Below are positions 1 to 64,000 of a DNA stretch of 64,000 nt, in pieces. Location: positions 1 to 64,000 of the forward strand of contig NZ_JAPDDR010000018.1 in the NCBI RefSeq assembly GCF_025950095.1. Direction: 5' to 3'. A model generated the notes under the pieces. It saw only the letters and a list, made by a program, of their open reading frames with translations. It ran no database searches and was not told the origin of the DNA. The position numbers were made by a program, and so were the translations under genes. This stretch comes from Luteolibacter rhizosphaerae. Lineage in GTDB: Bacteria; Verrucomicrobiota; Verrucomicrobiia; Verrucomicrobiales; Akkermansiaceae. How positions within the stretch are numbered: the first letter of the stretch is position 1; each line of letters starts with the position of its first letter.

Positions 1-105
1 CAATCCCGTCGTTTGATCCGCGACCACGAGGTAAGGATCGAACATTCGGAAGCGCTGATCTATCTCTCCATGACCAAGCGCATGCTCGCAAGAATCGACG
101 CCTGA
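1..105 (+). CDS. IS5-family transposase, C-terminal fragment
   Basis: An open frame enters from the left edge and ends with TGA at 103-105, giving 34 residues. The stretch RRLIRDHEVRIEHSEALIYL, followed by a short SMTKRMLAR tail, matches the end of IS5-family DDE transposases, where an RRL..DYE....SEA.I....I..MLRR pattern closes the protein after the catalytic glutamate region. The catalytic residues lie outside the window. The reading is by pattern only, but this terminal signature is distinctive. Whether the full element is intact cannot be judged here. Confidence 0.7.
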   Translation, partial: QSRRLIRDHEVRIEHSEALIYLSMTKRMLARIDA

Positions 106-127
106 CCATTTTTCAGACAGCTTCTTA
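1..127 (+). mobile_element. Right end of an IS5-family-like insertion sequence (truncated by window edge)
   Basis: The window opens inside a transposase reading frame that stops at 105. About twenty bases further lies ATTTTTCAGACAGCTTC (about 108-124), which read inward from the outer end resembles the terminal inverted repeats of IS5-family elements. It is followed at 125-127 by TTA, which fits the three-base TNA target duplication used by some IS5 groups. The left end is outside the window, so neither the matching repeat nor the duplication can be confirmed. The gnd terminator starts only a few bases beyond, so the element inserted just downstream of gnd. Confidence 0.6.
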
Positions 128-130
128 ACA

Positions 131-158
131 AAAAACGGCCGGGCGATGTGCCCGGCCG
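131..158 (-). terminator. Rho-independent terminator of gnd
   Basis: CGGCCGGGC (136-144) pairs perfectly with GCCCGGCCG (150-158) around a five-base loop. On the minus strand the stem is followed directly by a run of T (complement of 131-135). It lies 31 bases beyond the gnd stop codon and points the right way for that gene. Confidence 0.88.
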
Positions 159-189
159 CTTGATTTCGAATCGGTATCTCCGAGTTTCC

Positions 190-1608
190 TCAGCCGATGA
201 CTTCCGGCCACTCGGTGTGGAAGAACTCGCCGCGCGGCCTGTCCGTGCGCTCGTAGGTGTGCGCGCCGAAGAAGTCGCGCTGGGCCTGCAGCAGGTTCGC
301 CGGCAGTACCGCGCTACGATAGCTATCGTAGTAGCCGAGCGAGGCGGAGAAGGCGGGCACCGGGATGCCCGCGAGCGTGGCCAGGCTGACGACCTCGCGC
401 CAGTTCTCTTGGAACTCGTTCAGGAGGTCCGTGAAGTAGGGAGCAAGCATCAGGTTGCTCAGCTCGGGATCCTTGCGGTAGGCATCCGTGATGTCGTTCA
501 GGAAGCGGGCGCGGATGATGCAGCCGCCGCGCCAGATGGCGGCGATCTTGCCGAGATCGAGGCCCCAGTTCTTTTCCTTGCCCATGGCGGCGATCAGGTC
601 GAGGCCTTGGGCGTAGGAGATGATCTTGGAGGCGAAGAGCGCGTCGTGCACCTTCTTCACCAGCTTCTTCTTCTTCTCGTCGATCTTCGGCTTCGGTCCT
701 TCCAGCTTCGCGCTGGCGGCCACGCGCTGGTCCTTCATCGAGGAGAGGATGCGGGCTTCCACCGCGGCGTTGATGGTGGAGATCACCACGGCGTTCTCCA
801 CCGCGTTCATGATCGTCCACTTGCCGGTGCCCTTCTGGCCGGCGGTGTCGAGAATCAGGTCGACCAGCGCCTTCTTGGTTTCCGGGTCCTTCTGGGCGAA
901 GATCTTCGAGGTGATCTGGATCAGGTAGCTTTCGAGGTCTCCTTCATTCCATTCGGTGAAGACCTCGGCCAGTTCCTCGGCGTCGAAGCCGGCGGCCTTG
1001 AAGATGTTGTAGGCTTCGCAGATCAGCTGCATGTCACCGTACTCGATGCCGTTGTGGATCATCTTCACGTAATGACCGGCGCCAGCGGGACCGATGTGGG
1101 TCACGCAGGGCTCGCCATCCACCTTCGCGGAGATGCTCTCGAAGATCGGCTTCATCACATCCCAGGTCGAGGCAGGACCACCAGGCATGATGGAGGGGCC
1201 TTTGCGCGCGCCTTCTTCACCACCGGACACACCGGCACCAATGAAGCGGAAGCCCAGATCGCCGAGCCACTTGTCGCGGCGCTCGGTGTCCGTGTAGAGC
1301 GAGTTGCCGCCATCGATGATGATGTCACCCTTGTCGAGCAGCGGGATCAGGGACTCGATCACGGCGTCCACCGGACCACCGGCCTTGACCATGATCATGA
1401 TCTTGCGCGGGGATGCGAGGGACTGGACGAACTCTTCCAGCGACTTGGCACCGACCAGTTTCTTGCCGGGATGAGCGGCGACGAACTCCTCGGTGACGGA
1501 AGTGGTACGATTGTAGACGGACACCTGGAATCCACGGGACTCCACGTTGAGGACGAGGTTTTGGCCCATCACGGCCAGGCCTACGAGGCCGAAATCGCTG
1601 TTGCTCAT
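190..1608 (-). CDS. gnd: 6-phosphogluconate dehydrogenase (decarboxylating)
   Basis: This enzyme oxidises 6-phosphogluconate to ribulose 5-phosphate and CO2 with NADP+, in the oxidative pentose phosphate pathway. The 472-residue length is normal for the long form. The N-terminus has the nucleotide-binding pattern GLVGLAVMGQNL, followed by the family signatures IIDGGNSLYTDT and GAGVSGGEEGARKGPSIMPGG. The segment GPAGAGHYVKMIHNGIEYGD carries the catalytic lysine and substrate-binding residues, and the C-terminal QRDFFGAHTYERTD block is also typical. It stands alone on the minus strand, divergent from pgsA with about 75 bases between the start codons, and has its own terminator. Confidence 0.97.
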   Translation of the reverse strand: MSNSDFGLVGLAVMGQNLVLNVESRGFQVSVYNRTTSVTEEFVAAHPGKKLVGAKSLEEFVQSLASPRKIMIMVKAGGPVDAVIESLIPLLDKGDIIIDGGNSLYTDTERRDKWLGDLGFRFIGAGVSGGEEGARKGPSIMPGGPASTWDVMKPIFESISAKVDGEPCVTHIGPAGAGHYVKMIHNGIEYGDMQLICEAYNIFKAAGFDAEELAEVFTEWNEGDLESYLIQITSKIFAQKDPETKKALVDLILDTAGQKGTGKWTIMNAVENAVVISTINAAVEARILSSMKDQRVAASAKLEGPKPKIDEKKKKLVKKVHDALFASKIISYAQGLDLIAAMGKEKNWGLDLGKIAAIWRGGCIIRARFLNDITDAYRKDPELSNLMLAPYFTDLLNEFQENWREVVSLATLAGIPVPAFSASLGYYDSYRSAVLPANLLQAQRDFFGAHTYERTDRPRGEFFHTEWPEVIG

Positions 1609-1682
1609 GGTGATGAAACGGTTCAGGAAACGGCGGGGGGTGTAGGGAACCCCGGCCTTCGGTGCAACCCCTTGTTGCCATC

Positions 1683-2309
1683 ATGCCATGCATTCCCCAC
1701 ATTCGCGCCGTGAACTTACCGAATGCCATCACCGTCTCCCGCCTGATCCTCACGGCGGTTTTCGTGGCGGCGGTGGGTTTCCCCGGCACCACGGGCTACA
1801 TGATCGCGCTGATCACCTTCTCGGTGGCAGCGGCGACGGATTGGCTTGATGGCTATCTGGCGCGGAAGCTCGGGCTGGTCACGCCGCTGGGCAAGCTGCT
1901 GGACCCGCTGGCGGACAAGATCCTGGTGTGCGCGGCCTTCGTGTATTTTTCCGCCCAGCCGGTGAATGGATACCACTGTCCGGTGTGGGTTACCGCCCTG
2001 ATCATCGCGCGTGAGTTCCTCGTCACCGGACTGCGCCAGATCGCCGTAGAGGCAGGGCAGGTGCTCGCCGCGGACCGGCTGGGCAAATGGAAGACGACCT
2101 TCCAGCTCACCTTCTGCATCACCGGTCTGGTCTGGCTGACCTTTTCCTCGATGAAGGATGCGGGTGCTTTCGGTAGCTTGCTCCGTGATTGGGCGAATCC
2201 CAAGTCCTGGCTAATGCCGGTCTCCCTTTGGACGGCTGTGGCGCTGACCATGATCTCCGGCGCGAACTACGTCTGGAGCAGCCGCAAGCTGCTGGTGGCG
2301 GCACGCTGA
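1683..2309 (+). CDS. pgsA: CDP-diacylglycerol-glycerol-3-phosphate 3-phosphatidyltransferase
   Basis: The product makes phosphatidylglycerol phosphate from CDP-diacylglycerol and glycerol 3-phosphate, the committed step to phosphatidylglycerol and cardiolipin, in the inner membrane. The CDP-alcohol phosphotransferase motif DG..AR.(8)G...D...D is complete in DWLDGYLARKLG followed by LGKLLDPLADK. Several hydrophobic segments surround it, and the ATG at 1683 gives about 208 residues. The GTG at 1710, which starts directly with NLPNAITVSRL, would fit the family N-terminus better, so the true start may be there. It is divergent from gnd. Confidence 0.92.
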   Translation: MPCIPHIRAVNLPNAITVSRLILTAVFVAAVGFPGTTGYMIALITFSVAAATDWLDGYLARKLGLVTPLGKLLDPLADKILVCAAFVYFSAQPVNGYHCPVWVTALIIAREFLVTGLRQIAVEAGQVLAADRLGKWKTTFQLTFCITGLVWLTFSSMKDAGAFGSLLRDWANPKSWLMPVSLWTAVALTMISGANYVWSSRKLLVAAR

Positions 2310-2312
2310 GAT

Positions 2313-2738
2313 TCAGATCCCGCCCCGTTCGGCGGCATGGATCAATTCCCTGCCGATGAAGCTAAGATCCAGCCGAGTCACCGAATCGCGAAGCCGCTCC
2401 GGGAGGGTATCAATCCCCATGCCCTTCTCGGGTGCAGGTTCTTGTTTCAGGCGATAGGGCCCCTCAAAGAGCTTCCAATCGAAACAGTAGATCGCGCGAT
2501 GGCACCGGCTGGTCAGAAAGTCGGATTGTCCCGAGAGACCGGCTTGGATTCCGATGAGTCCCAAGAGTGCTTCCTGATCCCCGGCTGCCCGAAGGGCCTT
2601 GGCCGGAACCGGGCCGTATCCGGCCGAACAGAAGATTGCCAGCTGGCCCGAGATGTCGGCAGCCACCCAATCAAACTCCAGCCCGTGATACTCGTCGGTC
2701 CTCACGAAAAAAAGATCAGCGGCGAGCGTCCTCGGCAT
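2313..2738 (-). CDS. Small protein of unknown function, linked to an MglA-like GTPase
   Basis: About 141 residues with no recognised domain. It is mildly acidic, with an aromatic N-terminal half (FDWVAADISGQLAIFCSAGYG) and a C-terminal FIGRELIHAAERGGI. No signal peptide or membrane segment is visible. The chosen ATG at 2738 overlaps the end of the GTPase gene by 23 bases. An upstream start at 2798 would overlap much further and reads like out-of-frame coding sequence. It is the last gene of a minus-strand cluster with the GTPase and the SPF-repeat protein, so a role with them is likely but unproven. Confidence 0.6.
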   Translation of the reverse strand: MPRTLAADLFFVRTDEYHGLEFDWVAADISGQLAIFCSAGYGPVPAKALRAAGDQEALLGLIGIQAGLSGQSDFLTSRCHRAIYCFDWKLFEGPYRLKQEPAPEKGMGIDTLPERLRDSVTRLDLSFIGRELIHAAERGGI

Positions 2739-3309
2739 CCTTGGCCAAGCGGGCCTTGATCTGCCCGACAACCGAATCGAAGGCCAGTCCCTCTGCATCG
2801 GGCTGGCGGCTTGAGGAAACGAAGCGGGGGATCAAGCCCGGCGGCACGCCAAGCCGGGCATCCAAGCGGCCGGGATCCACCTCCGGATGGAGGTCCGCGC
2901 GGTGATACTGCAGCGCGAGCCCCACCGAGTGGAGGTCATAGCCGTTCCGCTTCGTATTGTCCGAGAGCCGCATGAGGCTATCCCAGGTCGCTTGGAACCG
3001 TGCCGGGTCCACATCGACCACGAAAACGATGCCGGCCACCTCCCGGAGGAGAAGTTCCTCCGCGGCATTGTATTCCACCGTTCCGCTGAGCGAGTGCGCG
3101 GCCACATGTAGGAAACGCCCGTCCGGCAGGGTTTCCGCTTCCGTCCACTCCACCCGGTGGACGCGGATCGAGCCCACCTGATGTTCCCGTACCGTGGCGG
3201 AAGAATAGCGGGCCGCCACTGCCCGCAAGATTGCCAGCTTGCCCGTATCGGCCGCCCCCGCGAGGGCGACCTTCACCGTGACTTGCCGGCCATCTTGTTG
3301 CACCGTCAT
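2716..3309 (-). CDS. MglA-like small Ras-type GTPase with degenerate motifs
   Basis: The 197-residue protein aligns by eye with the MglA gliding and polarity GTPase family. It has a P-loop-like GAADTGK near residue 18 and EYNAAEELLLREVAGIVFVVD, where MglA proteins have [21 protein letters not shown]. It also has a D..R..A...SL..L.......GYDL....ALQY stretch. The key motifs are altered: the P-loop lysine is followed by leucine instead of serine or threonine, the switch II PGQ is replaced by LSG, and the NKxD guanine-binding motif reads HRAD. It may therefore bind nucleotide poorly or act as a scaffold. It is 14 bases downstream of the SPF-repeat protein gene. Confidence 0.75.
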   Translation of the reverse strand: MTVQQDGRQVTVKVALAGAADTGKLAILRAVAARYSSATVREHQVGSIRVHRVEWTEAETLPDGRFLHVAAHSLSGTVEYNAAEELLLREVAGIVFVVDVDPARFQATWDSLMRLSDNTKRNGYDLHSVGLALQYHRADLHPEVDPGRLDARLGVPPGLIPRFVSSSRQPDAEGLAFDSVVGQIKARLAKDAEDARR

Positions 3310-3323
3310 GCGGACGGAGTGGC

Positions 3324-4259
3324 TTACAGTCGGCCCAGTTCGCGGGCCACGATCATCAGGGTTTCACGCACGCCGGGAGCGAAGCTGCCGTCGTTCTGCA
3401 CCGCCAGGATCACGCCGCTCTCGCGGATGAATTCGATCGGCACGCTGCCGCAGTAGAGCTTCACCTGACCCACGCCGAAGCCGAGGCCGGCGATCACGCG
3501 CTTGAAGGAGTCCACCGTGGCGGTGTCTGCGGCCGGGATGCGCGCGACGTGGCGGATGCCCGGGAGCGAGCGTGCGCGCTGCAGGATTTCCTCGGCGCTG
3601 AGTTCGCGGTCCACGCCGAAGATGGCGCGCAGTTCGAGCTGGCGGATCGAGCGGGAGTCGGACTCGTAGGAAGAATCGGTATCCATGGTGGCTGGGGCGG
3701 GAGTGCTGGCAGGTGCCGGGGTCGCGGGAGTGGCGGCGACAGGCTCCGGAGCGGGCGCGGGCGCAGGAGCCGGGGCTGGCTCGGGAGCAGGCGTGACCAC
3801 GGCGGCAGGAGCCGGTGCGGGAACGGCGGCAGCCTGCTGGACCGGGACAGCCGGGGGCACCGGCGGGGGCTCTTGGGAAAAAGCGAAGGGAGAAGAGGCG
3901 GGAGCCGCCGGAGTGGCAACTGCCGTGGCGGGTGCGGCGGTCGCGAAAGGAGAGGTCGCCGTTACAGGCGCCTCGAAGGGCGAGCCAGCGCTCTCCGCCG
4001 CGAAAGGCGAGCGGGCCTCGACCGGCGGCGGATCGCCCGCGGCCGGACGACGTTCCGGAAGCTTCACCGGGCGGCCCGGCTCCGGGCTCAGCTTCGGCGG
4101 GTTCTCGTCCCGCAAGGATGCGAATGGGGACTCCGGCTCGGATACTACCGCGAAGGGGCTGGTCGCCGGGCCGTCATCCGCGACGGCGAAGGGGCTCTTG
4201 GCGGGAGGTGCAGGCGCGAAGCCTTCTTGGGGTTCGAAAATACCGCGGCTGCTGTTCAT
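3324..4259 (-). CDS. SPF-motif repeat protein with a C-terminal globular domain (possibly roadblock-like)
   Basis: The 311-residue protein has three parts. Residues 1 to about 120 are disordered and contain seven SPF motifs, six of them SPFA. A proline/alanine-rich linker of repeated AP pairs follows to about residue 195. The last 115 residues form a compact domain with GLGFGVGQVKLYCGSVPIEF and GSFAPGVRETLMIVARELG. The length and predicted alternation of the C-terminal domain, plus an MglA-like GTPase next door, suggest a roadblock/MglB-type partner, but this is inference. There is no signal peptide, so it is probably cytoplasmic. It heads a three-gene minus-strand group. Confidence 0.7.
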   Translation of the reverse strand: MNSSRGIFEPQEGFAPAPPAKSPFAVADDGPATSPFAVVSEPESPFASLRDENPPKLSPEPGRPVKLPERRPAAGDPPPVEARSPFAAESAGSPFEAPVTATSPFATAAPATAVATPAAPASSPFAFSQEPPPVPPAVPVQQAAAVPAPAPAAVVTPAPEPAPAPAPAPAPEPVAATPATPAPASTPAPATMDTDSSYESDSRSIRQLELRAIFGVDRELSAEEILQRARSLPGIRHVARIPAADTATVDSFKRVIAGLGFGVGQVKLYCGSVPIEFIRESGVILAVQNDGSFAPGVRETLMIVARELGRL

Positions 4260-4448
4260 GGCTTCGGACTTTGTTAGAGGAATGGTGCGATCCGCCGCGT
4301 CAATAGCTTCACGAATGCCGAAAGTCGAGCATCCAAATACCGGATCTCAACTTGCATATCTCGTTTCTCAGAAGGGGGATCGGGTGAACCATGTCCTATC
4401 GCTCACCACGTGCCCATACCCTGATTCCGTAGGGTGCCGGTGTGCCCT

Positions 4449-4784
4449 TCAGCCCAGGCCCAAGGCCTTCAGGAAGTCCGCCGCGCGGTAGTCGGGGCCC
4501 ACGCCTTCCAGCAGGATGGCGCTGCCATCGCTGTTTTTCGTCCGCAGCGGTAGGATCGCCTGGTAGGCGGGTGAGTGATACCAGCCCCGCGCCCGCTCGA
4601 TATCGGGGAACTCGATCAGCACGAGATGTCCCGGCCACTCGCCTTCCGTGACCTCCGGCGTCTTGCCGTGGCTGAGGAAGCGGCCCTCGAAGGGCGGCAA
4701 GGTGTCATCGATCCGGCGGAGATACTCGACGATCTCTTCACCCATCTGGACGGAACGGAGGTGTGCGGCGGCGTAGGCTGGCAT
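4449..4784 (-). CDS. DUF1330-family protein
   Basis: About 111 residues beginning MPAYAAAHLRSV. The pattern matches the small ferredoxin-like DUF1330 family: a PFEGRFLSHG strand, then GHLVLIEFPDIERARGWYHSPAYQAILPLR, then a short helix. Members are cytoplasmic dimeric alpha-beta proteins with no firm biochemical role. I used the internal ATG at 4784, not the upstream one at 4802, because the family begins with this strand. It stands alone with no clear operon partner. Confidence 0.8.
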   Translation of the reverse strand: MPAYAAAHLRSVQMGEEIVEYLRRIDDTLPPFEGRFLSHGKTPEVTEGEWPGHLVLIEFPDIERARGWYHSPAYQAILPLRTKNSDGSAILLEGVGPDYRAADFLKALGLG

Positions 4785-4839
4785 GGCGCACCCTAGCCGC
4801 AAGATATGTCCTGTCCACGCAGGCTGACACAGATCCCGC

Positions 4840-5379
4840 TCAGTGTCCGGGCTCCGGAGCCGGGGTGGGCGCTGCGGGCGCCTTGGCAGGCGCGGCTTCT
4901 CCGGGACTCACGAGGAGCTCGAGCGGCTTGCCGGAGTTGCGGACCAGCACCACCGCCTTGTTCGGTTGGCAGAGCGCGCTGCCGTTGATCGTTACGTCCC
5001 GGTACTCGTAGTTGACGGTCTCCTTGTGGCTCGCGGTGACGACCTTGATCCGCATGCCGATGCTGTAGCTGACGAGGTAGTTTCCGCCCGATTCCTTTAC
5101 CTGATAGTCGCAGCTCAGGATCGATTGATCCTCACCCACCACCTGTTGGGCGGAGAAAGAGGGGCCGGTGCCGGTGAGTTCCAGATCGATCCCGCTGCCG
5201 GTGGTGGTGGTCCCGGCGAGGCGAATGGTGATGTTCCGGGTGAGAGCCGGATCCTCCGGCGCAGCTTGCGCGGGGTAGCCGGGTTGCGGGGCCGGCGGAA
5301 TAGGCTGGCGGGGGCGGGGATTCTGGGCGGAGAGCGGAAGGATCAGAGTGCTGGCCAGAATCAGTGCAATGGATTTCAT
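4840..5379 (-). CDS. Secreted protein of unknown function
   Basis: A 179-residue protein starting MKSIALILASTLILPLSAQ, a clear signal peptide probably cleaved after SAQ. A proline-rich stretch follows, then a beta-rich region (NITIRLAGTTTTGSG, SFSAQQVVGEDQSILSCDYQV, KVVTASHKETVNYEYRDVTINGSALC) with two cysteines that could form a disulfide. The tail is again rich in alanine and proline. No known domain was recognised. The internal ATG at 5379 is preferred over 5400 because it places the positively charged residue directly before the hydrophobic core. Confidence 0.65.
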   Translation of the reverse strand: MKSIALILASTLILPLSAQNPRPRQPIPPAPQPGYPAQAAPEDPALTRNITIRLAGTTTTGSGIDLELTGTGPSFSAQQVVGEDQSILSCDYQVKESGGNYLVSYSIGMRIKVVTASHKETVNYEYRDVTINGSALCQPNKAVVLVRNSGKPLELLVSPGEAAPAKAPAAPTPAPEPGH

Positions 5380-5431
5380 GGTATGAAGTGAACTCCGCAC
5401 GCCTCCGTTTCATTCAGTGGAAGATGAGTGA

Positions 5432-5977
5432 TCAGATGAGATCGCCCCGCCCAAGGACATAGGAGAAGGCGTCACGGGGAATCCCCGGGGCGAGATTGGG
5501 CCGGATGGTCGATGCGTGGAGGATGCCGTCGCGCTTCATGCCGATCTTCTCCAGCACGCGGATGGAGGCGGTATTCCCGGTGTCGCAGGTGGCCCAGACC
5601 TTGTTCACCCGAGACAATGAGAGCGCCGTTGTCAGAACGGCGCGGGCTGCCTCCGTGGCGAAGCCCTTGCCCCAATGGCGGCGGTGCAGGAGGAAGCCGA
5701 TCTCCGCGGCATCGCTCTCCAGGCTGCAGGAGATCCCGCCGATGGCGCGATCCTCTTCCGGCAGGGTGATGACCCAGTAGTAATCCGTGCCCGCCTCCCA
5801 TTGCTGCGCCCGGCGCAGGATGCCCTCTTCCATGCCGTCCTTGCTGGTCCGCACCGGCCAGTCGGCATAGCGTGCCACCTCCGGGTCGCTGCCGTATTCG
5901 AACATGGCGTCCACGTCGGAGACGAGCGGGCGTCGTAGACGGAGGCGAGGGAGGTGAAAGTTCTCCGGAGGTTTCAT
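5432..5977 (-). CDS. GNAT-family N-acetyltransferase, RimJ/RimL type
   Basis: The 181-residue protein has the layout of the Acetyltransf_3 group, which acetylates N-terminal amines of ribosomal proteins or small molecules with acetyl-CoA. LPRLRLRRPLVSDVDAMFEYGSDPEVARY is the typical opening. IGFLLHRRHWGKGFATEAARAVL carries the acetyl-CoA binding pattern (GKGFATEA). RVNKVWATCDTGNTASIRVLEKIGMKRDG is the usual NxxSxxxxEKxGF block. The substrate cannot be told from sequence. It has no operon partner; a decayed gene lies just upstream. Confidence 0.9.
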   Translation of the reverse strand: MKPPENFHLPRLRLRRPLVSDVDAMFEYGSDPEVARYADWPVRTSKDGMEEGILRRAQQWEAGTDYYWVITLPEEDRAIGGISCSLESDAAEIGFLLHRRHWGKGFATEAARAVLTTALSLSRVNKVWATCDTGNTASIRVLEKIGMKRDGILHASTIRPNLAPGIPRDAFSYVLGRGDLI

Positions 5978-5989
5978 CCGGGGCGCTTT

Positions 5990-6336
5990 CTAACCTTGGA
6001 GTGAGCTCAAGAGAAGTGCCGCTTCGTTCCGGACATCCCCCCAGAGTGACAGGGAGAAGATCTCATCCACGTCCGTAAGCTGAGGCATGACTCCAGCCCG
6101 CTGCATGGTCGAATCCAGTTCCGTATCGCGTGGATCTGGTCCTCCGTGAAGATCGAGGCGAACCATGGCGTGCCTTCGTGGAGAAGCCGGCGGTACTCGC
6201 TCCATTGTTCGAGCAGTTCATTCGGTATGTGAACGAATGGGACTGAAAGCTAGTAGCGGCGCTGCTGCTCAAAATCCGAGAGATACTCCAATGTCCTGAT
6301 CACATGCTGGAGGTAGTTCCGTTGGAACTCGGTCAT
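5990..6336 (-). pseudogene. Decayed small gene with an in-frame stop and a frameshift
   Basis: From the ATG at 6336 the minus strand reads MTEFQRNYLQHVIRTLEYLS and, after eight more residues, meets a TAG at 6252-6250. The same frame continues sensibly beyond it (LSVPFVHIPNELLEQWSEYR, then LLHEGTPWFASIFTEDQIHA). Near 6110-6140 the coding sense moves to another frame, which ends at 5990 with MPQLTDVDEIFSLSLWGDVR and NEAALLLSSLQG. Two lesions in about 115 codons point to a recently dead gene; sequencing errors are possible but would need two. Its function is unknown. Confidence 0.65.
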
Positions 6337-6439
6337 GTCACTTCTTAGAGGGATCGGAGTTCTCTCCTTCTTAGTCTTGGGCGGGATGATGTCTTAATGA
6401 CCGAAGCAGCATGAGCAATCGGTATCCCGACAAGGTTGG

Positions 6440-6766
6440 CTATGACTCGGCTACCGGTCGTGTCGGCAACCGGTAGGATTCAGTCCATTTGTCGGACGGG
6501 ATGTACTTGGACCAATCGAGCGATGCTTCCAATTCGATTCCCGGGGGGCCGAAGAACTTCCAATGCAGTGCTTCTTCGAGGGTGAGCTTTCTCACCCCGC
6601 AGTGCACGAAGCTGCAGCTCCGGGGGTAGGATCCGTCCACGAGGGATATCCCGCAGATCGTATCGCTCTCCCTGTCGCTCTCGACGCAGACACACGGATG
6701 GTAGGCGCAGTCTTCATAGAAGTCGCCGACCGCGATGGACGTGGAGATGGTCAGGTTTTGGGGCAT
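6440..6766 (-). CDS. Small cysteine-containing protein of unknown function
   Basis: 108 residues with five cysteines: DCAYHPCVCVES, TICGISLVDGSYPRSCSFVHCGV (as two linked blocks), then a helix RKLTLEEALHWKFFGP. The arrangement resembles small accessory proteins found singly in many genomes, but I cannot name a family. There is no signal peptide. Composition agrees with coding sequence, though the GC content is slightly below its neighbours. It sits between the peptide deformylase gene and the decayed gene, which suggests a small accessory patch. Confidence 0.6.
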   Translation of the reverse strand: MPQNLTISTSIAVGDFYEDCAYHPCVCVESDRESDTICGISLVDGSYPRSCSFVHCGVRKLTLEEALHWKFFGPPGIELEASLDWSKYIPSDKWTESYRLPTRPVAES

Positions 6767-6809
6767 TTAGGGAATCCGATGGTGGGCGCTCCTAATGCCT
6801 CATCAATGT

Positions 6810-7358
6810 TCAGCCCTCTTCCGTCAATCGCTTGAGCTTCCTGCGCAGGCTGATCTTCGTGGCCGGGGAGACGCGGTCGATGAAGAGCACGCCGTTCAGG
6901 TGATCGGTCTCGTGCTGGATTGCACGGGCTAGCAGGCCATCGGTTTCGATCACGGTCACGGTGCCATCAAGCAAGGTCAGCGTGGCTTTGACGGCGCTGG
7001 GGCGATTCACTTCGGCGCGGATGTCCTGGATGCTCAGGCAGCCTTCGGCATCGCGCTCCTTCGGACCGGTGAATTCCAGTTCGGGATTGATGAACTTGAG
7101 CGGCATGATCGAGGCCAGCGGGGCGTCCTTGCCATCCACCTTCAGAAAGCTGATGCACTCCGGATCGTGCGAGACATCGACCACCGCGAGACGGAGGGCG
7201 ATGCCGACCTGGGGTGCGGCGAGGCCCACGCCATTGGCGTCGTACATGGTTTCCAACATGTCGTCGGCCAGGATGCGGATGCTGTCATCGACCTGCTCGA
7301 CGCGCTTGCAGCGCTCGCGCAGGACCGGGTGACCGTATTGAACGATTTCGAGAATCAT
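6810..7358 (-). CDS. def: Peptide deformylase
   Basis: Removes the formyl group from the initiator methionine of nascent proteins; a metalloenzyme acting at the ribosome exit. All three family motifs are present in 182 residues: GVGLAAPQVG (motif 1), EGCLS (motif 2, metal cysteine) and QHETDHLNGVLFID (motif 3, HExxH metal histidines and glutamate). Motif 3 has HETDH where HEYDH is common. The start codon overlaps the stop of the exbD-like gene in an ATGA, so translation is probably coupled to the TonB-ExbB-ExbD string, an unusual pairing. Confidence 0.96.
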   Translation of the reverse strand: MILEIVQYGHPVLRERCKRVEQVDDSIRILADDMLETMYDANGVGLAAPQVGIALRLAVVDVSHDPECISFLKVDGKDAPLASIMPLKFINPELEFTGPKERDAEGCLSIQDIRAEVNRPSAVKATLTLLDGTVTVIETDGLLARAIQHETDHLNGVLFIDRVSPATKISLRRKLKRLTEEG

Positions 7359-7795
7359 TGGCTTGAGCCGTCCGCTTCCTGCGGTAGGCGGATGCGGGCG
7401 GGCACGTCCTTAATCGGGATGCCGGCCCGGGTCAACGCGTCCCATACACCGAGCAATTTCTCCAGCGGGAGTTCCTTGTCGGCCTCCAGCTCCAGCTTGC
7501 GGCCGGGGTTTTCCTTCACGTAGGCCTTCAGGTAAGCATCCAGCAGCGCCAGATCCGGGACCGGCACGGCGTCGAGTGAGACCGAGCCAAGCTTGTCCAC
7601 GGAGAGGATCGAACTCGACTCCACGACGGTGGAGGAAGGGACGTCCTTCACCGTGGGCAGCGCGATGCGGAGGACCGAGCGGGCCTTCTTCGGCACGGTG
7701 GTGACGATGAAGAAGATCAACACCACGAAGAGGATGTCGATCATCGGCATGATCATGATCCCGCGTGATCGGCGGGCGGGGCGTTCGAATTTCAT
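7355..7795 (-). CDS. ExbD/TolR-family biopolymer transport protein
   Basis: The 146-residue product has one N-terminal membrane helix, MPMIDILFVVLIFFIVTTV, with the conserved aspartate that takes part in proton-driven force generation. A periplasmic domain follows. Such proteins work with an ExbB/TolQ partner to energise TonB or TolA. The start at 7795 is chosen because MKFERPARRSRG followed by the helix matches the family, and it overlaps the exbB-like stop (7792) in an ATGA. It ends in an ATGA overlap with def. The operon order is tonB-like, exbB-like, exbD-like, def. Confidence 0.9.
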   Translation of the reverse strand: MKFERPARRSRGIMIMPMIDILFVVLIFFIVTTVPKKARSVLRIALPTVKDVPSSTVVESSSILSVDKLGSVSLDAVPVPDLALLDAYLKAYVKENPGRKLELEADKELPLEKLLGVWDALTRAGIPIKDVPARIRLPQEADGSSQ

Positions 7796-8520
7796 GGCCT
7801 TTCCGGGACGCGGGGCATGGTGGCAGGAGCAGCGGCGGATCCAGCCATGACGGCGTCCCGGTTCGTGCCCGACGGAGTGACCGGCTCCGCGCCCTCGCAA
7901 ACGCGGGCAACCCTCGCGAGCAGGGATTCGAGCCGCGAGATAAGAACTTCGATGCGGCGGGAGAACCAGCCGTGTGCCACCACCGCCGGCACTGCCACCG
8001 CCAGACCCACGATCGTGTTGTCCAAGGCCCGGCCGATACCCTTGGCGAGCAGGTTCTGGTCGGGCGAATCACCGAGGCCGTTGAAGATCACCACCAGACC
8101 GCTGGCCGTTCCCAGCAGGCCGAAGAGCGGTGCCACCGTGATGATCGTATCGAGGATGATCATGCCGGAGTTGAGCTGCACGATCTCGTCCCGCGCCGAG
8201 GCTTGCACGGCATCGGTGATCTCCGCGCGGGGCTTGCCGCGATGCCGTAGGGCCACTTGGCACAGACGTGCCAGAGTGCTGCTGCCGCTGTCGGAGCTGC
8301 TGGCGAGTCCGCTGACTTCTCCTCTGGCCTCGGCGCGGTGCACTTCCGCCTCCAGTTCGGCCGGGATCACCACCTTGCGGGAGAGCGAGAGGATTTTGAA
8401 GACGATGGCTGTGAGCGCGACGAAGGAAGTCAGCGCCAGCGCATACATGAAGATGCCGCCTTGGTTGAAGAAGTCGCCGATGGCTTTGAAATCGAGCGCG
8501 GAAAGCAGGGAAGCGGGCAT
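7792..8520 (-). CDS. ExbB/TolQ/MotA-family proton channel protein
   Basis: 242 residues with three membrane helices: one near the N-terminus (FMYALALTSFVALTAIVFKI) and two in the second half. The second of these includes MIILDTIITVAPLFGLLGTA and the third NTIVGLAVAVPAVVAHGWFS, the MotA/TolQ/ExbB domain. The APLFGLLGTASG and DNTIVGLAVAVPA patterns are the best-conserved parts of the family. It forms the inner-membrane motor with the ExbD-like protein encoded downstream and overlapping by four bases. The TonB-like gene ends nine bases upstream. Confidence 0.92.
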   Translation of the reverse strand: MPASLLSALDFKAIGDFFNQGGIFMYALALTSFVALTAIVFKILSLSRKVVIPAELEAEVHRAEARGEVSGLASSSDSGSSTLARLCQVALRHRGKPRAEITDAVQASARDEIVQLNSGMIILDTIITVAPLFGLLGTASGLVVIFNGLGDSPDQNLLAKGIGRALDNTIVGLAVAVPAVVAHGWFSRRIEVLISRLESLLARVARVCEGAEPVTPSGTNRDAVMAGSAAAPATMPRVPERP

Positions 8521-8528
8521 GAGTGGTA

Positions 8529-9773
8529 TCAGAAGGTAAAGCTGTAGGTGACTTCGAGCGGCTCGCCATCAAGCTGCTTCTTCAGCTCGGCCGGGAAGGG
8601 GGGAATACGAGCGGTGCGGATGCTTTCGGAGGTGAAGCCTTTCTGGATATTCCCCACGCCGAATTCCTCGACAAAACTCAGCGAGCGGACCTTGCCGCTG
8701 GGCTCCAGCACGAAGCGCACGATGATCTGGCCCGGAGTGATGTAGTCCCGGTTCCGCACGCAGTTCAGCTGCCACTCCTTCTCCACCGCGCGGCTCAGGC
8801 TCGCATGATAGCGGCCGAGCAGGGAATCTTCGACATCCAGCGCCGAGCGCCCCTGGCGGGTGATCGATCCCTGGATGTGGGTCTTCCGCTGAAAGCCGTT
8901 GAAGCCCGGAGTGGGTGTTTTCACCGCCGGGCGGGATTCCTGCTGGGCTTGGGCGCTTTGGGAGGTTGCATCCTTCGGTGCATCCTCCTGTCCCGGCGTC
9001 GCGGGTTTGGGTGCCTCCGGCGGTGTCATCTGGCGGGGGCGCTCTACGGGATAAGGTCCCTCAGCGATGGGGTCTTTCGCCAGGGGAGGAGCGGCACTTG
9101 CCGCTGTCTCCGGCGGAACCGTGGTATCCGAGCTGCCGGGGTTCACCGAACCATCTGGAACGCTGGTCCCCGGAGCATCGGGCACACCCCGGGCTGCGGC
9201 TCCCTCGGCGCCTTCGCGTGCTTCCGTGAGTTGCTGCGAGGGCTGAAAGGGATCCATCGCGGGCGGCGCGATGGCATCCGAGCCCAGATCGCCGTCCTGA
9301 TAATTGCTTTCCGTGGTCTCCGGATGATTGTCCTCGTCTTCCTCACCGCGCTGGCTCGGCATCTGCGGGTCCGCAGCGGCTACGGGAGGAGCATCGCTGG
9401 TAGCCTTTGTATTCCTCTCGCCGATGAATGCGGCGGCTTCAGGGCGCACGGATTCCTGGTCCGGAGAGGTACGGGCGAATTGCTGCTCCCTGCCCTCCTC
9501 AGTCTTGGTTTCGCTGACGGGGGCGACTTCCGGAATGATAGTTGCCACCGATTCCTCAATGGCCGGGGGGCGGGGAGGAGGCTCGAAGACTGGGGGAGGA
9601 AAGGAAATCCCCAAGCTGCTGAAAAGCGATTGGAAGGCCAGGCTGATCACCTCCGAAAAGCTCATCCAAGCTAGCACGACGATGACGGCCGCCAGGTTCA
9701 GGAATGCAGAGATTCCGCAGGCCGCCGACCAAAGCCGGGCCTGTTGGCGGGACTGCGCTTCTACCGGTGTCAT
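8529..9773 (-). CDS. TonB/TolA-like energy transducer
   Basis: The 414-residue protein has an N-terminal membrane helix (AFLNLAAVIVVLAWMSFSEVI) and a long proline- and acid-rich periplasmic linker opening with PPPVFEPPPRPPAIEESVAT. Its C-terminal domain includes YHASLSRAVEKEWQLNC, ITPGQIIVRFVLEPSGKVRS and FPAELKKQLDGEPLEVTYSF. This C-terminus matches TonB/TolA-type transducers. Between them lie low-complexity alanine, proline, glutamate and aspartate stretches. It is first in the ExbB/ExbD operon. It could serve TonB receptors or a Tol-like envelope system; sequence alone does not decide. The start codon is two bases after a strong hairpin. Confidence 0.82.
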   Translation of the reverse strand: MTPVEAQSRQQARLWSAACGISAFLNLAAVIVVLAWMSFSEVISLAFQSLFSSLGISFPPPVFEPPPRPPAIEESVATIIPEVAPVSETKTEEGREQQFARTSPDQESVRPEAAAFIGERNTKATSDAPPVAAADPQMPSQRGEEDEDNHPETTESNYQDGDLGSDAIAPPAMDPFQPSQQLTEAREGAEGAAARGVPDAPGTSVPDGSVNPGSSDTTVPPETAASAAPPLAKDPIAEGPYPVERPRQMTPPEAPKPATPGQEDAPKDATSQSAQAQQESRPAVKTPTPGFNGFQRKTHIQGSITRQGRSALDVEDSLLGRYHASLSRAVEKEWQLNCVRNRDYITPGQIIVRFVLEPSGKVRSLSFVEEFGVGNIQKGFTSESIRTARIPPFPAELKKQLDGEPLEVTYSFTF

Positions 9774-9774
9774 C

Positions 9775-9805
9775 GGAATCCGGGCGCGAGCTTCACCCGG
9801 ATTCC
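9775..9805 (-). promoter_or_regulatory. Ten-base-pair hairpin immediately before the TonB-like start codon
   Basis: GGAATCCGGG (9775-9784) pairs perfectly with CCCGGATTCC (9796-9805) around an 11-base loop. In the minus-strand transcript the stem ends one base before the ATG at 9773, and no Shine-Dalgarno sequence is visible outside it. It has no T-run and so is not a typical terminator for the upstream prepilin gene. It may limit translation of the TonB operon or mark a processing site. Confidence 0.4.
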
Positions 9806-9837
9806 ATCGACCTGCAATCCGGGAAATCCCGGGAGGC

Positions 9838-10278
9838 TCACCAGTCTTCGGTCACGACGGGCTCATGTTCGCCGCTGCTCGCTAGAGAGCAGTTGAAATA
9901 CAGTGAGCCCATCTGCGGGATCACATCGCCGCCGGAGGCATAGCTCCCTTCGCTCGGGCATACGGGCATGGTCTCCACGAAGCGACCGGCCCCGATGACC
10001 TGCGACTCCAAGCCGCTCACCGAGTTACCCGGCAGGTAGCCGTAGAGATTGGAGAAACTGCGGACGCCTTTCTGGACGGCCTGCAGGTTCAGGATGCACA
10101 CCGAACGATCGGAACCTTCTTTCCAGGTTGCCGCGCCGATGGCGAGCAGTCCGATCAGTGATAGCAGGATCACGATCACTACGGTGAGCTCCAGCAAGGT
10201 CATGGCTGGAACCAGTTTTTTGACACGGCGGTATCCACGCACGGAGGACATGCGCCGCAAACGACTCGCAAGTTTCAT
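9838..10278 (-). CDS. Prepilin-type N-terminal methylation domain protein
   Basis: 146 residues with a basic leader and a type IV pilin-like processing site: KLVPA then MTLLELTVVIVILLSLIGLLAI, with the conserved glutamate at +5. A short globular domain follows with two or three cysteines (SVCILNLQAVQKG, MPVCPSEGSY, YFNCSLASS). This is the class-III/type II secretion pseudopilin layout that is amplified in Verrucomicrobia and Planctomycetes. The A in place of G at -1 is tolerated in such proteins. It lies 64 bases upstream of the TonB-like gene in the same direction. Confidence 0.85.
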   Translation of the reverse strand: MKLASRLRRMSSVRGYRRVKKLVPAMTLLELTVVIVILLSLIGLLAIGAATWKEGSDRSVCILNLQAVQKGVRSFSNLYGYLPGNSVSGLESQVIGAGRFVETMPVCPSEGSYASGGDVIPQMGSLYFNCSLASSGEHEPVVTEDW

Positions 10279-10392
10279 AGGGCTGGGACGGTTATGTGCC
10301 GGGAGGCGGCTTCTTGCGGGGAGTGCGTCGTGGAGATTAGAAACTTCAGCTTGGATTACAAGCCATTTCTAAAAACTTCCCGGTCCTCCTGA

Positions 10393-11862
10393 TCACAAAC
10401 CCCTCGCGAGTTTCCAACATTCCAAAAAGCCGCTGGCGAAGTCCTCAGGCTTGGCCGCAATCCAGTGTCCCAGAACGTCGGGTGACATCCACATGGCGGC
10501 TTCCACCTCGGCGCAAGGAAAGCGCGGGGTTCCGTCCCAGCGCAGGAGATAGAGGGCGACGTGTTCCCAGCCGGTCGCTTCGCAGGGTTTGATCCGGCCG
10601 ATCTCCTCCGGCACCCCTGCGATCCCCATTTCTTCCTCCAGCTCGCGCACCGCGGCTGCCGCGTAGTCTTCTCCGGAATCGAGGTGACCGGCCACGCTGG
10701 AATCCCAGACGTCCGGGTGGGCGTCCTTGAAGCGCGACCGCTTCTGGAGCAGCAGGTCCCCGTGACGGTTCACCACGAACACGTGGACCGCGCGGTGCAG
10801 CAGGCCTTTCTCGTGAACCTCGCGGCGGGTAGCTTGGCCGGTGACCCGGTCCTCCTCGTCCACTACATCGAAGATCTCCCCGTCCTTCTGCGGGATATCG
10901 CGCAGCGGGTGGGGATCGTAGATCCGGGCCAACTCGATCCACTGCGCCAGCGAGAGCTCTTCCGCCCGGGCGGTGGGAGGGGCGCCGATTGCCCCGGCGA
11001 CTTCATCCCATGGCGGGCTATCCGGCATCTGGCGGCCCATCTGCTTCCGCCGCTGCGCGAAGCCACGCCGGATGAGTTCGTCGAAGCGCCGCGCATCGAA
11101 GGCTGGCAACTCTTTGCCGCGCGGCAGCAGCAGCGCGACCGAGGAATCGATCTGGGGCCGGGGATGGAAAGCCTCGGGCGGGACGGTTCTGAGGGACTTT
11201 ACCGACCACTCGCTTTGCACCCGCAGGGTCAGAACCCCGTAATCTTTGGTCCGCGGCACGGCGGCCAAGCGCTCGATCACCTCCTTCTGGAGCATGATCA
11301 CCGCCCGGCAAAATGGGTTCGGGCGGGATAGGAAATTCTTCAGGATGGCCCCGCCACATGAATAGGGGAGATTACCGAGAAACTTGATCGGCCGGTGTTG
11401 GAAAAGCTGGCGGGTGTCGAACTTCGCGCCGTCCGCGTGGTGGACCTCCACGCTTGGCTCGTTGGCGAAGCGCTCCTTGAGCCAAGCGGCGAGGCGGGAG
11501 TCGAACTCCACGAGGACAATACGGCGGACTTTCCCGACCAGGTGGCTGGTGAGGGCGCCGGTGCCGGGGCCGACTTCGACGATGCTGTCCTCCGGGCCGG
11601 CATCGAGCTGCTCGGTGATCCAGCGGGCCATATTCGGGTCGCAGAGGAAGTTCTGGCCGAGCTGGCGGCTGGGCATCACCCCGGCTGCGGCGAGGGCGTC
11701 GCGGATCTCGTGTCCTGTCACGCCGGGAGCGATGGCTGCGGCTCCTTCCGGGGGCAAGACCGCTTTCCGGACGGGGGGCGAAAAAAATCGCGAAAACAAT
11801 TGAACGCCATCCGGACGCACCTGTCTGAAACACTGAAAACCGTACGCAAGTGCAGTTTTCAT
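10393..11862 (-). CDS. 16S rRNA dimethyladenosine transferase fused to a Nudix hydrolase
   Basis: A 489-residue two-domain protein. About residues 55-320 are an RsmA/KsgA methyltransferase, which dimethylates two adenines near the 3' end of 16S rRNA. It shows QLGQNFLCDPN, the SAM motif VEVGPGTGALT and the catalytic FLGNLPYSCGG (NLPY). Residues 340-480 are a Nudix hydrolase of the YfcD/IDI-like type, starting EIFDVVDEEDRVTGQATRRE, with a complete Nudix box (GHLDSGEDYAAAAVRE then LEEEMGI). No stop or frameshift separates them. The first 35 residues look atypical and AT-rich DNA overlaps them, so translation may start downstream of 11862. Confidence 0.88.
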   Translation of the reverse strand: MKTALAYGFQCFRQVRPDGVQLFSRFFSPPVRKAVLPPEGAAAIAPGVTGHEIRDALAAAGVMPSRQLGQNFLCDPNMARWITEQLDAGPEDSIVEVGPGTGALTSHLVGKVRRIVLVEFDSRLAAWLKERFANEPSVEVHHADGAKFDTRQLFQHRPIKFLGNLPYSCGGAILKNFLSRPNPFCRAVIMLQKEVIERLAAVPRTKDYGVLTLRVQSEWSVKSLRTVPPEAFHPRPQIDSSVALLLPRGKELPAFDARRFDELIRRGFAQRRKQMGRQMPDSPPWDEVAGAIGAPPTARAEELSLAQWIELARIYDPHPLRDIPQKDGEIFDVVDEEDRVTGQATRREVHEKGLLHRAVHVFVVNRHGDLLLQKRSRFKDAHPDVWDSSVAGHLDSGEDYAAAAVRELEEEMGIAGVPEEIGRIKPCEATGWEHVALYLLRWDGTPRFPCAEVEAAMWMSPDVLGHWIAAKPEDFASGFLECWKLARGL

Positions 11863-11933
11863 GTAAGGGTGAACAGCAGTTGTCAGCTCCAGCCAAGCCC
11901 GTTCCGCGGACTAGGTTTGGGTTGACGAACTTG

Positions 11934-11972
11934 GCCGCCAGGGAGTGGGTGCTCCCTGGCGGCTCTTTTTTT
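11934..11972 (+). terminator. Strong orphan rho-independent terminator on the plus strand
   Basis: GCCGCCAGGGAG (11934-11945) pairs perfectly with CTCCCTGGCGGC (11952-11963) around TGGGTG, followed by TCTTTTTTT. It is a textbook terminator for plus-strand transcription, but the nearest upstream plus-strand gene is pgsA, almost 10 kb away, with only minus-strand genes between. It may end a small RNA starting within 11780-11930, or act as an attenuator ahead of the PpiD-like gene at 12117. Confidence 0.8.
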
Positions 11973-12116
11973 GCCCCCTTGACGGCGGGTGGGGCCTTGG
12001 GATCAAGGGGTGGCGATTGTCGCGGTTCCAACGTTTTGATCGCAAATAGGGGTTGATGCCCCCCCGGCGGCTCCTTTAACTACCGCGCCCCGCGGGCACA
12101 CCCCAAGTAGCCGTCC

Positions 12117-13748
12117 ATGATTGAAAATCTCCGCAAGTATACCGGCCTGATCATTTTCGTGGTCGCGCTGCTCTTCGTCGGCCTCGCATTCTTCGGCGAT
12201 CCCGCGACCATGGGCCGGGCAAATGCCAACAATCCAGTCGTCCTCACCGTTGATGGCACCAGCTACACCGCCACCCAGTACCGCAAGCTGGCCGAGGCTC
12301 CCGCCTCCGACTACAGCATCGCCTTCCAGACCGGCACGATCCAGCTGATCGGCGAACTGGGTGCCGATGGCTCGCCGCAGGGTGTCCGCCGCTTCTTTGT
12401 CAACCGCCTCACCCTCCGCCAGGCCTGCGAAGACTTCGGCATCTACCCCTCCGACAAGGAGATCGAGGCGCACATCAAGGAAACCTTCACCGGTGCGGAC
12501 GGCCAGTTCAGCCAAGAGCGCTACAACAACCTGGTCAAAGGACTCGGCCGCTACGGCATGCTGGAAAAGGATCTGCTGGATCTCATTCGCGACAGCATCG
12601 CCTCCCAGCAGCTCAAGGAGATTATCGGTGGCGGCCTGGGTGGCACCCGTGAAGCGGCACTCGAAAGCGCGGCCAGCACCGAGCAGCAGGTGAGCATCCA
12701 GATCGCCCGCACCGCCCTCGCCACCTTCCAGGAGGCGATCAAGCCGACCGACGAGGAACTCAAGGCCGCGTGGGAAACCACCAAGGAAAAGTACATGGTC
12801 GAGCGCAAGATCAAGGTGAGCTACCTGATCGCCAAGCCGACCTATCCTGAGCGGGCGGTCGAGCCGCCGAAGCTTCCGGACGCGGTGACCGAAGAGGCCA
12901 AGAAGGCCGCGGAGAAAGAAGCCGCGGACAAGAAGGCCAAGGAAGACGCCGAGTACGAGGAGGAGAAGCGCAGGATCGACGACGACGTGATCGGCAAGGT
13001 GGACGCGCTGATCCTCTCGATCCAGAACGAGGAAGGGAAGGATTTCGAGAAGCTCGTGACGGAAGACGGCTGGGCCTTGGTCACCACCGAGATGTTCCCG
13101 CGCAGCGCGGTGCCGGCCGAACTCCAGGGCAGCACGGCATCCCAGACCCCGAAGCCGGTCGCGGACTTCCTGTTCCAGTTGGTCGACAGCAAGGATCCTC
13201 TCACCCGCTTCAGCGAAGCGCTCCAGCTCAAGGACAATGCCTATCTGATCGCCCGTCTGGACGGTGAGGAAGAAGCCCGCCCGAAGACCTTCGAGGAAGC
13301 CAAGGAAGAAGTCCGCACGGATTACATCGCCCAGAAGGCGAACGAGGCTCTCAAGAAGGATGCCGACGAGAAAGCCGCCAAGATCCGCGAGGGCTTGGCT
13401 GCCGGGAAGCCTTTCGCCGATCTCGCGAAGGAAGTCGGTCTGGAGCCCAAGGCTCACGGCCCCTTCAAGGCGACTGACAAGCTGGAAGGCGAGCCCGACG
13501 TGACCACCCTCTTCCAAGCCGCTTCCACCGTGGAGTCCGGCAAGCTGGCCGATCCGGTGATCCGTCCGGACAGCGCGCTCTTCATCTTCGTCGAGAAGCG
13601 CGAACTGGTGAAGGATCCGGCCCGCGACGAGCGGATCAACCAAGCCATCACCCGCCAGGCCGAAGAGATGAAGCGGGACGCCTACATGGCTTGGCTCGCG
13701 GAGAAACTCGCGCAGGCCCAGATCGAGGAGCCTGCCACCAAACGCTAA
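12117..13748 (+). CDS. PpiD/SurA-like periplasmic peptidyl-prolyl isomerase, membrane-anchored
   Basis: The 543-residue protein starts with a single anchor, MIENLRKYTGLIIFVVALLF, then a helical chaperone domain of the SurA_N/PpiD type (DKEIEAHIKETFTGADGQFS, YGMLEKDLLDLIRDSIASQQ). A charged coiled-coil segment lies near residues 255-300 (EEAKKAAEKEAADKKAKEDA). A later region, with AAKIREGLAAGKPFADLAKE and KLEGEPDVTTLFQAASTVES, is the likely rotamase-like module. It should assist folding of secreted and outer-membrane proteins. The canonical parvulin active-site motifs are not obvious, so catalytic activity is uncertain. The TPR gene follows after ten bases. Confidence 0.78.
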   Translation: MIENLRKYTGLIIFVVALLFVGLAFFGDPATMGRANANNPVVLTVDGTSYTATQYRKLAEAPASDYSIAFQTGTIQLIGELGADGSPQGVRRFFVNRLTLRQACEDFGIYPSDKEIEAHIKETFTGADGQFSQERYNNLVKGLGRYGMLEKDLLDLIRDSIASQQLKEIIGGGLGGTREAALESAASTEQQVSIQIARTALATFQEAIKPTDEELKAAWETTKEKYMVERKIKVSYLIAKPTYPERAVEPPKLPDAVTEEAKKAAEKEAADKKAKEDAEYEEEKRRIDDDVIGKVDALILSIQNEEGKDFEKLVTEDGWALVTTEMFPRSAVPAELQGSTASQTPKPVADFLFQLVDSKDPLTRFSEALQLKDNAYLIARLDGEEEARPKTFEEAKEEVRTDYIAQKANEALKKDADEKAAKIREGLAAGKPFADLAKEVGLEPKAHGPFKATDKLEGEPDVTTLFQAASTVESGKLADPVIRPDSALFIFVEKRELVKDPARDERINQAITRQAEEMKRDAYMAWLAEKLAQAQIEEPATKR

Positions 13749-13758
13749 GATCGCTCCG

Positions 13759-14097
13759 ATGCCAGACGCCGAACGCGAGCGCTTGTTTGACGACGCGAAC
13801 GGCTGTCTTGCTCTCGGCGAACTGGAGGAGGCATCGGCCCTCTACCGCCGCTGCGTCGCGCTCGATCCCGATTTCTTCGACGGCTGGCACGCCCTCGGCA
13901 TGTGCCTGCTGAAACTCGGCGAGGTCAAAGAGGCGATCGGCTGCGGCCTGCAGGCCACCACCCTGCGCCCGAACGACCTGCTCGCCTGGACCGCCCTGTC
14001 CCAAATGTATGTAAGGGACGGCCAGATCGGGGAGGCAGAGGCGGCGAAGGCCAATGCGAGGATTCTCTCGCTAGGGGGCAGGGTCGTTAGGGAATGA
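13759..14097 (+). CDS. Tetratricopeptide repeat protein
   Basis: 112 residues made of about three TPR units: ANGCLALGELEEASALYRRC, then ALDPDFFDGWHALGMCLLKL, then EAIGCGLQATTLRPNDLLAW followed by ALSQMYVRDGQIGEAEAAKA. There is no signal peptide, so it is probably a cytoplasmic protein-interaction module. It starts ten bases after the PpiD-like gene and is likely co-transcribed. Its stop codon lies inside the first unit of an interspersed repeat (14092-14205), so the last residues may have been altered by that insertion. Confidence 0.85.
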   Translation: MPDAERERLFDDANGCLALGELEEASALYRRCVALDPDFFDGWHALGMCLLKLGEVKEAIGCGLQATTLRPNDLLAWTALSQMYVRDGQIGEAEAAKANARILSLGGRVVRE

Positions 14098-14205
14098 CGA
14101 ATTGCGAATTTCCGAATGACGAATGTCTTGTGAAGGGAGTTCGGGGATTTGAGCATTGCTGCGGAGGCCTTTCCTTCGACATTCAATCATTCTGATTCGT
14201 CATTC
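14092..14205. repeat. Interspersed GAATGACGAAT repeat with inverted copies (MITE-like)
   Basis: GAATGACGAAT occurs at 14092-14102 and again at 14114-14124, and its reverse complement ATTCGTCATTC is at 14195-14205. Outer parts also match (GAATGTC at 14121-14127 against GACATTC at 14178-14184). The ends can therefore fold back on each other. This AT-rich block contrasts with its surroundings, supplies the stop of the TPR gene and ends eight bases before metG. It looks like a small non-autonomous repeat of a type common between genes in Verrucomicrobia and Planctomycetes. Confidence 0.6.
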
Positions 14206-14212
14206 TCCTTTC

Positions 14213-15811
14213 ATGTTCTTCATCACCACCGCCATCGACTACACCAACGGCGCGCCCCACATCGGGCACGCCTACGAGAAGGTCCTCACCGATGTCATCG
14301 CCCGCTACCGGCGCCTGCGGGGAGAGGAGGTCTTTTTCCTGACCGGGGTGGACCAGCACGGCCAGAAGGTCCAGCAGACCGCCGAGCAGGAGGGGATCAA
14401 CCCGGCGACCTTCGCTGCCAAGAAGACCAAGCTTTTCCTGAACCTGTGGAAGAAGCTCGGGCTGCAGTACGACGGCTGGGCGGCGACCACCGACGAGCGT
14501 CACAAGGCCTGCGTGCAGGCGATCCTGAGCGAGCTGAAGGAGCGCGGCGAACTCTACAAGAAAGGCTACAAGGGCTTCTACTCCGTGCGGCAGGAGCAGT
14601 TCCTCACGGATCGTGATCGGAACGAGGCCGGCGAGTTCGGTCCGGAATGGGGCCAAGTCGTCGAGATCGAAGAAGAGAACTGGTATTTCCGCCTGAGCGC
14701 CCACGCCGAGTGGCTGAAGGAATTCACCGCCAAGTATCCGGACTTCGTGATTCCCGGGTTCCGGCGCAACGAGTTGCTCGGCGCGTTGGCGAACTCCGGT
14801 GAACTCGACCTCTGCATCTCCCGTCCGAAGGAGCGCCTGCGCTGGGGTATCGAGATCCCCTTCGATCCCGAGTTCGTCACCTACGTCTGGTTCGACGCCC
14901 TGATCAATTATATCTCCTTCGCCGGGTATCGCGCGAAGGACGGTGGTGAGCTGCCTTCCTTCGAGAAGCTTTGGCCCTCCGCCGGCGGCTCGAAAGAGAG
15001 ACCGGTCCACGTCATCGGCAAGGACATCCTCGTCCCCGCCCACGGGATCTACTGGCCCTGCATGCTGCATGCGATGGGCTTCAGCGACGAGGAGATGCCG
15101 CAGATTCTCGTCCACGGCTGGTGGAACATCAAAGGCGAGAAGATGTCGAAGTCGCTGGGCAACGTGGTCGATCCTGATGCCCTCGCGGACAAGTTCGGCG
15201 TGGACGCGCTACGCTACTATCTGGTGCGCGATATCACCACGGGCAAGGACGCGGACTTCGATCTCGATCGTCTCGTGATGCTCTATAACCAGGAGTTGGC
15301 CAATGAGCTGGGCAACCTCTGCAACCGCGCCCTGAACATGACCTCCCGCTTCGCGAACGGGATCGTTACGGTAAGCTCCGAAACCAAGGAAGAAGAGCAG
15401 AACCTCCGCGCCTCGCTGGAGACAGTCACCCGCGATTATCGCGCGGCGATGGACAGCTTCGACGTGGCGGAGGCGCTCAAGGCGATCAACCGCCATGTCA
15501 CGCACTGCAATGCCTACGCCGAGCGGAACAAGCCATGGGAACTTTCGAAGGATCCCGCGCTGAAGGGGCGACTCGATACCGTGCTGCAGCATCTGGTGGA
15601 GAGCCTGGCCCATTGCGCGGTGCTGCTTTCACCGGTGCTCCCGGATCCCGCCGCGCGCATCGCGGCACAACTCCGTGCCGACGATCTGCTTTCCCTGAAG
15701 CTGGATGATCTGAAGTGGGGCTTGATCCCGGATGGCCATGAAACCGGCAAGCCGAAGCCGGTCTTCCCGCGGATCGTGATCGAAGAAAGCGAGGAAGGAA
15801 CTGCGGGCTGA
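14213..15811 (+). CDS. metG: Methionyl-tRNA synthetase
   Basis: Charges tRNA-Met with methionine using ATP. The 532 residues contain the class I signatures PHIGHAYEK (HIGH motif) near residue 15 and KMSKSLGN (KMSKS motif) near residue 308, plus the WFDALINYISFAGY block of the catalytic domain. The connective insertion (KKGYKGFYSVRQEQF) has no paired cysteine knuckles, so this is the zinc-free form. The protein ends after the anticodon-binding helical domain, without the C-terminal dimerisation domain. I start at 14213 (MFFITTAIDYTNGAPHIG), since the upstream codons lie in the repeat. Confidence 0.96.
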   Translation: MFFITTAIDYTNGAPHIGHAYEKVLTDVIARYRRLRGEEVFFLTGVDQHGQKVQQTAEQEGINPATFAAKKTKLFLNLWKKLGLQYDGWAATTDERHKACVQAILSELKERGELYKKGYKGFYSVRQEQFLTDRDRNEAGEFGPEWGQVVEIEEENWYFRLSAHAEWLKEFTAKYPDFVIPGFRRNELLGALANSGELDLCISRPKERLRWGIEIPFDPEFVTYVWFDALINYISFAGYRAKDGGELPSFEKLWPSAGGSKERPVHVIGKDILVPAHGIYWPCMLHAMGFSDEEMPQILVHGWWNIKGEKMSKSLGNVVDPDALADKFGVDALRYYLVRDITTGKDADFDLDRLVMLYNQELANELGNLCNRALNMTSRFANGIVTVSSETKEEEQNLRASLETVTRDYRAAMDSFDVAEALKAINRHVTHCNAYAERNKPWELSKDPALKGRLDTVLQHLVESLAHCAVLLSPVLPDPAARIAAQLRADDLLSLKLDDLKWGLIPDGHETGKPKPVFPRIVIEESEEGTAG

Positions 15812-15848
15812 CAAGTTCGGGTCGTGGCGGCTTTCTCGTGCTGCCGCC

Positions 15849-16556
15849 ATGACCCATCGTTCCCCGGCCCGGACTGCCCTGATCGCAATGGCGATCTTGC
15901 TTCTGCTTGGAGTGGCTTGGCTGGCATGGCCGAACTTGCGGGCGGGGTCTGACTTGGTGAGCAAGGCAGGAGATGAAGAGCTTTCCCTGCCTGACGGAAA
16001 GGCTTCTGCCAGGGACGGATCACCGCGGAGTGCGAGCGCCCGCGAGGGTGAGAAGGACGGCACGGTGAAGCTGCGTTCCTTGCTCGAGTTGAGAGAAGGG
16101 GAAATGGCGGTCGTCGAGATTCCGCCGGAGAACTTGAAGAAGCTTTCGATCTCGGTCGGTGTCTCCGATCCGGCCGATGTGGCCGGGTCGAGACCCGGCG
16201 TCCTGGCTCATATAAGACAGGAAGAGCTGGAGAGCATTTTCGCGGGGGCGTCCGAGGATACCCGGGTGAGGGGAAAGCTCCAGATGGCGGATGGAAAGCT
16301 CGAGTGGGACGGCGCTCGCCTGAAGGTGGATGGAAGGATCCTGCGCGGTGATTCCGAGGCGACACTTATGCTGAACATGAGCCAGGAGGGCAGAGAAACC
16401 ATGGTGACCACCTTCTCTGTCCGCGCGTCCTCGTTGGTTATCTTATATTCCTCATCGCCTGATCCGGAAGGTTTGGCGATCCTTGTGGGCGGGGCGGGAG
16501 GCGGTGGAGATGATGTTTCCAAAGGTCCCGGATCGGAGCGAAACCCGGGGGAATAG
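15849..16556 (+). CDS. Membrane-anchored or secreted protein of unknown function
   Basis: 235 residues beginning with a short basic region and the hydrophobic segment ALIAMAILLLLGVAWLAW, which may be an uncleaved anchor. The remainder is predicted periplasmic: an acidic linker, then a beta-rich region (AVVEIPPENLKKLSISVGVS, GVLAHIRQEELESIFAGASE, LEWDGARLKVDGRILRGDSE) ending in a glycine-rich tail. No family was recognised. It starts 37 bases after metG; an imperfect hairpin of about seven base pairs overlaps the start codon. Confidence 0.6.
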   Translation: MTHRSPARTALIAMAILLLLGVAWLAWPNLRAGSDLVSKAGDEELSLPDGKASARDGSPRSASAREGEKDGTVKLRSLLELREGEMAVVEIPPENLKKLSISVGVSDPADVAGSRPGVLAHIRQEELESIFAGASEDTRVRGKLQMADGKLEWDGARLKVDGRILRGDSEATLMLNMSQEGRETMVTTFSVRASSLVILYSSSPDPEGLAILVGGAGGGGDDVSKGPGSERNPGE

Positions 16557-16774
16557 CCGGAATCGAAGCTGCGGGCCGCTGGTTTCCAATTCGTCACGTG
16601 TTCAGCCTGCGTTTGCTTTCAGTCCTCTGCTAAGTCGCGGTTTTAGTTATTTCATCCGTTGTGACTAATGTGATGAGGCGAAAGCATAGCCCACGAAATT
16701 GTCACGACATGACTGATGAATCGCCTGTTCGGGCACGTATGTTGCTCGCGTTCCCGCACCCACCCTGACACACC

Positions 16775-17158
16775 ATGAACACATCCCACGAGTCCCTACC
16801 CTTCCCCGACTCGACCTCCCTGTCCCCGGAGCTTGTCTTCGGGGACTACTGGAGTCCCTTCGCGGTCTCCGAATTGATCCGCGCCAAGAGCGCCCATGGA
16901 GAAACCCCGGCCTTCCTCTACGTGGGAAGGAAAGAGGTCGCTCTCCTGCGCGAGCACTTGGCGGAGGTCTTCGGGATCGAGTCCGTATCCACGCTGCGCG
17001 ATACCTACTACATGGGTCTCGAAGTCGTGGAGATCGAATGCGAGTCCTTCCTCTTCGCCGGCGGCCGCAAGGCCGTGCGCACCCTCCAGCAGCCGCTCGC
17101 CCGTCGTCCCGCAGGCTACGATTCCACGGTGGCGGCCTTGCTCCGGTTCCGGATCTGA
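16775..17158 (+). CDS. Small protein of unknown function
   Basis: 127 residues, no signal peptide or membrane segment. Recognisable parts are AFLYVGRKEVALLREHLAEV, DTYYMGLEVVEIECESFLFA and GGRKAVRTLQQPLARRPAGY, which suggest a compact alpha-beta fold. The spacing and codon use look genuine. It follows a 218-base non-coding stretch of lower GC (16557-16774), which probably holds its promoter, and precedes pckG by 194 bases. I cannot assign a function. Confidence 0.6.
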   Translation: MNTSHESLPFPDSTSLSPELVFGDYWSPFAVSELIRAKSAHGETPAFLYVGRKEVALLREHLAEVFGIESVSTLRDTYYMGLEVVEIECESFLFAGGRKAVRTLQQPLARRPAGYDSTVAALLRFRI

Positions 17159-17352
17159 TTTCCCCTCCCTCTTGGGTGGCCAGCGCCCCATCCGGCCGCA
17201 AGGCGGGCGGGGCGACGGCGGCCCGATGGGCGTGTACGGGCGCGACCATTTTCTCCGAGCAAGCGGCGGAAAGCGGTCAAATTTCCCTCAATACGGCCCA
17301 AATCTTCCGATTGGATTGCGGCACCGGCCTTATGGCTTTTTCATAGCCGGAC

Positions 17353-19188
17353 ATGAACCCGCCTTCCCGACACGCCGATCTCCTTGCATGGGTCGAGGAG
17401 ATGTCAGCCCTCTGCCAGCCCGAGCGTGTGGAGTGGTGCGATGGCTCGCAGGAGGAGTGGGATCGCTTGTGCCAGCTTCTGGTCGAGAAGGGGACTTTCA
17501 CCCGTCTCAATCCCGAGATGCGTCCGAATTCTTATCTCGCCCGCTCCACCCCTTCGGATGTGGCACGGGTGGAGGACCGCACCTTCATCTGCTCGCGGCG
17601 CAAGGACCTGGCCGGCCCCACCAATCACTGGATGGCTCCGGCGGAAATGAAGTCGCTGCTCACCGGCAAGTTCACCGGCTCGATGAAGGGCCGTACGATG
17701 TATGTCGTGCCCTTCTGCACGGGCCCGCTCGACTCGCCGCTGGCGAAGATCGGCGTGCAGGTCACGGACAGCGCCTATGTGGCGGTGAACACTCGCATCA
17801 TGGCGCACATGGGGCGCCGCGTGTTGGATCGGCTTGAAGCGGAGGCATCCGGACAATTGCCCGCGAAGCGTGACGGCCACGGCCGCTTCATTCCCTGCCT
17901 GCACTCGATCGGGGCTCCGCTCGAGCCCGGTCAGGCCGACGTGCCTTGGCCCTGCAACGAGGACAAGTACATCGTCCATTTTCCCGAGTCCCGCGAGATC
18001 TGGTCCTACGGCTCCGGCTATGGCGGCAATGCCCTGCTGGGCAAGAAGTGCCTCGCGCTCCGCATCGCCAGCAATATCGCGCGCGAGCACAACTGGATGG
18101 CGGAGCACATGCTGATTCTGGGACTCGAGTCGCCGAGCGGGGAAAAGACCTACGTCACCGCCGCCTTCCCCTCTGCCTGCGGAAAGACCAACCTGGCGAT
18201 GATCGTGCCGCCGAAGACCTATGCCGAGGCGGGTTGGAAGACAACCATCGTGGGCGATGACATCGCTTGGCTGTGGCCGCACGAGGACGGTCGCCTGCAC
18301 GCGATCAACCCGGAGACCGGCTACTTCGGCGTGGCCCCGGGAACCTCCTACGACACCAATCCGATCGCGATGGAGTCGATGAAGGAGAACACAATCTTCA
18401 CCAACGTCGCTCTAACCGATGATGGCGACGTCTGGTGGGAAGGGCTCACAAAGGATGCGCCCGCCCACCTCATCGATTGGCAGGGTCAGGACTGGACGCC
18501 CGGCTGCGGTCGCCCCGCCGCGCATGCGAATGCCCGCTTCACCGCGCCAGCCAGCCAGTGTCCGACGATCGACCCGCAGTGGCAGAATCCGGAGGGTGTG
18601 CCGGTCTCCGCGATCATCTTCGGCGGCCGCCGGCCGAACACGATGCCGCTGGTCTATCAGGCCTTCAATTGGTCGCACGGTGTCTATGTCGGCGCGACCA
18701 TGGGCTCCGAGGTTACTGCCGCCGCGATCGGTCTGAAGGCCGGAGTGCGACGTGATCCTTTCGCGATGCTGCCCTTCACCGGCTACAACATGGCGGACTA
18801 CTTCCACCACTGGCTCGACATGCGCCGGAAGGTGACGCACCTGCCGCGTTTCTTCCACGTGAACTGGTTCCGCAAGGATGAGAACGGCAAGTTCCTCTGG
18901 CCGGGCTTCGGCGAGAACATGCGGGTGCTGGAGTGGATCGTAAACCGCTGCCGCGGGCGCATCCCGGGGCACGAGACCCAGATCGGCTGGACCCCGGATT
19001 GGGAGGACTTCAACGTGGCCGGTCTCGAGGGCTTCGACGAGCAGCGCTTCGACCAGTGCATGGCCTTCGACGCGGAGGAGTGGAAGGCGGAGATCCTCTC
19101 GCAGGGAGAGCTGTTCCTGAAGCTCTACGATTACCTGCCGAAGGAGATCGTGTTCCAGCGCGAGCTGCTCGCGGCACGCCTGAGCTGA
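17353..19188 (+). CDS. pckG: Phosphoenolpyruvate carboxykinase (GTP)
   Basis: Converts oxaloacetate and GTP to phosphoenolpyruvate, CO2 and GDP, the entry step to gluconeogenesis. The 611-residue length fits the GTP-dependent family. Visible motifs are the P-loop [12 protein letters not shown] with the reactive cysteine, the metal-binding region TIVGDDIAW, and [12 protein letters not shown]. The guanine-binding block includes FIPCLHSIG and the segment ending [22 protein letters not shown]-terminal block ([20 protein letters not shown]) is also diagnostic. It is a single gene ended by a clear hairpin at 19195. Confidence 0.97.
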
Positions 19189-19194
19189 AATGAA

Positions 19195-19231
19195 GAAGGC
19201 GAGGAACGGGATTCCTCGCCTTCGTTCGTTT
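19195..19231. terminator. Hairpin terminator between convergent pckG and the secreted-protein gene
   Basis: GAAGGCGAGGAA (19195-19206) pairs perfectly with TTCCTCGCCTTC (19212-19223) around a five-base loop, followed on the plus strand by GTTCGTTT. On the minus strand it is followed by TCATTTCAG, so it may work for both converging genes. The stem is long and GC-rich. Confidence 0.8.
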
Positions 19232-19248
19232 GAGAGTCGTTGCGTAAC

Positions 19249-19977
19249 TCAGCCCGCGATCACGAATTTCGGATCGTAGAAGTAGAGCGATTGCACCTCG
19301 CCGTCCGCGCCGTCGTAGATCACCAGCACGTAGTTGCCCGGATCATCGGGACGGAATGAAGTAAGGATCTTCTGCGGATTGCGCAGCCGTACGGTCACGT
19401 CGCCACCCGCATTGCCCAAGTCGATGGTGGTGGTCATCATGCGCTTCACGGAGGCTCCTTCCGGCTTGTCCTTGCCTTGGATCGAGGTCTCGAAAAGCAC
19501 CTCCGGATTGCGGCAGACACTGAGCACGGTCATGCGGAATCCCTTCTCTTGGGCGCGTTGCTTGAGGCGCAGGATCTTCACGCCCCAGCGCTCCGGCTTG
19601 TCCTTGTCCGCCGGTATCTTCTCGGCGAAGGCGACCAGGCTGATCGTCTCGCCAGCCTCCACATTCAGCGTGGTGCTGCCTTCTTCCACGCCATCCTTGG
19701 ACACGGTGATCTTCTTGGATCCGGCTTCCAACCCGATGCCGCCGGTGCGTTGGCCGAGCTTGTAGCCCTTCGGGTACATGTTCTCGCCATCGATCAGGAG
19801 TTTCGTGTTGCCGGTGCCCGGACCCACGGCATTGACCAGGCGGATGAATCCCACCTGAGGCCTGCCGCCCTGCGCCAAGGCGAGCGCGGGCAGCAGCGCG
19901 AAGAAGAGGCAAGCCAGCCGCGCGAGCAGGCCGGCGGGTCGCAAGGCCGGGCCCTGCAGTTTAGAAATCGTTCTCAT
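19249..19977 (-). CDS. Secreted protein of unknown function at the end of the prepilin cassette
   Basis: 242 residues with an N-terminal signal peptide (LLARLACLFFALLPALALAQ). The mature part is beta-rich: VGFIRLVNAVGPGTGNTKLL and GYKLGQRTGGIGLEAGSKKI, and near the C-terminus NYVLVIYDGADGEVQSLYFY. The opening RLVNA...G...LLIDG weakly recalls DUF4397-like domains, but the match is not firm. Its start overlaps the end of the vccA-like gene by 17 bases, so it is very probably the last gene of that operon. It is bounded downstream by a hairpin shared with pckG. Confidence 0.7.
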   Translation of the reverse strand: MRTISKLQGPALRPAGLLARLACLFFALLPALALAQGGRPQVGFIRLVNAVGPGTGNTKLLIDGENMYPKGYKLGQRTGGIGLEAGSKKITVSKDGVEEGSTTLNVEAGETISLVAFAEKIPADKDKPERWGVKILRLKQRAQEKGFRMTVLSVCRNPEVLFETSIQGKDKPEGASVKRMMTTTIDLGNAGGDVTVRLRNPQKILTSFRPDDPGNYVLVIYDGADGEVQSLYFYDPKFVIAG

Positions 19978-22954
19978 GGGTTACGCGGGGCTGATATTCG
20001 GTTTCGAGGATGTCTTCGTTGTCATCGCGGTCGCCCGGATCGGCGAAGACGGTGAAGGCCTTCTTGGATTCGGAAAGGACCTCGACATCTTCCATGTTCC
20101 CGCCTTCGGGGAGATAGACCGCTTGGCCGACCACCCAGACGCGGAAGTTCCGCGAGCGCAGGGTGGAGGCTTCGTAGAGCCGGGAGAACATTTCCTCGCT
20201 GGCGGAGTCCGTCCATTCGATGCGGGTGTTCTGAGCGTAGACCTCGCGATTGCCGAAGACCGGGCGATCGGTCGCATCCTTGGCCTTGGCGATATCGGCG
20301 GCGCAGGCGAAAGGCCGCGAGCGGACGATTGCCTCCGCCACCCGGTCCGCGACCTTGGTGTTGGTGGGCGTGCCGAGATTCAGGGCGGCGATGGGCTGCG
20401 CCATCATCGTGCTCGTCTGGTGATTCGTGGAGGTGGTCTGGGAGAGGAGCGGGTCTTGTTTGAGATAGCCTGCGACCAAGGCGCGGATCGCATCCGGCTC
20501 GGCGGTGTTCAGGTTCACGTTGCCCTCGATGCGGATCAGCTTGCCCTCACGCTTGTCGACATCCCGCGAGGTGGAGATGCCGGTATGGAAGAGGTCGAGG
20601 AGATGCGCGGCATGCTGGCCCGGGGTATCGCGGAACCGCGGGTGCTCGGCGCGGCCGATGCGGAGCGTGTTACCCCCGCCGCTTTCGGTGGTGTAGGGAG
20701 AGTTCAGTTCCACCTCCGGCCATGACACCCGGCCGGGCGGCAGGCTGGGGCTTGCGGAATTGTGAGTCGCCGTATCCCGCGCGCCGCTGCCGGGAGAGCC
20801 GGTCAGATCCCCGTAGGTCGGCCTCCACATCACCGGATCATAGGCGCGGCCCAGCTCCGTGGCGCTGTAGAAGCGGCCCAGGTTCGACATCCGCATCGGC
20901 GCCTGCTCGGCCACGGGGGTTGGCAGATTGAGGAAGAAGCGCGGGTCATCCGGCACGGTGCGGCGATCCTCGGTGAAGAAGTTGTTCGAGCCGTAGGGCG
21001 AGTTGTGGCCGCCATCCGGCCATTCGGATGGCAGTACCCGCCCGTAGTGCTTGCGCTTCGCCGCGCTGTCGCTGGAGTAGATGCTGCCCCAGCGGATGGT
21101 GCGGCGGTTCGGGCTGTAGTTCTGCGGCCAGGAATTCGCGTCCTGCGGTGCGGTGATGTACATCGACATCCGCGGGTCGCCCATGTTGTTCACGAAAGAC
21201 TCGGTCTTCAGCTTGTAGCTGTGGCCCGGGATCGTTGCAGAGACCTTTTGGCTCGAGTTGGTGGCATTGTTGCCGGGGTAATAGAGCAGTTGATCGTAGT
21301 GGCGCAGCTTGCCCTTGGAGTGATCTACCATCGTGTTGTTCCAGCGCATCTTGTAGCCGCTCTGCTGGTTGTCGTCGTTGCTCACCTCGAGCGGGCTCGG
21401 CACGAAGAGCGAGGCCGCCCCGACATCGATCCTCATCCGGGCTTCGCCGAGCTTGAAGACCTTGTACTCGTTCGCGCGCAGGCTGACATTGATCGAGGGG
21501 AACCAGAAGGAGTCGGGGCCCTCGCGCATGATGTTGGTCGCCGTTACGCTTGGATCGAAAAGCAGCTCGGGATCGCCCAAGCCGATCTCCGGAATCGCAC
21601 CGACCTGCATCGAGTACTCCGTTTCGTAGGAGAACTGCGCCTGGCCGGAGACCGGCTGGTTGGTCATGTTCCAGAGCTCGGCGAAGACCGTGACGAGAAT
21701 CGTGACATAGGTGCGGGACTGGTCGCGGGTAACGCTGTCCCACTTGATGGAGAACATGTGCTCGCTGACCAGCGGGAAGCCCTCGATGCCGCGGTAGCGA
21801 CCCTCTACCACGCGAGGTGTGTCGTCGGTATCCGCGTAGTCGAATGCGTTGGCTGCGATCGTGCGCAGGTAATCCTCCGGGAAGCCGCCTTGGCGGTTCT
21901 TGAACTCCGGCAACGCGGAGTCGACCCAAGTGGCAAACTCGTCCACCGCTCCGCCGGGTGACTTGTTGAGCAGTTCGTTGAGGTTCCGCTTCGGCTGACC
22001 TGCGGCTTCTCCGGAAATGCCGCGTGCGTAGGGGACGACCGGATGCTCATCGTAAGGCTGGATGATTGGGCTCGTGCTGCGCTCCAGCGCGGCGGCGATG
22101 TCATCGTCCAGTTCACCTTCCTCGTTCCGCTTCAGGGGCGCTTCATAGCCGACGGCACCCACCACCGAGTCCGGCGAGAGCATGGCAGGGCGGCCATCGA
22201 CGATCTGATTGGTCAGCTTGCCATCGCCATCTTCCGTTGCCTTCGGATCGAGAACGTGGATCGCGACTTGATCGAGCCGCTTGTCGGTAGGCTCTTCGGG
22301 AGGATTCGGGTTGATGCCGGAAACCGGGAAGGGATAGGCGTTGCGCGAGTTGGCGCCGCCATCGCCATCCTTGTTGCCCGCCGTCATGGCATCGACCTTG
22401 GATTGCAGGTCTTCCACCCAGTAAGCATAGCGGGCGACCATCTCGCCCTTTTCGTTCTTCACCGGCACCCACTCGACCTGGATGGGGTCTTGCCAAGGCA
22501 GAGTCTTGAAAGTGGCGTGGTCGGTATCGTCGTCGTCCACCTCGGGGATTTCGGGGGCGACCAAGGTTCCGCTCTGAGTCGGCATCTCGTTCGCGCTGAA
22601 GAGAGGCGTGTAGCGGTAGGTGACATTGGTGCCGCCGCCATCGCCACGCGCCACGTAGAGCTGCGAGGGTGCATCGAGCTTGCTGTTCTCGACCAGATTC
22701 GGCGAGGGGCGACCGATAATCAGAAAGTCGTCGTTCGCGGTCTCTTTCCTGAGGATCGCCCGGAAGTCTTCCAAGCCCGCGCGGGCAGCGAGCTCGGCGC
22801 GTTTGGCATCCGCGAAGGAGCGTGCGGTCTTCTTCTCAATGCTGATGATGGCGATCAGCCCGACCGCGAGAATCAGCATCGCGGCGGAGACGATCATGAC
22901 GGCCGGCAGCGTGAAGCCCGGCGCGTGGCTGCGGCGTGGGTGGCGTTCAGGCAT
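19961..22954 (-). CDS. vccA: Verru_Chthon cassette protein A-like (large prepilin-type protein)
   Basis: 997 residues, starting MPERHPRRSHAPGFTLPAVM, a PilX/PulK-like processed N-terminus. The helix continues IVSAAMLILAVGLIAIISIE and is followed by a region with AELAARAGLEDFRAIL, typical of minor pseudopilins. The rest is a long extracellular part with helix-hairpin-helix-like VNLNTAEPDAIRALVAGYLK near the C-terminus, as in GspK. Its size and its place after three small prepilin-like genes match the cassette described in Verrucomicrobium and Chthoniobacter. Start 22954 overlaps the upstream gene by eight bases. The biological role of the cassette is unknown. Confidence 0.8.
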   Translation of the reverse strand: MPERHPRRSHAPGFTLPAVMIVSAAMLILAVGLIAIISIEKKTARSFADAKRAELAARAGLEDFRAILRKETANDDFLIIGRPSPNLVENSKLDAPSQLYVARGDGGGTNVTYRYTPLFSANEMPTQSGTLVAPEIPEVDDDDTDHATFKTLPWQDPIQVEWVPVKNEKGEMVARYAYWVEDLQSKVDAMTAGNKDGDGGANSRNAYPFPVSGINPNPPEEPTDKRLDQVAIHVLDPKATEDGDGKLTNQIVDGRPAMLSPDSVVGAVGYEAPLKRNEEGELDDDIAAALERSTSPIIQPYDEHPVVPYARGISGEAAGQPKRNLNELLNKSPGGAVDEFATWVDSALPEFKNRQGGFPEDYLRTIAANAFDYADTDDTPRVVEGRYRGIEGFPLVSEHMFSIKWDSVTRDQSRTYVTILVTVFAELWNMTNQPVSGQAQFSYETEYSMQVGAIPEIGLGDPELLFDPSVTATNIMREGPDSFWFPSINVSLRANEYKVFKLGEARMRIDVGAASLFVPSPLEVSNDDNQQSGYKMRWNNTMVDHSKGKLRHYDQLLYYPGNNATNSSQKVSATIPGHSYKLKTESFVNNMGDPRMSMYITAPQDANSWPQNYSPNRRTIRWGSIYSSDSAAKRKHYGRVLPSEWPDGGHNSPYGSNNFFTEDRRTVPDDPRFFLNLPTPVAEQAPMRMSNLGRFYSATELGRAYDPVMWRPTYGDLTGSPGSGARDTATHNSASPSLPPGRVSWPEVELNSPYTTESGGGNTLRIGRAEHPRFRDTPGQHAAHLLDLFHTGISTSRDVDKREGKLIRIEGNVNLNTAEPDAIRALVAGYLKQDPLLSQTTSTNHQTSTMMAQPIAALNLGTPTNTKVADRVAEAIVRSRPFACAADIAKAKDATDRPVFGNREVYAQNTRIEWTDSASEEMFSRLYEASTLRSRNFRVWVVGQAVYLPEGGNMEDVEVLSESKKAFTVFADPGDRDDNEDILETEYQPRVTHENDF

Positions 22955-23693
22955 CGTTTCCAAATCTCTGGATCGCCTCGTAAGTTTCGAGGCCACGGTT
23001 GTGAGATGCTTCCTCCGGATCTCCGAGCAGAGGGTGGTTGCCCCAGTCGGCGGAGGTGGTGAGCTTTCCGAGCAAGTCGCGGCGGGCGACTGTCAGCTTG
23101 ATGCGGAGGGCATCGGGAGCATTGCTGGTGTCGCCGTCCCAGTCTTCCCAGCGGCCGCTGCCATCGCGCATGAGGGGCTCGGCGGAGAAGGAAACCACGC
23201 CGAAGGCTACCGGTTCATCCGCGTCTTCTTCGGTGAAGAGGGAGTCGAAGCTGCCGCTGCCCCGGAGCGCGGGGAAGACATCGCCGCTGTCGCGGAAGCC
23301 GCGCATGAGGCAGCGCACCGTGGTGCCGGCCACGACCACGTCCTTGATGTAGTAGTGGATCGCGCAGAGGTCGCCATTGCGCTTCTTCTCGGTCTGGGCG
23401 TCGTCCGCTTGCAAGGAGATGAATCCGAGCTGCGCCTGCCTCCAGCCGGAACCGTCGTTCTCGAGGATCGTGTCCTTGTGCCACTCGGCCTTCGCGAGAT
23501 CGCCGGAGAGCTGGGTCAGCAGCGCGCGGGCTTCGCGTTCGGCGGCCACGTTCCCGGAACCCCGGTCGTAGCCATCGCCGGCCCGGGACAGGATCGTCGC
23601 CGCGACGAAGAGGATGATCGAGCCGATGGCCATGGTGACCATCATTTCGACCAGCGTGAAACCGCTGCGTGGGGAGGCGGTTCCGGATTTCAT
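22947..23693 (-). CDS. vccC: Verru_Chthon cassette protein C-like prepilin
   Basis: 248 residues with a type IV prepilin leader, SPRSG then FTLVEMMVTMAIGSIILFVA, including the conserved glutamate at +5. The globular part (GSGNVAAEREARALLTQLSG, DLAKAEWHKDTILENDGSGW) resembles GspJ-type minor pseudopilins. The identity within the cassette is inferred from gene order and size. It begins in an ATGA overlap with the vccB-like stop and ends eight bases inside the vccA-like start. It is shorter than I would expect for cassette protein C. Confidence 0.72.
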   Translation of the reverse strand: MKSGTASPRSGFTLVEMMVTMAIGSIILFVAATILSRAGDGYDRGSGNVAAEREARALLTQLSGDLAKAEWHKDTILENDGSGWRQAQLGFISLQADDAQTEKKRNGDLCAIHYYIKDVVVAGTTVRCLMRGFRDSGDVFPALRGSGSFDSLFTEEDADEPVAFGVVSFSAEPLMRDGSGRWEDWDGDTSNAPDALRIKLTVARRDLLGKLTTSADWGNHPLLGDPEEASHNRGLETYEAIQRFGNDA

Positions 23694-24199
23694 GGCAGCT
23701 TGGTGTGGAAGTCCATTTTCCGGCGGCGTTCGGAGGGCGCGATGGCGGGATATTCGATCGAGACCTTCACGGTCAGCATGGACGGGAAGCCCTCGCGATC
23801 CTCCTCATCGGTCCCTTGGAGGGTCGCCAGGTAATAGGCCTCCTGAGTGCCGAGCTCTTCGATGCCGGCATCGTACTGCCCTCCATCCACGCGCCCGAGG
23901 AGTTTGCCATCTCCACCGAAGGCGAGGCAGAGCAAGTCGGTCTTGCCGAATTCCTGGCCCCGCAGCATCGCGGGCAGGTGCTCGGCGGCTCCGCGGCTCG
24001 CCATCTCCAGCTCGGACATGCTGTTCTCCACGATCAAGGGCGCCCGGGTTTCTGCACGGGCGGAGCTGCCGCCTTCATTCGCGCGCATCAGTGCGGCCAG
24101 CGCCAATGGAGCGACCACCGCCAGAACGCCGATCGAAACCATTGCCTCCACGAGGGAGACGCCGCGCTGCAAGCCCGGTCGTGGGGAGGGAAGTTTCAT
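23690..24199 (-). CDS. vccB: Verru_Chthon cassette protein B-like prepilin
   Basis: 169 residues. The start at 24199 shares one base with the vccD-like stop (TGATG). The N-terminus, LQRG then VSLVEAMVSIGVLAVVAPLA, is a GspI-like processing site and helix. The mature part ends in a strand-rich segment (MLTVKVSIEYPAIAPSERRR). The family call rests on order, size and the prepilin motif. No cysteine pairs stand out besides LLCLAFGG. Translation is coupled on both sides. Confidence 0.72.
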   Translation of the reverse strand: MKLPSPRPGLQRGVSLVEAMVSIGVLAVVAPLALAALMRANEGGSSARAETRAPLIVENSMSELEMASRGAAEHLPAMLRGQEFGKTDLLCLAFGGDGKLLGRVDGGQYDAGIEELGTQEAYYLATLQGTDEEDREGFPSMLTVKVSIEYPAIAPSERRRKMDFHTKLP

Positions 24200-24858
24200 C
24201 AGTCGAGTCTCCAAGGCCGGGCGACCACCCGGCCGATCCGCAGCGAGCTGGCGCCGCCGCCGGTCACGGGCATCGCCTTGCCGCCGCGGTAGTTCCCGTT
24301 GCCAACCTTTAGGGCCACGGGGTCCGACCCGCTCGGCCAAGCCAGGCCGCCGCGGGGGTTGAAAGCGAGAACATGGACGGAGGCGGAATTCTGGCCATCC
24401 TTCCAGCTGAGCTGGACCTTTTCCTGTTCGAGCAGGTTGTCGAAGTCGCGGATCTTGTCGCCGAGGAAGACGACGCCGGTCGGGAGCACGCTCCAACGCT
24501 GGATTTGGATGGCTTCGACTTCCGAGCCTTCCTCGGGCAGGGCATCCACCTCGAAGAGGCCGAATCGGCAATGCTCGTCGACATCCCCGGACTGGGGTTC
24601 GGCTACGGCGAGGAGGATGGGCTTGCGCCGTGTGATCGCGGTGGTCCGCGCCTGCTCGATCGCGGCGACCACCTGGTCGGTGCCGGTGCGCTGGGCGTTC
24701 GCGGCGGTGTTCCCCATCACGGACAGGCCCGCCATGGTGAGGGCCCCGATGATGACCATCACGACCAGCAGCTCGATCAAGCTGAAGCCGGGTGCGGCGT
24801 GGGAAGGGAATCTGAGAGGCGGTTTCACGCGGGGACGGGGAATACGCGACTCCGACAT
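24199..24858 (-). CDS. vccD: Verru_Chthon cassette protein D-like prepilin
   Basis: First gene of the cassette, 219 residues from the ATG at 24858. The leader ends APG then FSLIELLVVMVIIGALTMAG, the GspH/FimT-like pattern with +5 glutamate. It is followed by AIEQARTTAITRRKPILLAV, which matches the helix-to-strand transition of GspH-type proteins. An upstream in-frame ATG at 25086 would overlap the divergent gene and is rejected. The 136-base gap to the divergent glycosidase-like gene probably holds the cassette promoter. Confidence 0.76.
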   Translation of the reverse strand: MSESRIPRPRVKPPLRFPSHAAPGFSLIELLVVMVIIGALTMAGLSVMGNTAANAQRTGTDQVVAAIEQARTTAITRRKPILLAVAEPQSGDVDEHCRFGLFEVDALPEEGSEVEAIQIQRWSVLPTGVVFLGDKIRDFDNLLEQEKVQLSWKDGQNSASVHVLAFNPRGGLAWPSGSDPVALKVGNGNYRGGKAMPVTGGGASSLRIGRVVARPWRLD

Positions 24859-24994
24859 TGCTCGGATGCCATCACGAAGTAAACACTCAAGGCGTCGGTT
24901 GCCGAGGCCTTTGCCACAAATTCGGGATTGTAACGATCCTGTCAGATTCACGCTCTTTGCCCCCGCTCCATGTGACGCGTACGTTGCAGGAATC

Positions 24995-26719
24995 ATGCCG
25001 CCGGGGATCTTTCTCATCGACGCGATCGGACCGTTTTTCCGCGGTTTCGAGGGACGCCGGATCAATTGGTCCAAGATTCCCTTCACTTACCTGGCCACCG
25101 AGGGGGACCAGCGCAGCGTTCAATGGAACGCTATTCGTGAAGATATGCTCCGGTTTACCCGGGAAGCCGCTGCAGCAGGTTACAATGCGGTCACCTTCGA
25201 CGATCTGGCCCATCTGGCGCCGCACTCCCTGCACGAGCCGGAGACGGCGGCGCGGATCGCAGTGTTCCGGGAGGAGTTCCGGGAGATCTTCCGGATCGCC
25301 CGTGAGGCCGGGCTGGCGATTTACGTGACTTCGGACGTTCTACCGGTGACGCCGCAGGTGGATGCGGTCCTCGGCAATCACCGGCAAAGGCTGGAGGATT
25401 TTTATGTCGAGTTGGTGAGCAGCTTTCTGCGCGACTTCCCGGAAATAAGCGGCTTGGTGCTGCGGATCGGCGAGAGTGACGGGGTGGATGTGAAGGATCC
25501 GATCCGCACCCGCCTGCATGTCCGGAGCGCCACCGAGACGAACCGCCTCCTGCGCACCCTGCTGCCGGTGTTCGAGCAACATGATCGCACCTTGATTCTC
25601 CGGACTTGGACGGTGGGGGCACACCGGGTGGGTGACCTGATCTGGCACCGCCGAACTCTGGCCCACGCGTTGGATGGCATCGAGTCCCCGAACTTCATTC
25701 TCTCCATGAAGTACGGCGAGAGCGACTTCTTCCGCTACCTGCCCCTGAACCGCGCATTCTTCCGGACCCCGCACCGCAAGATCGTCGAGCTGCAAGCGCG
25801 GCGCGAGTACGAAGGGGCGGGGGAGTTCCCGAGCTTCATCGGCTGGGACTGCGAGAACTACGCCCGCGAGCTGCAGGGCAATGCGAACCTGGCGGGGATC
25901 TCGGTGTGGTGTCAGACCGGGGGCTGGCACCGTTTCCGACGTCTCACCTTTCTTGAGGAGGGAGACCGCGATTTCTGGCTGAGGCTGAACACGGTGGTGG
26001 CGCTACGCATCTTTCGCGATCGCGAATCGGTGGAGGATGCCGTGGCGGGAATCGTCGGTGCGGAGCGCGCTCCGGCCGTCTTGGAATTGCTACGCCATGC
26101 CGAGACCGTGGTGAAGGAGTTGCACTACATCGGCGACTTCGCGACCCAGAAGCTCTTCTTCCGCCGCGTGCGCATCCCGCCTCTTCTCCACGTCTACTGG
26201 GACTGCCTGTTCATCAATCACGCGGTGAGGAAGGTGCTGCGGCATTTCGTCCGGGATCCCGAGCGGTCCCTTCGTGAAGGGGAGGCAGCCTATGCACTCT
26301 TTCCGCGGATGATCGAGCTCGCCCGCAGCGCGGAGTTGCCGGTGGCGGATATCGAGCATTGGCGCGACTTCTGCCATCTGATCCGTCTTGCCCGCCGCTA
26401 TTACTTCCTGCCCTTCGATCCGGAACTGGCCGAGAAGATCCGCGCTTCGAAGAAGGCCTACAAGAAGGCTTGGCCGAGCGAGCGCCGCCAGCGCTACCGC
26501 ATCAAGCTGTCTTTCGAGCCCTTCAAGGTGAAACGGCAGACCCTTGGCTGGCTCTCCTCGCTGTTACTCCGGCGGCAGCGCGGCTACCGGCTGATCGATC
26601 ACGTCTTCACGCTGAATCTTCTCGGGCTCGCCTTCCGTTTGTTCCGTCCGGGGAAGAGCAAGGCGGTGCCGAAGTTCCTGCGGAAGAGCGCGATGGGGGT
26701 CGATGCCTTGTTCAGGTGA
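24995..26719 (+). CDS. Barrel-type glycoside hydrolase-like protein
   Basis: 574 residues with no signal peptide. The first 400 residues read like a (beta/alpha)8 barrel: REDMLRFTREAAAAGYNAVT, LAIYVTSDVLPVTPQ, FPEISGLVLRIGESDG, RTLILRTWTVGA, NFILSMKYGESDFFRY, VELQARREYEGAGEFPSFIG and NLAGISVWCQTGGW. This order, with acidic residues at strand ends (GESD, REYEG), resembles alpha-glucuronidase-like (GH67) and related barrels. The C-terminal 170 residues are helical and basic. The start at 24995 (MPPGIFLIDAIGPFF) is chosen over the upstream frame, which lies antisense to the cassette. Catalytic residues are not proven. Confidence 0.5.
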   Translation: MPPGIFLIDAIGPFFRGFEGRRINWSKIPFTYLATEGDQRSVQWNAIREDMLRFTREAAAAGYNAVTFDDLAHLAPHSLHEPETAARIAVFREEFREIFRIAREAGLAIYVTSDVLPVTPQVDAVLGNHRQRLEDFYVELVSSFLRDFPEISGLVLRIGESDGVDVKDPIRTRLHVRSATETNRLLRTLLPVFEQHDRTLILRTWTVGAHRVGDLIWHRRTLAHALDGIESPNFILSMKYGESDFFRYLPLNRAFFRTPHRKIVELQARREYEGAGEFPSFIGWDCENYARELQGNANLAGISVWCQTGGWHRFRRLTFLEEGDRDFWLRLNTVVALRIFRDRESVEDAVAGIVGAERAPAVLELLRHAETVVKELHYIGDFATQKLFFRRVRIPPLLHVYWDCLFINHAVRKVLRHFVRDPERSLREGEAAYALFPRMIELARSAELPVADIEHWRDFCHLIRLARRYYFLPFDPELAEKIRASKKAYKKAWPSERRQRYRIKLSFEPFKVKRQTLGWLSSLLLRRQRGYRLIDHVFTLNLLGLAFRLFRPGKSKAVPKFLRKSAMGVDALFR

Positions 26720-27158
26720 GGCGCACTTCGTGATACTCCAGCGCCCACTCCTTCATGAAACGGACCCGATTCGGTTCGATGCGGTAGATCAGGAGTTCGG
26801 GGTTATCCGGGGTGCCGAGGTAGGATCTTAGCAAGGGGTTCTTCTCCCAGATCGCTGCGAGCAACTCGGGGTCGTCTTCGATCATGGCGATCCCGGTGAT
26901 TCTGACCTGATGGTGATCCGCATCGAGATAGCAGAGTTCCACCCTCGGGTTGGCAGCGATCTCGCCGGTCTTGTGATAGCTTCGCAAGTTCGCCACCCAG
27001 ATGGTGAATCGTTCGGTTTTCACCGGTGAAACGGGCCTGATCCTCGGCTGTCCGGCATCGTCGCTCGCGAGCATCGGGAACTTGGCGGCTTTCATGGTGG
27101 CAAGTGCCAACTCCGGGAGTTGCGCGGGATCGACGGGCTCGGGTTTGGGTTGTGCCAT
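26712..27158 (-). CDS. Pyridoxamine 5'-phosphate oxidase-like FMN-binding protein
   Basis: 148 residues with the split-barrel pattern of the general stress protein 26/PNPOx-like group: MKAAKFPMLASDDAGQPRIR, PVSPVKTERFTIWVANLRSY, HKTGEIAANPRVELCYLDAD, and GIAMIEDDPELLAAIWEKNP. Such proteins bind FMN or similar cofactors; the substrate is unknown. The ATG at 27158 is used, although a TTG at 27170 is possible. Its 3' end overlaps the glycosidase-like gene by eight bases on the opposite strand. Confidence 0.85.
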   Translation of the reverse strand: MAQPKPEPVDPAQLPELALATMKAAKFPMLASDDAGQPRIRPVSPVKTERFTIWVANLRSYHKTGEIAANPRVELCYLDADHHQVRITGIAMIEDDPELLAAIWEKNPLLRSYLGTPDNPELLIYRIEPNRVRFMKEWALEYHEVRLT

Positions 27159-27229
27159 GGTGCGAGACAATGCGCCGGATACGCAGCGCCTCCAGCGTGA
27201 ACTTGCCGCAGGCCACGAGATCTGATCGG

Positions 27230-27703
27230 ATGGCGATGATGAAACGGACCCTCGCCCTTCTCGCCTGTCTGATCTCCGTTGTTGCCGCAGAGGAGCGACC
27301 TGCCCTCTATCCCTTCGATGTGACTCTTGGAGGGACCAAGGCGGAGATGAAGGAAGGCAACGAGATCTTTGCCGAAGTGTCGAAGCCGGTTGCTCCGGAC
27401 GCCGTGCTGGCGCTGGAGAAGGAAGTGCCGATGCTGATCGTGAACGCTTTTCCCTGCAAGGAAGACGGGACCGTGGAAGAGACGCAGGCGGCCGCCATCA
27501 TCTTCGCGCAGAATGTGAAGGAGGTGAAGCTGGATGCCACCATGGACAAGAAGAAGCTCGTACCGGGCACCTACCTCGCGAACGTGGTGGCGGACGGCAA
27601 GACCTCGCGGATCGTGTTCGTGGTAGCGACCCCGGATCAGAAGCCGGTGGTGAACTTCTCGAAGGTGCTGGGCTTCCTGAAGAAAAAGGCGGGGGTCGAG
27701 TGA
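27230..27703 (+). CDS. Secreted protein of unknown function
   Basis: 157 residues beginning MAMMKRTLALLACLISVVAA, a signal peptide cleaved near AEE. The mature part is beta-rich: LYPFDVTLGGTKAEMKEGNE, VPMLIVNAFPCKEDGTVEET and YLANVVADGKTSRIVFVVAT. No family was recognised. Three in-frame ATG codons lie within ten bases (27230, 27236, 27239), so the exact start is uncertain. The next gene begins directly after its stop codon. Confidence 0.65.
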   Translation: MAMMKRTLALLACLISVVAAEERPALYPFDVTLGGTKAEMKEGNEIFAEVSKPVAPDAVLALEKEVPMLIVNAFPCKEDGTVEETQAAAIIFAQNVKEVKLDATMDKKKLVPGTYLANVVADGKTSRIVFVVATPDQKPVVNFSKVLGFLKKKAGVE

Positions 27704-28072
27704 ATGACGTACGTCCGCTTCGTATCAGGCACCAACCGTGAGGAGCCCCGGGACCAGCATGGCGTGGTCACGGAGTTGAGAATGCTCAGGGACTCCGGCA
27801 CGCTCGCCGCGTATGAGGTCGAGCATATCAACGAACTATTCAAATGGTTCAACGAGGAGCTGACCTGTCCGCCCTTCAGGAAGAAGCGATGGTCTGCCGA
27901 TGCGATCAGTTGGTTCAAGGGCAGTGCCCAGGATCTCATCTCACGTTTCCGGGATATGATCGCGATCCTGGAAATCCACGACCGGCCGGTGCGGATGATC
28001 ACGACCGATGATCCGGGACGCATCCTCTACGAGGATGAGCACCAAGTGGTGGCCGAGTCTCCGGAATACTGA
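27704..28072 (+). CDS. Conserved-looking small protein of unknown function
   Basis: 122 residues, acidic with many aromatic residues, predicted cytoplasmic: VRFVSGTNREEPRDQHGVVT, EHINELFKWFNEELTCPPFR, WFKGSAQDLISRFRDMIAIL and VRMITTDDPGRILYEDEHQV. The even spread of conserved-looking residues suggests a real single-domain protein, but I cannot name it. The ATG follows the previous stop without a gap, so co-transcription is likely. It converges on the ABC importer operon. Confidence 0.65.
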   Translation: MTYVRFVSGTNREEPRDQHGVVTELRMLRDSGTLAAYEVEHINELFKWFNEELTCPPFRKKRWSADAISWFKGSAQDLISRFRDMIAILEIHDRPVRMITTDDPGRILYEDEHQVVAESPEY

Positions 28073-28083
28073 GAGGCCTTGGT

Positions 28084-28857
28084 TCAGGCTCCGACTTTCA
28101 AGCTCATGCCCATCTCGCGGAAGATCCGGTCGCGAGCCTCCAGGTAGCCGCGTGAGTCGAGGTCGCGGGGGCGCGGGATCTCGATCTTTTCGCTGAACTG
28201 GACGGTGGCGGGGCGACGGCTCATGACGAGCACGGTGTCCGCAAGTTGGACGGCTTCCTCGATGTCGTGGGTGACGAAGAGGATCGTCTTTTTCTCCTCC
28301 TGCCAGATGCGAACGAGGTCCGCGCGCATCTTGAGACGGGTGATGAAATCGAGCGCGCCGAAAGGCTCGTCCATGTAGATGATGTCCGGCGATGCGGCGA
28401 GCGCACGTGCGATCTCCACTCGCTGGCGCATGCCACCGGACAACTCGCGCGGATAAGATTTGTCGAAGCCGGTGAGGCCGACCATGTCGATGTAGCGTTT
28501 GACCACGGTACGGCGTTCTTCCTCCGTGCGTTCCAAGAGGCCGAAGCCGACATTGTCCTCCACGTTCAGCCAAGGAAACACACCGTTCTCTTGGAAGACG
28601 AAGATGCGTTTCGGGTCAGGTCCGGTGACCGGCTTGCCCTCTACAAGGATGCTTCCAGAGCTTTGCTGAAGGAAACCGCCGATGATATTCAGCAGGGTGG
28701 ACTTGCCGCAGCCGGACGGACCGACGATGCAAACGAATTCACCCCTCTTCACGGAGAGATTTACGTCTTCCAGTACATGGACCTGTTCCCCCTTCTTCTT
28801 GCCGGGGAAGGTCATCCAGAGGTCGCGGATTTCGATTGCGTTGGATGAAGCGCTCAT
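28084..28857 (-). CDS. ABC transporter ATP-binding protein, NitT/TauT family
   Basis: 257 residues with every ABC ATPase motif: Walker A GPSGCGKSTLLN, Q-loop FVFQENGVFPWLNVEDNVGF, signature LSGGMRQRVEIARAL, Walker B DIIYMDEPFGALD and the switch histidine in ILFVTHDIEEAVQLAD. These are typical of the nitrate/sulfonate/taurine importer group (TauB, SsuB, NrtD). It powers import across the inner membrane with the permease and binding protein encoded immediately upstream. The start overlaps the permease stop in an ATGA. Confidence 0.94.
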   Translation of the reverse strand: MSASSNAIEIRDLWMTFPGKKKGEQVHVLEDVNLSVKRGEFVCIVGPSGCGKSTLLNIIGGFLQQSSGSILVEGKPVTGPDPKRIFVFQENGVFPWLNVEDNVGFGLLERTEEERRTVVKRYIDMVGLTGFDKSYPRELSGGMRQRVEIARALAASPDIIYMDEPFGALDFITRLKMRADLVRIWQEEKKTILFVTHDIEEAVQLADTVLVMSRRPATVQFSEKIEIPRPRDLDSRGYLEARDRIFREMGMSLKVGA

Positions 28858-29606
28858 TTGTTGGCGTAGCCCCAGCGGACCTCGTCGAATTTTTCCAAAC
28901 GTCGGACTGCAATGTCCAAGCCTAGGCCAATGAGGCCGATCATCACCATGCCGGCGACCACGAGGTCGTAGCGCTTGCCAGCATTGCGGGCGTCAATGAT
29001 CAGGTAGCCCAATCCCGAGTTCACGGCGATCATCTCGGCCGCCACTACAACGAGCCAGGCAATGCCGAGGGCGATGCGAAGGCCGGTGAGGATCTGCGGC
29101 AGGCATGCGGGGAAGATCACCTTGCGGAAAAGCTGGGCATTGGAGAGGCCGAAGTTGCGGGCGGCCCGCACATAGACCGGCTGCATGTTCTGAACCGCGG
29201 CCATGGAAGAGACCGTGATCGGGAACACGCTCGCCAAGAAGATTAGGAACACGGGTGCCAGATCCGTAACCCCGAACCAGAGGATTGCCACCGGGATCCA
29301 CGCAATCGGAGAGATCGGCCGGAAGACCTGGATCATGGGGTTGAGCGCGAGCGCCGCCGGTCTGAACCACCCGAGCAAGAGTCCAAGCGGTACGCCCACC
29401 ATGATGGCTAGGAAGAAGCCCCAAGTCACCCGGAACAAGGAGGCGACGATATATTTCAGGAGAACTCCCTTCTGGACCAACTCAACGATCCCGAGAGCAA
29501 CCTGCCAAGGGGTGGGGAAAAGATCGCTGCCGGAGATTTTCACGGCCATGTGCCAGGCGACCAAAAAGAGAACCGCGACGATGAGCGGCAGATGGATGTT
29601 CTTCAT
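28854..29606 (-). CDS. ABC transporter permease, NitT/TauT family
   Basis: 250 residues with about six membrane helices and the cytoplasmic EAA-type loop AARNFGLSNAQLFRKVIFPACLPQI (split here as AARNFGLSNAQLFRK then VIFPACLPQI), which contacts the ATPase. The region FRPISPIAWIPVAILWFGVT is characteristic of the SsuC/TauC/NrtB permeases. It overlaps the substrate-binding protein gene upstream and the ATPase gene downstream, each by four bases. Confidence 0.93.
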   Translation of the reverse strand: MKNIHLPLIVAVLFLVAWHMAVKISGSDLFPTPWQVALGIVELVQKGVLLKYIVASLFRVTWGFFLAIMVGVPLGLLLGWFRPAALALNPMIQVFRPISPIAWIPVAILWFGVTDLAPVFLIFLASVFPITVSSMAAVQNMQPVYVRAARNFGLSNAQLFRKVIFPACLPQILTGLRIALGIAWLVVVAAEMIAVNSGLGYLIIDARNAGKRYDLVVAGMVMIGLIGLGLDIAVRRLEKFDEVRWGYANK

Positions 29607-30664
29607 GGTTCGTCCAAATCCTTCAATGCCTGTTCCGCGGTATATTCGTAGGCCTTCTTCCTCGTTTCCGCCGCATCGCTGAAGCGGGTGTCCACGTAGT
29701 CTTCAAACTTCACGGTGCCTTGCAGGATGCCGGACTGCTTTCCAAGGGCCGCGATTTCTTCGAAGTTTTCTTTCTGCACTCCAAGGTTGCCGTATCTCAC
29801 CCGATCCGGCGGCTTGCTCAGCACGAACTCCAGCAGGCGGGGGTGTTGGTTGTAGTAACGCTTCGATACGAACTGCGCGGCCGCCATGCGCTTGTCCATG
29901 CCGTCCTCCAGCCACATGCCGCTGTTCGCGATTCCATCCACCAGCTTCTGGACCCGGTCCGGATGGTCGCGGATCTCGTCCTCATGAACGGCAAGAACGC
30001 AGGAGATGAAGTTCGGCCAGATGTCTTTGGTCAGGTAAAGGACACGGCCGTAGCCGTCCAACTCGCACTGGCCCATGAAAGGCTCCCCGCTCGTCACCGC
30101 ATCTACCGACTTGGTGGCCAGCGCGGTGGGCATGTCGGGCGGGGGCATTTCCAGCAGTTTGATGTCGTCGATGGTCATTCCCGCATTGTTGAGAGCGCGG
30201 AAGATGAGGAGACGCTGGTTGGAGTAGCGGTTTGGCACTGCGACCACCTTGCCACGCAGGTCGGCGATGCTGCGGATGTTCGAGTCCTTCTGCACCATCA
30301 GAGCGGTGCCGTCGCGGTGTCCCAAGTAGACGATCTTGATCGGCACTCCCTGCTCGCGCAGCGCGATCGCCATCGGTGCCAAAATGAAGGTGGCCTTGGT
30401 ATGGCCGGAAAGGAAGGACTCCTTGAGTTCCGGCCAACCGCTGAATTTCAGCGGCTCGAAAATGCCGTCGCCCTCGATTTCCTTGTTAATGAAATTGGTA
30501 ACCGGGCAGGTCAGGTGACAGGTGACCGGGAGAAATCCAATCCTGAGCTTGTCTTCCTTTTCCTCACCCCAAGTGAACTTCTCCATGTTCATTTGGTAGT
30601 GCATCGCGGAAATCGCACCGATCCAGACGGAGGCGGTTAGAAGCAGCGTGCCGCGTAGGGTCAT
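29603..30664 (-). CDS. ABC transporter substrate-binding protein, NitT/TauT family
   Basis: 353 residues with an N-terminal hydrophobic segment (MTLRGTLLLTASVWIGAISA) that is an export signal or anchor. The body begins KLRIGFLPVTCHLTCPVTNF and continues with KVVAVPNRYSNQRLLIFRAL and KSVDAVTSGEPFMGQCELDG, the two-lobed NMT1/SsuA/NrtA-like fold. The CHLTCP pair of cysteines near the ligand entry is unusual. The ligand could be nitrate, an organosulfonate or another small anion; sequence does not decide. It is the first gene of the importer operon, transcribed divergently from an AraC-type regulator. Confidence 0.88.
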   Translation of the reverse strand: MTLRGTLLLTASVWIGAISAMHYQMNMEKFTWGEEKEDKLRIGFLPVTCHLTCPVTNFINKEIEGDGIFEPLKFSGWPELKESFLSGHTKATFILAPMAIALREQGVPIKIVYLGHRDGTALMVQKDSNIRSIADLRGKVVAVPNRYSNQRLLIFRALNNAGMTIDDIKLLEMPPPDMPTALATKSVDAVTSGEPFMGQCELDGYGRVLYLTKDIWPNFISCVLAVHEDEIRDHPDRVQKLVDGIANSGMWLEDGMDKRMAAAQFVSKRYYNQHPRLLEFVLSKPPDRVRYGNLGVQKENFEEIAALGKQSGILQGTVKFEDYVDTRFSDAAETRKKAYEYTAEQALKDLDEP

Positions 30665-30836
30665 GAGAGAAGGGAAGGGGTGGAGCGAGCGCGCTGGTAG
30701 CCTGCGGCTCAGGGCGATCTGATCCTAGCCGGGCGGCCCCTTCAATTCCTTTGTAGCGCCAAACGTGGCGATAGATTGCACTTTAGTAATGACGGAGGCC
30801 CGGGTAGGATCGAGCCATTCGAACCATTCATCGGTG

Positions 30837-31382
30837 ATGCCCCGTCTCTCGAAAGATCAGCATAATCATTTGACCGTTACCTTGGACCGCTGGTTGAAGA
30901 CCAACTTCCGGGATTCCCTCGATCTCCAGGCCTTGGCGAAGGAGATCGGGATCACGCGGTTCCTGCTATGCCGTCTCTACCGGGAGCGCTCGGGCAAGAC
31001 CATCCGTCTCAAGCAACGGGAGATCCGAGTCAACCATGCAGCCAAGCTCCTGTCGAAGGGTGAACGGAAGATCAGCGATGTCGCCCGGGAGGTGGGCTAT
31101 GCGAGCCTGAGCCACTTCACCAAAGCCTTTCAGGAGGAAAAGGGACGGCTGCCAAGCGCTTGGAGAAGCCATCCCCGGATCATCGCAATCCCCGACACCG
31201 CGGGCGGCTTGCCCGCACCGGGGCTGACCTTCGTGAGAGAGATCAGCGAAGTGCCTGCCGAGTTGACGGGTGGGTCCGGGCAGTGGGAGCAGGGTGAGAA
31301 CGATACCGCACCGCCTCGCAGCTCCGGAACATCCCGCCGCAGCCGCGGGCGATGGAAAGCGGGAAATGCATTTGTCGATTGA
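30837..31382 (+). CDS. AraC-type DNA-binding regulator with the HTH at the N-terminus
   Basis: About 181 residues. The double helix-turn-helix lies in residues 5-105: FRDSLDLQALAKEIGITRFL, LCRLYRERSGKTIRLKQREI and ISDVAREVGYASLSHFTKAF. This leaves no N-terminal ligand domain as in classical AraC proteins. The C-terminal 75 residues are a short low-complexity tail, so its effector, if any, is unclear. It is divergent from the ABC importer operon with under 200 bases between starts, so it may control it. Starts at 30765 and 30789 are possible. Confidence 0.8.
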   Translation: MPRLSKDQHNHLTVTLDRWLKTNFRDSLDLQALAKEIGITRFLLCRLYRERSGKTIRLKQREIRVNHAAKLLSKGERKISDVAREVGYASLSHFTKAFQEEKGRLPSAWRSHPRIIAIPDTAGGLPAPGLTFVREISEVPAELTGGSGQWEQGENDTAPPRSSGTSRRSRGRWKAGNAFVD

Positions 31383-31391
31383 GCTTTCTGC

Positions 31392-33122
31392 CTATTTGGC
31401 TGCGAGTTCCTTCTGGTCCTCGATGGCGGTCAGCTCCCATTTGCCGTCCTTGCCGATCTTGAGCAGCCAATCGTGGTGCTTCAGGAGAGTGGACCGGTGA
31501 CCCACGCTCACGTAGGTGTAGCGATGCTTCCGGAGATACTGATAGAGCCGGTCTTCGTTCGGTTCATCCAGCGCGCTGGTCGATTCGTCGAGGAAGGCAA
31601 TCGCGGGGCGTTTGAATAAAAGCCGGGCGAAGGAAAGGCGCTGTTGTTCGCCAAGCGAGAGCATGTTGGCCCAGTCCGCTTCACGGTCGAAGTCTCCCTC
31701 CACCCGGTCCGAAAGTTCCGGCAGGTTCACCGTCTCCAGTACTTCCTGCATGGTTTCGTTGTCGGTATCTCTCCGCGCCTCCGGATAGTCGAGCTGGGCG
31801 CGCAGGCTGCCGGGCACCATGTAGGGCCGCTGCGGCAGGAACATCATGTTGCGGTAGGGCGGTCGGCCGATCTTGCCCTCGCCCGTGCTCCATAGTCCGG
31901 CGATGGTCCTGAGGAGGGAACTTTTGCCCGAGCCGCTCTCGCCCATGATCAGCAGGCTCTTCCCGGGTTGGAGGCGGAAGTTCAGATCGTGCATCAGCTC
32001 TCGCCCGCTATCCGGGGTCTTCACCGTCAGATTTTCCAGAGCGATGGTTTTCTCGTCCTCGCTGATCTCGATCTGCTCTGCGTGTTCCGCCTCCAGGTCG
32101 TCCTCTGCATCGCGCTCGTCGAGGAAGTCCCACAGGGAACCGAGCCGCGTCACCCCTGCGGCGAAAGCGCTCAAGCGCTCGAACTGGGTGATGAACAGGG
32201 AGACAGCTGCGAGAAAGGTCGCGAAAGCTGCCGTGGCTTGCGCGATCTTCCCGAACTCCACCTTCCCCTGCATGAAGAGGGGGGCCACGATCACGAGTGG
32301 CAGGATCAGGGCGAGCGAATTGTAGCCCGTGGTGAAGAAGGCAAGATTCCGGTTCCAACGGATCAGAACGAGCATGTTTCCCACCACGCCGCCCAAGCGG
32401 GCCCGCAGGTCGCGCAACTCACGGCGCTCGCCGCGGTAAAAGGCGATCGATTCCGCGTTGTCCCGCACCCGCACCAACCCATAGCGCAGGTTCGCCTCGC
32501 GCTCATATTGGAGGTAGTTCAAGCCGATCAGCCGTTTCCCGATCAGGAATGCGACGAGGGATCCCACGAGAGCGTAGCTTACCAGCACGGCGACCAAGGT
32601 TCCGGAGATCGACCACAGGACGCTCGCGTAGCCGATGATCTGGATCACCGAGTTGATCACGAGCAGGGAGAAGGAGAGCGAGGTAGTGGTGAAATTCCGG
32701 GCGTCTTCCGAGATGCGCTGATCGGGGTTGTCGATTTCCTCATGCCCCTGCAAGCGGTAGTAGGCGCGGTTGTAAAAGTAGCGGAGCGTGAAGGTGCGGG
32801 TGAGGAAGTCCCGCCAGTTCAGAGCGAGGCGCTCTTCCACATATCGGTAGAAAGCGGCCAGAGGGATGGTGACGGCGATGGTCCCCAGATAAAGCCAGAG
32901 CTCCTTCTGGAAGGCGGCGGAGTTCCGCTTCTCCAGCGCCGTCATCACGTCGCTCATCACGAAGCCCGCCGCGATTCCTACGCCCGTGACCGCGATGGTC
33001 AGGACCATCAGGGAGCCGAGCTGCAGCCATGCCCGCCCCCAAGTGCGACCGAAAAAGTAGGGTCGGACCAAACGCCATAGCTGAACCCAGACGTGGCGGG
33101 TAAACTTCGGAGCCTGATCCAT
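31392..33122 (-). CDS. ABC transporter with fused membrane and ATPase domains, SbmA/BacA or YddA-like
   Basis: 576 residues. The N-terminal half has about six membrane helices with LALNWRDFLTRTFTLRYFYN, DNPDQRISEDARNFTTTSLS and the EREANLRYGLVRVRDNAESI signature of the ABC_membrane_2 (SbmA/BacA/YddA) group. The C-terminal ATPase has Walker A GESGSGKSSLLRTIAGLW, signature LSLGEQQRLSFARLLF and Walker B AIAFLDESTSALDE. Relatives import peptides or cobalamin-like compounds, or affect long-chain fatty acids. It is a single gene convergent with the AraC-type regulator. Confidence 0.9.
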   Translation of the reverse strand: MDQAPKFTRHVWVQLWRLVRPYFFGRTWGRAWLQLGSLMVLTIAVTGVGIAAGFVMSDVMTALEKRNSAAFQKELWLYLGTIAVTIPLAAFYRYVEERLALNWRDFLTRTFTLRYFYNRAYYRLQGHEEIDNPDQRISEDARNFTTTSLSFSLLVINSVIQIIGYASVLWSISGTLVAVLVSYALVGSLVAFLIGKRLIGLNYLQYEREANLRYGLVRVRDNAESIAFYRGERRELRDLRARLGGVVGNMLVLIRWNRNLAFFTTGYNSLALILPLVIVAPLFMQGKVEFGKIAQATAAFATFLAAVSLFITQFERLSAFAAGVTRLGSLWDFLDERDAEDDLEAEHAEQIEISEDEKTIALENLTVKTPDSGRELMHDLNFRLQPGKSLLIMGESGSGKSSLLRTIAGLWSTGEGKIGRPPYRNMMFLPQRPYMVPGSLRAQLDYPEARRDTDNETMQEVLETVNLPELSDRVEGDFDREADWANMLSLGEQQRLSFARLLFKRPAIAFLDESTSALDEPNEDRLYQYLRKHRYTYVSVGHRSTLLKHHDWLLKIGKDGKWELTAIEDQKELAAK

Positions 33123-33189
33123 GAGTTCGCCACTTTTCGGCTCGGAACTTCATGATTGCCAGTCATTTTCTCGCATGCGCAAAAGTGCT

Positions 33190-34932
33190 TCAAGCGCGCG
33201 GCAAGCTCAGGACAAAGCAGGCCCCGGCTTCGTTTGCCGCCAACTCAAGATCGCCGCCGCCGGCCCGGGCCAAGCGCCGCGACAAAGCGAGTCCCAATCC
33301 GACCCCGGGCCTGCTCTCCGCCGCCGCCGCCGCCGATTTGTGAAAGGGGCGGAAGATCTGCTTGCGCTCACCGGCCGGGATGCCTTTGCCCTGATCTCTC
33401 ACCCGGATCTTCAGGGTGCAGGCGCTTGCGGTGGCATCGAGCGTCACAGGCCCGGCGCCATACTTCGCCGCGTTGTCGATCAAGTTGAAAAGCACGTGCT
33501 CCACCGCCGCCGGATCGGCCTTTACCTCGCTCTGCCAAACTTCGCCGGAGGTATCCGCGATGAAGTCCACTCCTGCTTCCTTCAAGCGCCCGCGGAAGCG
33601 TTCCAGCATACTTTCCACCATCGGGCCTGCCTGCCGCCGGGTCGCGTTTGAGTGCTCGCAGCGGCGCTCGATGCGGGAGAAGGCCAGCACGTTTTCCACC
33701 AGATGCGAGAGTCGTTCGGCCTCGCGCCGGAGGGTGTTGAAGTAGTCGCCGCGCTTCTCTTCCTTCACCGCACCGCTGGCCAGCATGTCCGAGTAGAGTT
33801 GGAAGGTGGTGAGGGGCGTCCGCAGTTCGTGGGTTACGGCAGAGACGAAGGAAGCCCGGCGTTCGCTCAGGCGTAGCAAGCCGATCACGAGGAGCCATGC
33901 GGCCAAGATGGCCAGCGCCGCGGCCGCCCAGCCAGCCATCAGAGGAAAGGTCACGCTGCGGGGCAGGGATGAGGGGAGCTGGGTGTGATCCGCCACCGCC
34001 AGCTTCCATGGGAAGGATGCCAGCGTGGTGCCTTCCTCGAGATCACCCCTGTCGCTCGCAATCAGTTGCGATCCGGGGAAGAGATCCGCCACTTCGTCTA
34101 ACAGCAGCGACTTGAGCGCCGCCTCGTCGAGCCAGACTCCTTGGATCGAGCGCAGGATCTTCTCACCCGGCTGCTTCCACTGCAGATGGCGGAGCAGGAG
34201 GAGCTCTCCCCCGATCCTGGCAGGCCGCGGCAGACTGCTGCGCAGCAGACTCCAGCTTCCCACCGAAGGGGTGGACATATTGTTGAAGTCGAACTGAGCC
34301 TTGCTGGTTTCCACCGCGCCTTTGATCACCTTGGAGCGGTTCGCCATTTCCTTGGCATTGGCCAGAGTCTGGTAAGTTTGGCTGGCCCGTGGATAGGCGC
34401 GCTGATCGAGCGGTGGCGCGCTTTCTTCCTGAGCTACCGGCTCAGCCTTATCGGGTGACTTTTTTGGAGCCTCCTTCTCGGCGGGAACCGGTGCGGGTTC
34501 TGGAGGAGAGATGGCCCATGATGACGGGATCTCCGGCATCTGTTCACACATGCTATCGAAGGCCGCGCGCGGTGCGGATAGTCCGAGTGCGCGGGATAGC
34601 ATCGGTATTTTGTCCGGATCGTCCGCGAGCAGGATACCATCCTCCCGCGCATCGAAGCGCAGCTTGACCTCCGGTCCGGCGGGTTCCTGATTGCTGCCGT
34701 CCGGCACGGGGCGCTGGGCTTCCTCCGCGATCCACGAGGCCGCCGCCGCATCCATGCGCCACAATGCGAGCCGGATCTGCTCCTGCTCGTCCGCCCGGGC
34801 TTCCATCTCGGAGCGATGACGCTCGCCTTTGATGACTCCCTTCGTGAGCGCGGCCATGGCACCCAGAATCAGCACGGCGCACAGGGCGATCAGCCCGTGC
34901 ACCATCCACACTGTTCTGCCGCGCGCGCTCAT
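33190..34932 (-). CDS. Sensor histidine kinase
   Basis: 580 residues from the ATG at 34932, which overlaps the response-regulator stop in an ATGA. It has two membrane helices (MVHGLIALCAVLILGAMAAL and AGWAAAALAILAAWLLVIGL) with a periplasmic sensing region of about 340 residues between. The phosphoacceptor site is AVTHELRTPLTTF, and the ATPase domain shows NLIDNAAKYG, DQGKGIPAGER and GVGLGLALS. No HAMP or PAS domain is visible; helix 2 passes directly into the kinase core. The signal is unknown. It is related to the kinase at 39083. Confidence 0.92.
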   Translation of the reverse strand: MSARGRTVWMVHGLIALCAVLILGAMAALTKGVIKGERHRSEMEARADEQEQIRLALWRMDAAAASWIAEEAQRPVPDGSNQEPAGPEVKLRFDAREDGILLADDPDKIPMLSRALGLSAPRAAFDSMCEQMPEIPSSWAISPPEPAPVPAEKEAPKKSPDKAEPVAQEESAPPLDQRAYPRASQTYQTLANAKEMANRSKVIKGAVETSKAQFDFNNMSTPSVGSWSLLRSSLPRPARIGGELLLLRHLQWKQPGEKILRSIQGVWLDEAALKSLLLDEVADLFPGSQLIASDRGDLEEGTTLASFPWKLAVADHTQLPSSLPRSVTFPLMAGWAAAALAILAAWLLVIGLLRLSERRASFVSAVTHELRTPLTTFQLYSDMLASGAVKEEKRGDYFNTLRREAERLSHLVENVLAFSRIERRCEHSNATRRQAGPMVESMLERFRGRLKEAGVDFIADTSGEVWQSEVKADPAAVEHVLFNLIDNAAKYGAGPVTLDATASACTLKIRVRDQGKGIPAGERKQIFRPFHKSAAAAAESRPGVGLGLALSRRLARAGGGDLELAANEAGACFVLSLPRA

Positions 34933-35621
34933 GGCTCGGCGTGGAACCTCCATCCTTTTCCGCGCACCGTCACCAGCATTTCCTGGCTGCGGTCGCGCAG
35001 TTTCGTCCGCAGGTGCATGATGTGCATGTCTAGCGTGCGGGTTTCCGTGCGATCCGGATCCAGCCCCCACACGTGGCGCAGGATCTCCTCGCGCGAAACG
35101 GTGCGGCCGGATGCGTCCAGCAGGTATCTCAGCAGGCCGGTCTCGCGTTCGGAGAGAGTGCTATCCGAGCCATCCTCGAAGATGATCCGGCCGCTGGTCA
35201 GATCGACTCGACCTCCCGGGAGAGGGCGCTCCTCGGCGGGTGCCGGGCGCTCGCAGGTACGGCGCAACACGGCTTCCACGCGTGCCAGCAGCTCCCGCAC
35301 GCTGAAGGGTTTCATCACGTAGTCGTCCGCGCCGAGACTCAGGCCTCGAACGCGGTCGTTCTCCTCGCCACGGGCGGAGAGGATGATCACCGCCTGTCCG
35401 GGCCGGTGCTTCTTGAGTTCGGAGAGGATCGAAAAGCCGTCTCTACCGGGTAGCACCAGATCGAGCAAGAGAAGCCGGTAGTTCGCACGCAGGGCCAGAT
35501 CCAGGCCGGTCATGCCCTCGCCCGCTTCCAAAGTACGGTATCCGCCGTACTCCAATGCATCGACGACCCCGCGTCGGATGGCGGGGTCGTCTTCGATGAC
35601 AAGAATGGTCGTCTCCGGCAT
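34929..35621 (-). CDS. Response regulator, OmpR/PhoB family
   Basis: 230 residues: a receiver domain with the acidic pair IEDD, phospho-acceptor aspartate in LLLDLVLPGRDG, and the switch lysine in DYVMKPFSVREL. A winged-helix DNA-binding domain follows, with TLSERETGLLRYLLDASGRT, VSREEILRHVWGLDPDRTET and LDMHIMHLRTKLRDRSQEML. It pairs with the histidine kinase that overlaps its end by four bases. Target genes are not known; the rhodanese and VWA genes nearby carry a common upstream element that could be a target. Confidence 0.93.
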   Translation of the reverse strand: MPETTILVIEDDPAIRRGVVDALEYGGYRTLEAGEGMTGLDLALRANYRLLLLDLVLPGRDGFSILSELKKHRPGQAVIILSARGEENDRVRGLSLGADDYVMKPFSVRELLARVEAVLRRTCERPAPAEERPLPGGRVDLTSGRIIFEDGSDSTLSERETGLLRYLLDASGRTVSREEILRHVWGLDPDRTETRTLDMHIMHLRTKLRDRSQEMLVTVRGKGWRFHAEP

Positions 35622-35663
35622 TACAGGATTCTATATCGGAATCGCGAACGGGGATCAAGGCGG

Positions 35664-36179
35664 CTACTTGACCGACTTCCCGGCGAAGGGGATCTTCGTC
35701 GTCTTCACGTCCAGCAAGGGTCCTAGCTCGTAGACGTTCGTGTAGCCGTAGGCGTGGAGGTTGATGAAGGTCGGGATGTTCAGCGCCACCGGGGCGCGTT
35801 TGTCCGCGAAGTTCGCCCGCTCCCCGGTGAAGTTGTTATTGCAGTAGATCAGGACCTTCGTGTCCTTCGCCGGGATGATCTTGGCAAGGGCTTCCTCCGT
35901 GAAGTCGGTGAAGGCCAGATGCACGGCACCCTTTATGTGGATCTGCTCATACTTGTCGCGGCTTCGGGCATCCAGGACGACCACGCCAGGCTTTTCGGCG
36001 GCGCGGAGGAATTCGTCCTCGGAAAGCCGGCGTTCCTGGCGGACCCGGTCGAGTCGCTTGGCCAAAGTCCTGAAGCCCGAATAGTCGATCTTCGGGTTCG
36101 GCGGTTCCTCGCCCAGGGAGACACCGGCGGCCATCAGCGCCAGACCGGCTGCGGCGAGCACGAGACAGGTCGTTTTCAT
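35664..36179 (-). CDS. Exported rhodanese-like protein
   Basis: 171 residues with signal peptide MKTTCLVLAAAGLALMAAGV and a single rhodanese domain: VVVLDARSRDKYEQIHIKGA, VHLAFTDFTEEALAKIIPAK and KVLIYCNNNFTGERANFADK, with the active-site cysteine in IYCNNNFTG. It would handle sulfur or act as a thiol-binding protein in the periplasm. The gene starts 29 bases after an element at 36208-36239 that also occurs upstream of the VWA gene, so the two are probably co-regulated. A two-component pair lies downstream. Confidence 0.85.
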   Translation of the reverse strand: MKTTCLVLAAAGLALMAAGVSLGEEPPNPKIDYSGFRTLAKRLDRVRQERRLSEDEFLRAAEKPGVVVLDARSRDKYEQIHIKGAVHLAFTDFTEEALAKIIPAKDTKVLIYCNNNFTGERANFADKRAPVALNIPTFINLHAYGYTNVYELGPLLDVKTTKIPFAGKSVK

Positions 36180-36207
36180 TTCGGGAATATGGGTCTGGAT
36201 CGGCTCC

Positions 36208-36239
36208 GCTGTCCGTCAATCGAGTGTAAATTCGCCGGG
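36208..36239 (-). promoter_or_regulatory. Shared 32-base regulatory element, rhodanese copy
   Basis: On the plus strand this reads GCTGTCCGTCAA (36208-36219), six variable bases, then GTAAATTCGCCGGG (36226-36239). The same two blocks with the same spacing occur at 37430-37461 ahead of the VWA gene. In the direction of transcription it lies 29 bases before the rhodanese ATG and includes TTGACG. It is a good candidate for a promoter or operator. Confidence 0.6.
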
Positions 36240-36241
36240 GC

Positions 36242-37399
36242 TCATTGGCCGAAGCTGTAGCCCACCGCCGTGGCTTGGCCTTTTACGGTCGCCACGATCG
36301 CTTGATCCAGCGTCTGTTCACCCGTCGTCTCCGCCTGCTTCTTCAGCGCCTCGGCCACGAAGGCCTCGCGCTCGCGGTTCAGCGTCATGATCTTCTGCTG
36401 TAGGCTGGCGCGGGTTTCCGTCATCTGTTTCACGTGCGCCTCGCGCTGCTCCGGGGTCATCGTCTTCATGGCTTCCGGAAGTTGGGCGGCGGGGATGTCG
36501 GCCAGCTTCACCGTGCCTTCCCGGCAGGCATCCACCAGGTCCCACGAGGTGTTGCAGTAGTTGAAGCTGGCCTTCGAAACGGCGCGTTGCTGGGCCGCGC
36601 CCGCTCCGGCATTGGCCGCCGCATTGTTGTCCTCGGACATCTGTTTGGCGGCACCTTCCTTGGCATGCACGCCGTAGCCCAGATAGGTCTTGTTCAGATC
36701 GATGCCTAGCGCGGCGATCTGCTTGTCCTGCGGGGCATCGATGTGGACCACCGCCTTGTCCTGGTTGATCGAGAGGAACTTTCCTTCGGCCAGTGCGGCG
36801 CCGTCATGCCAGGCTCCGGAGATGCCTTCCTCCCGGCTGCCGCAGTGAATGGTGTTCACCACGATCCCCTTCGCCATTGCATCGCGGCAGGCTTGGCGGG
36901 CATCGACGGGGCCTTGGGTGAAAGGCTCGTTGCCGGCGATGAAGACCGCCTTGTAGGTGCGGGGCGAGGGATCCCAGGAGAGGTCGGCCAATGCGCGTTG
37001 GATCACCGCGCCGCAGTACTCGTCGCCGCCGTTGGTGCGGAAGGCGAAGAGCTCGCGGCTGATCTCGTCCAGGTCGCGGGTCAAGGGCTCCACCTGGCGG
37101 ATCCAGTTGTTGCCGATGTGCAGGCCGTTGTTGCCGTATTCGTAGAGCGCCACTTCCACGAAGGGGGCGCGGCCGCCGCGCTTGGCGTCGTTGAAGGAGT
37201 TCACGACTTTCCAGAGCTGCGTCTTCGCCTGTTCGATCAGGCCGTCCATGCTGTTGGAGGTATCGAGCAAAAGCGCGATCTGCACCTTGTCCTGCGGGTC
37301 GCTCGGAAGATGGGTGGGGAAGGGGCCGGCAGCATAGGAGCCGCAGGCGAAGGCGACCGAGGAGAGGAGTGGAATCGAGAATAGGATCTTCGTTTTCAT
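36242..37399 (-). CDS. Exported von Willebrand factor A domain protein
   Basis: 385 residues with an N-terminal signal peptide (MKTKILFSIPLLSSVAFACG, possibly a lipoprotein site at AFACG). A VWA domain follows with an intact metal-binding MIDAS motif in VQIALLLDTSNSMDGLIEQA. The C-terminal third contains KASFNYCNTSWDLVDACREG and a helical region rich in glutamate and lysine. It is probably a periplasmic or outer-membrane-linked adhesion or scaffold protein. The shared element at 37430-37461 precedes it by 30 bases, as for the rhodanese gene downstream. Confidence 0.85.
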   Translation of the reverse strand: MKTKILFSIPLLSSVAFACGSYAAGPFPTHLPSDPQDKVQIALLLDTSNSMDGLIEQAKTQLWKVVNSFNDAKRGGRAPFVEVALYEYGNNGLHIGNNWIRQVEPLTRDLDEISRELFAFRTNGGDEYCGAVIQRALADLSWDPSPRTYKAVFIAGNEPFTQGPVDARQACRDAMAKGIVVNTIHCGSREEGISGAWHDGAALAEGKFLSINQDKAVVHIDAPQDKQIAALGIDLNKTYLGYGVHAKEGAAKQMSEDNNAAANAGAGAAQQRAVSKASFNYCNTSWDLVDACREGTVKLADIPAAQLPEAMKTMTPEQREAHVKQMTETRASLQQKIMTLNREREAFVAEALKKQAETTGEQTLDQAIVATVKGQATAVGYSFGQ

Positions 37400-37429
37400 A
37401 ACGACCCATCCCTAGCCCGGTCGCCGCAG

Positions 37430-37461
37430 GCTGTCCGTCAAGGCCCGGTAAATTCGCCGGG
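37430..37461 (-). promoter_or_regulatory. Shared 32-base regulatory element, VWA copy
   Basis: GCTGTCCGTCAA (37430-37441), six bases, GTAAATTCGCCGGG (37448-37461), identical in both blocks and spacing to the copy at 36208-36239. It ends 30 bases before the VWA ATG. Reading with the gene, TTGACG could be a -35 hexamer, but no good -10 hexamer follows at 16-18 bases, so a different sigma factor or a regulator may be involved. Confidence 0.6.
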
Positions 37462-37576
37462 AGAGCGGGCCGCGGTTTTGCCGAAATTTTGCACAAGCCT
37501 CATCGCGCTTTGGCGCAGCCTTCCGCAAGATACGCTTTCATGAACCCCGGAGCAAGGAACCCGCTCCATCACCACC

Positions 37577-39055
37577 ATGAGATCCCATCTGTTAGTCCTG
37601 CTGGCACTTGTCCCGGGCCTCCATGCTCAGGAAGCTGCTCCCCAAACACCGAATCCCTTCGTGAAAAAGGGTGAAGCTGCCAAGACCGAGAAGCCGCCCG
37701 GGCAATCCTACACGTCCGTGGTCGAGCACATCCTCGTTCCGCCGGATGACATCGCCGCATGGATGCGCGGGAACAGTGTCGGAGAGGATGCGGAGAAGCT
37801 CAGGAGCTTGGTTCAGGGATGGATCGATGAAGGCAAGGCGACGCTCGAACACACCGTGGTCGCAACCGGTGTGGCGGATCGGAAGGCGCATTTCTCCTCC
37901 ATCGTCGAACTGATTTATCCCACCACCTACGAACCCGCCGGGACGGGAGTCTGGCCTCTCTCCACCGCGTTCGAGACCAGGAACACCGGACTGACCACTG
38001 ATATCGTCGCCGTCAATTTCAAGGAGGGACCGCGGCTTGCCGTGTGGGGCGATCATGTCGCTTATGCTGGTAGCAGGGCATGGGACATTCTATCGAACCG
38101 GACCAAGCATCCTGACGACATTTTCATGCCGGACTTTCGCTCGGCCCGGGCCACATGGGGCGTCTGGCAGGAAGATCCACCGAACCGGCACGGCAAGCCC
38201 ACGCAGGATGTTACGGACTATCTGCCTGTCCCGCAGGCTCTTGCTCCGGACAAGATTCAGCTCCTGGCGCGGATCGAGCCTCCACCGGAAGCGTGTGGAA
38301 CAGGGATACCGACGCGACTCGTTTTCCTGAGGGGCGGCTTTTTGGAGCCCGCGGAAACCGGGGGCGTCGCCGAATCGCCGAAGCATCTGGCGTACGAGAT
38401 GGTGGAGGTTCCCCAAGCGAAGTTCTCCGCATGGCATCGTTCGCGGCCCTTGGCCGGGATTGCTTCCGGCGCTTGGGATTTCGTCGAGGGTGTTAGAAAA
38501 AACGGTGAGGCGACTACGATCACCGGTGGCGACGGCATGGCCAATGGTTCGGCGGAGTGGCGCTTGGAATCGATCTACGAGCAGATCTACCCGACCGAGT
38601 ACATGCCGAGCAACAAGAAGACCGTGATGAACCGGTGGGAGGAACCAAGCCGCCAATCCCAGAATGGCAAGTCGGTGGTGGGAACCGGAGTTTTCGAGCG
38701 ATACCAGATTCAGTCGCTTCCCGGCTTGGATGGGAAGAGCCTGGCCACCAGTTTCGAAACCAGGAATGCAGGTTTCTCATTGGAACTGACCCCTTCCCGC
38801 GACGAATCCGGACTTCTGATGAAACTGAGCGCGAGCAACGTGGTGCGTCTCGGAGACACCGTTTCGCGGAGGATCGAAGTGGACGGTGAGTGGGTTCCCG
38901 ACTGCACCATGCCGCTGTTCACCTCGAACTCCTTCGAGACGACCTGCCGCATTCCTTCCGGAAAATGGACTTTGGTCGGATCTGGAAGCCGTTTCACGGG
39001 CTTGGGGAAAACGGACTCGTCCCGCTGCATGCTCTTCTTCGTGAAACTGGAGTGA
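37577..39055 (+). CDS. Secreted protein of unknown function with an internal duplication
   Basis: 492 residues with signal peptide MRSHLLVLLALVPGLHAQ. Two related halves can be seen. Residues 37-150 contain VVEHILVPPDDIAAWMRGNS, IVELIYPTTYEPAGTG and STAFETRNTGLTTDIVAV. Residues 260-410 contain AYEMVEVPQAKFSAWHRSRP, IYEQIYPTEYMPSNKK and ATSFETRNAGFSLELTPS. The shared pattern is a helix, then E.IYPT.Y.P, then S..FETRN.G. No known family was recognised. The 28-base gap to the downstream kinase gene suggests it may be the sensor's partner. Confidence 0.7.
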   Translation: MRSHLLVLLALVPGLHAQEAAPQTPNPFVKKGEAAKTEKPPGQSYTSVVEHILVPPDDIAAWMRGNSVGEDAEKLRSLVQGWIDEGKATLEHTVVATGVADRKAHFSSIVELIYPTTYEPAGTGVWPLSTAFETRNTGLTTDIVAVNFKEGPRLAVWGDHVAYAGSRAWDILSNRTKHPDDIFMPDFRSARATWGVWQEDPPNRHGKPTQDVTDYLPVPQALAPDKIQLLARIEPPPEACGTGIPTRLVFLRGGFLEPAETGGVAESPKHLAYEMVEVPQAKFSAWHRSRPLAGIASGAWDFVEGVRKNGEATTITGGDGMANGSAEWRLESIYEQIYPTEYMPSNKKTVMNRWEEPSRQSQNGKSVVGTGVFERYQIQSLPGLDGKSLATSFETRNAGFSLELTPSRDESGLLMKLSASNVVRLGDTVSRRIEVDGEWVPDCTMPLFTSNSFETTCRIPSGKWTLVGSGSRFTGLGKTDSSRCMLFFVKLE

Positions 39056-39082
39056 CAGCGGCTTCTTTCCCCGGTTGAGTCG

Positions 39083-40651
39083 ATGGATTCCATCATGAGA
39101 AAAGCGTCCGCTTCCGAATCAACAACCACGCTGCGCAGGCCGTGGTTGTTGACCGGGGCGATGTCCCTCCTGGTCTCAATCGCGGTGGTAGCCGGAGCTT
39201 TCATGCTGGGCAGGCAGGAGACGCGGATTTCGCAGAAGCCGGAGGGCAACCGCGTCGAGGACTTCTTCCGCGAGTCGAATCGGCGGGTGGCGGAGATGGA
39301 GCGTCTCTGGGAGCAAGCCTTGGATGAAGAGGCGACCCGTCTCCTCGACAAGGGGCTCGGAGATCCACCGGATGGTTCCGTGATTGCAGGCGTGGTCCAG
39401 CGCTCCCTGCTCACGGTTACACTCAATGATCCCGCTCGATCTCATCTCGCCGCGGGCGGCGGGTCGCCACGCTGGATGCCGGTGCTTGACCGCTACGAGA
39501 AGAAGGAGAAAGGAGAATGGGTTCTGCCAGAGGGCAGGGTGCTCAACGGCAGCGGCTGGATCGAGATGGCCGATCGACCTCCGACATGGTGGCACGGAAA
39601 CGGCCGCTCGGTTGCATTGCTGATGGTGGCTCCGGAAACGGCTGCGCAAGTGGTTGCCGATGATCTCAAGCCGAGGGCCGAGGAGGCAGGCATTGCTGGT
39701 GAAGCGGGAGCCTTGGCATTCATCGGGCCGCATGGGTCACCCTGGATGAGCAGCGGGAAGATTGACCAAGGCATCAAGCCGGACGAGATCCTCCGCCATG
39801 TGTCCCGTTTCGGCGATTGGAGCCTGCATCGCTATTATCCTGTGAGGGTAGAGATGGTTTACCGCCTGCCGGTTTTCGTGGGCTCATTCGCCCTTGCTCT
39901 TCTCGTTCTATCGGGGGGTCTCTGGGTGGCTGCGGCGCAGAAAAAGGCCTTCCGTCTTGCGGAGCAGCGCGTGAGCTTCGTGAACCAGGTCTCCCATGAA
40001 CTTCGGACTCCGCTCACCAATCTCCTGCTCAATACCGATCTGGCGCTCGACGCCCTGCCGGTGGAAGACGGGAAGATCCGCCGCCGTCTCGGACTCATCC
40101 GCGAGGAGACATCGCGCCTCTCGCGCATCGTGGATAACGTGCTCGCGTTCGCCCGCATCGAGCGCGGGAAGGCGCTACTATCGCCGGTCCGCTGTGATCT
40201 CCGGGAGATGTTAGAGGAACTGAGGGAGAACTTCGCACCGCTCTTCGAGCGCAAGTCGATCGTCTGCGATTACAACAACGAAGTCTCCGCGGGCATCCTG
40301 GCCGACCGCGATTCGCTGGCACAGATTCTCTCCAATCTCCTCTCGAATATCGAGAAGTATGCGGGTGAGGGGGCCAAGGCCCGCGTCGCGCTGCGTGCCA
40401 GGGATGGCCAACTTCTCGTCGATGTGATAGACAATGGTCCGGGAATCCCGCGCGAGGCACGGCAGCGCATCTTCCTACCCTTTGAACGCGCGGGCTCCCG
40501 TGTGGATGAGGGAACCAGCGGCACTGGCCTTGGACTCGCCATCAGCCGTGATCTCGCTGAGCGCATGGGCGGTCGACTGGAGCTCCTCGCTTCGGAGCGC
40601 GGCGCCAGCTTCCGCCTCGTTCTCCCCTTGCACGAATCTCCCGTCGCATGA
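39083..40651 (+). CDS. Sensor histidine kinase
   Basis: 522 residues. Two membrane helices (LLTGAMSLLVSIAVVAGAFM near residue 25 and FVGSFALALLVLSGGLWVAA near 265) enclose a periplasmic region of about 220 residues. The kinase core has QVSHELRTPLTNLLL with the phosphorylated histidine, then ILSNLLSNIEKYAG, DNGPGIPREARQRIF and GTGLGLAIS. There is no HAMP domain. It overlaps the response regulator gene in an ATGA and is closely similar in layout to the kinase at 33190, so the two systems probably arose by duplication. Confidence 0.92.
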   Translation: MDSIMRKASASESTTTLRRPWLLTGAMSLLVSIAVVAGAFMLGRQETRISQKPEGNRVEDFFRESNRRVAEMERLWEQALDEEATRLLDKGLGDPPDGSVIAGVVQRSLLTVTLNDPARSHLAAGGGSPRWMPVLDRYEKKEKGEWVLPEGRVLNGSGWIEMADRPPTWWHGNGRSVALLMVAPETAAQVVADDLKPRAEEAGIAGEAGALAFIGPHGSPWMSSGKIDQGIKPDEILRHVSRFGDWSLHRYYPVRVEMVYRLPVFVGSFALALLVLSGGLWVAAAQKKAFRLAEQRVSFVNQVSHELRTPLTNLLLNTDLALDALPVEDGKIRRRLGLIREETSRLSRIVDNVLAFARIERGKALLSPVRCDLREMLEELRENFAPLFERKSIVCDYNNEVSAGILADRDSLAQILSNLLSNIEKYAGEGAKARVALRARDGQLLVDVIDNGPGIPREARQRIFLPFERAGSRVDEGTSGTGLGLAISRDLAERMGGRLELLASERGASFRLVLPLHESPVA

Positions 40652-41325
40652 CCATCCTCCTTGCTGAAGATGACGCGGTCACCCGCGAGGCTCTTGCCGA
40701 ATTGCTCGTTGGCGAGGGGCATCAAGTCGTCGCGGCGAAGGATGGCCGAGAAGCGCTCGCCCATTGGTCCGCTCACCGGCCCGGGCTGGTCCTGCTCGAT
40801 ATCATGATGCCGCACGCGAGCGGCTACGAGGTCTGTCGTGCCATCCGGAGCGAGGACCGGCACACCCCCGTACTGTTCCTTTCCGCCAAGTCGGAAGAGG
40901 TGGATGTTGTCCTCGGCCTCGAACTCGGAGCCGACGACTTCCTGCGCAAGCCCTTCGGCAAGCATGAGCTGCTCGCCCGGGTCCGGGCGCTTTTGAGACG
41001 ACAGGAGATGCCCGTCCGTTCCGAGATCTTCCATCTCGGTTTGTGGGAAGTGCATCCCAAACGGCTTCTCGCACGGAGGGACGATGCCGAGGTCGAGTTG
41101 ACCGTCCGTGAGGTCAAGATGCTCACGCTCCTGGCCCGCCGCCGTGGCGAGGTGCTCACCCGGGATGAATTGCTGAACGAGTGTTGGGGGATGGAATATT
41201 ATCCCGAGTCCCGCACCCTCGACCAGCACGTGCTGAACCTGCGGAAGAAGATCGAGGCTGATCCCTCCCGACCCGCCTTGATCGAGACGGTCCGAGGAGC
41301 CGGCTACCGCTATCCCGCGCCATAA
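40648..41325 (+). CDS. Response regulator, OmpR/PhoB family
   Basis: 225 residues with receiver motifs LAEDDAVTREALAELL, phospho-aspartate in LVLLDIMMPHASG and the switch lysine in DDFLRKPFGKHEL. The winged helix shows ELTVREVKMLTLLARRRGEV, LTRDELLNECWGMEYYPESR and LDQHVLNLRKKIEADPSRPA. It is the partner of the kinase it overlaps. The secreted duplicated protein upstream and the MFS gene downstream are candidates for functional linkage. Confidence 0.93.
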   Translation: MTILLAEDDAVTREALAELLVGEGHQVVAAKDGREALAHWSAHRPGLVLLDIMMPHASGYEVCRAIRSEDRHTPVLFLSAKSEEVDVVLGLELGADDFLRKPFGKHELLARVRALLRRQEMPVRSEIFHLGLWEVHPKRLLARRDDAEVELTVREVKMLTLLARRRGEVLTRDELLNECWGMEYYPESRTLDQHVLNLRKKIEADPSRPALIETVRGAGYRYPAP

Positions 41326-41384
41326 GGCAGCTGATCCTTGATTTCCCCTTTGCAGGCGGCGGCCTTATGCACCACAGCTAGGCA

Positions 41385-42689
41385 GTGTCCTCCGTCCTGG
41401 ATTGCAGCGGCCCCTTTGCCCATCGGAATCCGCGGCTCTACGTTTATTTCACCACCCTCTACAATGCCCGGGCCTATTACCCGGTGCTGGCCATCTTCTT
41501 CACGGACCTCGGACTGACGCTTGAGCGCTTCGTTTTCCTGAATCTGATGTGGGCGCTGGCGATCTTCGCACTGGAGGTGCCTTCCGGTGCGATGGCGGAC
41601 ACCATCGGACGCAAGAAGCTCTTGGTCTTCGCCTCCTGCATCATGGTGGTGGAGATGCTGATCCTGCTCATCGCCCCGAAGAACGGCGGGGCCCTGCTCT
41701 TCGCCTTGTGTATTCTGAATCGGGTTCTGTCCGGGGCTTCCGAGGCGGCGGCCAGCGGTGCCGATGAAGCGATCGCATACGATGCCTTGCCGGAAGAGGG
41801 GAGGGAGGATGCGTGGGACGGGGTCATGTCCGCCGCCATGCGCTGGCGCTCCGTCGGCTTCTTCATCACGATGATCCTCGGTGGACTGCTCTACGACACC
41901 GCGTGGCTGGCGCCGGTAGGTCTGCACATTCCTCCGGAGGTATCGCACCGCCTCCCGATTGCCGTGGTCTTCGTGCAGGCGATCGCCTGTGTTTTCATCA
42001 CTCTCCGTCTGGACGAGACGCCATATTCCCACGCCGATCTCGGCCAACGTTGCCGCTCCGCTTTCCGTCTGACCTTGAAGACGGCCAAGATGGCCTTCAC
42101 CACCCGAAACATCGCGGTGATCATCGTGGGCGGGCTGCTCATCGACTCCGTCGCGCGGAATTTCGCCACCATTACCAGCGAGTATTACCGCCTGATTCAG
42201 ATCCCGGAATGGTCTTTCGGTCTTTTAGGCGCTCTCTCAGGGGCCATCGGCTTCTTCGTGCCCAGCTTGGCGCGCTATCTGAATGTCCGCTTCTCGCCCC
42301 TAGGCGTGCTCGGGATCGCGGCCGGGGTGACGATCCTCTCGCTTTCCCTGCTTGCCCCCGCGTGGCCGTGGTTCGGCCTGCTGCCGGCGATGTCGCTCAT
42401 GACGATGCTGGGCTTGGTCGGTTTCACGGTCAGCCGCCACCTTCATGCATCGGCGGATTCTTCGCAGCGCGCCACACTCCTCAGTGTCCGCGGTCTGGCC
42501 TTCAATCTCGGGTATGGCAGCTTTTCGCTCGCCTTCTCGATGCTTCTGGCCGCGATGCGAAAGACCGCAGGTGACGATGCCTTCCGGGCCGCCCTGCTCT
42601 GGCAGCTTCCCTTTGTCGCCGTGATGATCGCCACCTTCTTCATCTGGGCCCGTCTCACAAAGCCGCGGGAGATCGCCAGTGCGGATTGA
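41385..42689 (+). CDS. Major facilitator superfamily transporter
   Basis: 434 residues with about twelve hydrophobic segments. The loop between helices 2 and 3 has the MFS A-like motif GAMADTIGRKKLLVFAS, and helices such as FVFLNLMWALAIFALEVPSG and MVVEMLILLIAPKNGGALLF flank it. The substrate cannot be told. A GTG at 41385 is the apparent start, giving an N-terminus (DCSGPFAHRNPRLYVYF) that enters the membrane after about 15 residues. It is not clearly in an operon with the response regulator 60 bases upstream. Confidence 0.85.
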   Translation: MSSVLDCSGPFAHRNPRLYVYFTTLYNARAYYPVLAIFFTDLGLTLERFVFLNLMWALAIFALEVPSGAMADTIGRKKLLVFASCIMVVEMLILLIAPKNGGALLFALCILNRVLSGASEAAASGADEAIAYDALPEEGREDAWDGVMSAAMRWRSVGFFITMILGGLLYDTAWLAPVGLHIPPEVSHRLPIAVVFVQAIACVFITLRLDETPYSHADLGQRCRSAFRLTLKTAKMAFTTRNIAVIIVGGLLIDSVARNFATITSEYYRLIQIPEWSFGLLGALSGAIGFFVPSLARYLNVRFSPLGVLGIAAGVTILSLSLLAPAWPWFGLLPAMSLMTMLGLVGFTVSRHLHASADSSQRATLLSVRGLAFNLGYGSFSLAFSMLLAAMRKTAGDDAFRAALLWQLPFVAVMIATFFIWARLTKPREIASAD

Positions 42690-42700
42690 GCCGAAGAAAA

Positions 42701-42737
42701 GATCGCAATCCCGGGAAAGCAGCACCATGTTGCGATC
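42701..42737 (+). promoter_or_regulatory. Inverted repeat ahead of the sugar-dehydrogenase-like gene
   Basis: GATCGCAA (42701-42708) and TTGCGATC (42730-42737) are perfect inverted copies 21 bases apart, ending 11 bases before the start codon at 42749. The spacing of the arms, about two and three-quarter helical turns between centres, would suit a dimeric regulator or a leader hairpin. Confidence 0.35.
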
Positions 42738-42748
42738 CTGAGAAAGCC

Positions 42749-45124
42749 ATGAAAACGGTCCTCCTCGCGGCATCGCTGCTGACCGCCACCACTTCGTTCG
42801 CAGCGTTCCCGACCCTGCAGCTCAAGCCGGTCGCGGTGGGGCAGTTCAACTCTCCCACTACGGTCACTCACGCCGGAGACGGTTCGGGGCGTCTTTTCAT
42901 CACCGACCAGCGCGGGAAGATTCACATCCTTGAGGACGGTGCGGTGCTTCCCGCTCCGTTTCTTGATCTCTCCGCGAAGCTGGTGACCGAGCAGGCTGGC
43001 TTTGACGAACGCGGCTTGCTTGGTCTCGCCTTTCATCCCGGCTACAGCGGTGAGGGCCCGGGGGCGGGACGCTTCTATGTCTTTTACAGTGCGCCGTCGC
43101 CGGATTCTCCCGGTCCCGCCAATAATCCGGTCAACTGCCGTAGCGTGATTGCCGAGTATCGGGTCTCGGCCTCGAATCCCAATCTCGCCGATCCTCTCAC
43201 CGAGCGGGTCCTACTGAGCTTCAACAAACCGCAGTTCAACCACAACGGCGGCGAACTCGCCTTCGGGCCTGACGATGGGTTTCTTTACATCTCCACTGGA
43301 GACGGCGGCAGCTCGAACGACGACGACGTCGGTCACACCGGTGGTTCCTCATCGCGTCCTCCCGGTGCATTGGGCAATGCGCAGGATGTCACCAGGCTTC
43401 TTGGAAAACTGCTCCGCATCGATCCGCTCGGCACGGATGGCCCGGGCGGGCAATACGGGATCCCGGCCAGCAACCCGTTCGTGCTCGCGGATATTCCCGC
43501 AGTCGATGAGCGCAAGGAGATCTACGCTTATGGCCTCCGCAATCCCTGGCGCTTCTCCTTCGATTCGGGAGGCGCTCACCGGATGTTCCTGCCGGATGTG
43601 GGGCAGGGGAAGTTCGAGGAAGTCAACCTGCTCGTCGCCGGTGGCAACTACGGCTGGTCGCGCTTCGAAGGCCCCTTCGACTTCGATGTAACCACGCCCT
43701 CGACGGGGCCCTACGTCACTCCCATCGCCGCCTATGCGCATCCGGGGCAGGCTGGTTCCACCGGTCTCTTGCCGATCGGTCTCAGCATCACCGGTGGTCA
43801 CGTCTATCGCGGCAGCGAGATGCCTTCGCTGGATGGCAAATACATCTTCGGCGATTGGTCCACGAGCTTCGGCTCTCCGGCCGGGACGTTGCTCGGATTG
43901 GAGGAGACCACTCCCGGAAACTTCACGCTTTCGAAGCTCGATATCGTGGGAGGGAATCCGATCGGACGCTACATTCCCGCCTTCGGCATCGATGAAGCGG
44001 GCGAAGTTTACGTCGCAACCCGCACGATGCTCGCCCCCTCCGCCACTCTGTCGGATGGCACTCCGTCCGGCCAGCTCTTCAAACTCGTGGAGGCGGAGGT
44101 GGAGAATCTCCAGCTTCCCGCGGACCGCGACAACTCGATCTATTCGGAGCGCACCGAGAATTCGAACGGTCAGGGCGATCTCTTTGCCGGGCTCATCGCG
44201 AATTTCTCGGGCATGCGCCGTGCCTTGATCCGCTTCGATCTCTCCGGCCTACCTCCGGGTTCGTCTGTCGCCACCGCTGCCGTCACCATTGAGGTGAACA
44301 AGGTCGGCACTCCCACCGGAGGGAATTTCGATTTCACGCTTCACCGCCTTACCCGCGATTGGGGTGAGGGCAACTCGTCCGGCACCGGGACCGGTGCACC
44401 CGCCGCGGCAGGGGAAGCGACTTGGCTTCAGTCTGCTTTCGGAAGCCAGTCGTGGACTACCGCCGGGGGTGACTTTGTTGCCGCCGCCTCAGCCACTGCT
44501 TCGGTGGGCGCTCCGGACTTCTACACTTGGTCTTCACCCGGACTCGTGACCGACGTTCAGGGCTGGCTAAGCCAACCCGCCACCCGCTTCGGCTGGATTC
44601 TCCGTGGCAATGAAGTCACTCCGTCGGCGAAGGTCTTCACCTCCCGTCATTCTGCAAATGGTCCGGTTTTGACCGTGAGCTACTACACCCCGCCAGCGCT
44701 CACGCGGCGCGAAGCATGGGAGCGTCAGTTCTTCAAGCCGGGCCAGTTCATCGATCCGGATGGCGACGCCGATGCCGATCGCATCGCGGCCTTGCTGGAG
44801 TATGGGTGGGATCTGGATCCCACGCTTCGTCAGGACCTCTCCGCGTTCCTGCAGATCACTCTCTCGCCATCCAGCGCAGCCGTTGCCTTCCGTCGCGATC
44901 CCCGTGCGGTGGATCTGGAGTATCGTCTGGAGACTTCGCCGGATCTGGCCGTGTGGACCCCGGTGGTCACCTCCACCGCAGGTGCCCTTCCCACCGGACC
45001 GGCTTATGTATCCGAAGGCGCCGACCCTTTGAATGCCGCCACCCGGCGCGTCGTCGCTTCCATCCCGCTCACCCCGGCATCCCAGAAGGCCCTCTTCGTC
45101 CGTCTCAGCATGAGGCGTCTCTAA
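42749..45124 (+). CDS. Secreted PQQ-type sugar/sorbosone dehydrogenase-like protein with a DNRLRE domain
   Basis: 791 residues with signal peptide MKTVLLAASLLTATTSFA. Residues about 25-440 are a beta-propeller of the soluble glucose/sorbosone dehydrogenase family: VTHAGDGSGRLFITDQRGKI, GLLGLAFHPGYSG, NHNGGELAFGPDDGFLYIST, EIYAYGLRNPWRFSFD and GGNYGWSRFEG. A DNRLRE-like beta-sandwich follows (ALIRFDLSGLPPGSSVATAA). The last 150 residues are the Verrucomicrobia-type C-terminal module (FIDPDGDADADRIAALLEYG). It probably oxidises sugars or binds polysaccharide at the cell surface. The start at 42749 fits the signal peptide. Confidence 0.85.
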   Translation: MKTVLLAASLLTATTSFAAFPTLQLKPVAVGQFNSPTTVTHAGDGSGRLFITDQRGKIHILEDGAVLPAPFLDLSAKLVTEQAGFDERGLLGLAFHPGYSGEGPGAGRFYVFYSAPSPDSPGPANNPVNCRSVIAEYRVSASNPNLADPLTERVLLSFNKPQFNHNGGELAFGPDDGFLYISTGDGGSSNDDDVGHTGGSSSRPPGALGNAQDVTRLLGKLLRIDPLGTDGPGGQYGIPASNPFVLADIPAVDERKEIYAYGLRNPWRFSFDSGGAHRMFLPDVGQGKFEEVNLLVAGGNYGWSRFEGPFDFDVTTPSTGPYVTPIAAYAHPGQAGSTGLLPIGLSITGGHVYRGSEMPSLDGKYIFGDWSTSFGSPAGTLLGLEETTPGNFTLSKLDIVGGNPIGRYIPAFGIDEAGEVYVATRTMLAPSATLSDGTPSGQLFKLVEAEVENLQLPADRDNSIYSERTENSNGQGDLFAGLIANFSGMRRALIRFDLSGLPPGSSVATAAVTIEVNKVGTPTGGNFDFTLHRLTRDWGEGNSSGTGTGAPAAAGEATWLQSAFGSQSWTTAGGDFVAAASATASVGAPDFYTWSSPGLVTDVQGWLSQPATRFGWILRGNEVTPSAKVFTSRHSANGPVLTVSYYTPPALTRREAWERQFFKPGQFIDPDGDADADRIAALLEYGWDLDPTLRQDLSAFLQITLSPSSAAVAFRRDPRAVDLEYRLETSPDLAVWTPVVTSTAGALPTGPAYVSEGADPLNAATRRVVASIPLTPASQKALFVRLSMRRL

Positions 45125-45855
45125 CGCTTTCCTCCGGTCAAGGCTCGCACCACCAAGCCGGCGACAATCCCGGCTACCAGCACCAGCCAGAAGCCCGGTG
45201 CCTTGATCACTTCCGCGGGTGGACTCATCCCGAAAACGGCGACCAGCGTCGCGAGCGGGAAGAAGGTGGCAACCAGCCGGTTCAGCTTCCGGGCTTCCAC
45301 CGCCGCATCATGGGCGAAGCGTGATTGCTCCTCGGTATTCTCCGCCATCGAGAATTCCATGCCGGCTTTCACATCCGCGGCTACCAGGTCGATCGCTCGT
45401 TCCAGTTCCACCGCCCGGTCACGGAAATTGATCAAGCGACGGTCTTCCTGTCGTGCCTCGCGGGCCTTTTGCATCACCGCCAGCATGTTCCGTGTGGCCC
45501 GCAGCAGGGGTGTCACGTGCTTCATCACCTCGAAGTACTGACGCGGTGTTTGCGCCGCTTCCACTTGGGTGTCCAGCGCATGGATGTTGTCCCGGTAGCG
45601 GGTCATGTGCGCGTCCAGCGCTGCCAGACCGCCGCCATCCGGTGTGCTTTTCCAGTCGCCGGTCGGTTGCTGCCAGAGCAGCACCGGCTTGCGGATTTCA
45701 TCATCCTCCGGCTCGGGCGGATGGTGCAGGATGAGAAGGAGATGGCCATCCTCGTCCATCAGACGCTGGCGGCCGGCATCGTCTCCGAGGCGCTTGCGGA
45801 TGGCCTCTGGCAGGTCCCACGACTTCGGGAGGAAGTTCGGTCGTTTTGTTTCCAC
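45121..45855 (-). CDS. CorA-like membrane protein with altered GMN motif
   Basis: 244 residues. The N-terminal two-thirds form a soluble alpha-beta and helical domain (PVLLWQQPTGDWKSTPDGGG, YFEVMKHVTPLLRATRNMLA, RLINFRDRAVELERAIDLVA). The C-terminus has two membrane helices, VATFFPLATLVAVFGMS and GFWLVLVAGIVAGLVVRALT. This is the CorA/Mg2+ transporter layout, but the universal GMN at the pore entrance reads GMS. The GTG at 45855 is the likely start, and it ends overlapping the upstream plus-strand gene by four bases. Transport activity is uncertain. Confidence 0.65.
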   Translation of the reverse strand: METKRPNFLPKSWDLPEAIRKRLGDDAGRQRLMDEDGHLLLILHHPPEPEDDEIRKPVLLWQQPTGDWKSTPDGGGLAALDAHMTRYRDNIHALDTQVEAAQTPRQYFEVMKHVTPLLRATRNMLAVMQKAREARQEDRRLINFRDRAVELERAIDLVAADVKAGMEFSMAENTEEQSRFAHDAAVEARKLNRLVATFFPLATLVAVFGMSPPAEVIKAPGFWLVLVAGIVAGLVVRALTGGKR

Positions 45856-45926
45856 GCATCCTGATCTAACGATTCCATTTGCGCCCGGCAAGTTCGCGAC
45901 GATTGGGAGTTCCAGGTGTTTTTCCC

Positions 45927-46760
45927 ATGGTGAGAGCGCTCTTCTTCCTGCTAATCCTAGCTTCCCTCGCGTCGGCACGGACCCTTCGCGATCTCCCCTA
46001 CGCGGGTAAGAAGAGTCATCCTTATCAGAAGCTCGATCTCTACCTTCCCGATCAGCCGTCGAAGAAGGCCCGCCCGGTGTTCATTCTCATTCACGGCGGC
46101 GGCTGGTCGATGGGCGACAAGTCGAACAAGCATTTCGTCGAGCCCAAAACTTCATGGCTCGTGGATGGCGGCTACATTGTGGCCTCGGTCAACTACCGCC
46201 TGGCACCGACCGCCAAGCATCCCAAGCAGGTGGAAGACGTCCTCCGGTCGATCACTTGGATCCAGAAGCACATCGCCCGTCATGGCGGCGATCCGCAGCG
46301 CATCTACTTGCTCGGTCATTCTGCCGGTGCGCATCTCGCGGCGCTGGCTGCTGTCGATTCCGCGCGTCAGAAGACCGCGGGCATTGATCCGGCCGCGATC
46401 CGTGGCGTTGTCCTGCTAGATGGTGCGGGCTACGACATCACGCGCCAGTATCCGGCGCTCCGTGAAGGAGGGGCCATGCAGAAGATGTATCGCCACGCTT
46501 TCACGGATGACCCTACCACTCAGCGCGATGCCTCGCCGGTCCACCGTGTCACTGCGAAGGCGCCGCCATTCCTGATTCTCCATGTCGCGCGTCGGGCCGA
46601 CTCGCGTCTGCAGTCGAATTTGCTCGCCACCGCTCTCCGAGAAGAGGGTGGCAAGGCCAAGGTGCTCGCCGTGGACAAGACCCACGCCACCATCAATGCC
46701 GACTGCGGCAAGAAGGGCGATCCGGTTACCAATGCAATCAGTGCCTTCCTTGCGCGCTGA
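45927..46760 (+). CDS. Exported alpha/beta hydrolase (esterase/lipase family)
   Basis: 277 residues with signal peptide MVRALFFLLILASLASA. The HGGG oxyanion motif (ILIHGGGWSMGDK), nucleophile elbow GHSAGAHLA with the catalytic serine, and DAS and KTHATIN regions with the likely acid and histidine all fit the BD-FAE/carboxylesterase group. The opening LRDLPYAGKKSHPYQKLDLY is also typical. It probably acts on ester-linked substituents of polysaccharides or small esters in the periplasm. It is divergent from the CorA-like gene with a 71-base gap. Confidence 0.92.
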   Translation: MVRALFFLLILASLASARTLRDLPYAGKKSHPYQKLDLYLPDQPSKKARPVFILIHGGGWSMGDKSNKHFVEPKTSWLVDGGYIVASVNYRLAPTAKHPKQVEDVLRSITWIQKHIARHGGDPQRIYLLGHSAGAHLAALAAVDSARQKTAGIDPAAIRGVVLLDGAGYDITRQYPALREGGAMQKMYRHAFTDDPTTQRDASPVHRVTAKAPPFLILHVARRADSRLQSNLLATALREEGGKAKVLAVDKTHATINADCGKKGDPVTNAISAFLAR

Positions 46761-46766
46761 TCCGCG

Positions 46767-47120
46767 TCACTCGAAGAAGGTGTCTTCGTGACGGTAGGGT
46801 GGCGCGCAGCAGCAGAGCATGCGCACTCCGTGATCCGTGCGGATCTGGTGCCATGCCCCTGCCGGGATGAGGATGCCATCGCCCGGTCCTACCTCGCGCT
46901 CCTCTCCTTCGATCTCCATCGTGCCGCGGCCCTCCAGCAGGAAATAGAACTCCTCGCTGTCCTTGTGCCAGTGGCGCTGCGTCGAGCCGCCTGCGGGAAT
47001 CGTCGCCTCTGCCAAGCTCTGCATCCGTACCGGCGCATTCGAGAGATCCAGGATGCTGCGGATGGTCGATCCGTCCTTGGTCGTGAAGGGTAGCTGTGAA
47101 TCGAGAGAGCGGACTTCCAT
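46767..47120 (-). CDS. Cupin-domain protein
   Basis: 117 residues forming one cupin barrel. Motif 1 is RHWHKDSEEFYFLLEGRG, with the metal-binding histidines and glutamate, and motif 2 is DGILIPAGAWHQIRT. There is no signal peptide. Such small cupins are often metal-dependent enzymes or sugar-binding proteins; the substrate is not known. It converges on the esterase gene with a six-base gap. Confidence 0.9.
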   Translation of the reverse strand: MEVRSLDSQLPFTTKDGSTIRSILDLSNAPVRMQSLAEATIPAGGSTQRHWHKDSEEFYFLLEGRGTMEIEGEEREVGPGDGILIPAGAWHQIRTDHGVRMLCCCAPPYRHEDTFFE

Positions 47121-47167
47121 GGCCCGCTCATCTCACATCGCGGCAGGATCGGCAATCGCGGCCGAAC

Positions 47168-47839
47168 CTACTCGCCCAGGAATACCAGTTCTTCCGCAAG
47201 CTTGTTGAGCGAGAGCCGGGCCACTGGAAGCGTATCCGCCAGTTTGCCGAAAAGCTTTCTCGGCGCATCCTGCGGTGCACTGCGATTGTCCGCCGCATCC
47301 CGGTAGGCCCGTCGGGCGAAATCCTCGTAGAACTCCACCCCCGGAGCGCCGCGCCTCTGGCAGCGCCGCAGGAGAAAGCCGGGAAACAGCCCGGTCAGTA
47401 TGAGGAACTGGTTTCCCGCCTCCAACTGCAGATGGAAACGCATCCGTCCGTGAGCGGATTCCAAGATCGCCACGAAATCCGCGGCATGGGTCAGGCCGGC
47501 GGGCAGGCTCCGCAGTGGGTCGCCCGTATCGCTCGCCAGCCGCTGCACCATCACGCCCGCCACATAGTCGGCCATTCCCGGATCCGTGATGCCTGCATCC
47601 AGAAAGGAGTGACGCACCAGCACGTAGAAATAGAAGGCGGGTGACACGCCCAGTGCTGCGGGCGAGTCCAGCAACCCGCGCAGCACTTCCTTGAGGTCCA
47701 GCATCTCGCGCAGGGCCCCGGGATCCTCCCATAGGGTCCAGAGGTGACGCCGTTCACCCCCCGGCGACAGAACGCGGCTGAGAAACGAAAAGTCGGCCGG
47801 GGTGAAACGGTCGCGACTCGACGGAATCCAAGTGCTCAT
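47168..47839 (-). CDS. Protein of unknown function
   Basis: 223 residues, mainly helical, no signal peptide. Prominent parts are FLSRVLSPGGERRHLWTLWE, LREMLDLKEVLRGLLDSPAA, AFYFYVLVRHSFLDAGITDP, MADYVAGVMVQRLASDTGDP and SLNKLAEELVFLGE. Aromatic and leucine-rich composition suggests a compact helical bundle, and I know of no family. The ATG at 47839 is used, with an earlier in-frame ATG at 47854. It is divergent from the RlpA-like gene. Confidence 0.6.
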   Translation of the reverse strand: MSTWIPSSRDRFTPADFSFLSRVLSPGGERRHLWTLWEDPGALREMLDLKEVLRGLLDSPAALGVSPAFYFYVLVRHSFLDAGITDPGMADYVAGVMVQRLASDTGDPLRSLPAGLTHAADFVAILESAHGRMRFHLQLEAGNQFLILTGLFPGFLLRRCQRRGAPGVEFYEDFARRAYRDAADNRSAPQDAPRKLFGKLADTLPVARLSLNKLAEELVFLGE

Positions 47840-48049
47840 CCTGTCCCTCTCCATAGCAAAAGTGGGGCCGAAAGTGCGATAGAAATTTCGGTTTCGTTAA
47901 ATACATCGGCGGGAATCCCCGAAAATACGGGGAATTATAGACGGATTTCTATTGACAGAAAGATGCGGATTGGGCTTGCCGCATGCTTTTCCTATCCGTA
48001 CACCCCGCGGCCCCACGCCGTGCGTGGGGAGAACAACCGACAAGCAACC

Positions 48050-48475
48050 ATGACCCGGACCCAAAGATCCGTGGCCCTGGCCATCGCCGGAGCCCTAATG
48101 CTACCATCCTGCGCCACGCAGGCCACCGCTTCTAGCCGTAACAACGGCCAGACCGAGTGGGAAGTATCCACCGTCCAACACGGGAAAGCTTCCTGGTATG
48201 GCATCCGCTGCAACGGCGGAACCCGCACCGCGAGCGGTGAGCGTCTCAGCAATGGTGCTGCGACCGCCGCTCACAAGACCCTACCCATGGGGACGAAGGT
48301 CCGCGTGACCAACATGACCAACGGCAAGTCCGAGGTCGTCCGTATCAACGATCGTGGTCCCTACACCAAGGGACGGGTGATCGATGTTACGGAGGGCGTC
48401 GCTCACCGCCTTGGTTTTTACTCGCGCGGTATTGCCTCCGTGAAGGTCGAGGTGCTCAAGAAGGCTGAAGACTGA
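48050..48475 (+). CDS. rlpA: RlpA-family septal ring lytic transglycosylase-like lipoprotein
   Basis: 141 residues with a lipoprotein signal (AIAGALMLPSCATQ, cysteine lipidated) and a double-psi beta-barrel: GKASWYGIRCNGGTRTASGE, ATAAHKTLPMGTKVRVTNMT and SEVVRINDRGPYTKGRVIDV. These carry the conserved active-site region of RlpA, which cleaves peptidoglycan lacking stem peptides at the division site. No SPOR domain is present, so localisation to the septum would need another signal. A terminator follows. Confidence 0.92.
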   Translation: MTRTQRSVALAIAGALMLPSCATQATASSRNNGQTEWEVSTVQHGKASWYGIRCNGGTRTASGERLSNGAATAAHKTLPMGTKVRVTNMTNGKSEVVRINDRGPYTKGRVIDVTEGVAHRLGFYSRGIASVKVEVLKKAED

Positions 48476-48511
48476 GTCTCCAGCATCCTACACCCTTCCA
48501 GGAATACCAAC

Positions 48512-48552
48512 ACACCCTCTTCCGCATCCCGGGAGAGGGTGTTTCTGTTTTT
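48512..48552 (+). terminator. Rho-independent terminator after the rlpA-like gene
   Basis: ACACCCTCT (48512-48520) pairs with AGAGGGTGT (48534-48542) around a 13-base loop and is followed by TTCTGTTTTT. It lies 36 bases beyond the stop codon and points the right way. Confidence 0.8.
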
Positions 48553-48608
48553 AGGTCACGCCTGTGGACGAGGTATTGACGAACTCACCCGGAAAGAGCG
48601 GTTGGGTT

Positions 48609-48747
48609 CCAATACAACTCCCGCCGGGGGGACCTCCGTGGAGATCACACGCCCGGCGGGTGGTTGTATTGGATAGCGGGGTTTCTCAGGCCCCTATTGG
48701 TGTTCTCCCCCCAGAGAACAGCATTCTAATGGCATCCGCCGTGCCAA
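48609..48747. repeat. Structured repeat element, copy 1
   Basis: Three hairpins occur in a row. First, CCAATACAAC and CCCGCCGGG (48609-48628) pair with CCCGGCGGG and GTTGTATTGG (48652-48672), with a one-against-two-base bulge. Second, GTTCTC, CCCCCA loop, GAGAAC at 48702-48719. Third, GGCA and TGCC at 48731-48745. The second and third hairpins are nearly identical in copy 2 at 49572, while the outer stem differs in sequence but still pairs. The coding strand, if any, is not known. Confidence 0.7.
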
Positions 48748-48907
48748 ACGGCGAAGAGCCGGTGTAACTTACCTAGATCCAATTGATTTAATATTTTGTT
48801 GCATTATGCAACTAGCGGAAGTTTATAGTAAAGCCTGCAAAAGTTTCAGCGATTCCTGAAATTCATTCAGCGCATTGGTGCAAGAGGGTTTCGATCCATG
48901 GTCTCCA

Positions 48908-48923
48908 CCGCCAGTGCTGGCGG
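48908..48923 (-). other. Near-perfect palindrome just beyond the small membrane-protein ORF
   Basis: CCGCCAG and CTGGCGG face each other across two bases, and the flanks extend the pairing with one mismatch. It lies about eight bases after the stop of the minus-strand ORF at 48930 and lacks a T-run, so it is only a possible transcription or transcript end. A second short palindrome, GTTGCATTATGCAAC, lies at 48798-48812 in AT-rich DNA and could be an operator. Confidence 0.3.
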
Positions 48924-48929
48924 AGGGGC

Positions 48930-49571
48930 CTACAGGATCGCCGTGACGACACTGTGAGCCAGCAGGTGAAAGCCCAGCAGTAGAAGGCAAACAAGAAGCA
49001 GCTTCTTCATTTGCAGTCGCGTATGGGACGGGCTGCTGGACTTTGCGCTGCCATACATCAGAGCCAGCACTAGGATCTGAATTCCGCTGTAACCCGCCAG
49101 TACCGGTAGAACCTCTTGACTGCCAGTGTGGCGGCTGAGGATCCGGCCGGCGAGGAATCCCGTTGCGAGCATTACCCCCGAAGAAATAGTGATCTCAGGT
49201 AGATAGATCCGAAACATGTCGATCACCGAATTCACCGACCAAGGATGCCGATGCGTGGCATACAGCTCAGGCTGCAGGGGCACGAAGCGAGGTAGGGGCT
49301 TGCGGCTGGGAGAGGATTCCGGGCGATGATCGAAGTCCTCCGCTGAATCGCCCCAATCACAAGCAAGCGGAACGGCATCCTGGCCGGCTTGCAGCGGCAT
49401 CGGGCTTAGATCCCGGGTGCCTTGGCGGGCTCTGCGGACCGGGGCTTGTTCCACCGGGAGCAGGCGTGACGAATCGGCCACGGCTTGGATCGGCAGCGGG
49501 AAGGAGGGCAGAACAGGGAGGCTTCGCATCGGGCAGGGAGGTGGCTTGGCCCTGCGGGAAGAAACTCTCAT
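48930..49571 (-). CDS. Small membrane protein of unknown function, start uncertain
   Basis: The open frame gives 213 residues. The C-terminal 110 look genuinely coding: LPRFVPLQPELYATHRHPWS, then two or three membrane helices (ISSGVMLATGFLAGRIL, AGYSGIQILVLALMYGS and KLLLVCLLLLGFHLLAHSVV). The first 60-90 residues are proline-rich and could be non-coding, since they run towards structured repeat copy 2. An ATG at 49217 (MFRIYLPEI) gives a 95-residue form. It is flanked on both sides by the structured repeat in the same orientation. I know of no family. Confidence 0.5.
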   Translation of the reverse strand: MRVSSRRAKPPPCPMRSLPVLPSFPLPIQAVADSSRLLPVEQAPVRRARQGTRDLSPMPLQAGQDAVPLACDWGDSAEDFDHRPESSPSRKPLPRFVPLQPELYATHRHPWSVNSVIDMFRIYLPEITISSGVMLATGFLAGRILSRHTGSQEVLPVLAGYSGIQILVLALMYGSAKSSSPSHTRLQMKKLLLVCLLLLGFHLLAHSVVTAIL

Positions 49572-49713
49572 CCAACCACGCCACTCCGCCGGGGGCGATC
49601 TCCCTCACGGGGAATTCACCTGCCCGGCGGATTGGTTGAAAGTGGATGGCGGAGCGTTGTGGCTCCTGTTCTCCCCCCAGAGAACGGAAGTCACTCGGCA
49701 TCCGCCATGCCAA
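49572..49713. repeat. Structured repeat element, copy 2
   Basis: The second copy has CAACCA (49573-49578) and CCGCCGGG (49586-49593) pairing with CCCGGCGG (49623-49630) and TGGTTG (49633-49638). GTTCTC, CCCCCA loop, GAGAAC follows at 49668-49685, and GGCA/TGCC at 49697-49711. Inner sequence TGTTCTCCCCCCAGAGAAC and GGCATCCGCC are shared with copy 1, with similar spacing throughout. The outer stem is kept by different base pairs, which argues for selection on structure. Confidence 0.7.
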
Positions 49714-50135
49714 CTATACCGACACTACGCCAATTACTTATGTTCAAGGAAATGTTGCCAGGCTGCCGGCTTGTCGGACAGGTCGGGGCGCTTTTGACCA
49801 TGCAAAATATTCAGGAAATGCTGAATATCATTCAGGCTTCACTTTTCCTTGGGGTGGAGGTGGTCCAATTCTTCACGCAGTCTTCATCACCGGCTCACTG
49901 CATCCCCTGAAACCCACCCCGGCCGCCGGGCGGATCTACCTATGATTCCCCGGCCGCCCCGCACTCTCCCGCTGCAAAGCGCGGAGGCCGCCATTTTTCG
50001 TGCCCGTATCATCTCATCCAACTTGGCATCATGACGAATCGAGAACTCCTTCAAGCGTCCCTCCTGTCCCGAAGTCTTTCACCCACCGTGAAAGATGCTG
50101 ACTCGCCGGCCTTGCATCCGGCCTCATCCCATGTC
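49714..50135. other. Gene-poor stretch before the large secreted repeat protein
   Basis: No convincing gene. An imperfect hairpin (AATATTCAG, GAAATG loop, CTGAATAT) lies near 49807-49829, and GC-rich inverted stretches lie near 49918-49970. The region probably contains the promoter of the 50136 gene. An in-frame ATG at 50031 exists, but the coding sense is weak there. Confidence 0.4.
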
Positions 50136-52838
50136 ATGGCCCGCCGCATGAAACGGGCAGCAAAAGCGATTTTTCTCGCGGCGGTGGCAATCTTGCATGC
50201 CGGAGCTCCGGTGGCGGAGGCTGCGATCCAACACGTTCAACTTCCGAACGCCAGCGGCAACTCGAACAACTGGTTCTTCTTTCCCGATCAGAACGGACAG
50301 CCGCGGGTGGTGACGAAGGGTAACCAGAACAACTCGCTGGTTCCCCTGCAGGTGCTGGAAGCCACTCCTCCCACCTGGACCCTGAGTTCTTCGGAAACGG
50401 TGGCTGCCAGCAGTCTCGGGACTTTCGTCCCCACCGGCACCGGTACGGGCAAACTGGTGGCAGCTCATATCGATGGCACGCGTAGCATCAACGTGGTCGA
50501 TTTCGTGGCAGGGGAACCGGTTGGACTCGAAACAGCCGTCAGCAACATTTCGACAAATCTTCATTTCGGGAACCTGAGCGCCGCGGTCGACAGCGCCGGC
50601 TTCTTGCACATTGTCTACACCTTGGGAGCCGGTCCCGGCGCTACCTCTTGCACGTTGGTCTATGTGCGGCGGAACGTTTCGACCGGGGACTGGGCGAAGC
50701 ATGAGGTGAATATTCCCGCCCGCGTGCTCGGCACTTCCGTCTTGGCGCCCACCACTTCCAGCGCGGTCCTCTATTTCTCCACCTCGGCGCTTCATCGCTG
50801 CACGCTGGATTCCTTCGGAAACGGCCAGCCTTTGATGACCAATTTCTCCATCCTCCATGTGCCCGCCCAAGGGATCGTGTCCGGAGCGATCAAGGCCACG
50901 CGTGTTTCGGGAGAAGATCGCATCCTTTACTTCTACTCCACCGGATCCACGACCTGGCAGTTCGCGCGGATGGAGTTTACAAGCTCCTCAAACTTCGCGC
51001 CGGTCGACATCCAGGATGTGGCCGCGGTGAGCGGCAGTGTCGCGCTCCCGATCAGCATCCACGTCTCCAACGGTGCAAACGGGAAAGAGCATATCGCGTG
51101 GTATGACCTGCGCTCCCGGCGCATCCACTACCTCGCCCCGGGCAGCGGCTCGGATGGCATTCCCTACTCCGCTTCGCAGCCTGTGACCTTGCAGAACCAG
51201 CCGGCGGGTGTTCCTGATTCGGACCTCCAGGGGCTTCACATCCGGACCTCGGACGGCGTTCCCTTCTTCCTCTATCGCCGCACGACCACCGCCGGCTATG
51301 TGGCTTTCGAAGGAGAGAACATCCCGGCTCCGGAGATTGCCTTGGTCAGCCCCTCGAATACGAACATCAACGACAATGGCTCCCATGGCTTCGGGAGCAT
51401 CGTCACCGGCCAGGAAACAAGCCTGACATTCACGATCAAGAATATCGGAGAGACGACCCTCAGCGGCTTGGTGCCGACGATCGTTGCGAGCGGTTCTTCC
51501 GGTGACTTCAGCATCACGGACATGCCGGACACCTCGATCGCGCCGGGCGGCTCCTCCACCTTCACGGTGCGATTCGCTCCCAGCGCGAACGGCAAGCGCA
51601 CGGTGAAGATCCAGATCCCGAACAACGATCTCGACGAGAATCCTTTCGACCTGAATCTCACTGGCACCGGCGTCCCGCCGCAGATTCCCGAGATCAGCCT
51701 TTCGCAAGGCAAGCTGGTCCTGACCGACGGGGTTTCGGAGGCGGATTTCGGAAGCGTGCTGCGCGGGTCCAACAAGACGGTGGTCTTCACCATCAGCAAT
51801 GTTGGCCTGGCCAGCCTGACCGGCGTGACCGCTACCATCGACGGTGCAAATCCGGGCGACTTCACGATCACGAAGGTCCCGCTTACCACTGTCGCCGGCC
51901 GGAAGAAGACGACCGTGAGTGTCGCCTTCACCCCTGCCGCTTTGGGCAATCGTACCGCTTTCCTCCGCATCGCCAGCAACGACGCCGATGAGAATCCCTT
52001 CGATCTCGTCATCAAGGGGGTGGGCACCGGCCCGGAGGTGGGCGTCGAGCAGCCTGCCGGGACCGACCTGACGGACAATGCTTCCCAGCGTGATTTCGGA
52101 TCGGCGGATATCAACGCTACCGTTCCGCTCACCTTCACCGTCCGCAACACGGGCAACATCGATCTGAAGTCCATCGGCGTGAAGTTCATCGGCGGCTTCC
52201 CGAAGGACTTCCTTCTCACCGCCAAGCCGCCGAAGGTTCTGGCTCCCGGTGCCTCGGCTACCTTCACCGTCACCTTCAAGCCGAAGGCGGCAGGTCTCCG
52301 GACCACCACCCTGCGCCTGACGAGCACGGATGCGGATGAGAAGTTCTTCGAGGTCGCGCTACAAGGCACCGGGAATGCCGCGGCCGCGGCATTGGCTCTT
52401 TCCCGCACCTTGCCGGAAGGCAGCGATCATCCCATTCTCGCCGCGATCACCGCAGCCGGCCTGAAGGGTGATGCTGCTGCAGTTGATGCCATCGCCCACC
52501 AGGACGGCGTGGAGAATCTCCTCAAGTACGCGTTCAACCTCGACCTTTCGGGTCCCGATTGCCGCACCTTGATTGCAGGCACCGGCACTGCGGGCTTGCC
52601 GGTCGTGACCGCCACCGCCGCGGATGGCAGCACCGTGCTCCGCTTCGAGTACATCCGCCGCACGGGTGCAGGCTTGGTCTATCAACCCAAGTTCAGCGCC
52701 GACCTCAGCACTTGGTCGGCTCCCGGGACTTCGCCGACCGTCGTCGCAATTGATGCGGGTTGGGAGCGCGTGACCTACGATCTCCCCGCCTCCGGTCCCC
52801 GCTTCGCGGTTGTCGAAGTGGGCTTCGCCACCGAGTGA
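50136..52838 (+). CDS. Large secreted protein with three choice-of-anchor D-type repeats
   Basis: 900 residues from the ATG at 50136, with a basic start and signal peptide (MARRMKRAAKAIFLAAVAIL) cleaved near AEA. The first 390 residues resemble a beta-propeller or sandwich (AAVDSAGFLHIVYTLGAGPG, GANGKEHIAWYDLRSRRIHY). Three units of about 115 residues follow, each with a DNGS.GFGSI or ASQRDFGSA opening, TFTIKNIGETTLSGL-type and NDLDENPFDLNLTGTG-type parts, and a STFTVRFAP-type core. The C-terminal module (DGVENLLKYAFNLDLSGPDC) also appears in the dehydrogenase-like gene. It is probably at the cell surface and ends in a strong terminator. Confidence 0.8.
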   Translation: MARRMKRAAKAIFLAAVAILHAGAPVAEAAIQHVQLPNASGNSNNWFFFPDQNGQPRVVTKGNQNNSLVPLQVLEATPPTWTLSSSETVAASSLGTFVPTGTGTGKLVAAHIDGTRSINVVDFVAGEPVGLETAVSNISTNLHFGNLSAAVDSAGFLHIVYTLGAGPGATSCTLVYVRRNVSTGDWAKHEVNIPARVLGTSVLAPTTSSAVLYFSTSALHRCTLDSFGNGQPLMTNFSILHVPAQGIVSGAIKATRVSGEDRILYFYSTGSTTWQFARMEFTSSSNFAPVDIQDVAAVSGSVALPISIHVSNGANGKEHIAWYDLRSRRIHYLAPGSGSDGIPYSASQPVTLQNQPAGVPDSDLQGLHIRTSDGVPFFLYRRTTTAGYVAFEGENIPAPEIALVSPSNTNINDNGSHGFGSIVTGQETSLTFTIKNIGETTLSGLVPTIVASGSSGDFSITDMPDTSIAPGGSSTFTVRFAPSANGKRTVKIQIPNNDLDENPFDLNLTGTGVPPQIPEISLSQGKLVLTDGVSEADFGSVLRGSNKTVVFTISNVGLASLTGVTATIDGANPGDFTITKVPLTTVAGRKKTTVSVAFTPAALGNRTAFLRIASNDADENPFDLVIKGVGTGPEVGVEQPAGTDLTDNASQRDFGSADINATVPLTFTVRNTGNIDLKSIGVKFIGGFPKDFLLTAKPPKVLAPGASATFTVTFKPKAAGLRTTTLRLTSTDADEKFFEVALQGTGNAAAAALALSRTLPEGSDHPILAAITAAGLKGDAAAVDAIAHQDGVENLLKYAFNLDLSGPDCRTLIAGTGTAGLPVVTATAADGSTVLRFEYIRRTGAGLVYQPKFSADLSTWSAPGTSPTVVAIDAGWERVTYDLPASGPRFAVVEVGFATE

Positions 52839-52859
52839 AGCGCGGCTGTAGATCTCCGG

Positions 52860-52899
52860 TGCCCGGTGTCGTCGGCTTCCAACGACACCGGGCATTTTT
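52860..52899 (+). terminator. Strong terminator after the large secreted repeat protein
   Basis: TGCCCGGTGTCGT (52860-52872) pairs perfectly with ACGACACCGGGCA (52882-52894) around a nine-base loop, followed by TTTTT. It lies 22 bases after the stop codon. Confidence 0.9.
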
Positions 52900-53035
52900 G
52901 CGTTCATGTCCGATAATTCCCCGCGCGGGGCTGGTGCCACGAGTGACCTCGCTGACGAATGATCGTGACTCTGCATGCAAAACGTAATGTCCTCCGGCCA
53001 CCTCCCAGGGCAAAAGGACACGTTCCTTAGGCGCG

Positions 53036-56000
53036 ATGAATCTTACAATGTCGGGGGATCACAAGGAGCAGAAACAGGGAAGGTGGGTAGAGGCTTTCTG
53101 GGCGGGGCAGGCGGAGGCGCTCGAACTCATTCTCAGTGGTCTTCCCCTTTCCCGGGTGCTCGAGCGGATCGCCTGCCGCATTGAGGAAGCATCCGAAGAT
53201 GGTGCCCTCTGCTCGGTCTTCCTCGCGAACCCGGAAGGAACCTTGCTGCGGCTCGCCGCTGCGCCTTCCCTGCCTGGCGACTTCCATGATGCCGCTGCTG
53301 AAATCCCGGTGGCAGAAGGCGTGGGCTCCTGTGGAACCGCGGCCGCTCTCAAGCGCTTGGTGGCCATCGACGACATCGTCAGCCATCCCGCCTGGGCCTC
53401 GGCGCGTGACTTCGTTCTCCTCCATGGTCTGAGGGCCTGTTGGTCGGTGCCGGTATTCGGCAGGGATGGCACGCTGCTCGGCACCATGGGGATCTACTAC
53501 CGCGAGCATCGCAAGCCGGACGCGGACGAGCGGGTGCGGGTGGAGTCCGCTGCCAAGCTGGTAGCCTTGGCCATCGAGCGTGGCAGGGTGGCCGAGAAGG
53601 CGCGCGCTGACGAAACACTCCTCCGTATCGCCGGTCAGAATGCCCGCTTGGGAGGCTGGACAGTCGATCTCCCGCAGGGGCCGATCAATTGGTCCGCCGA
53701 GGTTTGCGCCATCCATGAGGTTCCCGCCGGTTATCGGCCGGGCTGGCGGGAGGCCTTCGACTACTACGCGCCGGATTCCCGGCCCGTGGTCTACGAGGCC
53801 TTCATGCGCTGTGCCGAGCAGGGCACCCCTTTCGATCTGGAGCTTCCCTTGATTACTGCCCGGGAGCGGCGGGTGTGGGTCCGTGCGATCGGGGAGGCAG
53901 TGCGGGACGGGGACGACCGGATCATCCGTATTCAAGGAGCTTTCCAAGACCTTACCGACAAGCGTGAAGCGGAAGAGAAGAGCCGCCGTCTCATGGAGCG
54001 TCTCACGGCCACCTTGGAAGCGGTGACGGAGGGTTTCTGCCTTCTGACCCGCGACTGGCGCTACAGCTACCTCAATCGCGAGGCCGAACACCTGCTACAA
54101 CGCTCGCGCGATCAGCTGCTTGGCCGCGTGCTGTGGGAGGAGTTTCCGGAAGCCGTCGGAAGCACCGTCGAGCGTGAACTGGTGCGAGCGGTCAAACAGG
54201 GCGTGGTGGTAGAGTTTGAGAATTACTACCCTCCCTTGGGCGCGTGGTTCGAGATCCGCGGGCTGCCTACCGAAGACGGTCTGGCCATCTACTTCCGGGA
54301 TGTCACCGCCCTGCGCAAGTCGCGCCAGCAGGTGAAGCTCCTCGCCGAGTGTGTCTCGCGCATCACCGATATCGTCATCATCACGGAGGCGGATCCCTTG
54401 GATGAGCCGGGCCCGCGCATCGTCTTCGTGAATGATGCCTTCACCGCGAGCACGGGCTACACCGTCCGCGAAGCGGTGGGCCGCTCGCCGCGCTTCCTTC
54501 AGGGGCCGAAGACCCAGCGGTCCGAACTCGATCGCATTCGCATCGCCATCGCCAAGGGAGAACCCGTGCGGGCCGAGCTGATCAATTATCGCAAGGACGG
54601 CAGCGAGATCTGGCTCGAGATCGACATCGTTCCCGTGAAGGAGGCCGGTGGTCGGGTCTCTTACCTGGTAGCCGTGCAGCGCGACGTCACCGAGCGCAAG
54701 CGCGCCGAGGAAGAGAGTCGCATGAGCGAGGAGCGCTACGTGCGCCAGCGGAACTCGCTCATCACCCTCACCGGCATCCAGCCATTGGAGATGGCGGATC
54801 CGCAGGCCGCCTTCCGCCGGATTACCGAGGCGCATGCCCGCGCCCTCGGGGTCGCGCGGGTGGGCATCTGGCTCTACGGCAGCGACCGCAGTTCCATCCG
54901 CTGCGCCGACTTGTATGAACTTGGGGAGCATCGGCACAGCTCCGGGCAGGAACTCTCGCAAAGCGGCTGCCGAGCTTACTTCGCGGCAATCGACGAGATG
55001 GACGTGATTGCTGCGGACGAGGCACGTTCCGATTCGCGGACCCGTGATTTCGCGGAGAGCTATCTGATTCCTCTCGGGATCACTTCCATGCTCGATGCCC
55101 CGATCGCCATCGGTGGCAGCATCGTGGGAGTGCTGTGTAGCGAGCACACCGGGCCGCCGCGGCGCTGGACGGGCGATGAAAAGACCTTTGCCGCCTCCGT
55201 GGCGAACTTGGTTTCGCTTGCACTCGAGGGTGGGGAACGCCGTCGTGCGGAGGACGCGGTGCAAGAGATCCGCCGCCGCTTCGAGATCGTGGCGGCTGCG
55301 ACCAACGATGCCGTCTGGGACTGGGATCTGGTCAGCGATGAGATCTGGTGGAGCGATGGCTTCGAGAAGCTGTTCGGCTACCGTGGCGACGAGATCGAAC
55401 CCAGTTCGGATTTCTGGGTGCGCCGGATCCATGATGACGACCGCGAGCGCGTGATGCGGGACGTCCGGGCGACCATTGCCGGGCCCGAGGATCACTGGAA
55501 CAAGGAATACCGTTTCCGTCGTGCCGATGGTTCTTATGCATATGTGTTAGATCGCGGCTTCGTCATTCGGGACGAGCGCGGCCGGGGAGTCCGGATGGTT
55601 GGCGGGATGAGCGATCTCAGCGCTCACAAGCAGGCGGAACTCGATCTCGCCCGTCTCAATCGTGCGCTCAAGATGCTCAGCGCCTGCAATGAGGCGGTAA
55701 CCCGGGCGGCAAACGAGGGGGATCTGCTCACGGAGATCTGCCGCATGGCGGTGGAAACCGGCGGCTACCGCATGGCGTGGGTGGGATACGCCCGTCATGA
55801 CGCCGCCCGCAGCATCGAGCCTGTGGCATGGGCAGGCGAGGAGGGGGGGTATCTCAACGAGATTCACCTGACTTGGGATGAAAATTGTCCCACGGGCCGC
55901 GGTCCAGCGGGACAGACGGTGCGCACGGGAGAAGCCGTGGTCTGCCGTGACGTGGAGGCGGAGGATTCCGGCATCGCGTGGCTGGCGCAGATGAAGATGC

Positions 56001-58159
56001 GCGGATATCGCGGTGTCATCTGCTTGCCGTTGCGCGATGGCGAGCGCGTCTTCGGCATGATCGGGCTCTATTCGGACGAGGTGATCGACGTGGGTCAGGA
56101 TGAGGTGAAGCTGTTCCAGGAACTGGCGGATGACCTTGCCTTCGGGATCGGCACCTTGCGCGGACGGGAGGAGCGGCGGCGCGCGGAAGACGTCGTTTTG
56201 AAAGTTGCGCAGGCCGTTTCCACGGGCACCGGGTCGGAGTTCTTCGACCTGCTCACCCTGAACATGGTTGAGGCCTTGGGCGGGCATGGCGGCTTGATCG
56301 GCCGCCTCGATCCGGACGATCTTTCCATCACCACGCTCTCCTGGGTGCTCGGCGGCAGTGTCCAAGAAGGTGTGAGCTACAGCTTGCGGGGTACTCCCTG
56401 TGAGAATGTCAGCGAGGGGAAGGTGTGCGTCTTTGATCGTGGCGTGCAGGAGCTCTTTGCGGATGATCACCTGCTGGTGGAGTTGGGAGTCGAGGCGTAT
56501 GCCGGCATTCCGCTCCTGAACCGGGACGGGACCGTGGCCGGAATCATGGTAGTCCTTTTCTCGAAGCCGCTTGAGGAGACCTCGCTGGTCCAGTCCACCC
56601 TCCAGATCTTCGCGGCGCGAGCCGCGGCGGAGCTTGACCGGCAGAAGGCGGACGAGCAGATCCGCGCGCAGGCCTCGCTCTTGGATCGCGCGCGCGATGC
56701 CATCTTCGTCCGCGGTCTCGACCAGCGGATCCAGTACTGGAACAAGAGTGCGGAACGCCTTTACGGCTGGACGGCGGCGGAGGCGATCGGCCGTTCCGCG
56801 GAGGAATTGCTCTACCGCGAAACCGGAGCCTACCGGGAAGCTTCCGCCACCGTCTTGAACACCGGCGAATGGACCGGAGAACTCGAGCAAGTGAGCCGTG
56901 ATGGCTCCCGCGTGGTGATCGAGGGCCGCTGGACCCTGATCCGCGATTCCGCGGACAAGCCCACGAGCATCCTCACGATCAATACCGATATCACCGAGCA
57001 CAAGAAGCTCGAGCAACAGTTCCTGCGTGCGCAGCGTTTGGAGAGCATCGGTACCCTTGCGGGTGGAATCGCGCACGATCTGAACAATGTCCTCGCACCG
57101 ATCAGCATGTCCATCGAGCTCCTGAAAAGCGATGTACAGGGTGAGCGCGGCAGGGAGCTTCTCGCCACCTTGGAGGCCAGTGCCAAACGCGGCGCGGAGA
57201 TGGTCAATCAAGTGCTCTCCTTCGCCCGGGGCATGGAAGGGCGTCGCGTTGAATTGCATGTCAGGCGCTTGGTGGAGGATGTGGAGAAGATCGTTCGCGA
57301 TACATTTCCGAAGAACATATCTTTCCGCCGTCATGTTCCGCGGGATCTTCGCATCATCCAGGGCGACCCTACCCAACTCCATCAGGTGCTCCTCAATCTG
57401 TGCGTGAATGCCCGCGACGCGATGCCGGAGGGTGGTGAGATCGCGATCACCGCGGAGAACGTGTATCTGGATGAACGCTTTGCCGCCACCGAGACCTCCG
57501 TGAAGGCGGGGCCGCACGTGCTCCTTCGCGTGGAAGATACGGGGCACGGCATTCCTGCCGCGGTGCTCGACAAGATCTTCGAGCCCTTCTTCACCACCAA
57601 GGCGGCAGGTAAAGGCACCGGTCTCGGCCTTTCCACCTCCTTGGCCATCGTGCGCAGCCACGGCGGATTCATCCGTGCCGCCAGCAACCCGGGGCAGGGG
57701 ACCTGTTTTCTCATCGTCCTGCCGTCCTCCGGGTTCGCGGTGGAAGATGCCGCGGAAGCGGATGAAGCGGAGCTTCCCCGCGGTCGCGGTGAAAGGATCC
57801 TGGTGGTGGACGACGAGCCGTCCATCCGCCGCATCACCCGCCATACCTTGGAGTCCTTCGGCTATCAGGTCACCGATGCCTGTGATGGTGCCGAAGCGCT
57901 CGAGATCTACCGGGCGCAGGGGGGCGATATCTCCGCAGTGATCATGGATATGATGATGCCGGGGATGGACGGGACCTCGACGATCCGCGAGCTGATGAAG
58001 ATGGATCCATCCGTGAAGATATTAGCTGCAAGTGGAATCAGTGAGAAAGGAAGACTGGCAAAGGAAGCCGGTGAATGCGTAAGATGTTTCGTTACCAAAC
58101 CTTGTACTGCAGAAACCCTGCTCAAGGCTCTAAAGACCACTATCCACGGCCATGCTTGA
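53036..58159 (+). CDS. Hybrid sensor histidine kinase with many GAF and PAS domains
   Basis: 1,707 residues and no membrane segment, so cytoplasmic. Approximate domain order is GAF (25-180), PAS (190-310), PAS (320-440), a LOV-like PAS (445-565), GAF (575-730), PAS (740-865), GAF (870-1040), GAF (1050-1200), PAS (1205-1330), kinase core and receiver. The phosphorylated histidine is in AHDLNNVLAPIS at about residue 1347. ATPase motifs are NLCVNARDAMP, DTGHGIPA and GTGLGLST. The receiver has VDDEPSIRR, VIMDMMMPGMDG and TKPCTAETLL. The LOV-like domain has GRSPRFLQGP near residue 482, without the photoactive cysteine. The sigma-54 regulator follows closely. Confidence 0.93.
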   Translation: MNLTMSGDHKEQKQGRWVEAFWAGQAEALELILSGLPLSRVLERIACRIEEASEDGALCSVFLANPEGTLLRLAAAPSLPGDFHDAAAEIPVAEGVGSCGTAAALKRLVAIDDIVSHPAWASARDFVLLHGLRACWSVPVFGRDGTLLGTMGIYYREHRKPDADERVRVESAAKLVALAIERGRVAEKARADETLLRIAGQNARLGGWTVDLPQGPINWSAEVCAIHEVPAGYRPGWREAFDYYAPDSRPVVYEAFMRCAEQGTPFDLELPLITARERRVWVRAIGEAVRDGDDRIIRIQGAFQDLTDKREAEEKSRRLMERLTATLEAVTEGFCLLTRDWRYSYLNREAEHLLQRSRDQLLGRVLWEEFPEAVGSTVERELVRAVKQGVVVEFENYYPPLGAWFEIRGLPTEDGLAIYFRDVTALRKSRQQVKLLAECVSRITDIVIITEADPLDEPGPRIVFVNDAFTASTGYTVREAVGRSPRFLQGPKTQRSELDRIRIAIAKGEPVRAELINYRKDGSEIWLEIDIVPVKEAGGRVSYLVAVQRDVTERKRAEEESRMSEERYVRQRNSLITLTGIQPLEMADPQAAFRRITEAHARALGVARVGIWLYGSDRSSIRCADLYELGEHRHSSGQELSQSGCRAYFAAIDEMDVIAADEARSDSRTRDFAESYLIPLGITSMLDAPIAIGGSIVGVLCSEHTGPPRRWTGDEKTFAASVANLVSLALEGGERRRAEDAVQEIRRRFEIVAAATNDAVWDWDLVSDEIWWSDGFEKLFGYRGDEIEPSSDFWVRRIHDDDRERVMRDVRATIAGPEDHWNKEYRFRRADGSYAYVLDRGFVIRDERGRGVRMVGGMSDLSAHKQAELDLARLNRALKMLSACNEAVTRAANEGDLLTEICRMAVETGGYRMAWVGYARHDAARSIEPVAWAGEEGGYLNEIHLTWDENCPTGRGPAGQTVRTGEAVVCRDVEAEDSGIAWLAQMKMRGYRGVICLPLRDGERVFGMIGLYSDEVIDVGQDEVKLFQELADDLAFGIGTLRGREERRRAEDVVLKVAQAVSTGTGSEFFDLLTLNMVEALGGHGGLIGRLDPDDLSITTLSWVLGGSVQEGVSYSLRGTPCENVSEGKVCVFDRGVQELFADDHLLVELGVEAYAGIPLLNRDGTVAGIMVVLFSKPLEETSLVQSTLQIFAARAAAELDRQKADEQIRAQASLLDRARDAIFVRGLDQRIQYWNKSAERLYGWTAAEAIGRSAEELLYRETGAYREASATVLNTGEWTGELEQVSRDGSRVVIEGRWTLIRDSADKPTSILTINTDITEHKKLEQQFLRAQRLESIGTLAGGIAHDLNNVLAPISMSIELLKSDVQGERGRELLATLEASAKRGAEMVNQVLSFARGMEGRRVELHVRRLVEDVEKIVRDTFPKNISFRRHVPRDLRIIQGDPTQLHQVLLNLCVNARDAMPEGGEIAITAENVYLDERFAATETSVKAGPHVLLRVEDTGHGIPAAVLDKIFEPFFTTKAAGKGTGLGLSTSLAIVRSHGGFIRAASNPGQGTCFLIVLPSSGFAVEDAAEADEAELPRGRGERILVVDDEPSIRRITRHTLESFGYQVTDACDGAEALEIYRAQGGDISAVIMDMMMPGMDGTSTIRELMKMDPSVKILAASGISEKGRLAKEAGECVRCFVTKPCTAETLLKALKTTIHGHA

Positions 58160-58243
58160 AACGGAATCCGTGTGCATTCCTACGCGATCAAGTGAATGTT
58201 CACGCTGGACACCCCTGTCATACTGCCGACCTTCCACTCCCTA

Positions 58244-59599
58244 ATGCCTCGCTACCCGGATGATACCCCGAATCTTCTCATCGTGGATGACGATGAGACG
58301 ATTCAGCGACTGCTCGTCATCGCCGCCAAGGACAATGGCTGGCGGCCGCTCGCCGCGAGTTCGGGGAAAGAGGCTCTCGGGGCGGCGAGCGATGCCACCG
58401 AGGCGGTAGTGCTCGACCATGGTCTTCCAGACATGGACGGGCTCGCGACATTGATTCAGCTGCGCGAGCGTCACCCCGATCTCCCGGTGATCATGTTGAC
58501 CGGGCTGAACGACGCGGAAACCGCGGTGAAGGCCCTTCGTGCGGGGGCCGCCGATTATCTTACCAAGCCTTTCGAACTGAAGCGCCTCTTCGACCTGCTG
58601 CGGGAGCTGAGGCGGGAGAAGAAGGAGGTGGCCGAGGTCCCTGCACCTGCGCCTTCTTCCAAGGTTCCGCGTGGTCCCATGCGCAGCTCCAGCCCGAAGG
58701 TTCGTGAGTTGCTCCGCCGCATGGAGAAGGCCGCGGCACTGGACAGCACGATCCTGCTGACAGGGGAAAGCGGCACCGGGAAGACCTACTTCGCCCGGGA
58801 GATCCATCGCATGAGCCGCCGCAGCGGGGAGGAATTCATCACGGTGAGTTGCCCGGCCCTGCCGCGCGAACTTCTGGAGTCGGAACTCTTCGGACACGAA
58901 CGCGGCGCATTCACCGGAGCCACGGCTTCGCGGGCAGGTCGCTTCGAGGTGGCTTCAAAAGGCACCCTCTTCCTGGACGAGATCGGGGATCTGCCGCCGG
59001 AGCTCCAGCCGAAGCTTCTCAATGTCCTTCAGGACCGGGAGTTCTTCCGCGTGGGTGGGAACAAGCTGCTCAAGACCGATACGCGGGTCATCGCGGCCAC
59101 GAATGTCGATCTGCGTTCCCGCGTCCAGCTTGGCACCTTCCGGGAGGACCTTTACTACCGCCTGAACATCATCGAGCTGAACATTCCTCCGCTGCGCGAA
59201 CGCAAGGAGGACATCCCCGGTCTCGCTGCCGGGATACTCGCGCGCATTGCCGCGCGTCGGAGCTCCCCGGGCTGGAAGTTGTCAAGCGAGGCCCAGAAAT
59301 CCCTCATCGCCTTCGATTGGCCGGGCAATGTCCGCCAGCTTGAGAATGTTCTGGAGCGGGCCACCGCGTTCACCGATGAGCCCACCCTTCACGAGCGGGA
59401 CCTCGCGCCTCTCTTGGAGTCGCATCGCGAAGCGCCGGCCCCGGGCATGGGACGGCCGATGACGCTTCAGGAACTCGAGCGCGACGCCTTCATCCAGACC
59501 TACCACCTCAGCGGTGGTAACAAGGCGAAAACAGCGCGAGCGCTCGGGATCTCCGAGCGCTCGGTTTACAATCTTCTGGAACGTCACGGCCTCAAGTGA
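58244..59599 (+). CDS. Sigma-54-dependent response regulator, NtrC family
   Basis: 451 residues. Receiver: LLIVDDDETIQR, phospho-aspartate in VVLDHGLPDMDG, lysine in DYLTKPFELK. AAA+ domain: Walker A GESGTGKTYFAREIH, the sigma-54-contacting loop GAFTGA in GHERGAFTGATASRAGRFE, Walker B GTLFLDEIGD, and the arginine region YYRLNIIELNIPPLRERKED. A Fis-type helix-turn-helix ends the protein (GNKAKTARALGISERSVYNL). It therefore activates promoters read by sigma-54 RNA polymerase. The start at 58244 (MPRYPDDTP) is likely; 58196 is an in-frame alternative. The large hybrid kinase upstream is its probable partner. Confidence 0.94.
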   Translation: MPRYPDDTPNLLIVDDDETIQRLLVIAAKDNGWRPLAASSGKEALGAASDATEAVVLDHGLPDMDGLATLIQLRERHPDLPVIMLTGLNDAETAVKALRAGAADYLTKPFELKRLFDLLRELRREKKEVAEVPAPAPSSKVPRGPMRSSSPKVRELLRRMEKAAALDSTILLTGESGTGKTYFAREIHRMSRRSGEEFITVSCPALPRELLESELFGHERGAFTGATASRAGRFEVASKGTLFLDEIGDLPPELQPKLLNVLQDREFFRVGGNKLLKTDTRVIAATNVDLRSRVQLGTFREDLYYRLNIIELNIPPLRERKEDIPGLAAGILARIAARRSSPGWKLSSEAQKSLIAFDWPGNVRQLENVLERATAFTDEPTLHERDLAPLLESHREAPAPGMGRPMTLQELERDAFIQTYHLSGGNKAKTARALGISERSVYNLLERHGLK

Positions 59600-59611
59600 G
59601 GCCGGAGCGGC

Positions 59612-60709
59612 TTAGCGGTCGACACGCGCCGACCCGCCGCCGACGAGCTTCTTGACCTCGTCCGCCGTGGCCATGGTGGTATCGCCGGGAGTGGTCATGG
59701 CCAGTGCGCCGTGAGCCGCACCATACTCGACCGCCAGCTTGGCGTCGTTGAATTCCATGAAGCCGTAAGCGAGGCCGCTGGCGAAGGAATCGCCGCCGCC
59801 GACGCGGTCGTAGATTTCCAGCTTCGGGCGGTGGGTTGCTTCGTGGAATTCGCCGGCATGCCAGCAGATGGCACCCCAATCGTTGATCGTCGCGCTGTGC
59901 ACGTCGCGCAGGGTGGTGGCCACCACTTGGAAGTTCGGGAAGGTCTTCACGGCCTGCTCAATCATGGACTTGAAGCTGTCCACCTCCAAGCCGGTGATGT
60001 GCTCGCTCACGCCGGCAACCTCGAAGCCGAGGCTGGCGGTGAAGTCTTCCTCGTTGCCTATCATCACATCGACATACTTGGCGATCTCGCGGTTCACTTC
60101 CTGCGCCTTCGCTTGGCCGCCAATCGACTTCCACAGGCTCGGACGGTAGTTGAGGTCGTAGGCCACGATGGTGCCGTATTCCTTCGCTTTCTTGCAGGCT
60201 TCGATCGTGAGGGCCGCGGTGGTCTCGGAGAGGGCGGCGAAGATCCCGCCGGTGTGGAACCAGCGTGCGCCATACTTGCCGAAGACCTCGTCCCAGTCCA
60301 CGTCGCCCGGCTTCATCTGGCTGGCGGCGGTGAGGCCGCGGTCGGGCGTGCCCTTTGCCCCGCGGATGCCGAAGCCCCGCTCGGTGAAATTCAAGCCGTT
60401 GCGGATCTGGCGGCCGATCCCGTCGAAGGGCTTCCACTGGATGAAGCGGGTGTCCACCCCGCCTTGCAGGATGAAGTCCTCGATCAGGCGACCGACGTCG
60501 TTTTCCGCGAAGGCGGTGACCACGGCGGCGCGCTTGCCGAAGCAGCGGCGCAGGCCTCGGGCCACGTTGTACTCGCCACCGCCTTCCCACGCCTGGAACT
60601 GGCGGGTGGTACGGACCCGGCCATCCCCGGGATCGAGGCGGAGCATGATTTCACCCAGTGAAATGATATCAAATTCGCAAGAAGCGGCGGTTCGGAGAGT
60701 TAAGGCCAT
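59612..60709 (-). CDS. kdgK: PfkB-family carbohydrate kinase, probable 2-keto-3-deoxygluconate kinase
   Basis: 365 residues. The fold is shown by GEIMLRLDPGDGRVRTTRQF, GGGEYNVARGLRRCFGKRAA and the C-terminal active site IYDRVGGGDSFASGLAYGFM, where the catalytic aspartate lies in GGGDSF (family consensus GAGD). ATP-binding and substrate-loop blocks (YDLNYRPSLWKS) match KDG kinases, which phosphorylate 2-keto-3-deoxygluconate in uronate and pectin breakdown or the Entner-Doudoroff route. Other PfkB sugars cannot be excluded. It lies 30 bases downstream of the hydroxyacid dehydrogenase gene, probably in one operon, and nearly touches the sigma-54 regulator gene end to end. Confidence 0.87.
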   Translation of the reverse strand: MALTLRTAASCEFDIISLGEIMLRLDPGDGRVRTTRQFQAWEGGGEYNVARGLRRCFGKRAAVVTAFAENDVGRLIEDFILQGGVDTRFIQWKPFDGIGRQIRNGLNFTERGFGIRGAKGTPDRGLTAASQMKPGDVDWDEVFGKYGARWFHTGGIFAALSETTAALTIEACKKAKEYGTIVAYDLNYRPSLWKSIGGQAKAQEVNREIAKYVDVMIGNEEDFTASLGFEVAGVSEHITGLEVDSFKSMIEQAVKTFPNFQVVATTLRDVHSATINDWGAICWHAGEFHEATHRPKLEIYDRVGGGDSFASGLAYGFMEFNDAKLAVEYGAAHGALAMTTPGDTTMATADEVKKLVGGGSARVDR

Positions 60710-60739
60710 GGGATGATCGGGAAAGTGAGGAAGAATGCT

Positions 60740-61717
60740 TTATTCGTCGGAGGGGATCACTCCGTTCGCGCAGGCAATCGGACCGCTTCCGGACAAGAAA
60801 TTCAACAGGTTATCGAGAGACTTCTTTGCCTGGCGCGGGACGCTTTCAAAGGTGCGCGAGCCGATGTGCGCGGTCACGATCACCTTCGGGTGAGACAGCA
60901 GGGGGTGATCCGGCGGCGGCGGTTCTTCCTCCATCACGTCGGTGCCGTAGCCTTCGAGTTGGCCTGACTCCAGCGCTTCAAGAATCGCGGCGGAATCGGC
61001 GAGTTCGCCGCGGCCGGTGTTTACCACGTAGGAGCCTTTCGGCATGAGGGCCAAGCGCTCCCGGTTGATCAGATGGTGGGTATCCTTGGTCAGCTTGGTG
61101 TGGGGGCTGATGATATCCACGGCGGCGAAGAGCGACTCGACCGAATCATGCCGGATGACGCCATACCGGGCCGCGACATCTTCCGGCCAGAAGTTGCCGA
61201 AGCCGTGAATCTCCATGTCGAATCCATGGGCGCGGCGCGCCATTTCCTGACCGATCCGGCCCATTCCCACCAAGCCGATCCGCTTGCGCCAGAGTTCGTG
61301 ACCGGTGATGCGCAACCACTTGCCCTGGCGGGTCGCGTTGACGGTTTCGACGAGGTTCTTCTGCATCGCCAAGAGCAGGCAGAAGGTGTGTTCCGCCACC
61401 GTGGTGTGATTCACGCCCGGGGTGAAAAGCACCGGAATACCGAATTCTTCGGTGGCGGGGATATCGATCTTATCCAGCCCGATCCCGTATTTCGAGATCA
61501 CGCGCAGGCGGGGCAGGCTCTTCTCGATCACGGCCCGAGTAATGGCGTCGTCGCCGCAGAGAAAGGCATCGAACTCGCCCGCCAGTTCAAGCATGCGGGT
61601 CTCCGAAAGCGGGCCTCGCTCGCGGACAATTTCGAACCCTTGGCTTTCAAGTTGAGAGTGATGCGGGCCGGGTGTGTCTTGGAAACTACAGGTCGTGAGA
61701 AGAACGCGGGTGGTCAT
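60740..61717 (-). CDS. D-2-hydroxyacid dehydrogenase, phosphoglycerate dehydrogenase-like
   Basis: 325 residues with the D-isomer hydroxyacid dehydrogenase layout: LLTTCSFQDTPGPHHSQL, the cofactor-binding GLVGMGRIGQEMARRAHGF, and the catalytic set (arginine in VVNTGRGELADS, glutamate in DVMEEEPPPPDHPL, histidine in VTAHIGSRTFES). It reduces or oxidises a 2-keto or 2-hydroxy acid with NAD(P)H. Beside a KDG kinase it may handle a sugar-acid intermediate, but the substrate is not known. An ATG at 61726 is possible; 61717 gives the usual start. Confidence 0.88.
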   Translation of the reverse strand: MTTRVLLTTCSFQDTPGPHHSQLESQGFEIVRERGPLSETRMLELAGEFDAFLCGDDAITRAVIEKSLPRLRVISKYGIGLDKIDIPATEEFGIPVLFTPGVNHTTVAEHTFCLLLAMQKNLVETVNATRQGKWLRITGHELWRKRIGLVGMGRIGQEMARRAHGFDMEIHGFGNFWPEDVAARYGVIRHDSVESLFAAVDIISPHTKLTKDTHHLINRERLALMPKGSYVVNTGRGELADSAAILEALESGQLEGYGTDVMEEEPPPPDHPLLSHPKVIVTAHIGSRTFESVPRQAKKSLDNLLNFLSGSGPIACANGVIPSDE

Positions 61718-61749
61718 GAGTGACAAGAGGGGTTCTGAGAGGTCTTAAT

Positions 61750-61760
61750 CTGTCATACAA
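61750..61760 (-). promoter_or_regulatory. GntR-like operator candidate ahead of the hydroxyacid dehydrogenase operon
   Basis: CTGTCATACAA fits the GntR/FadR-type consensus TnGTnnnACnA at all but one position and lies about 33 bases before the start codon, where a repressor would block transcription. No regulator gene lies nearby. This is a single weak match. Confidence 0.25.
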
Positions 61761-61984
61761 GTCGGAAATTTGCTATTCCGTTTGAAGGGCTTCGGGACTT
61801 GATGGCGGGATGCGCCGATGGGGGCGGAAAGATGCTTGATGCACGGTTCATCTCAGCGGGACGGTTGGGAGTAAATGCGGTGAAGATGAAAAATTTGTGA
61901 AGGGTCAATCGGGGGTGGCAATCACTTATCCCCTGTGAAAGAAATGCCCTTGTAAGACGTTCCCAACCCTGTTGAAATCAAATC

Positions 61985-62953
61985 ATGAAGGCGATAACTC
62001 CTCTCCGCCTAGTGAGCTTGCCTGTGCTAGCACTGGCGGCCCTGCCGAGCTGTAAACGAAACACCGATGCGCGGATGGATCCGCAGTGGTGGAAGCTCGA
62101 GGCTGACCGCGTGGAGCTGGTCCAGGAAATCAAGCTCCAGAAGTTGCGTCTCGGCGAGGAAGACAAGGTGCGCGAGTACGCCGCGCTGAAGTCGCGGGTC
62201 GCCAAGAACGACGCCGCCTTGGCAGAATTGCGTGGGAGCGCGGCGACCCTCCGCTCGGAGGTTGCGAATCTCGCTGCCGCTGCCTCCGCCGAGCGTGACA
62301 ACTGGATTGCCAGCGTCCGCGCTTCCGCGGTGGGCAAGAACTTTGAAACTTTCTCCGGTTCCGGTGGCCGCACCTATGAGGATGTGACCATTACCCGGGT
62401 GACCGATGTCGGGATCGAGTTCCGGCACTCGCAAGGGTCGGCCCGCCTGTGGGCGACCGATCTGAGCCCGGAACTGCATGATGATTTCGGCCTCGATAGC
62501 TCCGCTGCCCTTGCCGCCCTCGAACAGGAAAAGGCCGCGGCCCGGGCCTACGAATCCTTCATCGAGGAGCGCATGGTGGTGGTGAATGCCGACCGTGAGA
62601 AGAAGCAGCTCGCCGCCGCGGAGCTTGAAACCGAGCGGATCACCGCTACGGCCAAGGCCCGCTCGGAGGCCTACTCCGCCCGACTCGCCGCCAAGGAGTC
62701 TTCCAATCCGCTCAGGGCGAGCGCTCGTGCGGTGGGTAGCCGCGGCTCCACGTGGTATTCCGGATACTCTCACCGTTACTCGCGTTATCCGCGGACTTAC
62801 TACTACTACAACGGTGGTAGCAGCTGCTCGCCGTATCTGGGCAATCACGCCCGCGCCTTCGCTGTTTCGGTTTCGGGAGGCGGCTGCGGCTACAGCCCGC
62901 GCGTCACCCCGGTCTATAGCCCTACCGCCAATCGTACAAACTTTTTCCGTTAA
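61985..62953 (+). CDS. Lipoprotein with coiled coil and a shared envelope domain
   Basis: 322 residues with a lipoprotein signal (SLPVLALAALPSCKRN, lipidated cysteine). Residues 30-110 form a coiled coil (EADRVELVQEIKLQKLRLGE, AKNDAALAELRGSAATLRSE). Residues 125-180 are a beta domain, GRTYEDVTITRVTDVGIEFR then a DLSPELHDDFGLD tail, that recurs in the gene at 63319. A further helical region precedes a tyrosine/serine/glycine-rich tail (YSGYSHRYSRYPRTYYYYNG). It heads a three-gene cluster and shares a TAATG overlap with the next gene. Confidence 0.72.
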   Translation: MKAITPLRLVSLPVLALAALPSCKRNTDARMDPQWWKLEADRVELVQEIKLQKLRLGEEDKVREYAALKSRVAKNDAALAELRGSAATLRSEVANLAAAASAERDNWIASVRASAVGKNFETFSGSGGRTYEDVTITRVTDVGIEFRHSQGSARLWATDLSPELHDDFGLDSSAALAALEQEKAAARAYESFIEERMVVVNADREKKQLAAAELETERITATAKARSEAYSARLAAKESSNPLRASARAVGSRGSTWYSGYSHRYSRYPRTYYYYNGGSSCSPYLGNHARAFAVSVSGGGCGYSPRVTPVYSPTANRTNFFR

Positions 62954-63291
62954 TGAAGCTCCCTGCCCACACCCAAGTGCTGCGCGCCTCGGCGTTGCTG
63001 CTCACCTGCCTTGCCATCAGCTCCTGCGGCGATGATCCGGAACTCGTCCGCAAGCGCGAGGAACAGAAGGCCGAAATTCGCCTGCTTGATGGCGAGCTGA
63101 AGATCCTCCAGGAAAAGATCGCCCAGCTTCCGCCGGACCGCACCACCGAGATTGCAAAGATGAAGCAGGATTCGGAGCTGCAGCAGGAGGAAATTTCCAA
63201 GCTTGAGCAGGAAGTGGTGTCTCTCCAGAAAGAGAAGGCTCAGATCGAGAAGGATCACGAGGCCTATCGCCGCAAGTACGTGGTCCGCTGA
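62953..63291 (+). CDS. Small coiled-coil lipoprotein
   Basis: 112 residues with signal and lipobox LLLTCLAISSCGDD. Nearly the whole mature part is a charged coiled coil (EEQKAEIRLLDGELKILQEK, MKQDSELQQEEISKLEQEVV, LQKEKAQIEKDHEAYRRKYV). The ATG shares one base with the stop of the gene before it, so translation is coupled. It may act as a spacer or tether in the envelope. No named family. Confidence 0.7.
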   Translation: MKLPAHTQVLRASALLLTCLAISSCGDDPELVRKREEQKAEIRLLDGELKILQEKIAQLPPDRTTEIAKMKQDSELQQEEISKLEQEVVSLQKEKAQIEKDHEAYRRKYVVR

Positions 63292-63318
63292 TCCTGCGCT
63301 CCAACCTCCCCGCTATCC

Positions 63319-64000
63319 ATGGGCTTTTCCGATCTTCTCACTAGCAGCCGCGGTCCCGGTGTCATCGGCACCTTGCTGGCTTTGCTTGTCCTCGTAGGCT
63401 TTGGCACTCTCTACATGTTCGTCTTCGACGAGGGCATGCAGGGCGGTGGCAAAAAGATCGAGGCGGTGATCCGCGATCAAGGCATGCTAATTGAGAGCAA
63501 CAAGCAGCAGCTTGCCTCGTTCAAGAGCCAGATCGAGGAAGGCAAGCGCCTGAAGGAGCTTGAGCAGCAACTGACCCAACTTCAGGTCCGGACTGAACTC
63601 GGGGCCAAGCGCGTCACGGAAGCTACCGCCGAGCGCGATGCCGCTCAGGCTGCTGCCGACGAAGCCACTGCGAAGTGGGAAGAATACAAGGATGCCTACC
63701 GCCAGTCGGAGTGGGCGTCCGCGGAAGGTCAGGAAATCGGAGAGCTCAAGACTCTCTCGGGCCGGACCTTCGCCGGAGTGATCATCACCAAGGTTAGCCA
63801 CATCGGGATCGAGATCACCGACCAGACCGGCAAGCGCCGGATCGACAGCGCCGACCTCCCCCTTGCGCTTCAAGACCGCTTCCAGTTTGACGAAAACAAG
63901 AAGAGCGACGCGGCCCAGCATGAGGATCGCACCTTCCAGAACCTCTCGGATAACGTAGAGATTGCGAATCTGGCCAAGAAGGGTCAGGACAAACTTGAGA
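63319..64000 (+). CDS. Membrane-anchored coiled-coil protein, truncated by the window edge
   Basis: At least 227 residues, without a stop before the edge. An N-terminal membrane anchor (GVIGTLLALLVLVGFGTLYM) is followed by a long coiled coil (NKQQLASFKSQIEEGKRLKE, ERDAAQAAADEATAKWEEYK). Then comes GRTFAGVIITKVSHIGIEIT with a DLPLALQDRFQFD tail, the same domain as in the lipoprotein at 61985. It probably belongs to the same envelope cluster. The C-terminus is unknown. Confidence 0.75.
   Translation, partial: MGFSDLLTSSRGPGVIGTLLALLVLVGFGTLYMFVFDEGMQGGGKKIEAVIRDQGMLIESNKQQLASFKSQIEEGKRLKELEQQLTQLQVRTELGAKRVTEATAERDAAQAAADEATAKWEEYKDAYRQSEWASAEGQEIGELKTLSGRTFAGVIITKVSHIGIEITDQTGKRRIDSADLPLALQDRFQFDENKKSDAAQHEDRTFQNLSDNVEIANLAKKGQDKLE

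Follow-up and report, generated by a model that had tools for sequence, protein, structure and literature searches.

Two copies of a structured element in the window (the whole stretch of DNA analysed: 64,000 nt of Luteolibacter rhizosphaerae, contig NZ_JAPDDR010000018.1, positions 1 to 64,000) are very probably a pair of small-RNA genes that would be driven by sigma-54 and activated by a linked NtrC-type regulator. The best reading of the comparisons below is that they represent a new sigma-54-driven small-RNA family in Akkermansiaceae, which would resemble Qrr and GlmY in wiring and not in sequence. We infer that the copies are transcribed, that the linked regulator activates them and that the RNAs act in trans. 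The features are collected in Table 1.

Table 1. Predicted features of the two copies and their surroundings (window positions; H, hairpin; T1 and T2, copy types)
Feature	Position	Strand	Basis or remark
Copy 1 (T1), predicted small RNA	48605..48720	-	R1 match 48601-48749 minus; fold z -4.6; covariation
Copy 1 predicted hairpins	H1 48702-48719 (GTTCTCCCCCCAGAGAAC); H2 48678-48694; long GC-rich H3 48609-48672	-
Copy 1 putative sigma-54 promoter, TGGCACGGCGGATGC	48732..48746	-	13 nt before TTCTC, as in 15/19 T1 copies
Copy 1 putative enhancer, two 17-bp dyads	48834..48871	-	87 bp before TGG; 0 mismatches to tandem pattern
ORF, fast-evolving membrane-like protein	48930..49571	-	28-34% identity to four relatives, same place
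Copy 2 (T2), predicted small RNA	49568..49715	-	R1 match; alternative fold and its covariation
Copy 2 predicted parts	H1 49668-49685 (GTTCTCCCCCCAGAGAAC); GC-rich hairpin core about 49585-49631; alternative long hairpin within 49635-49716	-
Copy 2 sigma-54 promoter-like element, TGGCATGGCGGATGC	49698..49712	-	13 nt before TTCTC
Copy 2 second promoter-like block, TTGAAC-N17-TGTC	49721..49747	-	Same spacing in 10 T2 copies
Copy 2 putative enhancer, two dyads	49799..49836	-	86 bp before TGG; 1 mismatch
Hybrid histidine kinase, PAS and GAF domains and receiver, 1707 aa	53036..58159	+	Domain scan
NtrC-type sigma-54 response regulator, 467 aa, putative activator of both copies	58196..59599	+	78% identity to the G004 orthologue

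Structure and strand of the two copies

The initial annotation had described two structured copies in the same orientation between 48600 and 49715, and it was right about their existence, place and orientation. With up to 3 mismatches allowed, the inner hairpin (H1) gave two matches in the window against 0.10 expected (0/100 shuffles held two), and the plus-strand folds of both copy regions were better than 200/200 shuffles (z -4.2 and -6.3). A GGCA..TGCC palindrome stands at 48731-48745 and 49697-49711, 11 nt beyond the inner hairpin in both copies. The relevant strand is minus, and the GGCA-TGCC pair is better read as a promoter. The minus-strand order is a promoter-like element, 13 nt, H1 (GUUCUCYGGGGGGAGAAC), a covarying H2 and a long GC-rich hairpin. 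An outer stem had been attributed to both copies; the long CCAATACAAC/GTTGTATTGG stem is a feature of copy 1 and of part of its orthologues.

Covariation was counted over 13 copies from 7 genomes, two each in G000 (the window genome), G010, G004, G002, G009 and G001 and one in G014. Changes on both sides were found in 10 pairs versus 5.1 after shuffling (0/500 as high; 1-4 in slid versions), a significance that the shuffle controls overstate because the copies share ancestry. Further pair types were not in excess (22 vs 21.2 shuffled). Compensatory changes are thus present in relatives, and the suggestion of selection for structure in an RNA element is supported both by these 13 copies and by the alternative T2 fold described below. 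G-U cells outnumbered A-C cells on the minus strand (28 vs 15, after the invariant U-G pair of H1 was dropped), which gives modest support for that strand. The most conserved piece, UUCUCYGGGGRGRG, was seen in 26 copies of both types and both genera, and several copies have GNRA-like and UUCG loops and U-runs. Copy 1 has no U-run and its 3' end is uncertain. Sequence comparison shows the structure and its covariation and, as set out below, promoter and enhancer motifs at fixed spacing and linkage to the regulator.

Sigma-54 promoters and enhancer dyads

Read on the minus strand, the GGCA-TGCC palindrome is TGGCAY-N8-GC, the -24/-12 form. The sigma-54 promoter consensus is given as TGGCACG-N4-TTGCW, with conserved GG (-24) and GC (-12), in the available text of PMC2573895. 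TGG[CT]A-N8-GC was present in 19/19 T1 and 6/10 T2 copies, a presence that is partly built in because the R1 and R2 models by which copies were found contain the promoter. In T1 the distance from promoter to TTCTC was 13 nt (15 copies), 12 (2) or 14 (2). Transcription is expected to start about twelve nt after the C of the -12 element, so the RNA would start at H1. The promoter of g13 copies is mostly not palindromic (e.g. TTGGCACGTCGCTAGCA), therefore its direction is plain, and GTTCTCYGGGG lies downstream on the same strand. RpoN (PF04552, over the cut-off) was found in 17/18 genus genomes, the window genome included.

Upstream of the copies are two 17-bp dyads, CCTGMA-N5-TKCAGG, set 21 bp apart in the layout of an NtrC-type enhancer. 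Across the whole window genome copy 1 was the sole site matching the tandem pattern with 0 mismatches, and copy 2 the sole site with 1; three sites had 2 mismatches, and allowing up to 3 gave 18 sites versus 12 for the reversed control. For each copy, 20-220 bp upstream were scanned by script, the best tandem was taken and dinucleotide-shuffled upstream sequences served as controls (n = 200). The best tandem lay 86-87 bp before TGG in 14/16 promoter-bearing g1 copies, a count in which the enhancer is absent from the copy-finding models but the consensus for the dyads was itself derived from these sites. Its score was reached by at most 3/200 shuffles for 13 of those 14 copies and by 14/200 for G010_1. 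The g1 exceptions were G004_3, with no enhancer, and G009_3, with weaker dyads at 109 bp. In g13 the dyads show less regularity and only 1/9 copies (G173a) has them at 86 bp; most of their scores fall within the shuffle range (shuffles out of 200 reaching the score: G173c 54, G072a 61, G225 39, G205 14, G173a 8, G029 7).

Copy types and distribution in relatives

Type T1 (n = 19), laid out as H1, H2 and a 3' hairpin, comprises copy 1 and its orthologues, together with the three unlinked copies of g1 and every g13 copy (nine). A stem followed by at least four T was detected by script in 10/19 T1 copies (one of them weak, G173c; window copy 1 not among them), and two more, in G072, have a stem and T-run by eye. 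Type T2 (n = 10) comprises the second copy of seven pairs and three single copies. Its defining feature is the block TTGAAC-N17-TGTC, which stands 36-38 nt ahead of H1 and has the same inner spacing throughout. This block, which resembles an ECF-type promoter, was found in 0/19 T1 copies. A transcript from it would contain the sigma-54 palindrome, which in copy 2 may also form half of an alternative stem. When the 10 T2 sequences were folded, each minimum-energy structure contained a long hairpin built around the H1 loop, with that of G007 less complete. For this hairpin, double-change cells numbered 16 vs 5.3 shuffled (0/500) and the covariation score was 0.274 vs 0.161 shuffled (0/500; slid versions at most 0.111). 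Pairs with double changes numbered 6 vs 3.3 (7/500; one slid version also 6) and further pair types 21 vs 18.7 (55/500).

A DNA search with copy 2 gave matches in 8/18 genus genomes, the window genome included; the match in G006 from this search was a 35-bp stretch elsewhere and was not used. The covariance model R1 was built from the 13 copies above on the minus strand. The further copies that the initial annotation had looked to relatives for were recovered with R1 in 16/244 family genomes, 10/18 genus genomes and 2/16 genera (g1 and g13), and in 7/384 genomes of the class, all from these two genera. Eight opposite-strand self matches and the weak matches L051 and L062 were left out of the R1 rows (39). 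A pattern scan of genome contigs returned 6 stretches. The records hit were those of Haloferula sp. BvORR071 (L063, with two pattern matches) and Luteolibacter marinus (current NCBI name Neoluteolibacter marinus) of g1, Akkermansiaceae MAGs of g13, and Candidatus Caldatribacterium (L062; R1 16.6 bits), whose stretch was taken as chance. No plasmid relatives were found. Three tandem copies stand 309 bp apart in G173, followed by the kinase and regulator. Unlinked extra T1 copies with putative sigma-54 promoters were seen at L047 (G004), L048 (G009) and L049 (G002); the G002 copy has an enhancer at 87 bp and a U6 terminator, and the G004 copy has no enhancer. As for a known repeat family, Rfam 15 gave no match at gathering score in the window and 10 relatives' loci. 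Permissive Rfam settings gave three microRNA-hairpin matches only (E 0.11-4.4, far below gathering scores), and a known RNA family was rejected.

The ORF between the copies

In five genomes the enclosed ORF has the look of a genuine membrane-protein gene that evolves fast. It had no Pfam or NCBIfam match, and by eye a start at 49529 fits the relatives better. The annotation had likened the arrangement to a cassette between recombination elements. This idea was abandoned: the copies bear promoters and enhancers, and those of G002 and G006 start just 367 bp and 267 bp apart. No ORF relative was found between the copies in these two genomes, therefore the copies do not exist to frame the ORF. Ten proteins were scanned, six from the window and four others, and none was a recombinase.

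Copy 2 could instead be the 5' UTR of the membrane-protein gene, a riboswitch- or thermometer-like cis-acting leader, with copy 1 a relic or 3' element. In the window, G010, G004, G009 and G001 the ORF does follow copy 2 immediately and in the same direction, and T2 has two competing folds, but G002 and G006 keep both copies with no such ORF between them, G173 has its three copies in tandem, and T1 copies stand alone, some with U-runs. A cis-acting leader is improbable on this evidence.

At L027:5193-6074 (minus) and L028:5921-6691 (plus), a membrane-protein frame is open back through the T2 hairpin (CSLGGE at H1), perhaps by chance because this is not so in the window.

The linked kinase and regulator

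The G004 regulator orthologue has receiver and Sigma54_activat domains, and the domain assignment of the window regulator was taken from it. An orthologous kinase-regulator pair adjoins copy 2 in G001, G002, G004, G009 and G010. The window differs from these five relatives: over 50031-59599, a 935-aa gene with HYDIN/ASH-like repeats separates the copies from the kinase-regulator operon, which is oriented away from them.

Regulator orthologues (at least 59% identity) were found in 21/244 family genomes, of which 7 belong to g1 and 14 to g13; G008 and other genera gave matches at about 50%, which were read as a probable further subfamily. R1 copies were present in 13/21 genomes with a regulator orthologue vs 3/223 without (Fisher p 8e-14). 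RNA and regulator lay at most 10 kb apart on one contig in 12/13 genomes holding both, in two genera; in the thirteenth, G213, the copy is beside the kinase at a contig end and the regulator is on another contig. Eight of the 21 regulator genomes had no copy by R1, nor by R2 at E 0.01. Weak R2 matches in five of these eight (E 0.065-0.25) are by eye sigma-54-like promoters that share the strand of the regulator and lie close to it.

These five g13 genomes have the promoter-like sequences at L111:4059-4250; L114:6009-6051 and 7781-7817; L110:10337-10397; L112:8011-8052; and L113:4076-4114. By eye, one of them precedes the start of a receiver-like protein, and that of L111 is followed by a G-run and a terminator-like hairpin, possibly a diverged RNA.

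The genomes with a copy and no regulator orthologue (G007, G011 and G014) each have a single copy that lacks the -24/-12 element and has no tandem dyads at the usual place, so that at sequence level promoter, enhancer and regulator were shown to be jointly absent. This joint absence, taken with the linkage, is the strongest argument for tying regulator, promoter and RNA to one another; against it stands G006_2, which is without promoter and enhancer though the regulator is in the genome.

Control of the small RNA by some sigma-54 activator other than the linked one is quite improbable. Regulator-like candidates are many (46-116 at first look per copy-bearing genome, except where lower), but the linked regulator is the one that adjoins and co-occurs with the copies in two genera and that G007, G011 and G014 lack along with promoter and enhancer. 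It is highly improbable that DNA alone matters, with no active RNA and with the inverted repeats serving as binding sites or as an element of a mobile, recombination or repeat kind: the palindromes and enhancer dyads are DNA sites and the copies are multiple and partly unlinked (L047-L049), but hairpins 2 and 3 stay paired while their sequence changes, hairpin 1 keeps a fixed distance past the promoter, several copies have the RNA-like loops and U-runs noted above, and the G002 and G006 copies have no ORF between them.

Proposed circuit and possible action

As a small-RNA gene pair under the linked regulator, the copies would work as follows. A phosphorelay from the nearby PAS/GAF hybrid kinase would render the NtrC-type regulator active, the activated regulator would bind the dyad pair that lies some 86 bp upstream of each copy, and sigma-54 RNA polymerase would start leftward just before GUUCUCYGGGGGGAGAAC. 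From the second promoter, TTGAAC-N17-TGTC, copy 2 could additionally yield a longer form, folded as a single long hairpin topped by the same loop, so that the basal and the induced form would have one active loop in common.

The most likely action, offered tentatively, is pairing of the G-rich loop with mRNA at C-rich sites. Next likeliest, and more doubtful, is that the loop binds an RNA-binding protein and one RNA is a decoy for the other. Near-complements of H1 (up to 3 mismatches) were found at ten further sites of the window genome (L003-L012) vs 1 in the reversed control. These sites are a lead only; three of them (L009, L011 and L012) lie between co-oriented ORFs of the mechanical ORF list. 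No conserved C-rich partner site was seen in the loci examined.

The near-H1 sites elsewhere in the window genome are by eye without promoter and without H2, and were rejected as further copies. The L011 site follows a gene with a PEP-CTERM-like end (by eye). At L082:4472 (minus), in Luteolibacter marinus, the stretch before the regulator gene has CTCCCCCCGG on the strand of that gene, complementary to the RNA loop, and feedback is possible there. A cis pseudoknot between the G-loop and a C-run of H3 was rejected as a family feature, the C-run being missing by eye from most g13 copies.

Hfq (PF17209) and CsrA (PF02599) were each found in 0/18 genus genomes (control: found in 5/14 and 3/14, respectively); with these partner proteins not found, a CsrA sponge and an Hfq-dependent RNA were rejected. 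A more far-reaching and rather unlikely reading is that the two-component regulon here is essentially the small-RNA pair, because no other site in the genome comes within one mismatch of the tandem enhancer. The two RNAs would then be a competitor/decoy pair like GlmY/GlmZ, of independent origin in Verrucomicrobiota, with one G-rich loop, two folds and two promoters (one sigma-54-induced, one for another sigma factor). Since Hfq and CsrA were not found, it would work through a not-yet-known RNA-binding partner or through protein-free loop pairing.

Comparison with known systems

CsrB/RsmZ-type sponge RNAs are small hairpin RNAs under two-component control with an ANGGA loop motif. The copies resemble them in being predicted hairpin small RNAs with putative two-component control, and differ in that the loop is a G-run and not ANGGA and that the genus genomes gave no CsrA.

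GlmY/GlmZ with QseE-QseF of enterobacteria are alike in having an RNA gene beside two-component genes and two homologous RNAs, and GlmY in having a sigma-54 promoter, several upstream sites and an overlapping second promoter, as described in the available parts of PMC6075780 and PMC8745638. The upstream sites of that system are TGTN12ACA, unlike the dyads here. The copies also differ in having no Rfam match, and in that the second promoter block is found only in copy 2, where it would give a longer, differently folded RNA.

The Qrr RNAs of Vibrionaceae have an NtrC-type regulator (LuxO) fed by a phosphorelay, a sigma-54 promoter and upstream activator sites, all like the arrangement proposed here; as in the window and its relatives, there are several related copies, and qrr1 adjoins the regulator gene (available text of PMC10162802 and PMC8043402). 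The LuxO site given there, TTGCAWWWTGCAA, resembles some of the TGCA dyads described here. Unlike Qrr, the copies have no Rfam match and belong to another phylum, and the G004 regulator orthologue scores 306.8 bits against the NCBI LuxO cut-off of 800 bits. Qrr3 acts with Hfq (PMC8043402, text available), which was not found in the genus here.

No description of sigma-54 small RNAs in Verrucomicrobiota, Luteolibacter or Akkermansia was found in the open-licence literature, in the portions available and including PMC12316311. If the proposed circuit is true, it would open a way into the study of small-RNA control in a group that yielded neither Hfq nor CsrA, with a candidate activator, enhancer, start site and loop already named. 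Detailed knowledge of small RNAs under sigma-54 regulators comes from Gammaproteobacteria (Qrr, GlmY), and a separate Akkermansiaceae family with the same wiring would, if true, suggest that such a circuit arises repeatedly.
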